In this document: piece after piece, positions 1 to 26,420 of the stretch | Layout of the letters: the number at the start of each line of letters is the position of its first letter | Position numbering within the stretch: position 1 is the first letter of the stretch | IMG/VR virus record: IMGVR_UViG_3300020174_000058 | Coordinates: 1 to 26,420 of that record | Length of the DNA stretch: 26,420 nucleotides | Direction: 5' to 3' (one strand) | Source: a virus | Translations under genes and position numbers: made by a program | Notes under the pieces: model-generated | What the model was told of the DNA's origin: nothing | The model's database searches: none | What the model saw: the letters and a program-made list of their open reading frames with translations, nothing else

Positions 1-3
1 ATC

Positions 4-32
4 ATATAAGGGCGCTCAAAGTGCCCTTATAT
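4..32 (+). terminator. Hairpin, probable terminator of the upstream transcript
   Basis: Bases 4-13 pair perfectly with 23-32 (10 bp, GC-rich core GGGC/GCCC). The 9-base loop can close further by three weaker pairs. No T-run follows, so it is not a textbook intrinsic terminator. Its place just before a new gene with its own leader fits the 3' end of a gene lying left of the window, or an mRNA-stabilising hairpin. Confidence 0.5.
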
Positions 33-52
33 ATACTATATGAACAAATTGA

Positions 53-88
53 TCTAGGCAAATACCTAGAGTAGCATTCCCGAAAGGG
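53..88 (+). promoter_or_regulatory. Two small hairpins in the leader of the first gene
   Basis: Bases 53-58 (TCTAGG) pair with 65-70 (CCTAGA) around a 6-base loop. Bases 79-81 (CCC) pair with 86-88 (GGG) around a GAAA tetraloop. Both lie between the upstream hairpin and the AGGAG ribosome site at about 94-98. They may shape the 5' leader of the structural-type gene that follows; no function is known. Confidence 0.3.
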
Positions 89-104
89 TTAACAGGAGAA
101 AAAA

Positions 105-566
105 ATGGCAGACAAAAAAATAACGGCGTTGACCGATCTAGGTAACGCATTAGCAAGTGCAGACTTGTTTCACGTAGTTGACGATCCGTCAGGTACACCA
201 ATCAACAAAAAAATAACAGCAGAAGATGTCTTTAATAATATTCCATCTTGGATAGGATTAAAAGATACTGCTCAAACAATTACTGGTGATGGTTCAACAT
301 CAACAGCAGTAACACTTACTGAAAGTACAACTTTAGTTAACGCAACTTCAGGTGCAGCTCCAGTAACAGTAGGTGACGGCGCTGATGGTCAAGTTAAAAT
401 TATTATTAATAAATCAACTTCAGGTTCAAACGCAGTAACAATTACACCTGATAATTTTGTTTCAGGTACAACTGTAAACATAGACGCACCAGGTAGAAGT
501 GTGATTTTATTTTTTAAAGATAGTAACTGGAATGTAATTGGCGGTAACGGACAAGTAGTCGCTTAA
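105..566 (+). CDS. Small virion-structural-type protein (fibre-like N-terminus)
   Basis: A 153-residue protein preceded by an AGGAG ribosome site. The N-terminus ([13 protein letters not shown], then about residues 23-40 with [14 protein letters not shown] and a KKIT motif) is of a kind I recognise at the start of many structural and fibre-type proteins of marine tailed phages. Residues about 50-153 are Thr/Ser/Val/Gly-rich with alternating hydrophobics and end in a hydrophobic beta-like segment ([14 protein letters not shown]), as in small beta-sandwich decoration or fibre proteins. There is no signal peptide or membrane segment. A virion role is inferred from sequence style and from the head-protein-like genes downstream; the exact part is unknown. 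Confidence 0.6.
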
Positions 567-580
567 TTTGAGGAGATATT

Positions 581-781
581 ATGGCAATTGATGAAAAAAT
601 ATTACAAGAAGAATTAACAACTTTAAAATCTGATTTTGATAAAACAAAAAAACAAATTGAAAGCATTGAAAAAGAAGTTATAGGTATGAGAAATAATTTA
701 AATGCTCTTTACGGTGCTATTCAACAAACTGAAAAATTATTAAAGTTAAGTAGGGAAAACAAAGATGGTAAAAAAGTTTAA
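581..781 (+). CDS. Small coiled-coil protein
   Basis: A 66-residue protein with a good GGAG ribosome site 15 bases after the previous stop. It is almost entirely charged heptad-like helix (residues 3-60, rich in K, E, L, I), so a homo-oligomeric coiled coil is likely. It has no cysteines, membrane segment or catalytic motif. Its stop codon lies 17 bases inside the next gene, which points to coupled translation. Function unknown; the neighbourhood suggests a virion or head-assembly accessory protein. Confidence 0.6.
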   Translation: MAIDEKILQEELTTLKSDFDKTKKQIESIEKEVIGMRNNLNALYGAIQQTEKLLKLSRENKDGKKV

Positions 782-974
782 ATCTTTTGTAAAAGAAGAA
801 GAACTAAAAGACTTTGAAGAAGACTTGCTGGGTGAAACACCACCTAATACTGCTGACGCAATGAAACGTTATAAGGCAGGTAAGGCAGGTTTTACAGATA
901 AGGCACATCTAAAAGCAAAAGGATTGATACCTCGTTCAGATGGACAAAAAAAGGTATCAGACAAATATAAGTAG
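765..974 (+). CDS. Small protein with capsid-targeting-like N-terminus
   Basis: A 69-residue, Lys-rich protein whose start overlaps the preceding gene by 17 bases. The first residues, MVKKFKSFVKEEE, resemble the T4 internal-protein targeting peptide (MKTYQEFIAE in IPI-III as I recall it), which is cut after Glu by the prohead protease. The body (about 28-69) contains a repeated YKAGKAG-type basic stretch with ALKAKG-like spacing. I infer packaging into the head; no enzymatic motif is visible. Family identity beyond marine T4-like phage hypothetical is not established. Confidence 0.6.
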   Translation: MVKKFKSFVKEEELKDFEEDLLGETPPNTADAMKRYKAGKAGFTDKAHLKAKGLIPRSDGQKKVSDKYK

Positions 975-983
975 AGGAGAACA

Positions 984-1415
984 ATGAAAACTTTTAAACA
1001 ACACGTAAAAGAAGGTATGTCACCGTTGGGCGTTGGAGTTACTACATCTAATTCAGTTGAAGATGGCTCTATTGGTGTTCATAACATAGAAAACGCTGAC
1101 GTACTTAAAAGAGTAAATGCTTTCGTGGGTTCAATTGCAGAAAGAGAGTTTATTAAACCTCAACACGCTGTAGATGAACTTAGAGAGAAATTACATAGAA
1201 TAGGTTTAACAGTATCGCCAGTTGATTTAAACGGTGATAATGGTAAAGTAACTGCTGAAGTGAAACAATTTGGTGGGAGATTTGGTAAAGATACCGATGG
1301 ATCCGATATTAATGATGATGGTATATCTCATAGAAAAGAAAGTGGTTTAAAACTAGAAGTTAGTTACGAAACACTTAAAAACGGAACATCTAAGGTCTAC
1401 GCTAAATTAGTGTAG
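984..1415 (+). CDS. Conserved marine T4-like phage protein, head-associated candidate
   Basis: A 143-residue protein behind a GAGGAG ribosome site. It begins MKTFKQHVKEG, the clearest match in the window to a T4-type capsid-targeting peptide with a possible cut after Glu10. The rest carries motifs I recognise from conserved hypothetical proteins of marine T4-like phages: an NAFVGSIAEREF segment (about 46-57), a DELREKLHRIGL helix (about 64-75), an acidic DTDGSDINDDGISH stretch (about 103-116, possibly metal-binding) and a basic YAKLV end. Likely virion-packaged; molecular role unknown. Confidence 0.7.
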   Translation: MKTFKQHVKEGMSPLGVGVTTSNSVEDGSIGVHNIENADVLKRVNAFVGSIAEREFIKPQHAVDELREKLHRIGLTVSPVDLNGDNGKVTAEVKQFGGRFGKDTDGSDINDDGISHRKESGLKLEVSYETLKNGTSKVYAKLV

Positions 1416-1418
1416 TCA

Positions 1419-1790
1419 ATGTTCAAAGAGATAACCAAAGATAATTGGCTGTTATTTGCACAACAAAATTATGATAATCCTACCTTACAAAAGGAACAGG
1501 AATTTTATGATGATATTAAACGGTTTAAATATCTTAAAAGGTTATTTCGTAAGTATAAGATAACCAAAAAAATTAAAGTAAGACTAGCAGTTAATCACGT
1601 AATAGTCTTAGCAAATGTTTTTGGAGTTGAGGCAGCAGTAACTTTATTATTGTTTAAAATAGATAGAGTTTATTGGCCTTATTTAAAATCTATACTTAAT
1701 AATTTGAACTATCTGTATCCACACGAATTACATAATGTAAATACAGATAAACAAATAGATGAACTTTTAAATAAGGAATTAAATGGCTAG
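1419..1790 (+). CDS. Conserved hypothetical protein of marine T4-like phages (DUF7207-like)
   Basis: A 123-residue, helix-rich protein. An N-terminal LLFAQQNYDNP segment (about 12-22), a basic RFKYLKRLFRKYK patch (about 35-47), an NHVIVLANVFGVEAA helix (about 59-73) and a WPYLKSILNNLNYLYP end (about 86-101) match a family I know from cyanophage and pelagiphage genomes near late genes; the DUF number is from memory. It starts 4 bases after the previous stop and overlaps the next gene by 8 bases. No signal peptide. Function unknown. Confidence 0.7.
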   Translation: MFKEITKDNWLLFAQQNYDNPTLQKEQEFYDDIKRFKYLKRLFRKYKITKKIKVRLAVNHVIVLANVFGVEAAVTLLLFKIDRVYWPYLKSILNNLNYLYPHELHNVNTDKQIDELLNKELNG

Positions 1791-2262
1791 TAGATTAGTT
1801 GATACATTAATAACTTATCGAGTTATCAAATTACTTGTAACACCTTTTGAAAGACAAGAGGCGTTTAAACAAGGTATAATTGATAAAGACGGTAATGTAT
1901 TAAAGAAAAATAAAGAATTAAAAACTGAAAATGAAAAAAAAGCCTATACTTATTTACATAGATTTGTTTTTAATTTAAAAAGAATACTTAAAAAAGTAGG
2001 TTTAGGTAGTAAATTAGGTTCTTTTGCTGTTGCTCTAGCATTACTTTTAAAAGAAAAAAAAGAGTATGAACCACATAAGACACTTATTGAAAGTGCCGTT
2101 ATTACTTATTTAAAAGAAACAAATCAATACGAGCAACTATTAACAGAACAAGGCGAAGTTAAACCTATCTATGAAACAGAACCATTAATGACTTGTTTTG
2201 GTATTGATGTGTATGAAAAAGATGGACAACTTTATTCGGAGGACGAATATGAAAAGTTTTAA
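1783..2262 (+). CDS. Conserved hypothetical protein of marine T4-like phages
   Basis: A 159-residue protein overlapping its upstream neighbour by 8 bases. Segments ITYRVIKLLVTPFERQEAF (about 10-28) and an IIDKDGNVLKKNKELKT region (about 32-48) followed by a YLHRFVFNLKRILKK helix are recurrent in T4-like marine phages, next to the preceding family. The C-terminal 40 residues are acidic. The pairing with the 1419 gene suggests a shared head or neck-related role, but that is inference from context only. Confidence 0.65.
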   Translation: MASRLVDTLITYRVIKLLVTPFERQEAFKQGIIDKDGNVLKKNKELKTENEKKAYTYLHRFVFNLKRILKKVGLGSKLGSFAVALALLLKEKKEYEPHKTLIESAVITYLKETNQYEQLLTEQGEVKPIYETEPLMTCFGIDVYEKDGQLYSEDEYEKF

Positions 2263-2602
2263 AGAAATAGCACAAGACATAGTAAGTAGAATGGAAGAAG
2301 ACGCTCCAGCAAATTCAGTTGCAGGTGGTGGTGTTGACTTGGCTCCTAATGCTGCTGTATCACAATCTCCTCATATGATACGTAGAAAAAAAGAACAAGG
2401 TGATGAACAAGAAAAAATATCTAAAAAGATAAGTCAAATGGTCAAAGAAAATAACGATAATAATAATGTACTTTTAAAACAAGTATTAGATGGCCTTGAT
2501 AGAGTTGATACTAAAATAGATGAAAAGATTTATGGTAAAACTGAAATTAAAATAGAAGAAAAAAAAGAATACAAAACTTTTAAGGACAAATATAATGCCT
2601 AA
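2249..2602 (+). CDS. Coiled-coil protein with capsid-targeting-like N-terminus
   Basis: The start at 2249 is chosen because CGGAGG lies 6 bases upstream and the protein then begins MKSFKEIAQDIVSRMEEDA, like the other targeting-type N-termini here; a longer in-frame start at 2198 lacks such a site. It has 117 residues. After the leader comes a PANSVAGGGVDLAPNA segment, a Gly/Ala/Pro-rich linker seen after such leaders in marine T4-like phages, then a basic region and a long charged coiled coil (about 50-110). It overlaps the upstream gene by 14 bases. Probably a head-packaged or scaffold-related protein. Confidence 0.65.
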   Translation: MKSFKEIAQDIVSRMEEDAPANSVAGGGVDLAPNAAVSQSPHMIRRKKEQGDEQEKISKKISQMVKENNDNNNVLLKQVLDGLDRVDTKIDEKIYGKTEIKIEEKKEYKTFKDKYNA

Positions 2603-2687
2603 CGCTGGTTCTTTCCAAGAGTGTGAATACAATGAAGACTGGAAAGATGAAATGTATATAAGATATGGGTACACATATGAAAATTAA
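2595..2687 (+). CDS. Possible 30-residue acidic microprotein
   Basis: ATG at 2595 overlaps the upstream stop and has AAGGA about 10 bases before it. The 30-residue product is acidic and aromatic-rich (ECEYNEDWKDEMYIRYGY), unlike random AT-rich translation. It runs into the start region of the next gene (2665/2677) in another frame, consistent with coupled translation. No family recognised. Confidence 0.45.
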   Translation: MPNAGSFQECEYNEDWKDEMYIRYGYTYEN

Positions 2688-3330
2688 AACATTAAAAGAA
2701 TATATTAGTTATATGGGTGGTTATAGAATTGGTTATGTAGATAATATATCTCCAATGGTTAGTTTAGGTGATACACCACCAAAAGGCCAAGCAGGTAAAG
2801 ATAGTAGAGGTGTTGGTTTAAATGCCAATTATACATCACAGGCCGCTGGCACAATGAGGCCATTTATAACAGCTAATAAAGAATATGATTTAAAAGATAA
2901 AGCTTTGTATATGAAACTTGTAAGACAGGCTATGTCAGTTATGCCAGGTTCTGAAAAACAAAAACAAATTAAAAAAGAAATTGAAAGAGTACAAAAAAGA
3001 TTAGGTATTAGAGAAGACACAAATAGAATACCAAGAAAACCAGGACAGAAAGCTGGTTCAGATAAACATTCAGATTTATATACAGATGAAAATCCAAAAG
3101 GCACAATACACGGTTTAGGTTTTACAGACGCTGAAACGGCAAGAACATCTGTAAACAAAATAAAGAACTCTGGTAAATCACACGCACACAAAATTCAAGC
3201 GGCTATCGCAATGTCACAAAGAGCGAAAGTTGCTAGTGAAAGAGCAAAAGACCCTAAAAAGAAAAAAGATTTAGGTGCCGCTCATAGAATATATCAATCA
3301 TTTATAGATACTAACAAAAAGAAGGACTAA
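2677..3330 (+). CDS. DUF5872-like basic protein, head-associated candidate
   Basis: A 217-residue protein from the ATG at 2677 (MKIKTLKEYI, again leader-like); an in-frame ATG at 2665 adds MGTH. Neither start has a strong ribosome site. The middle (about 85-125) is a charged helix. The C-terminal half has a DLYTDENPKGT motif followed by a SHAHKIQAAIAMSQRAK helix, the pattern of a small domain I know as DUF5872, common in phage and giant-virus proteins. Rich in Lys and Arg, so nucleic-acid contact is plausible. A virion-internal role is inferred. Confidence 0.6.
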   Translation: MKIKTLKEYISYMGGYRIGYVDNISPMVSLGDTPPKGQAGKDSRGVGLNANYTSQAAGTMRPFITANKEYDLKDKALYMKLVRQAMSVMPGSEKQKQIKKEIERVQKRLGIREDTNRIPRKPGQKAGSDKHSDLYTDENPKGTIHGLGFTDAETARTSVNKIKNSGKSHAHKIQAAIAMSQRAKVASERAKDPKKKKDLGAAHRIYQSFIDTNKKKD

Positions 3331-3331
3331 T

Positions 3332-3910
3332 ATGGAACTATTAATAGCTTTAGCAATGAAATTTTGGCAGTGGTCATTATTAATATTATGTGTTATCATA
3401 GGATTTATTATAAACTTATTAGATAAAAGAAAATCTAATTTAAAGTTTTCATACGAAGAACTACCACATTTACAACCAGTAAGAATTGCTACCAAAGGAA
3501 AAGGATTTTGGAAAGGTATTATTATGTGGTTAATGTCAACAAGAAATTGGGAACTAACAAAGAATTGGAGATACAATATAAATGGTACTGAGTATGTAAT
3601 ACCAAAAGGTTTTCAATTTGATGGTGCAAGTATACCAAAATTTTTAAGAACGTTTTTTTCACCAGTTGGTGTGTTATTAATTGGCGGTCTTGTACACGAT
3701 TATATGTACAAGTATGCTGCTTGTAAACCAGCAGATAAATCGGGTTCACTTCTATTAGTAAATCAAAAAAGAGCAGATCAAATCTTTAGAGATATAAACA
3801 TAGAAGTAAACGGTTTCTATTTTATGAATTACCTTGCTTATTGGTCATTAAGACTAGGTGGCTTTGTAGCTTGGAATGGTCATAGAAAAAGAAACGAACA
3901 AATAAAGTAA
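3332..3910 (+). CDS. DUF1353 family membrane-anchored protein
   Basis: A 192-residue protein with AAGGA before the ATG. Residues about 8-30 form one transmembrane helix. The remainder is a DUF1353 domain: PKGFQFDGASIPKFLRTF (about 90-107), LVHDYMYKYAA with the conserved His-Asp (about 120-130), a RADQIFRDI segment and a closing YWSLRLGGFVAWNG. Members are small phage proteins of unsettled function, often near lysis or tail genes; a catalytic or peptidoglycan-related activity has been suspected but I cannot support it here. The added membrane anchor and its place just before spanins suggest an envelope job. Confidence 0.8.
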   Translation: MELLIALAMKFWQWSLLILCVIIGFIINLLDKRKSNLKFSYEELPHLQPVRIATKGKGFWKGIIMWLMSTRNWELTKNWRYNINGTEYVIPKGFQFDGASIPKFLRTFFSPVGVLLIGGLVHDYMYKYAACKPADKSGSLLLVNQKRADQIFRDINIEVNGFYFMNYLAYWSLRLGGFVAWNGHRKRNEQIK

Positions 3911-3926
3911 CAAAGGAGAAACTAAT

Positions 3927-4085
3927 ATGGAATGGTTAAAAGCTAGAATGAAAGAGTTATCATCATTACACGGTGGTGCTTTAATAGCTATGGGTCTTAT
4001 AATTTTATTTGCAAGTCCTATTGCTAAAATGGCCGCTTGGGCTTCAATCGCTTGGGGTCTGTGGGCTATCTGGAAGAAAGACTAA
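3927..4085 (+). CDS. Small single-helix membrane protein, holin-like candidate
   Basis: A 52-residue protein behind an AAAGGAG site. Residues 1-13 are charged (MEWLKARMKEL), then about 17-46 are a long hydrophobic Ala/Ile/Trp-rich segment enough for one or two short helices, ending KKD. I recognise this form from marine T4-like phages, where small MEWLKAR-type membrane proteins sit near lysis genes. Directly upstream of the spanin pair, so a holin or holin partner is possible; no direct evidence. Confidence 0.65.
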   Translation: MEWLKARMKELSSLHGGALIAMGLIILFASPIAKMAAWASIAWGLWAIWKKD

Positions 4086-4088
4086 ACT

Positions 4089-4556
4089 ATGTTAAGTTTT
4101 AGATTATTTTTTATTGGACTACTCATCAGCGCCGTCATAGGCGCTGGTGCTTATGTTATGAAGTTACAAAGAGATAACATTATTCTAAAAGAAAACGCAG
4201 TTAAATTAGAATCTGCCATATCAGAACAGAAACAAGTTATTGAAAATCAAAAGAAAGACTTTGCTGAAATATTAGAAGCAAATAAAAAGATAAATGAATT
4301 AGTCAATAATCTCAAAAAAGACTTAGATGATTTAGATAAAAGATTTAATAAGAAAGAAAGAGATATTGGTAAACTGGCCATTGAAAGAACAAAGGTCATA
4401 GAAAGAATTATAAACAAAGGTAGTGAAAACGCTAAAAGATGTATTGAAATCGCTAGTGGTTCACCATTAACGGAAGAAGAAAAGAATGCTACAAAGAAGT
4501 CAGAAATCAATCCTGAATGTCCTAGTATTGCTAATCCTAAGTATATTCCTTACTAA
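4089..4556 (+). CDS. Inner-membrane spanin (Rz-like)
   Basis: A 155-residue protein with one N-terminal transmembrane helix (about 5-23) and a long periplasmic coiled coil (about 27-115), the topology of Rz i-spanins. Two cysteines in the C-terminal part could form disulfides. The out-of-frame overlap with a following lipoprotein gene (71 bases) is the classic Rz/Rz1 arrangement, and this, not sequence identity, is the main evidence. Role: together with the o-spanin it would span the periplasm and fuse inner and outer membranes at lysis. Confidence 0.75.
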   Translation: MLSFRLFFIGLLISAVIGAGAYVMKLQRDNIILKENAVKLESAISEQKQVIENQKKDFAEILEANKKINELVNNLKKDLDDLDKRFNKKERDIGKLAIERTKVIERIINKGSENAKRCIEIASGSPLTEEEKNATKKSEINPECPSIANPKYIPY

Positions 4557-4869
4557 CTGCTCAGGTGTTAAGAAGTTAAGTATATTTAAAGAAGAAGTCA
4601 AAAGACAGGAACTAAATTTAGAGAAACCTACACCTCTACAATTAGAACAAATTAAGTGGATTATTATTACATCTGAAAACGCTGATGAAGTATTTAAAAA
4701 GATGGAAGAACAAGGCCTTGATCCTGTCTTATTTGGCCTTACAGATAATGACTATCAATTGATAGCAAAAAACTTTGCTCAAATAAGAAATCAATTAAAA
4801 ATTACAAACGATATACTTGACAAGTATAAAAAATACTACGAAGGAGATAATGATGGCGAAACTAGGTGA
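4486..4869 (+). CDS. Outer-membrane lipoprotein spanin (Rz1-like) with extra C-terminal domain
   Basis: A 127-residue lipoprotein whose gene starts inside the i-spanin gene in another frame. The signal peptide (about 1-24) ends in LTNC, with Cys25 as the lipidated residue. After about residue 50 comes a domain I recognise from other phages at this position: a WIIITSENADEVF segment, then PVLFGLTDNDYQLIAKNFAQIR and a final DILDKYKKYYE helix. Classical Rz1 proteins are short and proline-rich, so this one is longer than usual. It probably binds the i-spanin tip and the outer membrane. The end overlaps the nuclease gene by 17 bases. Confidence 0.7.
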   Translation: MLQRSQKSILNVLVLLILSIFLTNCSGVKKLSIFKEEVKRQELNLEKPTPLQLEQIKWIIITSENADEVFKKMEEQGLDPVLFGLTDNDYQLIAKNFAQIRNQLKITNDILDKYKKYYEGDNDGETR

Positions 4870-5272
4870 TAAAACTGACTTTAGTTATAGAGTAAAAAGA
4901 GTTACAAAAGTTGTAGATGGAGATACAATAGATGTTATATTAGATATGGGGTTTGACATTTTGTTTGCTCAAAGAGTTAGACTATTTGGTATAGACACAC
5001 CAGAAAGTAGAACAAGAGATAAAGTAGAAAAAATTTATGGTTTAAAGTCTAAAAAGTTTTTACAAGAAAAATTAAAAAAAGCAAAAAAGATTACAATTAA
5101 AACATACAAAAATTCAGAAACAGGTAAGTTTGGTAGAATACTTGGAGATGTATGGTGTGATGGCAAATCTGTTAATTCAGAAATGGTTAAAGTAGGTCAC
5201 GCTGTTGCTTACTATGGTCAAAACAAAAAACTTGTTGAAGCAGCTCATTTAAGAAATAGAAAAAGAGTATAA
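4853..5272 (+). CDS. Staphylococcal-nuclease-like (thermonuclease) endonuclease
   Basis: The start at 4853 is preferred because AAGGAG lies 6 bases upstream; the product has 139 residues. It shows the full SNase signature: VVDGDTIDV (about 20-28, metal-binding Asp), RVRLFGIDTPES (about 41-52, equivalents of Arg35, Asp40, Thr41 and Glu43 of staphylococcal nuclease) and GRILGDV with the Arg87 equivalent at about 95. It lacks a signal peptide, so it should act in the cytoplasm, for instance on host DNA. It sits between the spanins and two membrane proteins with 1-base and 17-base overlaps, so it is co-expressed with the lysis block. Confidence 0.88.
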   Translation: MAKLGDKTDFSYRVKRVTKVVDGDTIDVILDMGFDILFAQRVRLFGIDTPESRTRDKVEKIYGLKSKKFLQEKLKKAKKITIKTYKNSETGKFGRILGDVWCDGKSVNSEMVKVGHAVAYYGQNKKLVEAAHLRNRKRV

Positions 5273-5547
5273 TGTTTTTTGATATACTAACACAATTTGG
5301 ATTACCAGTTGCGGCCGCTGTCACAATGGGTGTATTCATTTATATTATTTTAAAATATATTTTAGCAGGTGTAGTTGGTTCAGTCAAAGGTTTACACGGT
5401 ATTATTATGGGTTTAGAAAATAGAATTGAAACAATGAACAATGATTTAATACACATTGATACTTTAATTTCACACTCATTACACTTAAAACCAGATTTAG
5501 ATAGAATAGCAAGAGCTGACGGTAAAAAAGACGCTAGACGAGATTAA
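5272..5547 (+). CDS. Small membrane protein with C-terminal coiled coil (paralog A)
   Basis: A 91-residue protein starting on a TAATG junction with the nuclease gene. One transmembrane helix (about 10-35) after an ILTQFGLP start, then a charged helix with NRIETMNNDLIHID (about 50-63) and a basic tail. It is clearly paralogous to the next gene, which has the same layout and matching residues (ILNQYG; DNDLIRI). Topology is compatible with a holin or a lysis regulator but also with other phage membrane proteins. No known family named with confidence. Confidence 0.65.
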   Translation: MFFDILTQFGLPVAAAVTMGVFIYIILKYILAGVVGSVKGLHGIIMGLENRIETMNNDLIHIDTLISHSLHLKPDLDRIARADGKKDARRD

Positions 5548-5798
5548 TGACTGTATTAGAAATATTAAATCAATATGGATTTGCTACCTTGGCCGCTATT
5601 GGTATGGGCTGGTTTATATTTTTTATCTATACCTATATCACACAAGAAGTTACAAGTAAACTAGGTGAAGCAAATAAAGCCTTAATTGCTCTTTTAGACA
5701 AGATAAGAAGATTAGATAATGATTTGATTAGAATTAAATCTAAATTGAACACTATTTTGACATTAAGAGAAGAACAAGATAAGAAAAACAAAGACTAA
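5547..5798 (+). CDS. Small membrane protein with C-terminal coiled coil (paralog B)
   Basis: An 83-residue protein overlapping paralog A by one base (TAATG). Residues 3-8 (LEILNQYG) and one transmembrane segment (about 12-33) are followed by a coiled coil with KIRRLDNDLIRIKSKL (about 51-66). Compared with paralog A the membrane helix is more aromatic and the tail shorter. The tandem duplication suggests a hetero-oligomeric pair. The gene ends just before the late promoter of the curli operon. Confidence 0.65.
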   Translation: MTVLEILNQYGFATLAAIGMGWFIFFIYTYITQEVTSKLGEANKALIALLDKIRRLDNDLIRIKSKLNTILTLREEQDKKNKD

Positions 5799-5802
5799 TT
5801 CT

Positions 5803-5810
5803 TATAAATA
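5803..5810 (+). promoter_or_regulatory. T4-type late promoter of the curli/cyclase operon
   Basis: An exact TATAAATA box, the T4 late promoter consensus read by the gp55 sigma factor. In T4 the start of transcription lies 6 bases past the box, here at 5816, which is the A of the csgF start codon. No ribosome site precedes that ATG, so the transcript would be leaderless. It is one of only two exact boxes I found on this strand. Confidence 0.65.
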
Positions 5811-5815
5811 GTAGT

Positions 5816-6274
5816 ATGAAAACACTTATAAAATATAGTGTTTTCTTTGGACTTTTACTATTATCCACATCATTACAGTCAAGTGAATTGACACAAGAAT
5901 TTAAGAACCCATCCTTTAGTGGAAATGGTTACTCAAATCACGTGTTATCAATACAACAACTTGAACACCAAAGAGAGCAAAAGATAAAAGAAGACAAAGA
6001 AGCCGCTGAAAGGCAGGCTAAACGTGACGAAGACAATAAGACAATCAATCGTTTTATTGCTAACGTTGAAAGTAGAATTTACGCTAACATATCAAAACAA
6101 TTAGTTGACAATATGTTTAGTGATACTGGACAAACATCTGGTACGGCTGAGATAGAGGGTGCTACAATTGTTTGGAATAAAGATAGTGACTTAGGTACGA
6201 TTGCTATTACCATAACGGAAGCTGACGGCACCATAACAACATTAACAGTACCGATTGGAGATTTCGGTTTCTAA
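5816..6274 (+). CDS. csgF: Curli assembly protein CsgF
   Basis: A 152-residue protein with a signal peptide (about 1-22). The mature N-terminus has the CsgF hallmark F-x-NP-x-F-x-GN (QEFKNPSFSGNGYSNHVL, about 27-44) followed by a Q-rich helix, closely like E. coli CsgF, whose N-terminal peptide plugs into the CsgG channel. The middle (about 48-100) is a longer charged helix than in E. coli. The C-terminal beta part (about 108-152) is typical. Role: caps the CsgG pore at the cell surface and hands curlin subunits to the growing fibre. It overlaps csgG by one base, the usual coupling of these partners. Confidence 0.9.
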   Translation: MKTLIKYSVFFGLLLLSTSLQSSELTQEFKNPSFSGNGYSNHVLSIQQLEHQREQKIKEDKEAAERQAKRDEDNKTINRFIANVESRIYANISKQLVDNMFSDTGQTSGTAEIEGATIVWNKDSDLGTIAITITEADGTITTLTVPIGDFGF

Positions 6275-7071
6275 TGTTAAAATTTTTAACGGTGGCGTTA
6301 ATAGCTGTTTTCTTAAACGGTTGTGCTACTGTACCAAAATATGAAGACCCTAAACTGTCTATCTCTCCTTTACAAAAGAAGTTTAAAGAGATAAAACCTT
6401 TAGATGGTCCACAGATTACAATTGCTGTCTATTCATTTTCAGATAAGACAGGTCAAAGAAAACCAAGTCAAAAGTTTTCTCAATTAAGTTCAGCAGTTAC
6501 ACAAGGTGCTGAAGTTTGGGTGATACAGGCATTACAAGAAGTTGGTAATAGTAGTTGGTTTAAAGTAGTAGAAAGAATTGGATTAGATAATCTAATCAAA
6601 GAACGACAGTTAATTCGTTCTACCAGAGAACAATACGAAGAAGAAAAAAATAAAAGATTAAAACCTTTATTGTTTGCTGGTTTAATTGTTGAGGGTGCTG
6701 TAGTTGGTTATGATTCAAATGTAGCAACTGGCGGTGCTGGTGCTAGATATTTGGGAATAGGATTACAAACTCAATATAGAGTAGATAATGTAACTGTTTC
6801 AATGAGAGTAGTAAGTGTATCCACAGGAGAAGTATTACTTTCAGTAGCAGTTGAAAAACAAATTTTATCAGTTTCTCAAGGCGGTGATGTGTTTAAGTTT
6901 TTAGATATGGGTACAAGAGCAGTAGAGATTGAATCAGGAACAACGGTAAATGAACCTGTTAATTATGCTGTAAGAGCAGCAATAGAACAGGCCGTAGTCG
7001 AAATGATATTAAAAGGTGAAGCAAAAAACCTTTGGAAGTTTAAACAAGGAGATAAAGTAAATGTTAAATAA
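6274..7071 (+). CDS. csgG: Curli secretion pore lipoprotein CsgG
   Basis: A 265-residue lipoprotein with lipobox FLNGC (Cys17). Conserved CsgG blocks are all visible: AVYSFSDKTGQRKP (about 51-64), FKVVERIGLDNLIKERQLIRS (about 96-116), VVGYDSNVATGGAGARYLGIG (about 143-163, transmembrane hairpin region), VVSVSTGEVLLS (about 179-190) and the NEPVN...AIEQAV stretch (about 226-241). It would form the nonameric outer-membrane channel that exports unfolded curlins. The constriction loop after GQRKP differs from E. coli (no Tyr/Asn at the expected places). Start coupled to csgF by TAATG. Full length with no frameshift. Confidence 0.95.
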   Translation: MLKFLTVALIAVFLNGCATVPKYEDPKLSISPLQKKFKEIKPLDGPQITIAVYSFSDKTGQRKPSQKFSQLSSAVTQGAEVWVIQALQEVGNSSWFKVVERIGLDNLIKERQLIRSTREQYEEEKNKRLKPLLFAGLIVEGAVVGYDSNVATGGAGARYLGIGLQTQYRVDNVTVSMRVVSVSTGEVLLSVAVEKQILSVSQGGDVFKFLDMGTRAVEIESGTTVNEPVNYAVRAAIEQAVVEMILKGEAKNLWKFKQGDKVNVK

Positions 7072-7774
7072 ACTAACAATTATATTATTTACATTATTGT
7101 TTGGTGTTAACGTTTATGCTAATGATATTTATATAGACCAAGTTGGTGATAGCTTAGATTTAGATATAGTGCAAGATGGTCAAAACAACAAAATTGGTAC
7201 ATCTTTAGTTGACGCTGATTTTGATGGTGATAATATGACGTTTAGTATTACTCAAACAGGTAACACTAACGAAATCACAGCAGACATACAAGGAAATACA
7301 TACACTGGTACTTGGGCGTTTACAGGTAACTCAAACACAGTTGACTTACTTTGTGATAGTTCAGCAAACGGAAATTGTGAAACTGTAACTTTAAATATCA
7401 CAACAACAGGTGATAGTAACGCTTACACAATTAACATTGGTGAAACTGGTGATGCTGAAAATGCTACAATTGCTTTTACAGTAACAGGTGATAATTCAGT
7501 TATCAACACAGATGTAGATGGTACAAATTCAGACATTACTGTAACAATGAATAACTCCGCTTCATTAGCAACAACAAGTGCTAATTCAGATGAGGGTAAC
7601 CAACTAGACTTAACTCAAACTGGAAACGGTGATAGTTTAGGTCATAGTATTACTTTAAACATCACAGGCGGTGGTAGTACATACACAGTAACACAATCTG
7701 GTATCTATGATAATAAAGTTGACGCTACATTTAATGGTGATAGCCAAGACGTAGATATTACACAATCTGATTAA
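7061..7774 (+). CDS. Secreted curlin-repeat (CsgA/CsgB-like) protein
   Basis: A 237-residue protein with AAGGAG before the start and an 11-base overlap with csgG. Signal peptide about 1-20 (VYA|ND). The mature chain is Asn/Asp/Thr/Gly-rich and has repeated strand-turn units of the curlin type: IYIDQVGDSLDLDIVQDG (about 23-40), FSITQTGNTNEI (about 61-72), LDLTQTGNGDSLGHSI (about 182-197), YTVTQSGIYDNKV (about 208-220) and a final VDITQSD. Several middle units lack the Gln. One Cys pair (98 and 106). It is the natural substrate of the adjacent CsgG pore, either the main fibre subunit or a minor one. Not assigned csgA or csgB because the repeats are degenerate. Confidence 0.85.
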   Translation: MLNKLTIILFTLLFGVNVYANDIYIDQVGDSLDLDIVQDGQNNKIGTSLVDADFDGDNMTFSITQTGNTNEITADIQGNTYTGTWAFTGNSNTVDLLCDSSANGNCETVTLNITTTGDSNAYTINIGETGDAENATIAFTVTGDNSVINTDVDGTNSDITVTMNNSASLATTSANSDEGNQLDLTQTGNGDSLGHSITLNITGGGSTYTVTQSGIYDNKVDATFNGDSQDVDITQSD

Positions 7775-7831
7775 CGATAAAAATGGACTTTGGAACAATA
7801 AACTTATTATTAATTATAGGGATATTAGTAT

Positions 7832-8932
7832 ATGCGAATATTGAGTTTTATAATTTTATTGATAATAACTTCTAACACTGCTTTTGCCAATATTGGTAAA
7901 GTAAGTGAACATAAAGGTTCAGGCCTTATCAAAAGGACAACTGGCGATAAGGTTGAAACCAATTTAGAAACTGATGTGTTTTCAATGGACGAAGTTTCTA
8001 CTGGACAAGGTAGAACAGGTATTACGTTTGTTGATGATACTAAAGTTGAATTGACTGAACACTCCAAATTAGTCATTGATGAATTTGTTTACGACCCCAA
8101 TACAAACACAGGTGCTTTAAGTTTAAAAGCAAGTTTAGGAAGTGTTCGTTATGCGAGTGGTCAAATAGCAAAGAACAGTAAGCAGAATGTAAAAATATCC
8201 ACACCAACTGCCACAATTGCTGTTAGAGGTACAGACTTTGCTATGATTATAGATGAGTTAGGTGGTTCTACAATCTTATTGTTACCAAGTTGTGATACAA
8301 CAGGACTATGTTATGTAGGAGAAATTGAAGTTATATCAGACGCAGGCCAAGTGATTATGAATCAGGCCTTTCAAGCTACAAGAGTAGAGGCGCCTGAAAG
8401 TAAACCATTTAAACCTATCTTGGTTGATGTAAATGAAAGTATGATTTCTAATCTTCTCATTTTATCTCCACCTAAAAATTTAAATACTGAAGAAAATGCT
8501 AATGAAAGAAAAGCAGTTGCTGATGTTTTAGATATAGACTTTTTAGAAATAGATATTTTAAATGAAGATTTACTATCAACAAAAGATGATGATAACTTTG
8601 AAGAATTAGATGTTGATTATTTGGCACAAGACTTTTTATCTGATGTATTAGACGCTATCAATAAAGTATTAGCAGAAAGTTTTTTAAGTCAGTTGACAGA
8701 TGTATTTGTTAAGAAGAAACAAAAGACAGGACAAGATACAGAAACAGGTATTATTATAATTGACAATGGAACATTTTGGGAGTTTAGACGAGAAGACACT
8801 AACAATTTTGTTAGATTACGATTAAGTAAATCAAGTGAGTATATTATCAATTTAACACAAGGTGATTTTGTAACAAGAGATTACATAATAGGAGATGGTA
8901 GTTTAAACAATATAGACATCTATCAAAAATAA
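7832..8932 (+). CDS. Exported FecR-domain protein with curlin-like C-terminus
   Basis: A 366-residue protein with signal peptide about 1-19 (AFA|NI). Residues about 48-140 form a FecR domain: VFSMDEVSTGQGRTGITFVDDTKVEL..., LSLKASLGSVRYASG and a closing STPTATIAVRGTDF, the hallmark of this family. About 150-160 contains a Cys pair (SCDTTGLC). About 228-290 is an acidic linker with repeated DVLDIDFL-like units. The last 60 residues have strand-turn units with INLTQGDF and NIDIYQK, reminiscent of curlin repeats. FecR domains of this stand-alone type accompany CHASE2 cyclases in cellular genomes (from memory). It may sense or nucleate fibre material in the periplasm or at the surface; inference. 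Confidence 0.8.
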   Translation: MRILSFIILLIITSNTAFANIGKVSEHKGSGLIKRTTGDKVETNLETDVFSMDEVSTGQGRTGITFVDDTKVELTEHSKLVIDEFVYDPNTNTGALSLKASLGSVRYASGQIAKNSKQNVKISTPTATIAVRGTDFAMIIDELGGSTILLLPSCDTTGLCYVGEIEVISDAGQVIMNQAFQATRVEAPESKPFKPILVDVNESMISNLLILSPPKNLNTEENANERKAVADVLDIDFLEIDILNEDLLSTKDDDNFEELDVDYLAQDFLSDVLDAINKVLAESFLSQLTDVFVKKKQKTGQDTETGIIIIDNGTFWEFRREDTNNFVRLRLSKSSEYIINLTQGDFVTRDYIIGDGSLNNIDIYQK

Positions 8933-8933
8933 T

Positions 8934-10226
8934 ATGTTTTATAAAATTTTAAAAAAGTTTGTTATCTATTTGTTTATCTGGATGGTATTCTTTTCTATAG
9001 TAGATAAAGTAAAAGCAGATTTATATTACGACACTTACGCTGGTACAGGTGCCACGCCAAGTTTTCCAGGTAATGGTGGTAGTTTAACATATCCCACAAA
9101 ATTAAGTTCAGGTACAATATCAAGTATAGATTACAATTGGGGAAGTGGTTATGTATTAGACTCTGGTAGAAACGAAAGGGTTATTGTACATATGTATGGT
9201 TACATCACCATACCAGACACAGGTTCACAGGACATACAGTTCTATCTATATGCTGATGATGGTGTGTATATGAAATTAGATGATACAGTTGTCATTAACG
9301 ATTGGCAAGAGCAAGGTGCTGGTACTTGGAACTATGTTTCAACAGACCAAACACTCACAGGTGGACAAACTTATTATATTGATATGTGGTGGTATGAAAA
9401 CGGTGGAGGTGCCGCCGTTAAGTTATATTGGGACCAAACAGGTTCAGTTGCGATTGTTCCTGCTTCAACATATTCTTTAACAGAACCAACACCTACTTCA
9501 GCTGCTACTTCAACACAAACAAGTTTAAGAACAACAACAAGAAATATTACCAATTCAGGTAATGCTATTTACATTGACCAAGCTGGAACTAATTTAGATT
9601 TAGATGTAGTACAAGACGGTGACGATAATTTAATTGCTGGTACAAGTACAACATCAAGTACAATAACAGACGCTAACATAAGTGGTGATTACAATACAGT
9701 AAATCTATCACAAAAGAGTGATAACAATGTTTTACTATTTGGTGTAAATGGTGACCATAATGATTTAACGGTATCACAAGGCGACAATGTAAATGACACA
9801 GGTGGTCATAGAGCAATTGTAGATGTAACAGGTAATTATAATAGTACATCATTGACACAATACGACACAGGTTTTGGTTCAGGTCAATTCGCTGACATAA
9901 ATATTTCTGGTAATGATAATACAATTACATCAACACAAAGAGAAACCGACAAAATGTTATTCATAGATGTCAACGGTTCTGATAATACTATAACAACTGA
10001 CCAAAAAGATTCAGGTCAACATTTTTTAGATATTACTGTAGGTTCAAATCAAACTGTAAGTGTAACTCAACAAGGTACAGGTGACCACGCTGCTACTATT
10101 GATATGGGTGGTTATTCAGCTGGACTTTCACTAGACCAAAATTCATCAACTGACCAAAATTATGTATTAGAACAAACTTGTGCTAATGTATCTGGTTGTG
10201 GTACAACAAGCGTAACTCAAAATTAA
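8934..10226 (+). CDS. PA14-domain/curlin-repeat fusion, secreted
   Basis: A 430-residue protein, one base after the FecR gene. Signal peptide about 1-28 (KVKA|DL). Residues about 30-180 are a PA14-type domain: YGYITIPDTGSQDIQFYLYA, DDGVYMKLDDTVVINDW (about 108-124) and YYIDMWWYENGGGAAVKLYW (about 147-166), the beta-barrel with DDG motif found in glycan-binding adhesins and glycosidases. A Thr/Ser linker (about 182-208) joins it to about 220 residues of curlin-like repeats from residue 211 (IYIDQAGTNLDLDVVQDG) to the end (TSVTQN), with at least eight units ending in Q. The first unit is nearly identical to that of the 7061 protein. A Cys pair lies at 416 and 422. Inferred: a fibre-borne adhesin exported by CsgG. 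Confidence 0.85.
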   Translation: MFYKILKKFVIYLFIWMVFFSIVDKVKADLYYDTYAGTGATPSFPGNGGSLTYPTKLSSGTISSIDYNWGSGYVLDSGRNERVIVHMYGYITIPDTGSQDIQFYLYADDGVYMKLDDTVVINDWQEQGAGTWNYVSTDQTLTGGQTYYIDMWWYENGGGAAVKLYWDQTGSVAIVPASTYSLTEPTPTSAATSTQTSLRTTTRNITNSGNAIYIDQAGTNLDLDVVQDGDDNLIAGTSTTSSTITDANISGDYNTVNLSQKSDNNVLLFGVNGDHNDLTVSQGDNVNDTGGHRAIVDVTGNYNSTSLTQYDTGFGSGQFADINISGNDNTITSTQRETDKMLFIDVNGSDNTITTDQKDSGQHFLDITVGSNQTVSVTQQGTGDHAATIDMGGYSAGLSLDQNSSTDQNYVLEQTCANVSGCGTTSVTQN

Positions 10227-12151
10227 TGAAGAAAATATTAACACATTGGACAATAGCATTTGTAACATTATTTGTTATTACATTTATAGGTTTAAAAGAC
10301 CCACAAGTTAAAGAGATATTAAGACTAAAAGGTTTTGATTTATTATTACAATCAGAACCAAAAGAAATTTCACAAGACATACACGTTGTAAGTATAGATG
10401 AAAAGGCCATAGAGAAGTATGGACAATGGCCTTGGAAAAGAGATGTACTTGCTGATGTAGTAAATCAATTAAGAGAAAAAGGTGCTGGTATTATAGTCAT
10501 ACCTATACTGTTTTCAGAATATGATAGACTAGGTGGTGATGAAGATTTTATTAATACAATCTATCAAAATGGTGTAGTTATAGCACAAACAGGAACAAAT
10601 CAAATTAATAAGAATGCTGTACCAAGAGGTGTTGCTAAAATAGGTGACCCACTACCTTGGTTATTTGAATGGGGAGGAATGTTAGGTCCTGTTAAAGAGT
10701 TTGGTGAATACGCTGATGGTGTGGGTGTGACAAACACAGCACCTGAAGTAGATGGTGTTGTAAGAAGAATACCATTGTTAATGAGAATAGGTGATGAGAT
10801 ATACCCAGCAATGGCAATAGAAGTAATAAGAGTTGCTACAGGCGCACCTAGTTATCAAGTTAAAACAGGTGAAGGTGGTATTATCGCTATGAGAGTACCT
10901 GGTTTTGATACAATAGAAACAGACGCTAATGCTCGTATCTGGTTAAGATGGAACAAAGAATATGTAACTACATCTATTGCTGATTTAGAAACAACTGAAG
11001 TTAAATTTAATAATAAAACAGTTATTATAGGAATGAATGCTGAAGGACTTGGTGGAATAATTGCGACACCAGTTGGAGAAAGATATGCTTACGAGTTAAC
11101 TGCTTCAACACTATCAACTGTATTAGATGGTAAGAATATTACAAGAGTTGATATAAGTTTTATATCTGAATTAGGAGTATCATTTATATTAGGTCTTGCG
11201 TTAATTCTTATTACAAGATTTATGCCTTATTGGGTGATAGGTTTAAAACTATTATCTTGGTATATAATTGCTGTTTATTTAAGTCATTATTTCTTTACAA
11301 AACATTTAATGCTTGTAGATGTAAGTTGGATTATTATAACAATTACAATTGTAGGATTTCATAGTGTCTTTAATAGATTTATTTTAGAGTTTAAATTAAA
11401 ACAACAAATACGAAAACAGTTTGAGAAGTATTTGGATCCAAGACAAGTTGCTATACTTGTAAAGAATCCTGAAAAGTTAAAACTTGGTGGTGATAGAAAA
11501 GAAATGTCTTTCTTGTTTATGGACATTGTAGGCTTTACTCCTATTTCTGAATACTATAAAAACAAAGATGATCCTGAAGGACTAGTTGCTGTAATCAATG
11601 ATTATCTAAATCGTATGAGTCAAATTGTTTTAAGAAATGGTGGTACGATTGACAAGTATATGGGTGATTGTATTATGGCATTTTGGAACGCACCATTAGA
11701 TTGTCCTAATCACGCCGAGATGGCTGTAAAGACAGGTATAGAATGTGCTGAAGAAACTGAAAAGTTAAAAAAAGAATTTAGGGAGAAAGGTCTTCCTGAT
11801 ATAAACATAGGTTCAGGTGTAAACACAGGAACTTGTATTGTAGGTAATATGGGTAGTGAAAACCGATTAGATTATTCTGTTGTAGGTGACGCTGTAAACT
11901 TGGCAGCTAGACTTGAAGCTGCTACAAGAAATTATAAAGATGAAAATGGAAAGGTTACACCTTTGATTTATTCTTCTTATACAAAAGAGCAACTCAAAAA
12001 TATTAAGTCAATAGAGTTAGATAAAATTAAGGTTAAGGGTAAAGATGAGTTAGTAACCATTTATAAACCAGTAACAAACTTAATGGAGAACTATGACCTT
12101 ACTTCAAAAAAGAAAGTTAAGACTAATAGCAAAAAGGATAATAAGAAATGA
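10226..12151 (+). CDS. CHASE2-domain membrane adenylate/guanylate cyclase (class III)
   Basis: A 641-residue protein starting on a TAATG junction with the PA14-curlin gene. One N-terminal transmembrane helix (about 8-22), a periplasmic CHASE2 sensor (about 30-300, with FDLLL, VVSIDEKAIEKYGQWPW and ILFSEYDR), three transmembrane helices (about 312-330, 335-355, 360-380) and a class III catalytic domain (about 425-615). Catalytic residues are intact: Asp433 in FMDIVGFT and Asp481 in DKYMGDCIMAFW for metals, Lys477 as the likely purine-selecting Lys, and Asn558/Arg562 in GDAVNLAARLE for the transition state. Ser551 at the second selector position fits class IIIb. Predicted product cAMP; cGMP not excluded. 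Very unusual for a phage. Confidence 0.92.
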   Translation: MKKILTHWTIAFVTLFVITFIGLKDPQVKEILRLKGFDLLLQSEPKEISQDIHVVSIDEKAIEKYGQWPWKRDVLADVVNQLREKGAGIIVIPILFSEYDRLGGDEDFINTIYQNGVVIAQTGTNQINKNAVPRGVAKIGDPLPWLFEWGGMLGPVKEFGEYADGVGVTNTAPEVDGVVRRIPLLMRIGDEIYPAMAIEVIRVATGAPSYQVKTGEGGIIAMRVPGFDTIETDANARIWLRWNKEYVTTSIADLETTEVKFNNKTVIIGMNAEGLGGIIATPVGERYAYELTASTLSTVLDGKNITRVDISFISELGVSFILGLALILITRFMPYWVIGLKLLSWYIIAVYLSHYFFTKHLMLVDVSWIIITITIVGFHSVFNRFILEFKLKQQIRKQFEKYLDPRQVAILVKNPEKLKLGGDRKEMSFLFMDIVGFTPISEYYKNKDDPEGLVAVINDYLNRMSQIVLRNGGTIDKYMGDCIMAFWNAPLDCPNHAEMAVKTGIECAEETEKLKKEFREKGLPDINIGSGVNTGTCIVGNMGSENRLDYSVVGDAVNLAARLEAATRNYKDENGKVTPLIYSSYTKEQLKNIKSIELDKIKVKGKDELVTIYKPVTNLMENYDLTSKKKVKTNSKKDNKK

Positions 12152-12293
12152 TAAAAAAAGAAAATTATATTTACTCAATTTACATTGGCTCAAAATTAAG
12201 AAACAAAAGTTACGTAGGAGAAAAAAGACTTTAATTAAGTTATTTAAAGAAAGAAGATTACAGTATTTAAGATCAATGTTAAAGTCAGCATAA
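12093..12293 (+). CDS. Possible small very basic protein
   Basis: A 66-residue frame that begins inside the cyclase gene (59-base overlap) behind a GGAG site. The product is extremely rich in Lys, Arg and Leu, with AGA/TTA codon choice like the neighbours, and no acidic half. It could be a nucleic-acid-binding peptide or simply open because of A-rich sequence. A competing 28-residue frame starts at 12148 on an ATGA junction with the cyclase stop. No family recognised; existence uncertain. Confidence 0.35.
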   Translation: MTLLQKRKLRLIAKRIIRNDKKRKLYLLNLHWLKIKKQKLRRRKKTLIKLFKERRLQYLRSMLKSA

Positions 12294-12309
12294 AAATAAA
12301 TACTTAAAA

Positions 12310-12390
12310 GGAATATTGGTAAGTTAACATAGTACAAAGACTCTATATCGGAGTACGCCCCATAGGGAAACATTAAACTTACACTATTCC
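12310..12390 (+). ncRNA. Structured RNA-like element (three-way-junction fold)
   Basis: An 81-base element closed by two stacked stems: GGAATA (12310-12315) with TATTCC (12385-12390) and GTAAGTT (12319-12325) with AACTTAC (12376-12382). Inside are a hairpin ACTC/GAGT (12340-12343 with 12351-12354) and a small CCC/GGG hairpin (12359-12361 with 12365-12367). It is not a tRNA (no T-loop, no anticodon arm). It lies between the cyclase operon and a late promoter. It could be a 3'-end structure of the operon mRNA, an RNA-processing site or a riboregulator; ligand unknown. Confidence 0.45.
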
Positions 12391-12392
12391 TC

Positions 12393-12400
12393 TATAAATA
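12393..12400 (+). promoter_or_regulatory. T4-type late promoter
   Basis: An exact TATAAATA box in the context CTATAAATAGG, 3 bases after the structured element. The expected start of transcription (about 12406) is only 2 bases before the ATG at 12408, so the transcript would be nearly leaderless; the AGGA at 12400-12403 would not be transcribed from here. Confidence 0.65.
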
Positions 12401-12407
12401 GGACACT

Positions 12408-12845
12408 ATGTCACAAAATGTAGAAACAGATATTAGGATTCAATTAGAATCTTTAAGAAAAGATATTGAGAGTGTTAACTCTATCAATACTCGTTTAGAT
12501 ACGGCTATTGATAAATTAACAGATGTATCTACATCCATCAAACAAATGCTAGCCGTCCACGAAGAAAAAATCCAAAGACAAGAACAAATAGACGAAGTTA
12601 TATTTGATAAGTTAAAAGAAAGAGCTAACGAAATAGATAATGTTTATAGAGACCTAGCCAGAGAGTTAGACCAAGTTGAAAAACGACTATTAGTTGAAAT
12701 TAAGTCATTAAAGAACGATATTGGTGGACGAGTAGGTATACTAGAAAAGTGGAAATGGCTAATTGTAGGCGGTTCCATAGTCGTTGGATGGGTACTTTCC
12801 AAGAACTTTATACACATTATTAATATGATGAATATAGTATCCTAG
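12408..12845 (+). CDS. Coiled-coil protein with C-terminal membrane anchor
   Basis: A 145-residue protein. Residues about 5-110 are a long coiled coil with a TSIKQMLAVHEEKIQRQEQIDE segment (about 42-63) that I recognise from conserved marine T4-like phage proteins. About 113-132 (WKWLIVGGSIVVGWVLS) is a transmembrane helix, giving a tail-anchored topology with the coil in the cytoplasm. It stands alone between two promoters, a late one upstream and a sigma70-type one downstream. Function unknown; a late membrane role is plausible. Confidence 0.7.
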   Translation: MSQNVETDIRIQLESLRKDIESVNSINTRLDTAIDKLTDVSTSIKQMLAVHEEKIQRQEQIDEVIFDKLKERANEIDNVYRDLARELDQVEKRLLVEIKSLKNDIGGRVGILEKWKWLIVGGSIVVGWVLSKNFIHIINMMNIVS

Positions 12846-12847
12846 AC

Positions 12848-12876
12848 TTGACTTTTTGACTGATATATAGTATATT
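12848..12876 (+). promoter_or_regulatory. Sigma70-type promoter of the primase/nrd block
   Basis: TTGACT (12848-12853) and TATATT (12871-12876) are separated by exactly 17 bases. The start would be near 12883, some 5-6 bases before the primase ATG, which has no ribosome site, so this mRNA too would be nearly leaderless. The -35 box carries the CTTGAC core shared with four other promoters in the window. Confidence 0.6.
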
Positions 12877-12888
12877 AGTCTTTGTGTT

Positions 12889-13890
12889 ATGTCAAGTTAT
12901 ATTGATCTAAAATTTATTAATAATATTTCAAGTAGATTAGGCCAGTTTAAAAAGAAAACTGACTATCTATTTAACTTTAGATGTCCACATTGTGGTGATT
13001 CTAAAAAGTCCAAGACAAAAGCAAGAGCATATTTTTATAGAGTTAAAAATGATATGTTCTTTAAATGTCATAATTGTGGACAAGGCCAAAATCTGGCCAA
13101 TTTTATTAAACATATTGACCCTAAAATGTATGAACAATACCTTTTAGAGAGATATAAAAAATCGGCACCAGCGACACCGAAACCAGAGTTTGAATTTGAA
13201 CCTGTAAAGTTTAAAGATACAACAATTCTGGACAAATTGAAAAAGATAAGTGATTTAGAAAAAGATCACCCAGCTAGATTATATTGTGTGAATAGAAAAA
13301 TACCTGAAACGTATTTTGATATATTATATTTAACTGATAAGTTTATGACTTTAGTTAACAAAGTAAAACCAAATACTTACAAAGTTATTAAAGATCATCC
13401 ACGTTTAATAATACCTTTTTATGATACGACAGGAAAGTTTTTTGCTTTTCAAGGTCGTGCTTTTGGAAAAGAACAACCAAAATATTTAACGGTAAAATTA
13501 GATGAAAAAAAACAAAAAGTTTATGGCCTTGAAAGAGTTTCTTTTCAAAGACCTATCTTCATCACAGAAGGTCCACTTGATAGTCTTTTTATTGATAATT
13601 GCCTTGCTGCTGCTGGAGCAGATTTAATATTAAAAAATAAAATTCCAAACGATCAAGTAACATATATATTTGATAACGAACCTAGAAATAAAGAAATTGT
13701 AAATAGAATGTACAAAGTGATAGAACAGAATTTTAATCTGGTGATATGGCCAGATGATATTCAACTAAAAGATGTAAACGATATTATAAAATCAGGTGTA
13801 TCAATCAATCAATTAAAAGAAATTATAAGTAGTAACACTTATTCAAAGTTAAGTGCTATGACAAAGTTAAATTATTGGAAAAAAGTTTAA
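12889..13890 (+). CDS. 61: DNA primase, T4 gp61 type
   Basis: A 333-residue primase. An N-terminal zinc finger has Cys32-x2-Cys35 (CPHCGDS) and Cys60-x2-Cys63 (CHNCGQG). A TOPRIM catalytic core follows, with ITEGPLDSLF (about 225-234, catalytic Glu227) and YIFDNEPRN (about 259-267, metal-binding Asp). About 170-215 is the RNA-polymerase-like basic part (FAFQGRAFG). Length is like T4 gp61. It makes the RNA primers for lagging-strand synthesis together with a gp41-type helicase, which is not in this window. It is followed at 10 bases by nrdA, joining replication and dNTP supply. Confidence 0.93.
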   Translation: MSSYIDLKFINNISSRLGQFKKKTDYLFNFRCPHCGDSKKSKTKARAYFYRVKNDMFFKCHNCGQGQNLANFIKHIDPKMYEQYLLERYKKSAPATPKPEFEFEPVKFKDTTILDKLKKISDLEKDHPARLYCVNRKIPETYFDILYLTDKFMTLVNKVKPNTYKVIKDHPRLIIPFYDTTGKFFAFQGRAFGKEQPKYLTVKLDEKKQKVYGLERVSFQRPIFITEGPLDSLFIDNCLAAAGADLILKNKIPNDQVTYIFDNEPRNKEIVNRMYKVIEQNFNLVIWPDDIQLKDVNDIIKSGVSINQLKEIISSNTYSKLSAMTKLNYWKKV

Positions 13891-13899
13891 GGGGGACGA

Positions 13900-16221
13900 A
13901 TGGTAGATAAACAAGAAATAAATGTAGTAAAACGTGGAACAAGAGGCAAAGAACCTTTAAACATTGATAAGATACACGATATGGTAGAATACGCTGTAGA
14001 AGATATTAAAGGCGTATCATCATCTCAGGTTGAGATGACAAGTGGTTTACAATTCTACGATGGAATGACCACAGATGAAATTCAACAAATACTAATTAAG
14101 TCGGCTGCCGATTTAATATCATTAGAAAATCCAAACTATCAATATGTAGCGGCTAGATTATTATTATACTCATTAAGAAAAACTGTAATAGATAAATTGT
14201 GGGATCACCCTCATATTTACAATCACGTACAAAAGTGTGTTGAAAAAGGAGTTTATGATAAACAAATTTTAGATTGGTACGATAAAAAAGATTTTGATAG
14301 AATGGAAAACTGGATTAACCACGAAAGAGATTACACATTTACTTACGCTGGTTTAAGACAAGTTATTGACAAGTATTTGGTACAAGATAGATCAAGTGGC
14401 GACATCTATGAAACACCACAATTTATGTATATGATTATTGCTGCTACTGTGTTTGCTCAATATCCTAAAAACAAGAGAATGACTTATGTTAAAAAATATT
14501 ATGACGCTATTTCAACTTTTAAAATTAATATTCCTACTCCCGTTATGGCTGGTGTACGGACTCCTATTAGGCAGTACGCTTCTTGCGTGTTGGTTGATGT
14601 TGATGATACTTTACCTAGTATCTTTTCCAGTGATATGGCTATTGGCCGTTACGTTGCCCAAAGAGCAGGAATTGGAATCAACGCTGGAAGAATACGAGCT
14701 ATCAACAGCCGTATTAGAGGAGGTGAAGTACAACACACTGGTGTTATCCCTTTCCTTAAAAAATTTGAAGCAACTGTTAAGTGCTGTACTCAAAACGGAG
14801 TACGAGGCGGTTCGGCAACTGTTCACTTTCCGGTCTGGCACTCGGAAATAGAAGACATCATTGTACTTAAAAACAATAAAGGTACCGAAGATAATAGAGT
14901 TAGAAAATTAGATTACTCAATTCAATTATCAAAAATATTTTACGAAAGATTTATTAATGGTGAAGATATAACTTTATTCTCACCACACGAAGTACCTGAA
15001 CTATATGAAGCTTGGGGTACACCAGAGTTTGATGAATTATATAAAACAGCAGAAAGAAAAATTAGCGTTAAGAAAAGAAAAGTAAACGCACAAGAATTAT
15101 TTTTCAGTATGTTAAAAGAAAGAGCAGAAACAGGCCGTATTTACATAATGAATATTGACCATTGTAATTCTCACTCATCATTTAAAGACTTAATTAGAAT
15201 GTCCAACTTGTGTCAGGAGATTACATTACCTACAGACCCTATTCAACACATAGACGGTGATGGTGAAATTGCTTTATGTATTTTATCAGCAATTAATGTA
15301 GGTCAAATAAACAAAAGAGATGAATTAGAAGAACTTTGTGATCTAGCCGTTAGAAGTTTAGATGAAATAATAGATCATCAACAATATCCTGTAAAGGCGG
15401 CTGAAATATCTACAAAGGCAAGAAGAAGTTTAGGCATAGGTTATATTGGTCTTGCTCATTATCTTGCTAAAAAAGGATACAAGTATGACCAGAAATTAGC
15501 TTGGCGACAAGTTGATAAACTATCAGAAGCTTTCCAATATTATCTGTTAAAATCTTCAAATGCCGTAGCAAAAGAAAAAGGCAAATGTGAATATTTTAAT
15601 AAAACAAAATATTCCGATGGTATCTTACCTATAGACACTTACAAAAAAGACGTAGATGAACTTGTAAACAATCGTAACTTTACGTATGATTGGGAGTGGT
15701 TAAGGAAAGAAATAAAAGAGTCAGGCCTCCGACATAGCACACTTTCGGCTCAAATGCCATCAGAATCCTCTAGTGTGGTTTCAAATGCTACAAACGGCAT
15801 TGAACCACCTAGGGATTATTTGTCAGTTAAGAAGTCTAAAAAAGGACCTCTAAAACAAGTAGTACCAGATTATAAAAGATTAAAAAACAATTATACTTTA
15901 TTATGGGATATGAAATCAAACGAGGGATATATAAATGTAGTGTCAATAATGCAAAAGTATTTTGACCAAGCAATATCAGGTAACTGGTCATATAATCCTG
16001 AACATTATGAAGACAATCAAGTACCTGTGTCTGTAATGGCACAAGACTTATTAACAACTTATAAACTAGGTTGGAAGACTTCATACTATCAGAACACATA
16101 TGACGCTAAGAAAGATACAGACGAGCCATCACATCCAGTTGGTTTCCACGATAATGTGCCTGAAGAAAAACCAGTAGAAGAAATTGAGGATCCAGAAAAC
16201 TGTGATTCTTGTACAATTTAA
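13900..16221 (+). CDS. nrdA: Class I ribonucleotide reductase, large subunit
   Basis: A 773-residue protein behind a GGGGG ribosome site. It reduces ribonucleoside diphosphates to the deoxy forms. Visible parts: a short N-terminal ATP-cone-like region (about 8-75), first redox Cys in ASCVLVDVDDTL (about 228), SNLCQEI with the thiyl Cys438 and neighbouring Asn/Glu, LCILSAINVG with the partner Cys, the conserved PSESSSVVSNATNGIEPPR loop (about 628-646), the YYQNTY tyrosine pair and the C-terminal CDSC shuttle cysteines (768 and 771). Complete and in frame. Two internal stretches (about 14530-14870 and 15721-15825) use different codons from the rest. Works with NrdB encoded next. Confidence 0.97.
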   Translation: MVDKQEINVVKRGTRGKEPLNIDKIHDMVEYAVEDIKGVSSSQVEMTSGLQFYDGMTTDEIQQILIKSAADLISLENPNYQYVAARLLLYSLRKTVIDKLWDHPHIYNHVQKCVEKGVYDKQILDWYDKKDFDRMENWINHERDYTFTYAGLRQVIDKYLVQDRSSGDIYETPQFMYMIIAATVFAQYPKNKRMTYVKKYYDAISTFKINIPTPVMAGVRTPIRQYASCVLVDVDDTLPSIFSSDMAIGRYVAQRAGIGINAGRIRAINSRIRGGEVQHTGVIPFLKKFEATVKCCTQNGVRGGSATVHFPVWHSEIEDIIVLKNNKGTEDNRVRKLDYSIQLSKIFYERFINGEDITLFSPHEVPELYEAWGTPEFDELYKTAERKISVKKRKVNAQELFFSMLKERAETGRIYIMNIDHCNSHSSFKDLIRMSNLCQEITLPTDPIQHIDGDGEIALCILSAINVGQINKRDELEELCDLAVRSLDEIIDHQQYPVKAAEISTKARRSLGIGYIGLAHYLAKKGYKYDQKLAWRQVDKLSEAFQYYLLKSSNAVAKEKGKCEYFNKTKYSDGILPIDTYKKDVDELVNNRNFTYDWEWLRKEIKESGLRHSTLSAQMPSESSSVVSNATNGIEPPRDYLSVKKSKKGPLKQVVPDYKRLKNNYTLLWDMKSNEGYINVVSIMQKYFDQAISGNWSYNPEHYEDNQVPVSVMAQDLLTTYKLGWKTSYYQNTYDAKKDTDEPSHPVGFHDNVPEEKPVEEIEDPENCDSCTI

Positions 16222-16244
16222 TAAAGAGATAAATAAAACGGACT

Positions 16245-17348
16245 ATGACTAAATCAGTATTAAATAAAGATAAAAAGTTAGACTTCACAAAACAACCTAT
16301 GTTTTTTGGTGATGACTTACAAATACAAAGATACGACAATATGAAGTATCCTTTGTTTGACAAGTTAACACAGCAACAACTAGGTTATTTTTGGAGACCT
16401 GAAGAAGTATCTTTACAAAAAGATAGAAACGATTACCTTGATTTAAGAGAAGAACAAAAGTTTATCTTTACATCTAATTTAAAATATCAAACAATGTTAG
16501 ATAGTGTACAAGGTAGAGGTCCGTGTTTGGCCTTTTTACCATTTGTATCTTTACCAGAATTAGAAGGCGCTATTGTAACTTGGGATTTTATGGAAACTAT
16601 CCATAGTAGAAGTTACACATACATTATTAAAAATTTATATTCTAATCCATCTGAAGTATTTGATACAATTATACAAGATGAAAAGATTGAAAAGAGAGCA
16701 AATTCAGTTACAAAAACCTATGATGATTTAATTCAAATGGGTTACCAATGGACAATAGATAAATCAAAAGTTGATATGTATGAACTTAAAAAGAAATTAT
16801 ATTTGGCTATGGTATCTGTAAATATACTAGAGGGTTTAAGATTTTATGTTTCATTTGCTTGTTCATTTGCCTTTGGCGAATTAAAGAAACTAGAAGGCTC
16901 AGCAAAAATTATATCTTTTATTGCTAGAGATGAAAGTCAACACTTGGCGATGTCACAAAGAATTATCAATAATTGGAAAGATTATGAAAATGATAAAGAT
17001 ATGTTAAAGATTATAAAAGAAACAGAAAAAGAAGTTTACACAATGTATGATGAGGCCGTACAGGAAGAGAAACGTTGGGCAACTTATCTATTCAGTAAAG
17101 GTTCTATGATTGGTTTATCAGAAAAATTATTACACCAGTTTGTTGAGTATATGGCAAATAGAAGAATGAAGGCCATACAATTAACACCTGCCTATGACCA
17201 AAAAACAAATCCATTACCTTGGACAGATCATTGGTTGAATAGTAGATCAACACAAAATGCTCCACAAGAAACAGAAATAGAATCATACGTCATTGGTGGT
17301 ATTAAACAGGACGTTAAAAAAGACCAATTCAAATCTTTTAAACTATAA
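16245..17348 (+). CDS. nrdB: Class I ribonucleotide reductase, small subunit
   Basis: A 367-residue protein carrying the di-iron tyrosyl-radical centre. Ligands are all present: Asp86 (MLDSVQGR), Glu117 and His120 with radical Tyr124 (METIHSRSYTYI), Glu196 (LEGLRFYVSFAC), Glu230 and His233 (ARDESQHL). The C-terminal tail ends in a flexible charged stretch for docking to NrdA. It starts 23 bases after nrdA with only a weak ribosome site. It is followed on a TAATG junction by a zinc-ribbon protein. Glutaredoxin for the pair is encoded downstream at 23261. Confidence 0.97.
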   Translation: MTKSVLNKDKKLDFTKQPMFFGDDLQIQRYDNMKYPLFDKLTQQQLGYFWRPEEVSLQKDRNDYLDLREEQKFIFTSNLKYQTMLDSVQGRGPCLAFLPFVSLPELEGAIVTWDFMETIHSRSYTYIIKNLYSNPSEVFDTIIQDEKIEKRANSVTKTYDDLIQMGYQWTIDKSKVDMYELKKKLYLAMVSVNILEGLRFYVSFACSFAFGELKKLEGSAKIISFIARDESQHLAMSQRIINNWKDYENDKDMLKIIKETEKEVYTMYDEAVQEEKRWATYLFSKGSMIGLSEKLLHQFVEYMANRRMKAIQLTPAYDQKTNPLPWTDHWLNSRSTQNAPQETEIESYVIGGIKQDVKKDQFKSFKL

Positions 17349-17524
17349 TGATAGAGAAACGACAAAAAACTTGTTCTGGTTGTGAAACTAAATATACTGT
17401 AGAATGGGATATAGAAATACAGGATTTAGAACCTTTAACTTGTCCTTTTTGTGGACACGAAGTAGAGGAACTAGAAGATGAAGAAGTTTGGTCAAACGAA
17501 GCCGAAGACGATAGTTGGGATTGA
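17348..17524 (+). CDS. Small zinc-ribbon protein
   Basis: A 58-residue protein on a TAATG junction with nrdB. Two Cys pairs, CSGC (9-12) and CPFC (32-35), form a zinc ribbon, then an acidic tail (about 39-58, EVEELEDEE... DDSWD). It overlaps the RuvC-like gene by 47 bases in another frame. Similar small ribbons with acidic tails occur near these genes in marine T4-like phages as I recall. May bind a polymerase or nuclease partner; unknown. Confidence 0.7.
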   Translation: MIEKRQKTCSGCETKYTVEWDIEIQDLEPLTCPFCGHEVEELEDEEVWSNEAEDDSWD

Positions 17525-18059
17525 TTATAGTTTAACAAGTCCTGCAATTTGTGTAAATCATAATGATAAATTAAACTTTTATTATTTAACAAATAAAAAA
17601 AAGTATATAGGTGAGATGTCAAAAAATATTATGGGTGTGGAACACAGCGAATATAAAACTCCTATAGAAAGATTTTCTCAAATTTCTAATTGGGCAATCA
17701 ACACATTTAATAGATTAAGTTACGTTTCAAACAACTTAAATATTTTCATAGAAGGTTATTCTTTTGGATCAAAAGGTCAAGGTGTATTTCAAATAGCTGA
17801 AAATGGTGGTATCTTAAAATACAGATTAGAACAATTAAAATTACCCTATGAAGTATTACCACCTAGTGTAATTAAAAAAGGTGCTACAGGAAAAGGTAAT
17901 GCTGATAAAGATATGATGTATGAGGCATTTGAGAGAGAAACTATGATTAATTTAAAAAAAATATTTGATACAGAAAAGGTGGGTAACCCTATTTCAGATA
18001 TTGTAGATAGTTATTATATAATGAAAATAGGACTTGATTTAAATGATACACGTATTTAA
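17478..18059 (+). CDS. RuvC-like Holliday-junction resolvase/nuclease
   Basis: A 193-residue RNase H-fold nuclease. GIDYSLTSPAI (Asp16), FIEGYSFGSKGQG (Glu92) and PISDIVDSYYI (Asp174 and Asp177) supply the four acidic metal ligands of the RuvC family. A PSVIKKGATGKGNADKD stretch (about 129-145) matches the Lys-rich DNA-contact region of RuvC proteins. T4 itself uses endonuclease VII; marine relatives often carry this RuvC-like type. Likely resolves recombination junctions before packaging. The start is inside the zinc-ribbon gene. Confidence 0.85.
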   Translation: MKKFGQTKPKTIVGIDYSLTSPAICVNHNDKLNFYYLTNKKKYIGEMSKNIMGVEHSEYKTPIERFSQISNWAINTFNRLSYVSNNLNIFIEGYSFGSKGQGVFQIAENGGILKYRLEQLKLPYEVLPPSVIKKGATGKGNADKDMMYEAFERETMINLKKIFDTEKVGNPISDIVDSYYIMKIGLDLNDTRI

Positions 18060-18212
18060 CACTAAAAAGGTTGTAGAACAATTTACACACTCTTTACGAA
18101 TCAGACCAGAATTGGGTCAAAAATAACTGGAAATAGGCCAAAATCACCCTTCCCTACAAATGTTCTGGTATTGTTCTACCAAAAAATCAATAAAATCAAC
18201 ATAAAATAACGC
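18060..18212 (+). other. Non-coding stretch with long-range inverted repeat, possible RNA or gene relic
   Basis: There is no intact gene of normal size here. GTAGAACAAT (18073-18082) is exactly complementary to ATTGTTCTAC (18170-18179), enclosing 87 bases, with a small GACC/GGTC-type hairpin inside. The stretch is less AT-rich than its surroundings. A frame read from about 18048 to 18198 looks protein-like (SDQNWVKNNWK, then ITLPYKCSGIVLPKNQ) but contains two TAG codons; a 27-codon frame also starts at 18043. Either a structured RNA upstream of the next promoter or the remains of a small gene. Confidence 0.35.
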
Positions 18213-18243
18213 TTGACTTATAGGCCAGGTATGATATTATAAT
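18213..18243 (+). promoter_or_regulatory. Sigma70-type promoter
   Basis: TTGACT (18213-18218) with TATTAT at 18235-18240 (16-base spacing) or TATAAT at 18238-18243 (19-base spacing). It shares TAACGCTTGAC with the promoter near 26205. The start near 18249 would leave a leader of about 27 bases with AAAGGAG for the next gene. Confidence 0.65.
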
Positions 18244-18275
18244 AGTATATGTTAAACAATAAAGGAGAAAACACT

Positions 18276-18464
18276 ATGTCAAAAGTAAAACAATACTACG
18301 CTGATGAAGCGGAAAACAAAGTAGATCAAATACTAGCTCATATGAAGTCTGGTAATATTGATGAAGATAAAGCGAAAAAAGAAATATTAAATGTTGAAAA
18401 TATTAATATGTTGAATATTGACGCTGAAAACATTGATGAAATAATTTACTGGAGTTTACAATAA
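18276..18464 (+). CDS. Small acidic protein
   Basis: A 62-residue protein with AAAGGAG just before the ATG at 18276; the in-frame ATG at 18249 lies at the predicted transcription start and is less likely. Helical, acidic, with repeated NIDE/NVENIN-type units (about 26-56). First gene of a run of short, probably early genes behind a sigma70-type promoter. It overlaps the next gene by one base (TAATG). Function unknown. Confidence 0.6.
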   Translation: MSKVKQYYADEAENKVDQILAHMKSGNIDEDKAKKEILNVENINMLNIDAENIDEIIYWSLQ

Positions 18465-18868
18465 TGAATAAGAATAAAACTTTTAACGTTTGTTATTTAA
18501 GAGAGTATATGGATCCTGAACATCAAGGTGATTTCTTTTATCACTATGAAACTGTGTATAGAAATGTACCAGAAAAGTTTAGAAAAAAATTTCAAAGTCA
18601 AAAAACAAAGATGAAACTAATAAAGTTTTTAGATTGGAATTATAGTGAGTCGGCAACCAACTTTGCTAATTCTACTAGAATTGAATTAATTGAAGAAGAC
18701 CAATACTATCAAACTTATGAAGATGTATGGCCAGATGTAGCTGCCGGTAATAAAAACTTATTTAATGATTACGGTCAGAAATGGGATAGACAATCTTTAA
18801 GAAAAGATTTTGATTTGAAAAAAACAAAAAAATATGTACCAATATATAATGAAAGAGGTTTACAATAA
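18464..18868 (+). CDS. Hypothetical protein, 134 residues
   Basis: Starts on a TAATG junction with a GGAG site 10 bases upstream and ends on another TAATG junction. Rich in aromatic and charged residues (YLREYMDPEHQGDFFYHYETVY near the N-terminus; YYQTYEDVWPDV in the middle; a basic KKTKKY end). No signal peptide, membrane helix or catalytic motif that I recognise. Conserved early-type phage protein is a guess from position only. Confidence 0.55.
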   Translation: MNKNKTFNVCYLREYMDPEHQGDFFYHYETVYRNVPEKFRKKFQSQKTKMKLIKFLDWNYSESATNFANSTRIELIEEDQYYQTYEDVWPDVAAGNKNLFNDYGQKWDRQSLRKDFDLKKTKKYVPIYNERGLQ

Positions 18869-19131
18869 TGAAATACAACGAAGATAAAATAGTAAAAGAA
18901 ATACACGATTACATTAAGGGTACTTATGGTGAACACTATAGTACAACTAAAGACGGTTTCCAGGTACAAGATATGTTAAGACAACTTGATATTGACAAAG
19001 ATTTTTGCCAAGCAAATGCCATTAAGTATCTTTGCCGATATGGTAAGAAAGACGGTAAAAACCGTAAAGATTTATTAAAAGCAATACACTATATTGTTTT
19101 ATTGATGAGTAGTGAGGACAGTAAAAAGTAA
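18868..19131 (+). CDS. DUF3310 (SaV-like) protein
   Basis: An 87-residue protein with the DUF3310 signature: a central FCQANAIKYLCRYGKKDG (about 47-64) followed by DLLKAIHYIVLLM (about 68-80). This family is widespread in phages and sometimes labelled nucleotide-kinase-like, without firm biochemical proof. It is placed among short early genes with TAATG coupling to the gene before it. Probably acts in nucleotide or host takeover metabolism; inference from family distribution. Confidence 0.8.
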   Translation: MKYNEDKIVKEIHDYIKGTYGEHYSTTKDGFQVQDMLRQLDIDKDFCQANAIKYLCRYGKKDGKNRKDLLKAIHYIVLLMSSEDSKK

Positions 19132-19146
19132 AAGGAGAACTATATT

Positions 19147-19482
19147 ATGACAGTAGATACAAATGTTTACCCTATGAAAGAAGATTTAGGTAAAAATCTC
19201 TATAGAAAGAAAACATATTATACACTAGTGGTTGAACAAGAAGTATTGGCAAAAGATAAAGACGAGGCCGATCAAAAGTTTTTAGATGACGGTGGTGTAG
19301 ACCATTCACAAATTAACCACGAAATAACTACTAATAAAAATGGTGTTGAAACTTTTATGGTAGACGCCAATTATACTGATAGTGGTGATACCGAGTTTAT
19401 AGGTAAAGTTTTAATACAAGAAGATGAAGATGAACCAGATCACGGTGATATTATAATTGATGGATATGCTAATGAACAATAA
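19147..19482 (+). CDS. Hypothetical acidic protein
   Basis: A 111-residue protein with AAGGAG before the ATG. A beta-rich YYTLVVEQEVLAKDKDEADQKFLDDGG segment (split around residues 25-51) resembles the small alpha/beta folds of phage proteins that modify or mimic, and the C-terminus is very acidic (QEDEDEPDHGD). No motif allows a family name. Overlaps the next gene by about 11 bases. Confidence 0.55.
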   Translation: MTVDTNVYPMKEDLGKNLYRKKTYYTLVVEQEVLAKDKDEADQKFLDDGGVDHSQINHEITTNKNGVETFMVDANYTDSGDTEFIGKVLIQEDEDEPDHGDIIIDGYANEQ

Positions 19483-19714
19483 ACCTAACGAGTGGGAACA
19501 ATCTATTATAGACAATGCTGTAGAGTATTCTATTATGGAGTGGAGATCGTTAGATAGAAGTACAAAGACCATTGTAAAGACATATAAAGAGGCAAAAGAA
19601 TTGTATCAAAAAACGGTTAAGAAACATAGACAGACTTTAGCCTATGCTATAAATGAGGCAGGTAGATATGCTAATTTAAACCATTTAGATGATTTTAAGG
19701 GAGGTGATAGATGA
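19472..19714 (+). CDS. Hypothetical helical protein
   Basis: About 80 residues from the ATG at 19472 (MNNKPNEWEQ); in-frame ATGs at 19460 and 19466 are alternatives and none has a strong ribosome site, so translation is probably coupled to the gene before. Helical throughout, with NAVEYSIMEWRSLDRSTK and a long Lys-rich helix YKEAKELYQKTVKKHRQTL. It overlaps the next gene by ATGA. Function unknown. Confidence 0.55.
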   Translation: MNNKPNEWEQSIIDNAVEYSIMEWRSLDRSTKTIVKTYKEAKELYQKTVKKHRQTLAYAINEAGRYANLNHLDDFKGGDR

Positions 19715-19926
19715 GCAATCAAAGACCAGGTAAAGTAGTTAGAGCAATAGAACCAGGTATGAAAGATATGACCGTTTTAAAATTCTTTAAAATGGGACAA
19801 AAAGTTTTAGAGGCCAGCGGTAAAGAAGATGAGGCCTTTTATTTTGAAATGATGGTTGATTGGTTACAACAAGGCAAACCAATACCGACCACCGAAGAAC
19901 AAACAATAACTGCCTTGGGAATATAG
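19711..19926 (+). CDS. Hypothetical small protein
   Basis: A 71-residue protein with a strong GGGAGG site and an ATGA overlap with the previous stop. The middle (about 22-54) is an amphipathic helix pair (TVLKFFKMGQKVLEASG, then EAFYFEMMVDWLQQGKP). No recognised family. Translation signals are among the best in this block, which suggests good expression. Confidence 0.55.
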   Translation: MSNQRPGKVVRAIEPGMKDMTVLKFFKMGQKVLEASGKEDEAFYFEMMVDWLQQGKPIPTTEEQTITALGI

Positions 19927-19933
19927 GAGAACT

Positions 19934-20131
19934 ATGATAGACACATTAGCTACAATAGATATAATTGATTTAGCGTTAAATCAGATTGAAGACGGAAGAG
20001 TGAATGACGCTAAGCAAGTTTTAACTACTTATAGAAATAAATTACAAAAAGAAGTTGACGCTTTTGATGAGTGGGCTAAAGCACAATCAGATATTCATAC
20101 TTCATTAGAGTTAGAAGCGGAGGGTAAGTAA
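19934..20131 (+). CDS. Hypothetical small helical protein
   Basis: A 65-residue acidic helical protein behind a GGAG site, 7 bases after the previous gene. Two helices (about 5-30 with IDIIDLALNQIEDGRVNDA and about 31-60) suggest a small bundle. No membrane segment. Unknown function. Confidence 0.55.
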   Translation: MIDTLATIDIIDLALNQIEDGRVNDAKQVLTTYRNKLQKEVDAFDEWAKAQSDIHTSLELEAEGK

Positions 20132-20132
20132 T

Positions 20133-20285
20133 ATGGAATGGTTATTATTGATTTTAATTATATTGATATTTGCCACAGCAATTACCTTTTCTGGTAAAAT
20201 TTATATGTATCTTTGTTTAACACTTGGTTCGCTAATGGCTGATATTAAAGATAAACTAGATTCAATCATAAGTAGAAAAAAGTAG
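20133..20285 (+). CDS. Small single-pass membrane protein
   Basis: A 50-residue protein with GGAGGG before the ATG, directly behind the preceding gene. Residues about 3-20 (WLLLILIILIFATAITF) are a transmembrane helix; a second weakly hydrophobic part (about 25-36) and a basic end ISRKK follow. The positive tail suggests an N-out topology. Function unknown. Confidence 0.6.
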   Translation: MEWLLLILIILIFATAITFSGKIYMYLCLTLGSLMADIKDKLDSIISRKK

Positions 20286-20429
20286 ATGATGTACTACTCA
20301 CATAAGCTACAAATCGCCAATCCTGGCGTGTCCTGGACGGTTCCAGGAGTAAAAAAACTAGTAAAATCAATGATTTTTATAGGCTTGACAATCCAATGGT
20401 TTTATGATATTATTAATACAAATAACTAA
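20286..20429 (+). CDS. Possible 47-residue protein over hairpins and promoter
   Basis: An open frame starting immediately after the previous stop (TAGATG) and running through the two hairpins and the promoter to TAA at 20427. The product (PGVSWTVPGVKKLVKS then a hydrophobic FIGLTIQWFYDII) looks like a genuine small membrane-associated protein. There is only a weak ribosome site, and part of the codon use (GTG, TCC, ACG) differs from neighbours. Either a real coupled gene or regulatory sequence that happens to be open. Confidence 0.4.
   Translation: MMYYSHKLQIANPGVSWTVPGVKKLVKSMIFIGLTIQWFYDIINTNN
20315..20348 (+). promoter_or_regulatory. Tandem hairpins with alternative pairing
   Basis: CGCCA (20315-20319) pairs with TGGCG (20324-20328), and TCCTGGA (20331-20337) with TCCAGGA (20342-20348) around CGGT. 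TCCTGG occurs twice (20321-20326 and 20331-20336) and both copies can pair with the single CCAGGA, so two exclusive folds exist. No T-run follows. Sits 37 bases before a promoter. Confidence 0.4.
20385..20413 (+). promoter_or_regulatory. Sigma70-type promoter
   Basis: TTGACA (20385-20390), a 17-base spacer and TATTAT (20408-20413): near consensus. Start expected near 20420, followed by AAAGGA and the ATG at 20445. Confidence 0.7.
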
Positions 20430-20444
20430 CAAAAGGAATATATT

Positions 20445-20792
20445 ATGTTTTATACAAAAGAAATGATACACAAAGAGTTTAAGATGGCTACTCAAAAAGA
20501 TGAGAGAAATGCTATGAAGAAATCATACAAACACAGAATAGAATATCTAAAAGCTCTTAAAGAAGATATGATTGAAGCCCCTAAAAACTTCAGTAATCTT
20601 AATTTAACTACAGATCATTTACAAAACTTGATAGATGATTGGTCAGCTCCAAAACCGATTGACGCTTTTTATAAAAGAATATTTAATATGACTTATGCTG
20701 AAAAGAAAGCACAAGAAGAACTTGAATATTTTGATTTGACTAAAGGTGAAAAAGTCTATAAGAAAAAAGAACAAGTAGATACTATTCAATAA
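20445..20792 (+). CDS. Hypothetical basic helical protein
   Basis: A 115-residue Lys/Glu-rich protein, first gene after a near-consensus promoter, with an AAAGGA site. Helical, with KDERNAMKKSYKHRIEYLKAL (about 18-38) and a KPIDAFYKRIFNMTYAEKKAQEE segment split around residues 70-92. No recognised domain. It ends on a TAATG junction. Promoter-proximal position suggests early, strong expression. Confidence 0.55.
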   Translation: MFYTKEMIHKEFKMATQKDERNAMKKSYKHRIEYLKALKEDMIEAPKNFSNLNLTTDHLQNLIDDWSAPKPIDAFYKRIFNMTYAEKKAQEELEYFDLTKGEKVYKKKEQVDTIQ

Positions 20793-21079
20793 TGACAAAA
20801 AAAGAGAAGTTAGATAAGATTAGAAAAGACTACGATAATTATTGTAGATCATTAGGCGTCAATATTGATTCAGATTATACATCATTTGACGGTTATGATA
20901 TGCCAAATTATAAATGTAGGCCATCCATTCCAACTTCAGATAGAATTGTAGGTACCACAACTAAAAGAGTTTATTCCACACAAATACCTACAGGCAAAAC
21001 AATTAGTGTGGCGTATAACAAAGGTCCATATATGATCGTTGATGCTGTGGACTTTAAAACAATGGGAAGGAAAATATAG
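20792..21079 (+). CDS. Hypothetical protein
   Basis: A 95-residue protein coupled by TAATG. N-terminal charged helix (about 1-20), then a Tyr/Pro/Thr-rich part (SFDGYDMPNYKCRPSIPTSD, about 46 residues in) and a beta-like GKTISVAYNKGPYMIV near the end. Two cysteines. No family recognised. Confidence 0.55.
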   Translation: MTKKEKLDKIRKDYDNYCRSLGVNIDSDYTSFDGYDMPNYKCRPSIPTSDRIVGTTTKRVYSTQIPTGKTISVAYNKGPYMIVDAVDFKTMGRKI

Positions 21080-21080
21080 T

Positions 21081-21299
21081 ATGAGAACAATGATGATGAT
21101 AACCATTTTAGTTTTAATGACTACTATTATGGCAAAAGCAAATCCAGTTACTAATTGGATTGAAAATGAAAAGAATAAGATAGTAGAATATCAAAAATCA
21201 AGTTGGGAAGAAGGTAAAGAACAGAACGCTGCCAATTGGGCAAAGATTAAATCTTTCTTTTCAAACTTAACAGGACAAGGCGATGCTTCACAAAATTAG
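21081..21299 (+). CDS. Small exported protein
   Basis: The start at 21081 is chosen because it has AAGGA upstream and gives a proper signal peptide (about 1-20, MRTMMMITILVLM...MAKA|NP). The mature part is about 52 residues, helical and charged, with Trp residues (NWIENEKNKIVEYQKSSW). No lipobox, so probably soluble in the periplasm. First of several exported proteins in this early-type block. It overlaps the next gene by 17 bases. Confidence 0.6.
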   Translation: MRTMMMITILVLMTTIMAKANPVTNWIENEKNKIVEYQKSSWEEGKEQNAANWAKIKSFFSNLTGQGDASQN

Positions 21300-21525
21300 T
21301 CAGTTCTGTGATAAGATTGATAATCTAAAAAAAATGTCAGATAAACTTCGGACTATGAAATATGGTAATCCGAAGGCATCTGATGAAGAAATAGATAATA
21401 TGATTTCAGATATTCAATCAGAATGTTTATTACTTTCAAATGATAAATCAAAATATGAAAACGTTTTTGATGACAATGATTTACCAAAAAACTATACAGA
21501 TAAATTTTTAGAGGAAGGTGTATGA
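21283..21525 (+). CDS. Hypothetical helical protein
   Basis: An 80-residue protein overlapping the exported protein gene by 17 bases and the next by ATGA. Two helices with heptad character (about 4-25, about 33-55) and an acidic C-terminus. No signal peptide although its neighbours have one. Unknown. Confidence 0.5.
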   Translation: MLHKISQFCDKIDNLKKMSDKLRTMKYGNPKASDEEIDNMISDIQSECLLLSNDKSKYENVFDDNDLPKNYTDKFLEEGV

Positions 21526-21683
21526 GCGATAAAGATATACAAATAAAAAAATTAGAAGAAGAAAAAAAAGAACTTACAGATCAATTAGAACTTTATGAGT
21601 TTAGCGGTTCATCTGGTAAAATACAAGAAATTGAAGATAAACTTTACGAAGTAAATGATACAATTAAAAAATTATATGCCTAA
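21522..21683 (+). CDS. Small coiled-coil protein
   Basis: A 53-residue charged coiled coil (KKLEEEKKELTDQLELYEF, then a GSSG hinge and a second helix), i.e. a helical hairpin. The start forms ATGA with the previous stop, with GAGGAAGG 10 bases upstream. The end overlaps the lipoprotein gene by 8 bases. Too short for automatic callers, but the signals are good. Confidence 0.6.
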   Translation: MSDKDIQIKKLEEEKKELTDQLELYEFSGSSGKIQEIEDKLYEVNDTIKKLYA

Positions 21684-22149
21684 AACATTATTATTGTTTG
21701 TTGTTTGTTTGTTGTTAACTAATTGTAGCGCTAATAGATCAACTGTTGGTGCTACATTAGGTGGTGCTACAACAACTGGTGTATGTGTTGAAATGGGAGT
21801 AAATGACCCTTACGCTATTGGAGCTTGTGCTTTAGTAGGTGCTTTTGCGGGTGCTGAGATAATGTACAAATCTGATTATGATGTACACAATGCGGTATTT
21901 GTAGATCATTTAAATACAAGTCCATCAAAACAATCATATACGAATTGGTACAATACAAAAACAGGCAATAGTGGTATAATTAAAACAAGTAGCTCTTATA
22001 TGAAAGGTCCTTTAAAGTGTAAAGATTATGACGCTACCGTAGATATTACTCAACAATGGCCATTAATTGGGATTGGTAGTCCTAATAGAAAAGCAGTATT
22101 TGGTACAGCGTGTCAGTTACCAGATGGACAATGGATTGAAAAAAGATGA
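21676..22149 (+). CDS. Lipoprotein resembling the 17-kDa surface antigen family
   Basis: A 157-residue lipoprotein from the ATG at 21676 (MPKTLLLF...), giving signal peptide about 1-17 with LTNC (Cys17 or so). A glycine-zipper part follows (TVGATLGGATTTGVCVEMG ... GACALVGAFAGAEIM). The C-terminal half has YTNWYNTKTGNSGII, SSYMKGPLKCKDYDATVDI and GTACQLPDGQWIEK, the pattern of the 17-kDa outer-membrane antigen C-terminal domain found in Rickettsiales and SAR11 relatives. Probably an outer-membrane or periplasmic protein of host origin, expressed during infection. Overlaps the next gene by ATGA. Confidence 0.75.
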   Translation: MPKTLLLFVVCLLLTNCSANRSTVGATLGGATTTGVCVEMGVNDPYAIGACALVGAFAGAEIMYKSDYDVHNAVFVDHLNTSPSKQSYTNWYNTKTGNSGIIKTSSSYMKGPLKCKDYDATVDITQQWPLIGIGSPNRKAVFGTACQLPDGQWIEKR

Positions 22150-22526
22150 ATAAGAAAAGAGTTTTATTTTTAATATTTTTGGTTTTACTTTTAATACCTG
22201 GTCTTGTAAATATAGCATTTTCAGGTGAAAAAATATTACATAGTAAAATTAAATCAATATCACCTGAAGAAACTGATGGTCAATATTGTTTTATAAAAGT
22301 GATTATCAAACAAAAAGATGATGAGATAATCAAAGAAGAAATTTTGGAGTGTGCTGATGGTAAAAAAGGCATAGAAACACCAGGTTATTGGGAGTTATTT
22401 GCTCAGTTTTATTACCGTGATGTATCAGCTCCAGAATATTGCCGATATTATAGTCGGCCAAACCACGTCTTTAAAACACCAGGAAAGACGTGTTTAAAAA
22501 TAGATGGTGAATGGGAGGTTAAATGA
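22146..22526 (+). CDS. Exported cysteine-containing protein
   Basis: A 126-residue protein with a signal peptide (about 1-26). The mature part has four or five cysteines (YCFIKVII, LECADGKKG, YCRYYSRPN, KTCLKIDGEWEV), enough for two disulfides, and the closing DGEW echoes the DGQW of the lipoprotein just upstream. Periplasmic location is likely. Coupled on both sides by ATGA overlaps. No family name supported. Confidence 0.6.
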   Translation: MNKKRVLFLIFLVLLLIPGLVNIAFSGEKILHSKIKSISPEETDGQYCFIKVIIKQKDDEIIKEEILECADGKKGIETPGYWELFAQFYYRDVSAPEYCRYYSRPNHVFKTPGKTCLKIDGEWEVK

Positions 22527-22663
22527 TTAAGAATATAATCATAATCTCACTTGTTGTAATTATAGTAACTGGAATGTCTGGAAGTGAGTTTTTAGACTAT
22601 GTTTCAATGGGACTTGACAAATTACAACAATTAGTATATAATGTAAAAAGTGAGGTTAATTAA
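22523..22663 (+). CDS. Small membrane protein containing the next promoter
   Basis: A 46-residue protein with GGGAGG upstream and ATGA overlap. Residues about 3-18 (KNIIIISLVVIIVTGM) form a transmembrane or signal-like helix, then a short amphipathic part (FLDYVSMGLDKLQQLV). The 3' third of the gene is at the same time a perfect sigma70 promoter for the following lipoprotein. Confidence 0.6.
   Translation: MIKNIIIISLVVIIVTGMSGSEFLDYVSMGLDKLQQLVYNVKSEVN
22614..22642 (+). promoter_or_regulatory. Perfect-consensus sigma70 promoter
   Basis: TTGACA (22614-22619), 17 bases, TATAAT (22637-22642): both hexamers and the spacing are at consensus. It lies within the upstream coding sequence. Start near 22649, then GTGAGG and the ATG at 22666. 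Confidence 0.8.
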
Positions 22664-22665
22664 TT

Positions 22666-23283
22666 ATGAATAAAATGAAAAAACTACTTACAGTTGTTGT
22701 AGCAGGCCTATTAGTGGCTAACTGTTCAGCGACATATAAGATGAAAAGTGAAAAAGGTAAAGTTTTAAATCAAGTGCCAAAATGGTATATGAATGACTTT
22801 TCAGATAAGAAAGCGTGTGATACACCTACTTTTGGTAAAGACAAAGATAAAATGTGTATCTTTGGTGTTGGTACAGCCGTATCGCCAGACTTGGCATTAT
22901 CAATTGAAAAAGCTATGATGATTGCTAAAGCAGAAATGGCTGACATTATTAAAGGAGAAATGAATAAATCTTCCAAACAATTCATTACTGAATTGGGAAA
23001 GACTCATACAAAAACTACAGTATCCGAAGTTGAGAGTACGATTGTAAACTTAATTAAAGATACACCAGTTAGAGGTTATGAAATATTTGCTAAAGATGTA
23101 ACTATAACTAAACAAGGTTATTATAGAAGTTGGATTGGTTTAAGATTACCAATGGGCGAATACAATAAAATGTATAACTTCACAATTGCTGAAGCTGTTG
23201 ACGCTTATAATGTAAAAGAGAAGGCTCAAATCGCTTACGATAACTTAATAGGTAAAGATGATGGAAATAATAATATACAGTAA
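22666..23283 (+). CDS. LPP20-like lipoprotein
   Basis: A 205-residue lipoprotein; signal peptide about 1-19 ends VANC (Cys20). The mature chain has PKWYMNDF, then IFGVGTAVSPDLALSIEKAMMIAKAEMADIIKGEM (split over about 65-100), the motif order of the LPP20 lipoprotein family (Gly-rich strand followed by an Ala-rich helix). A C-terminal YYRSWIGLRLPMGEYNKM follows. It is driven by the strongest promoter in the window. Probably outer-membrane or periplasmic; it may alter the cell surface during early infection. Overlaps glutaredoxin by about 23 bases. Confidence 0.7.
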   Translation: MNKMKKLLTVVVAGLLVANCSATYKMKSEKGKVLNQVPKWYMNDFSDKKACDTPTFGKDKDKMCIFGVGTAVSPDLALSIEKAMMIAKAEMADIIKGEMNKSSKQFITELGKTHTKTTVSEVESTIVNLIKDTPVRGYEIFAKDVTITKQGYYRSWIGLRLPMGEYNKMYNFTIAEAVDAYNVKEKAQIAYDNLIGKDDGNNNIQ

Positions 23284-23521
23284 ACAAAACTGTACATTTT
23301 GTAATAAGGCTAAACATTTGGTTAAGTCTTTAGGTTATGAATATACAGAAAAAAAGATGGAAGAGTTTGACTCTCCTCAAGCTATGTTAGAAGACATAGG
23401 TAAACAAGTAAGAACTATGCCACAAATTAAAATTGATGGTAAACTAGTTGGTGGTTATAATCAATTAGTAGAGTTTTTTGCTGATATGGGAAAAGTAAAC
23501 TTTAAGGGTGAGATTATATAG
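23261..23521 (+). CDS. grx: Glutaredoxin
   Basis: An 86-residue thioredoxin-fold protein (an adjacent ATG at 23258 adds one Met). Active site Cys11-Thr-Phe-Cys14 (NCTFCNKAK), cis-proline in VRTMPQIKIDG and the glutathione-binding GGYNQLVEFF. It would reduce the C-terminal shuttle cysteines of the phage NrdA, as T4 NrdC does. It starts within the LPP20-like gene and ends on a TAGTG junction with the next. Confidence 0.9.
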   Translation: MEIIIYSKQNCTFCNKAKHLVKSLGYEYTEKKMEEFDSPQAMLEDIGKQVRTMPQIKIDGKLVGGYNQLVEFFADMGKVNFKGEII

Positions 23522-23985
23522 TGTCAGATGATAATAAAATCATACCATTTCCAACAAACCGTATTGTTGAACGATCAACAGCAGGTCCACCAAAAGATGA
23601 TAAGACCGCTAAAAAGATACAAGCTCAACAAACAAAACAATTTGTAGAAACGGCTGTTGACGATATTAGTATGAACTTATTAAGACAACTATATGATCTT
23701 GCTGTTAAAACTGACGGATATAATTTCACAAAAGATTTAGCATTAGTGGTAGATTTGATTAGAGGTTTAATCTATAGAGATTTTGATATGAAACATCCTA
23801 CACAAGAACTAGCAGATAAAATTGTAGAGATTAATATTAATAAAAGAGGTGAAAAGTCAGCTAAAATAGATTATACAAAGGTTTTAGAGATAAAAGCTAA
23901 AAATCAAAAGCCTTTAAGCAACGAATTTAAAGACGAATTAAATGATCTAAATGGTATGTTTGATGGAGATAATTTAGATGATTAA
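23521..23985 (+). CDS. Conserved marine T4-like phage protein (GTG start)
   Basis: A 154-residue protein starting with GTG at 23521, sharing one base with the glutaredoxin stop (TAGTG). Begins SDDNKIIPFPTNRIVERS, a start I recognise in conserved marine T4-like phage proteins. A Gln/Lys helix (about 30-45) and LVVDLIRGLIYRDFDMKHPTQELAD (about 76-100) follow, then an acidic end. No enzymatic motif. Function unknown. Confidence 0.6.
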   Translation: MSDDNKIIPFPTNRIVERSTAGPPKDDKTAKKIQAQQTKQFVETAVDDISMNLLRQLYDLAVKTDGYNFTKDLALVVDLIRGLIYRDFDMKHPTQELADKIVEININKRGEKSAKIDYTKVLEIKAKNQKPLSNEFKDELNDLNGMFDGDNLDD

Positions 23986-24057
23986 CAAAATTCTTACGAG
24001 AATCGCCTTAACAGGTTGTAAAATAGTATTATTAACCAATTGATAAAGGAGAAAATT

Positions 24058-24402
24058 ATGTTTGGTTTAAAATCTAATAAAACAGAAACTAGAGGCAGAA
24101 AAAAAATGTCTAAAAAAGACAAAATTCTAAATCTATTACAAAGAGGACAATCAGTATCTTGGAAAGCTTTAAATACGACTTTCGGTTTAAAATCACCAAG
24201 AGCTATGGTTGATACTTTAAGAGCTGAAGGTTATATGATCTACGGTTCAAAACAAAAAGGTAAACACGTTTACAGAATGGGTAACCCTACAAGAGCTATC
24301 ATAGCTGCTGGTATCCAGGCTTTATACGGAACACCTTTTAAATACGACAATGCTAGCACTAAAGCTCCTACAAAAGCTACAGTAGCTTCTATTGACGCTT
24401 AA
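24058..24402 (+). CDS. Helix-turn-helix protein, probably highly expressed
   Basis: A 114-residue protein from the ATG at 24058, which has AAAGGAG 7 bases upstream. A basic start (about 10-20, TRGRKKMSKKDK) leads into a winged-helix-type HTH: DKILNLLQRGQSVSWKALNT then GLKSPRAMVDTLRAEGY (about 34-60) and a GKHVYRMG wing. A C-terminal Ala/Thr/Lys-rich tail completes it. The strong ribosome site, the dedicated terminator behind it and slightly richer codon choice point to high expression. It could be a transcription factor or an abundant DNA-binding protein. Confidence 0.65.
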   Translation: MFGLKSNKTETRGRKKMSKKDKILNLLQRGQSVSWKALNTTFGLKSPRAMVDTLRAEGYMIYGSKQKGKHVYRMGNPTRAIIAAGIQALYGTPFKYDNASTKAPTKATVASIDA

Positions 24403-24416
24403 GAAAGATATACATT

Positions 24417-24443
24417 TGGTGGCGAGAAATCGCCACCATTTTT
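24417..24443 (+). terminator. Strong intrinsic terminator
   Basis: A 9-bp perfect stem (24417-24425 with 24430-24438, GGTGGCGA core), a GAAA tetraloop and a run of T (24439-24443). The only textbook rho-independent terminator I found; it ends the HTH gene transcript. Confidence 0.9.
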
Positions 24444-24446
24444 AAA

Positions 24447-24602
24447 ATGACATTTACAGGAGGATTAATATTAGGATTTATTAGTTTAATAGTTTATGTT
24501 GTAGGTTTTACACTAGTCTATATAATATATGAAAGACATAGAAAAAACTTTGAACGAATTGAAGCATATAAAAAGAAAAAAGACCCCTTTGACTTTAGCT
24601 AA
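24447..24602 (+). CDS. Small membrane protein
   Basis: A 51-residue protein starting 4 bases after the terminator T-run, with no ribosome site at the right distance visible (AGGAGG lies inside the gene). Residues about 5-27 (GGLILGFISLIVYVVGFTLVYIIY) are one transmembrane helix split here by position, followed by a basic tail (RHRKNFERIEAYKKKK). Immediately followed by the next gene. Confidence 0.5.
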   Translation: MTFTGGLILGFISLIVYVVGFTLVYIIYERHRKNFERIEAYKKKKDPFDFS

Positions 24603-24603
24603 A

Positions 24604-24771
24604 ATGAAACCACAAAAACAATTAAAGATTGATAGAACGGAATACCAAGAAGTGGCCGATTGTATTAGAAGTGACCAAGTGCCAGCAAGTCATATTGTAG
24701 AATACTTTGGCGATAAGATGTTTTATCAATGGTATAAAAAGAAATATTTAAATGATTTTAGTAGACCTTAA
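24604..24771 (+). CDS. Small conserved-type phage protein
   Basis: 55 residues from the ATG at 24604, two bases after the previous stop; an in-frame ATG at 24529 would overlap the membrane-protein gene by 74 bases and is less likely. Core: KIDRTEYQEVADCIRSDQVP, then HIVEYFGDKMFYQWYKKKYL. I recall similar small proteins next to RNase H in marine T4-like phages. It overlaps RNase H by 20 bases. Function unknown. Confidence 0.6.
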   Translation: MKPQKQLKIDRTEYQEVADCIRSDQVPASHIVEYFGDKMFYQWYKKKYLNDFSRP

Positions 24772-25597
24772 TCAAGTTTTAATATCAAACCTTATGGCTC
24801 AAGTAAGAGGTAAAGGTGATGTAAAACCAAATAAAGAAATGATTAGACATATGGTCTTAAATTCTTTAAGAGGTTTTAATGTAAAGTTTAAAGAAGAATA
24901 TGGTACAATGGTATTATGTTCAGACGCTGGTGATCCTTGGCGTAGAGATTTCTTTCCTAATTATAAGTACAGTAGAAAACAAAGTAGATTAGATGGACCA
25001 TTTGATTGGGATAATATCTTTAAAATAATCACAGAAATTAAAAATGAGATTGCTAAAAGTTTTCCTTACATTGTAATGTATGTTGAGAACGCTGAAGCAG
25101 ATGATATTATAGCAACACTTGTAAAATTAAGAGAAGAAGACAAGTATTTAATTATTTCAGGTGATAAAGACTTTATACAATTACAACATTATGGTGATGT
25201 ATACCAATGGTCACCGTTTTTAAAGGCCTACATTGGTGAACAATTAGATCCAATTAAATTTTTAAGAGAACAAATTATTAAAGGTGATAGATCAGATGGT
25301 GTACCAAATATATTAAGTCCAGATGATGTATTTAAAACGGGTGAAAGACAAAAACCAATTACAAAACAAAAGTTGGAAGAGTGGTCAAATGTAGATAATA
25401 TACCATTAGGGTCAGAAACCAAAAAGAACTTTAATAGAAATAAGAAGTTAATTGATCTATCCCAAATACCATTAACGATAGAAAATAACATTATAAATAC
25501 ATTTAGAAGCTATAAAGTACCAGACAGGTCGCTACTGTTGCCTTACTTTATAGAAAATAAATTGAAGTCAATGATTGAGAATATTAGTGATTTCTGA
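24752..25597 (+). CDS. rnh: RNase H / 5'-3' exonuclease, T4 Rnh type
   Basis: A 281-residue FEN-1-family nuclease that removes RNA primers from Okazaki fragments. Acidic metal ligands: Asp5 (ILVDLNQ), Asp58/Asp61 in CSDAGDPWRRDFFPNYKYSR, Glu115/Asp117/Asp118 in NAEADDIIATL, Asp138/Asp140 in ISGDKDFIQLQ. QWSPFLKAY and the KGDRSDGVPNI helix-hairpin region also match T4 RNase H, as does the YKVPDRSLLLPYF end. Works with gp61 primase encoded upstream. Full length, starting within the preceding gene. Confidence 0.93.
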   Translation: MILVDLNQVLISNLMAQVRGKGDVKPNKEMIRHMVLNSLRGFNVKFKEEYGTMVLCSDAGDPWRRDFFPNYKYSRKQSRLDGPFDWDNIFKIITEIKNEIAKSFPYIVMYVENAEADDIIATLVKLREEDKYLIISGDKDFIQLQHYGDVYQWSPFLKAYIGEQLDPIKFLREQIIKGDRSDGVPNILSPDDVFKTGERQKPITKQKLEEWSNVDNIPLGSETKKNFNRNKKLIDLSQIPLTIENNIINTFRSYKVPDRSLLLPYFIENKLKSMIENISDF

Positions 25598-25619
25598 TAA
25601 CATATATATGGAGTAAATT

Positions 25620-26132
25620 ATGGCAGAGCCAACACAAAACCCAAACTTAATTAGTAGAAAAGCTATGTCAGCTATGTCAGCCACATCAGGTGCTGCTGGA
25701 GAAACTGTACACGAGATTTTTACTAAAATTAATAACGCCAAAGATAAGCCTAAAAAGATAGAAGTTTTAAAAAGGTACGATCAACCTTACATAAGACAAC
25801 TTTTAAAGGCAGCCTTTGATCCTAAAATTAAGTGGATATTACCAGAAGGAACACCGCCTTATATCGCTAATGAGGCACCAGTTGGTACTGAACACACTTT
25901 ATTAAAGAATGAAACAAGAAGATTGTATTTGTTTATAGAAGGTGGCGATAGTACAATTAGTAAAACAAGGAAAGAAACCTTGTTTATACAAATGTTAGAA
26001 GGCCTACATCAAAGTGAGGCTGAGGTTCTAATAAATGTAAAAGATAAAAAACTAAACAAAGTTTATAAAGGTCTAACAGCTGAAATGGTAAAAGAATCAT
26101 TTAACTGGAATGACGAATTTATGAAAAAATAG
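25620..26132 (+). CDS. DUF6433-like conserved marine T4-like phage protein
   Basis: A 170-residue protein behind a GGAG site. From residue 28 it matches a family I know from marine T4-like phages (as DUF6433, from memory): VHEIFTKINNAKDKPKKIEVL, QLLKAAFDPKIKWILPEGTP, NETRRLYLFIEGGD, KETLFIQMLEGLHQSEAEVL, KVYKGLTAEMVKESFNWND. The first 27 residues are Ser/Ala/Met-rich and variable. Cytoplasmic, helical. Often near rnh and replication genes; function unknown. Confidence 0.8.
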   Translation: MAEPTQNPNLISRKAMSAMSATSGAAGETVHEIFTKINNAKDKPKKIEVLKRYDQPYIRQLLKAAFDPKIKWILPEGTPPYIANEAPVGTEHTLLKNETRRLYLFIEGGDSTISKTRKETLFIQMLEGLHQSEAEVLINVKDKKLNKVYKGLTAEMVKESFNWNDEFMKK

Positions 26133-26176
26133 AGTAAAATCTACTCATTTTGTAGGGTGTGACATTCACGCCCTAC
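26132..26176 (+). terminator. Two hairpins ending the rnh transcript
   Basis: GAGTA/TACTC (26132-26136 with 26142-26146) followed by ATTTT, then an 11-bp stem (26152-26162 with 26166-26176, one G-T pair, loop CAT). The second has no T-run after it on this strand. Together they probably end or stabilise the upstream mRNA. Confidence 0.6.
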
Positions 26177-26209
26177 TAAAAACCCTTACCTCCCAACGCT
26201 TTTTAACGC

Positions 26210-26238
26210 TTGACATTTTGGTCATAATGTAGTATCCT
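26210..26238 (+). promoter_or_regulatory. Sigma70-type promoter
   Basis: TTGACA (26210-26215), 17-base spacer, TATCCT (26233-26238). The preceding TAACGC is identical to that of the promoter at 18213. The start near 26245 gives a leader with AAAGGAG for the ATG at 26263. Confidence 0.65.
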
Positions 26239-26262
26239 AAATAATATAAAGGAGATTATATT

Positions 26263-26420
26263 ATGAAAAAATACTTGATAACATTAGCAATTACTCTTGC
26301 TACATTATGGTTTAGTCTTACGAGTTTTATGAACTCGGTGATGGCTGATGATTATAACAAGGCCGTAGTAGGTCACGTTATACAAAGTACAGTAAATGGT
26401 ACAAACGTAGATGTATCAAA
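26263..26420 (+). CDS. Exported protein, truncated by window end
   Basis: The first 52 codons of a gene behind AAAGGAG. A signal peptide (about 1-28, MKKYLITLAITLATLWF...MA|DD) is followed by DYNKAVVGHVIQSTVNGTNVDVS. No lipobox seen. Continues past 26420. Yet another envelope-directed protein with its own promoter. Confidence 0.65.
   Translation, partial: MKKYLITLAITLATLWFSLTSFMNSVMADDYNKAVVGHVIQSTVNGTNVDVS

Follow-up and report, generated by a model that had tools for sequence, protein, structure and literature searches.

The window analysed here, a stretch of viral DNA of 26,420 nucleotides, contains a curli (type VIII secretion) module carried by a phage. With a probability of about 0.55, we read its genes as a single working unit in which a predicted amyloid fibre with a variable tip is exported and linked to an envelope sensor. 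The unit consists of eight genes and not six, namely T1 and T2 followed by csgF, csgG, a curlin gene, the FecR gene, gene 5 and a cyclase gene (Table 1). A preliminary description of this DNA had presented the last six as the unit. Recomputed ORFs and Pfam families reproduced its run from csgF to the CHASE2 cyclase, and the ORF coordinates gave the same junctions of -1, -11, +57, +1 and -1 bases; the unit as drawn was, however, incomplete, with two more genes upstream (5272-5798). For the cyclase we took ATG 10226 as the start; a TTG at 10196 is listed as an alternative.

Table 1. Features of the curli module, in window positions.
Feature	Positions	Strand	Evidence and remarks
T1, 91 aa	5272-5547	+	single-pass membrane protein with coiled coil (topology read from sequence); phrog_18771, E 4.7e-32
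T2, 83 aa	5547-5798	+	paralogue of T1; phrog_18771, E 6.9e-31
TATAAATA, T4-type late promoter box	5803-5810	+	5 nt before csgF ATG
csgF	5816-6274	+	extracellular partner of CsgG pore; PF10614, E 1.2e-15
csgG	6274-7071	+	outer-membrane export pore; lipobox LNGC; PF03783, E 2.8e-56
First curlin (curlin 1)	7061-7774	+	putative fibre subunit; signal-peptide-like N-terminus; invariant Q-x-G-x-x-N columns (15 aligned)
FecR-domain protein, exported	7832-8932	+	PF04773, E 1.1e-9; phrog_37870, E 1.2e-119
FecR domain	about 7988-8257	+	PF04773, E 1.1e-9
Curlin-like C-terminal strand ladder of FecR protein	8750-8926	+	six short strands, residues 307-365 of model
Gene 5, PA14-curlin fusion, exported	8934-10226	+	swappable N-terminal tip; PA14, E 4e-10; Curlin_rpt, E 6.3e-8
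PA14 lectin-type domain	9126-9434	+	Asp-Asp-Gly calcium motif; PF07691, E 4e-10; Foldseek
CHASE2 cyclase	10226-12151	+	PF05226, E 1.1e-41; PF00211 (Guanylate_cyc), E 1.1e-17
CHASE2 sensor	10274-11197	+	PF05226, E 1.1e-41
Class III adenylate cyclase domain	11498-12058	+	PF00211, E 1.1e-17

Conservation and setting of the module

The linkage counts given below refer to 204 unique csgG genes from fetched viral or phage-like loci, with identical proteins merged first. Cyclase, T1 or csgG served as the seed for choosing loci by similarity, and for each seed the best 80 of at least about 590-600 confirmed matches were taken. One locus (L051) duplicates HTVC008M (L082) and was left out of some lists, while L084-L087 and L089, which come from bacterial bins, were treated as phage by gene content, L084 and L087 by cyclase similarity alone.

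A search for the same gene order elsewhere, proposed in the preliminary description, found csgF-csgG-curlin-FecR-cyclase in 126 of the 127 loci with all five genes on one strand among the matches listed, contigs of 250 and 340 kb included. Among the same listed matches, csgF was present in 193/193 csgG loci having at least 0.8 kb upstream, FecR in 153/153 having at least 2.5 kb downstream and the cyclase in 78 of the 80 with enough flank; conversely, all 76 T1 loci having at least 2.5 kb downstream held csgG. T1 and T2 occurred in just six of 50,697 phage records, all six with csgG and a full-length cyclase. The earlier reading is supported in that a late-promoter operon of a T4-type phage, conserved as a unit, combines curli export genes and curlins with an envelope-sensing cyclase.

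The suggestion that the six-gene set might be undescribed fails. In the excerpts consulted, Wittmers et al. (2022, PMC9599517) describe this gene order, FecR and adenylate cyclase included, for pelagiphages of both podovirus and myovirus type. The window follows the order of their module, csgF-csgG-csgA/B-FecR-(csgA/B)-AC. The cultured phages HTVC008M (AGE60348-AGE60353) and Melnitz (genes 99-104) have the same order csgF-csgG-curlin-FecR-curlin-cyclase as the window. CHASE2 is unnamed and PA14 was not found in the excerpted accounts of the cluster by Wittmers et al. (2022) and Zaragoza-Solas et al. (2020). What is added here to the known six-gene order is T1 and T2, the order survey, a Caulobacteraceae operon, the variable PA14 slot, the FecR tail and the active-site check.

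The genes that flank the module in the window match PHROG families of phages, namely spanins, a primase, a ribonucleotide reductase and a RuvC-like family. The gp23-type major capsid gene was not found in the 26-kb window; the T4-type assignment is drawn from the relatives HTVC008M and Melnitz, which carry gp23. This gene was present in 4 of 16 module records, two of them longer than 250 kb, and was not found in module records of 141, 152 and 217 kb; these may be incomplete or may have diverged too far. An assembly chimera was ruled out because both module junctions are present in L005, L023 and L050, each with a spanin-module-DUF7201/primase stretch. L005 has no SNase gene, though the module stretch is present, and in L023 T1 is placed between csgF and csgG. 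For an RNA element downstream, RNAalifold on a MAFFT alignment gave zero pairs.

The box TATAAATA lies ahead of the run as first described. Among the matches listed, it was found at csgF in 68 of 126 unique sequences compared to 0/128 at csgG and 0/124 at FecR, the gap to csgF being 5 nt in 46 of these 68; its position was also conserved at T1. As a statistical signal within the window alone the box was rejected (4 found vs 6.5 expected by chance), and because it is not enriched there, only its conserved place counts. At csgF it is both conserved and rightly placed for a T4-type late promoter. Given the 5-nt spacing, set against that of T4 late promoters, the csgF mRNA may be leaderless.

Exporter and curlin subunits

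The module has the components of type VIII secretion: a CsgG pore with the lipid-anchor Cys, a CsgF partner and curlin-repeat subunits. The lipobox Cys of CsgG was invariant in 12 aligned sequences. Among the matches listed, 198 of 201 unique CsgG proteins were lipobox-like, and 115 of 197 CsgF proteins had a CsgG-binding-type N-terminal motif, searched with a pattern of our own.

Gene 5 is classed as a curlin by its Curlin_rpt match, and curlin 1 through its family alignment only. The window curlin 1 itself has no Pfam curlin match; Curlin_rpt was detected at E<=0.01 in 8 of the 15 aligned members, the window protein not being one of the 8, and most of the invariant columns of this alignment are the curlin Q-x-G-x-x-N residues. 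The count of Q.G..N exceeded that of shuffled sequences in curlin 1 (2 vs 0.11) and was not above it in gene 5 (1 vs 0.20).

The curli system of Escherichia coli is csgBAC-csgDEFG. The window shares CsgG, CsgF and curlin repeats with it and, unlike it, includes a cyclase and FecR in the operon; csgC, csgD and csgE had zero Pfam matches among the 16 window ORFs scanned.

Proposed function of the module

In the reading we prefer, the module would be transcribed from the late promoter and CsgG with CsgF would form the outer-membrane exit. The two curlin-type proteins and the FecR-domain protein have predicted export signals, and the adenylate cyclase is predicted to sit in the inner membrane with its CHASE2 sensor in the periplasm. 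Curlin 1 would build the fibre, and gene 5 would be an adhesive subunit showing a variable tip, here a PA14 domain that would bind sugars in a calcium-dependent manner. Via its curlin-like tail, the FecR protein may join the fibre base, holding the FecR domain at the envelope, and CHASE2 could sense the state of the fibre or of FecR and set cAMP in the infected cell. In phages, T1 and T2 would be further parts of the unit and might work at the inner membrane together with the cyclase or the export machinery. The phage would probably benefit through late glycan binding on neighbouring cells or particles, leading to capture of the next hosts or to masking from rival phages; cell joining and the blocking of rival phages had already been suggested in the excerpted literature. 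A point against the fibre is that clumping was not seen in Melnitz-infected cells, according to the excerpts of Buchholz et al. (2022, PMC9004378).

Should the fibre prove real, phages that are widespread in the sea would alter the surface and second-messenger state of their hosts late in infection. The describing paper, as excerpted, called the function of pelagiphage curli genes a mystery (PMC7029224), partly, we think, because the adhesive part and the link from fibre to signal went unrecognised. The parts that can now be named and tested are a predicted sugar-binding tip in a slot swapped between close relatives, a FecR protein that resembles a fibre component more than an iron regulator, an intact adenylate cyclase and the two companion genes T1 and T2.

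The tip of gene 5

The tip of gene 5 has the fold and the consecutive Asp-Asp of PA14 carbohydrate-binding domains and is predicted, from sequence and model, to be a sugar-binding PA14 lectin fold. Foldseek matched it to a Marinomonas PA14 lectin (E 4.7e-6) and also to yeast Flo/Epa lectins. The fold and the Asp-Asp calcium motif are shared with the RTX adhesin of Marinomonas primoryensis, in its PA14 lectin, and with the yeast Flo/Epa flocculins (PMC8092209, as excerpted); unlike them, gene 5 has its lectin fused to curlin repeats, and in a phage. The gene 5 of HTVC008M is PA14-type, and Melnitz has no PA14 tip.

By pairwise identities, gene 5 is a hypervariable slot relative to its neighbours; in this survey the values for gene 5 were scaled to the longer protein and those for the other genes to the local alignment, and the pairs are not independent. 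Between the window and L050 the identity was 92% for the cyclase and 84% for FecR compared to 30% over 253 columns for gene 5. The slot survey covered 72 slot ORFs in 51 loci, of which 58 from 43 loci were given to Pfam (among the matches listed).

These tips bear on an alternative suggested by Wittmers et al. (2022) in the excerpted text, in which the fibre is a coat that keeps rival phages from adsorbing and plays no part in capture. We consider it unlikely, if a serious candidate. The late promoter and the surface product fit it, and the hypervariability of the tip could also stem from an arms race; the calcium motif DDG, intact in 12/12 PA14-type tips among the matches listed, points to binding and not to passive cover. 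This objection is weakened by the presence of PA14 tips in only 12 of 95 loci (among the matches listed). Late expression would also come late for exclusion.

The CHASE2 cyclase

The window cyclase has all six residues of a class III enzyme, which we take to be the two metal Asp, the substrate Lys/Asp and the transition-state Asn/Arg. Among the matches listed, the metal-Asp motif was present in 160/160 and K..GD in 158/160 unique viral cyclases, while the exact GD-x-V-N motif was kept by only 127 of 160; the transition-state Asn is replaced by Ser in Melnitz and L085. The adenylate-type Lys/Asp pair was found in all testable rows among the listed matches (89 and 88), the 89 rows taking in the HTVC008M duplicate and one bacterial cyclase. 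As judged from these residues, the active site is intact and adenylate-type, and the enzyme is a predicted cAMP producer. The cAMP-receptor domain PF00027 was found in 32/32 genomes of the TMED13 (G002) family, a set of only 32 genomes that may not be mainstream SAR11.

The catalytic part of the cyclase is more conserved than the sensor part, as might be expected of an independent host-takeover gene that merely lies in the operon, uncoupled from the fibre. Such a gene would also agree with the finding that most of the 80 fetched bacterial CHASE2-cyclase loci, among the matches listed, are without nearby curli genes and that 5 of 6 tested genomes of this kind lack csgG. On the other hand, the curli-linked cyclases of phages and Caulobacteraceae group together, apart from the other bacterial ones (support 99/91), and this, with the csgG linkage of 78/80 among the matches listed, makes independence improbable.

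T1, T2 and lysis

Ahead of csgF, the cluster as published (Zaragoza-Solas et al. 2020; Wittmers et al. 2022, PMC9599517; as excerpted) has one or two histidine kinases. The window has in this place the two small ORFs T1 and T2, for which Pfam gave neither a kinase domain nor a holin match at E<=1. By position, they are probably the counterparts of the published 'histidine kinases'.

Judged by sequence, T1 and T2 are small proteins that cross the membrane once, and in the clade of the window they come directly after a spanin pair, which would suit lysis control. There CsgG (with CsgF) would be a late pinholin-like pore by which the envelope is depolarised or opened, as in the excerpts of Buchholz et al. 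(2022), with T1 and T2 holin-like and the curlins relics; the late promoter at csgF and the Melnitz cells without observed clumping agree with this. We give lysis control little credence. Relics should decay, yet curlins, FecR and cyclase are retained in nearly all sufficiently flanked modules among the matches listed. Spanin genes stood beside the module in 5 loci of the first set, the one searched for them, whereas T1 or T2 go with csgG in 63 of 65 loci with enough flank (among the matches listed). Buchholz et al., as excerpted, judged csgA and csgB absent, yet the Melnitz record annotates two curlin-repeat genes.

The FecR protein

Returning to the fibre with its sensor, we found PF04773 in 25/25 aligned members of the FecR-protein family, with no other convincing Pfam match there and Curlin_rpt in zero of the 25. 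A looser motif for a curlin-type last strand was present in 113 of 116 FecR proteins of the first sets and in 64 of 66 of the divergent set, compared to 108/116 and only 5/66 for a strict C-terminal motif (among the matches listed); both motifs are suggestive only, because they were written after viewing the alignment. The tail as a proven curlin repeat was rejected, as hhalign against curlin 1 gave a probability of 1.4%, which is not significant. The curlin-like strand at its end, in sequence and model, suggests that the FecR protein joins the fibre.

The model has low confidence (mean pLDDT 61.7), and Foldseek with it gave nothing at E<=0.001, the best match being the iron-signalling anti-sigma domain PupR (E 1.1e-3). 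Among solved structures, the adhesin anchoring domain 5ix9 was the only relative by sequence at E<=1 (E 0.0074). FecR anti-sigma regulators of the FecIRA type have a cytoplasmic N-terminal part before the membrane helix; the window protein has a signal-peptide-like start at residue 1. Uptake of nutrients or siderophores, with CsgG as import pore and FecR as iron-citrate regulator (suggested by Wittmers et al. 2022 in the excerpted text), draws on the name of the FecR domain and on the PupR match and is highly unlikely, given this start, the FecR domain as the sole convincing Pfam match, the relation to 5ix9, and curlins and a lectin tip that import does not need.

The preferred reading could be carried one step further, to a contact sensor, which we regard as a long shot. 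The tip, on binding another cell, would act through a FecR protein woven into the fibre by its curlin-like strands to alter the CHASE2 cyclase and thus cAMP, with T1 and T2 at the inner membrane; this would adjust the end of infection so that progeny are released when new hosts are attached.

Related bacterial operons

The BiofilmReg operon of Burkholderia, a biofilm locus, has a LysM-FecR protein and a CHASE2 histidine kinase (PMC5192318). As in the window, an exported FecR-domain protein adjoins a CHASE2 receptor; unlike the window, the output is a kinase, a LysM domain is present and curli genes are unmentioned in the excerpts of that paper.

Two Caulobacteraceae genomes (L088/G001 and L213/G422) have a chromosomal csgF-csgG-curlin-curlin-FecR-CHASE2 cyclase operon. 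It resembles the phage module in having the same families on one strand with the cyclase at the end, and differs in that both curlins are adjacent, before FecR; T1 and T2 were absent from the 20-22 kb stretches read around it. The phage module would most likely have descended from a bacterial csgF-csgG-curlin-FecR-cyclase operon. In Caulobacteraceae, a system of similar make-up might be studied by ordinary genetics; their cyclase is 40% identical to the phage cyclase.

Composition and linkage of the curli module

The curli module of the window is real, conserved and important, and as a set it is already in print; new here are its composition, origin, range and probable working parts. The ORF coordinates confirmed the positions and junctions claimed for six genes in the preliminary description, and Pfam searches of the window ORFs supported csgF, csgG, FecR, PA14 with a curlin repeat, and CHASE2 with a cyclase. 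Curlin 1 of the window had no Pfam curlin match of its own; such a match was found in 8 of the 15 members of its family, and the invariant columns of the family alignment were mostly the curlin Q-x-G-x-x-N residues.

Features of the module and its surroundings in the window
Feature	Coordinates	Strand	Description
Spanin pair	4089-4869		PHROG Rz-like
Nuclease	4817-5272		SNase-type; directly ahead of T1/T2
T1	5272-5547		phrog_18771; paralogue of T2
T2	5547-5798		phrog_18771; paralogue of T1
csgF	5816-6274	+	
csgG	6274-7071	+	
Curlin 1	7061-7774	+	
FecR	7832-8932	+	
Gene 5	8934-10226	+	PA14-curlin fusion
Cyclase	10226-12151	+	CHASE2 + cyclase
Candidate RNA element	12319-12382	+	Roughly 60 nt; between cyclase and DUF7201

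The suggestion that the six-gene set was undescribed did not hold. The whole gene order is present in the cultured phages HTVC008M (SAR11 host), whose FecR protein and gene 5, annotated as hypothetical, were identified in this analysis, and Melnitz (OM43 host). Genes csgF and csgG were reported in pelagimyophages (Zaragoza-Solas 2020, PMC7029224), and the available text of Wittmers 2022 (PMC9599517) describes the order HK-csgF-csgG-csgA/B-FecR-csgA/B-AC in podo- and myovirus pelagiphages, along with transcripts and the ocean-wide distribution of the module. That available text contains none of the terms CHASE2, PA14, lectin, jumbo or promoter. Literature searches combining phage, CHASE2 and curli, or pelagiphage, PA14 and curli, found no paper, with most subscription papers and preprints lying outside the coverage; for jumbo phage and curli, no phage curli module appeared in titles or abstract beginnings among the matches listed.

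The module consists of eight genes, not six, the additional two being T1 and T2, located upstream of csgF and each predicted from sequence to have one membrane helix and a coiled coil. Among 50,697 phage records, T1 and T2 were confined to six, the same six that carry a full-length curli-type cyclase, and csgG was likewise confined to these six but for a Salmonella phage record of 1.5 kb. Where a T1 locus had 2.5 kb or more of same-strand sequence downstream, csgG was always present (76 of 76 loci). Of 105 loci, 89 had T1/T2 ahead of the curli genes in the same orientation, 6 had the interleaved order T2-csgF-T1-csgG, and 9 had T1/T2 downstream on the opposite strand; in 1 the curli genes themselves were on the opposite strand. 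Because T1/T2 stay with the module in such varied placements, the link survives rearrangement. A domain search found no kinase domain in T1/T2 at E<=1. The 'histidine kinase, sometimes two' that Wittmers 2022 (PMC9599517, available text) places in this position is probably T1/T2.

Co-occurrence was counted for the 204 unique csgG genes in the full collection of fetched loci of viral or phage-like type, using only loci with enough flank. Together with csgG we found csgF in 193/193, FecR in 153/153, the cyclase in 78/80 (absent in L365 and L419) and T1 or T2 in 63/65 (absent in L027 and L412). The order F-G-curlin-FecR-cyclase was kept in 126 of the 127 loci with all five genes on one strand, the exception being L387. 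The most divergent set alone gave 64/64 for FecR, 36/38 for the cyclase and 31/32 for T1 or T2.

Late promoter box

The placement of TATAAATA at csgF is real despite the lack of enrichment across the window (4 observed vs 6.5 expected). Among the fetched viral loci, the box accompanied 68 of 126 unique csgF genes and 39 of 96 T1 genes, with counts elsewhere of 0/128 for csgG, 0/124 for FecR, 0/100 for T2, 2/135 for curlin and 3/120 for the cyclase. The gap between the end of TATAAATA and the csgF ATG was 5 nt in 46 of the 68 cases; with the T4 spacing, the mRNA would start at or near this ATG.

Variable slot between FecR and the cyclase

Gene 5 occupies a slot whose ORF number ranged from 0 to 6 across 95 loci. 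Pfam searches of 58 of the 72 slot ORFs in the first set of loci detected the curlin repeat in 14, PA14 in 4, and SoxY and SoxZ in 1 each. For 277 pairs with cyclases 80-99% identical, median identities were 84 for the cyclase, 83 for FecR, 85 for csgG and 54 for gene 5, computed over the longer protein for gene 5 and over the local alignment for the others. Gene 5 was less than 40% identical in 82 of 229 pairs with FecR identity of at least 75%. Compared with the viral relative L050, the window showed identities of 86 (T1), 89 (csgF), 82 (csgG), 69 (curlin), 84 (FecR), 92 (cyclase) and 30% (gene 5).

In the model of the window gene 5 (mean pLDDT 72), short strands form a ladder after a PA14-type sandwich. 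Foldseek matched it to the sugar-bound PA14 domain of a Marinomonas adhesin (E 4.7e-6) and to the Flo and Epa lectins of yeast; a Clostridium anti-sigma factor domain protein took the first four places. PA14-type tips were found in 12 of 95 loci, including HTVC008M and not Melnitz, and all 12 had the calcium Asp-Asp motif described for PA14 lectins (PMC8092209).

Other relatives, L002 and L005, had cyclases 84-92% identical to that of the window, csgG and FecR 55-57% and curlin 38-42%; therefore, the module is a mosaic whose central block seems to recombine separately. In one locus (L080:3745-9617), two extra slot ORFs (507 and 1446 aa) separate FecR from the last small curlin. Another (L065:1059-1802) had a SoxY/SoxZ-like slot protein, assigned to its ORF from sequence, each family being matched once among the 58.

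FecR protein and cyclase

The modelled FecR protein has a signal-peptide-like start, the FecR domain, a poorly modelled middle and six short strands. Its last strand resembles that of the curlins: a looser pattern was present in 113/116 FecR proteins (64/66 in the divergent set), in 212/231 curlin or gene 5 proteins, and in at most 2 of 107-125 proteins in each of five other families. A stricter pattern occurred in 108/116 module FecR proteins vs 0/29 ordinary FecR-domain proteins, and dropped to 5/66 in the divergent set. Profile comparison of FecR with curlin was not significant. The single solved sequence match at E<=1 was the anchoring domain of an adhesin, 5ix9 (E 0.0074), which Foldseek also returned (61 columns, rmsd 1.1, E 0.033); the best Foldseek match was the iron-signalling PupR domain (E 1.1e-3). 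We favour a role for this protein in linking the fibre to the envelope, as its anchor or adaptor, over a role in iron regulation, a choice that the fold by itself does not settle.

Both metal Asp residues and the substrate Lys were kept in 89/89 aligned cyclase rows, the specificity Asp and the Arg in 88/88, and the transition-state Asn in 86/88, with Ser in Melnitz and L085. Among the 160 unique cyclases of viral loci, the metal-Asp motif was found in 160, K..GD in 158 and GD-x-V-N in 127 (149 with Ser allowed). The Lys/Asp pair is of the adenylate type. The Melnitz-type cyclases L083 and L085, with Ser in place of the Asn, have a rather different catalytic core.

Bacterial counterpart

Most of the 80 genome loci fetched by the cyclase had no curli genes nearby, and csgG was absent from 5 of 6 cyclase-bearing genomes searched. 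Two Caulobacteraceae genomes, L088 and G422, carry a chromosomal csgF-csgG-curlin-curlin-FecR-cyclase operon on contigs with 55-58% GC and ordinary bacterial neighbours; T1/T2 were not found in the stretches read around it. The phage FecR profile had some match in 25 of 199 Caulobacteraceae genomes, near-full-length in these two, and in a class-wide draw it matched 142/385, near-full-length only in the starting genome among the matches listed. In a midpoint-rooted tree of 39 cyclases, where L102 is a long branch, the phage cyclases formed one group (100/99) that joined the Caulobacteraceae pair (99/91), apart from 18 other bacterial cyclases.

The two operons are a counter-example to the statement in the Wittmers 2022 abstract (PMC9599517) that FecR and the cyclase are not inside bacterial T8SS operons. 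The available text likens the viral order to alphaproteobacterial modules, so its authors may have seen part of this likeness.

Several phage-looking contigs were binned as bacteria: L084 (Flavobacteriaceae; called phage from cyclase similarity alone), L085 (Pirellulales), L086 (Saprospirales) and L089 (Sphingobacteriales). Such binning calls for caution in claims of gene transfer.

Working model

As read from sequence, the module is established as a late-promoter operon with an exporter, curlins, an intact cyclase, near-constant linkage and a swapped tip. The curlins would form a fibre in which the FecR protein would sit, and FecR may signal to CHASE2; the available description of a FecR-CHASE2 pair within a Burkholderia biofilm operon (PMC5192318) supports their being partners. 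T1/T2 would have a role in the module, which may bring an ecological benefit. Binding of something outside is favoured by the hypervariable slot, which has a lectin tip in the window. The reported absence of clumping in Melnitz-infected cells (PMC9004378, available text) counts against strong aggregation with this phage, itself without a PA14 tip.

Range and genomic surroundings

A scan that used the bacterial csgG as its seed extended the module to contigs of up to 339,794 bp. The T4-type gp23 capsid gene was found in 4 of 16 module records, is present in HTVC008M and Melnitz, and was not found in the 26-kb window. Two module contigs with gp23, L371 (339,794 bp) and L366 (250,519 bp), are jumbo-sized and carry the complete module, with a long cargo stretch separating gene 5 from the cyclase.

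The candidate RNA element downstream of the cyclase matched nothing in Rfam at E<=5, and its alignment yielded no pairs in RNAalifold. The fold z was -1.97, and a fixed motif occurred in 24 of 105 regions vs 9.9 in shuffles, the window not being among the 24. The closing stem, its arms picked by eye, varies in sequence and keeps complementarity in related loci, and a CAATATA-like conserved stretch adjoins it.

On the other side of the module, spanins occur together with T1, as in the window, in four others of the first set of loci (L005, L012, L023 and L050).

Follow-up and report, generated by a model that had tools for sequence, protein, structure and literature searches.

A curlin-like tail on an exported phage FecR-domain protein suggests a link between curli fibre export and a CHASE2 adenylate cyclase

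The window analysed here, 26,420 nucleotides of DNA from a marine phage (IMG/VR virus record IMGVR_UViG_3300020174_000058, positions 1 to 26,420), contains a curli operon in which Pfam places csgF, csgG, the gene of a first curlin (curlin 1), a fecR-like gene, the gene of a second curlin (curlin 2) and a CHASE2 adenylate cyclase gene, in this order (Table 1). The same cluster is found in the cultured Pelagibacter phage HTVC008M and in the Methylophilales phages Melnitz; publications of 2020 and 2022 have described their curli genes (consulted portions of PMC7029224, PMC9004378, and PMC9599517). Scans of viral contigs yielded 180 distinct homologues of the FecR protein, with identities down to about 37 per cent. 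At all 150 loci with enough upstream DNA, curlin 1 lies immediately 5' of fecR and CsgG is present upstream, as is CsgF at all 102 loci where the upstream DNA suffices for it. A CHASE2 gene lies 3' of fecR at 57 of the 59 testable viral loci, with the curlin 2 gene between the two in the window. At two further loci (L186 and L187), 5 kb or more of downstream DNA contains no CHASE2 gene, although the FecR protein and its tail are retained, and some divergent viral loci gave no CHASE2 match.

Table 1. Positions of the curli operon genes and of the parts of the FecR-like protein in the window.
Feature	Position	Strand	Basis
csgF homologue	5816..6274	+	PF10614, E = 1.2e-15
csgG homologue	6274..7071	+	PF03783, E = 2.8e-56
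Curlin 1 (Cur1)	7061..7774	+	Curlin_rpt, sub-threshold
fecR-like gene, 366 aa, stop included	7832..8932	+	180 distinct viral homologues
Sec-type signal peptide (MRILSFIILLIITSNTAFA, followed by N), residues 1-19	7832..7888	+	Inspection and hydropathy
FecR domain, residues 53-142	7988..8257	+	PF04773, E = 1.1e-9
Acidic linker of DIDFL/EIDIL/DVDYL units, about residues 222-265, phage-specific	8495..8626	+	
Predicted helix, residues 263-288	8618..8695	+	AlphaFold2, pLDDT about 60-70
Curlin-like all-beta tail, residues 298-366, six predicted strands	8723..8929	+	
Conserved tail glutamine Q343	8858-8860	+	
Conserved tail glutamine Q365	8924-8926	+	
Curlin 2 (Cur2), PA14 domain and curlin repeats	8934..10226	+	PA14, 4e-10; Curlin_rpt, 6e-8, three stretches
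CHASE2 adenylate cyclase	10226..12151	+	Pfam; catalytic residues

The second curlin slot is highly variable. It encodes a PA14 domain with curlin repeats in the window and, at other loci, a different N-terminal domain with curlin repeats or a small curlin of 111–121 aa, and gives the impression of an interchangeable adhesin for the fibre tip. The position after fecR can, in large phages, encode a protein of about 680 aa (L374:6128-8176), the C-terminal part of which, by eye, resembles an autotransporter beta-barrel (ending ...LRGIIRF). On the other side of the operon, positions 5272-5798 of the window encode two adjacent short paralogous proteins of membrane type (91 and 83 aa, both PHROG 18771), and this pair sits 5' of csgF in most viral loci. 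If the label ‘histidine kinases’ in the published cluster was meant for this pair, it is doubtful, because the proteins are much too small for such enzymes and neither matches a kinase. Just 5' of the curli operon, positions 4486-4869 encode an Rz-like spanin (PHROG 812, E = 4e-8), so that lysis and curli genes are neighbours here. Four operon-bearing contigs in metagenome-assembled genomes (MAGs) of Flavobacteriaceae, Pirellulales, and Rhodobacteraceae (L084, L085, L086, and L150) resemble phage contigs binned with bacteria, and such contigs could mislead claims on curli in these three groups.

The FecR-like protein is exported by a signal peptide: its hydropathy peak covers residues 1–22, a simple rule recognizes a signal-peptide-like N-terminus in 167 of the 180 homologues, and the hydropathy profile contains no further stretch of transmembrane strength after the signal peptide. 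The FecR domain, which scores 39.1 bits (curated cut-off of 24), is the sole Pfam match in the protein and was matched in all 40 homologues scanned; the initial annotation had placed it at about residues 48–140. The acidic linker of DVLDIDFL-type units described in the same annotation is likewise present and is conserved (‘LDIDFL..DDLE.DYLEEE...LDIDFLEQNFL’ across 40 aligned homologues). Membership in the FecI/FecR anti-sigma class was rejected on architecture (no match to the FecR N-terminal family and no second hydrophobic stretch). Next to fecR, we found no ECF sigma gene; its neighbours are curli and cyclase genes. The FecR domain region also contains an invariant cysteine pair, C154 and C160 (C-x5-C), and the mature protein has exactly two cysteines in 169 of the 180 homologues. 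Cysteine pairs also occur in the second curlin (C-x5-C) and in the first, and those of the FecR protein and the curlins are possible periplasmic disulfides.

Across the 180 viral homologues, the last 35 or so residues follow a curlin-type pattern, with a Y-x2-N-x2-Q strand and then a terminal N-x-I-x-I-x-Q strand; in the window, both INLTQGDF and NIDIYQK, which had been singled out at the C-terminus, are found. Across 40 aligned homologues, no variation is seen at Y337, Q343, D350, G354, and Q365, and conservation reaches 90 per cent or more at N340, N359, I361, and I363. The protein ends at most three residues from a [NS]-x-[ILVM]-x-[ILVMF]-x-[QM] strand in 175 of the 180 homologues; four of the five exceptions end, by eye, in a similar Q strand, and the fifth (L046) is frame-disrupted. 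A curlin strand motif, [ILVFMTA].[ILVFMS].Q.[GDNE], occurs in 168 of the 179 distinct tails, as against a mean of 22 and a maximum of 34 after shuffling, counts that come from related sequences and are not independent events. Per residue, the tails have a motif density of 0.0192 and the phage curlins one of 0.0173, against 0.0005 for the remainder of the FecR protein, a difference of about 38-fold between tail and remainder. The two Q strands are 20–23 residues apart in 87 of 97 tails (22 in the window), and 22–23 residues is also a common Q-strand spacing in phage curlins. Judged by these patterns, the tail has the Q/N-ended strands at a rung spacing of about 22 residues by which curlins are recognized.

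In profile–profile comparisons (HHalign), the tail (residues 301–366) scored 26.2 against curlin 1, 27.5 against large curlin 2, and 23.7 against small curlin 2, with maxima for column-permuted tails of 14.5, 10.8, and 14.2, respectively. Its scores against non-curlins were 10.2 (CsgG), 13.6 (CHASE2), and 18.8 (CsgF), and other FecR segments reached at most 19.8 against any curlin set. In the profile alignment, the last 41 residues of FecR lie over the C-terminus of curlin 1, with the Q strands matched to each other. Single-profile comparisons of tail and curlins with HMMER were ambiguous, as a control FecR segment likewise beat shuffles against curlin 1, and the curlin 1 profile scored highest inside the FecR domain; the profile–profile test separated tail and control better. 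The Pfam Curlin_rpt model matched none of the tails, whether whole homologues or 20 isolated tails were scanned, and the similarity is therefore weak in absolute terms, as had been stated at the outset. Because the HHalign probabilities are modest (29–41 per cent) and a Pfam curlin match is lacking, we regard the likeness of the tail to curlins (SPECIFICALLY) as a well-controlled resemblance and not as proven homology. Motif density, the HHalign controls and conservation nevertheless bear out the proposed similarity of the C-terminus to curlin repeat ends, and do so more strongly than the initial annotation had judged.

AlphaFold2, applied to residues 258–366 with 74 sequences, predicted a helix and six strands, the latter at a pLDDT of about 90; the full-length model has a mean pLDDT of 43.6, and its usable part is the tail alone. 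The predicted tail strands start 10–12 residues apart, matching curlin half-repeats, in an output that is silent on parallel versus antiparallel arrangement. A Foldseek search with the tail model against the PDB and viral models gave no significant match, the best non-significant ones being antiparallel sheets of the fatty-acid-binding type. Covariation, computed without L046 (a broken sequence that dominated the signal), gave a best parallel offset of 22 residues and antiparallel ladders too, a result that both stacked arcs and hairpins could yield.

FecR and CHASE2 also occur together in bacteria. Among the best matches listed for 240 alphaproteobacterial genomes, 20 of 150 FecR matches are at most 5 kb from a CHASE2 match (0.54 expected); of the matches listed, 12 of those 20 are small FecR ORFs located 210–260 bases 5' of CHASE2 on the same strand. 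When the bacterial FecRs most similar to the phage protein are considered, CHASE2 is no more than 3 kb away for 19 of 103 (0.38 expected). FecR–CHASE2 is a recurrent, genuine gene pair in Alphaproteobacteria, and phage FecR and phage CHASE2 each resemble members of such pairs. The initial annotation had offered two roles for the FecR protein, a link to the CHASE2 sensor and a CsgB-like nucleator; the bacterial pairs favour the former, and the latter was not borne out (see below).

Bacterial matches to the phage FecR profile reach no further than about position 240 of its 373, and within the bacterial set the full profile is spanned only in two phage contigs binned in one MAG. Since bacterial homologues match the FecR domain only, the tail is phage-specific; in this sample, so are the C-terminal 165 or so residues as a whole (acidic DIDFL linker, helix, and beta tail). 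Bacterial homologues end either in linkers rich in Gly or Glu or in large modules that in some cases contain RTX repeats, and this variety makes the C-terminus look like an exchangeable module. None of the bacterial FecR homologues found by profile search has a curlin-like tail, and at five alphaproteobacterial curli loci inspected with phage-derived models neither FecR nor CHASE2 was found beside the bacterial curli genes. A little-described class of exported FecR proteins is formed by alphaproteobacterial FecR-domain proteins of 400–1100 aa (L512–L518) that combine linkers of acidic or Pro-rich composition with large modules at the C-terminus; of the five proteins of this type scanned by Pfam, three contain RTX repeats.

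The phage CHASE2 cyclase is probably active, judging from its catalytic residues. All 126 CHASE2 cyclase sequences retain five of the six key positions: the aspartates that bind metal, the Lys and Asp that recognise adenine, and the transition-state Arg. At the sixth, the Asn position, 84 of them have Asn and the other 42 have Ser.

A curlin-like tail on an exported FecR protein suggests that fibre export is linked to cyclic-AMP signalling. We tentatively propose, as a serious possibility that stops somewhat short of probable, that the FecR protein is the periplasmic partner of the CHASE2 adenylate cyclase, derived from a bacterial FecR–CHASE2 pair and equipped with a curlin-like C-terminal module. 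The ancestral C-terminal module of a FecR–CHASE2 sensor adaptor would have been swapped for a curlin-like one, and edge-to-edge strand pairing would let the tail bind curlin subunits or, at the CsgG/CsgF pore, the base of the fibre as it grows. The FecR domain may then relay the curlin-bound state to the periplasmic CHASE2 domain, and the cyclase would shift cAMP, so that the status of fibre export or assembly would become a signal within the infected cell. The FecR protein would thereby act as a fibre-status sensor or checkpoint, not as an iron regulator. The Sinorhizobium CHASE2 cyclase pathway (PMC13001267) and the Burkholderia FecR–CHASE2 biofilm operon (PMC5192318) make such a relay plausible.

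Several other functions could be considered for this protein. An iron-responsive FecR regulator, the published interpretation for phage T8SS clusters (consulted portions of PMC9599517), would agree with the presence of a FecR domain but is highly improbable, given an N-terminus that is a signal peptide and not a cytoplasmic anti-sigma region with a transmembrane helix, a Pfam result of the FecR domain alone, and bacterial counterparts that pair with CHASE2. The tail could also be an ordinary small periplasmic beta domain, its curlin likeness reflecting convergence of beta-strand patterns: neither Pfam nor Foldseek supports the likeness, predicted turns down to two residues suit hairpins, and the control FecR segment also beat shuffles against curlin 1 with HMMER. 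We nevertheless find convergence quite unlikely, as the profile–profile scores single out the tail on one side and curlins on the other, the tail equals curlins in motif density, and its last 41 residues pair with the extreme C-terminus of curlin 1.

The remaining two readings take the curlin likeness at face value and place the protein in fibre assembly. As a CsgB-like nucleator or anchor, it would template curlin polymerisation with its tail at the cell surface or outer membrane, a role suited to a tail that ends like curlin 1, to a linker that could reach to the pore, and to an operon that encodes no further fibre subunits beyond curlin 1 and curlin 2. The tail, however, holds only about 1.5 repeats and has no solenoid match by Foldseek. 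CsgG passes unfolded chains, whereas the FecR domain and helix are folded and so unlikely to be secreted through it. The small curlin found in the second curlin slot at many loci is a better fit to CsgB, and we consider nucleation by the FecR protein rather unlikely. As a periplasmic holdase or pore gate replacing the missing CsgE/CsgC, the protein would cap curlin subunits with its tail and deliver them to CsgG, with no signalling. This would fit a curlin-like tail that belongs to an exported protein and phage T8SS clusters without CsgE, as given in the consulted portions of Wittmers et al. (PMC9599517), but it leaves the FecR domain and the FecR–CHASE2 pairing unexplained and is, in our assessment, unlikely. 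FecR distances agree better with curlin 1 and CsgF distances than with CHASE2 distances (CsgG-corrected correlation of the FecR domain of 0.56 with curlin 1 versus 0.29 with the CHASE2 domain), which adds to the case for a holdase, distance correlations along the operon being not decisive. Together with the two CHASE2-less loci, the closer correlation with curlin 1 leaves room for a fibre-assembly role, as holdase or nucleator.

The reading that we prefer, a periplasmic partner of the CHASE2 cyclase with a curlin-like end, can be taken further, with considerable reserve, to a phage checkpoint. The curlin-mimicking end of FecR might engage curlin in export and control the CHASE2 cyclase, allowing the phage to sense its own amyloid assembly; more generally, FecR–CHASE2 systems might carry an interchangeable C-terminal module fitted to the fibre or adhesin that is monitored. 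The least understood gene of the cluster would move from a presumed iron regulator to a candidate link between curlin and a sensor that produces cAMP, which bears on the reason for a complete curli system in ocean phages of streamlined bacteria. The proposal also gives a ligand idea for CHASE2 domains, the signals of which are said to be unknown (PMC5192318). If it is right, a virus would here be monitoring its own secretion.

In comparison with known systems, the phage protein has the PF04773 domain in common with E. coli FecI/FecR surface signalling but lacks the cytoplasmic anti-sigma part and the transmembrane helix, and no sigma-factor partner was found. The tail shares Q-ended beta strands with the CsgB/CsgA curlins, its two Q strands being 20–23 residues apart, and differs from them in amounting to about 1.5 repeats on a FecR head, without a Pfam Curlin_rpt match. 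In bacterial FecR–CHASE2 pairs, an exported FecR-domain protein likewise stands beside a CHASE2 sensor (cyclase or kinase), but it carries linkers rich in Gly or Glu, or large modules (with RTX repeats in some), and none was found with the curlin-like tail of the phage. The Burkholderia BiofilmReg operon encodes a FecR–LysM protein beside a CHASE2 histidine kinase, the LysM domain besides FecR being a difference from the phage FecR (PMC5192318), and Sinorhizobium CHASE2 cyclases act downstream of an outer-membrane beta-barrel (PMC13001267). In the consulted portions of the pelagiphage T8SS/curli paper, Wittmers et al. (2022; PMC9599517) name FecR and the cyclase as cluster parts and read FecR as an iron-dependent regulator, with no CHASE2 and no curlin-like C-terminus, unlike here; nor do those of PMC7029224 and PMC9004378 mention CHASE2 or the FecR C-terminus. 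The operon and the FecR gene are already published; as far as these portions go, neither the tail nor the CHASE2 pairing seems to have been remarked on before. The pelagiphage T8SS/curli cluster itself (HTVC008M; Melnitz) shares the operon described here, including fecR and the cyclase gene, and its FecR is about 50–52 per cent identical to that of the window.
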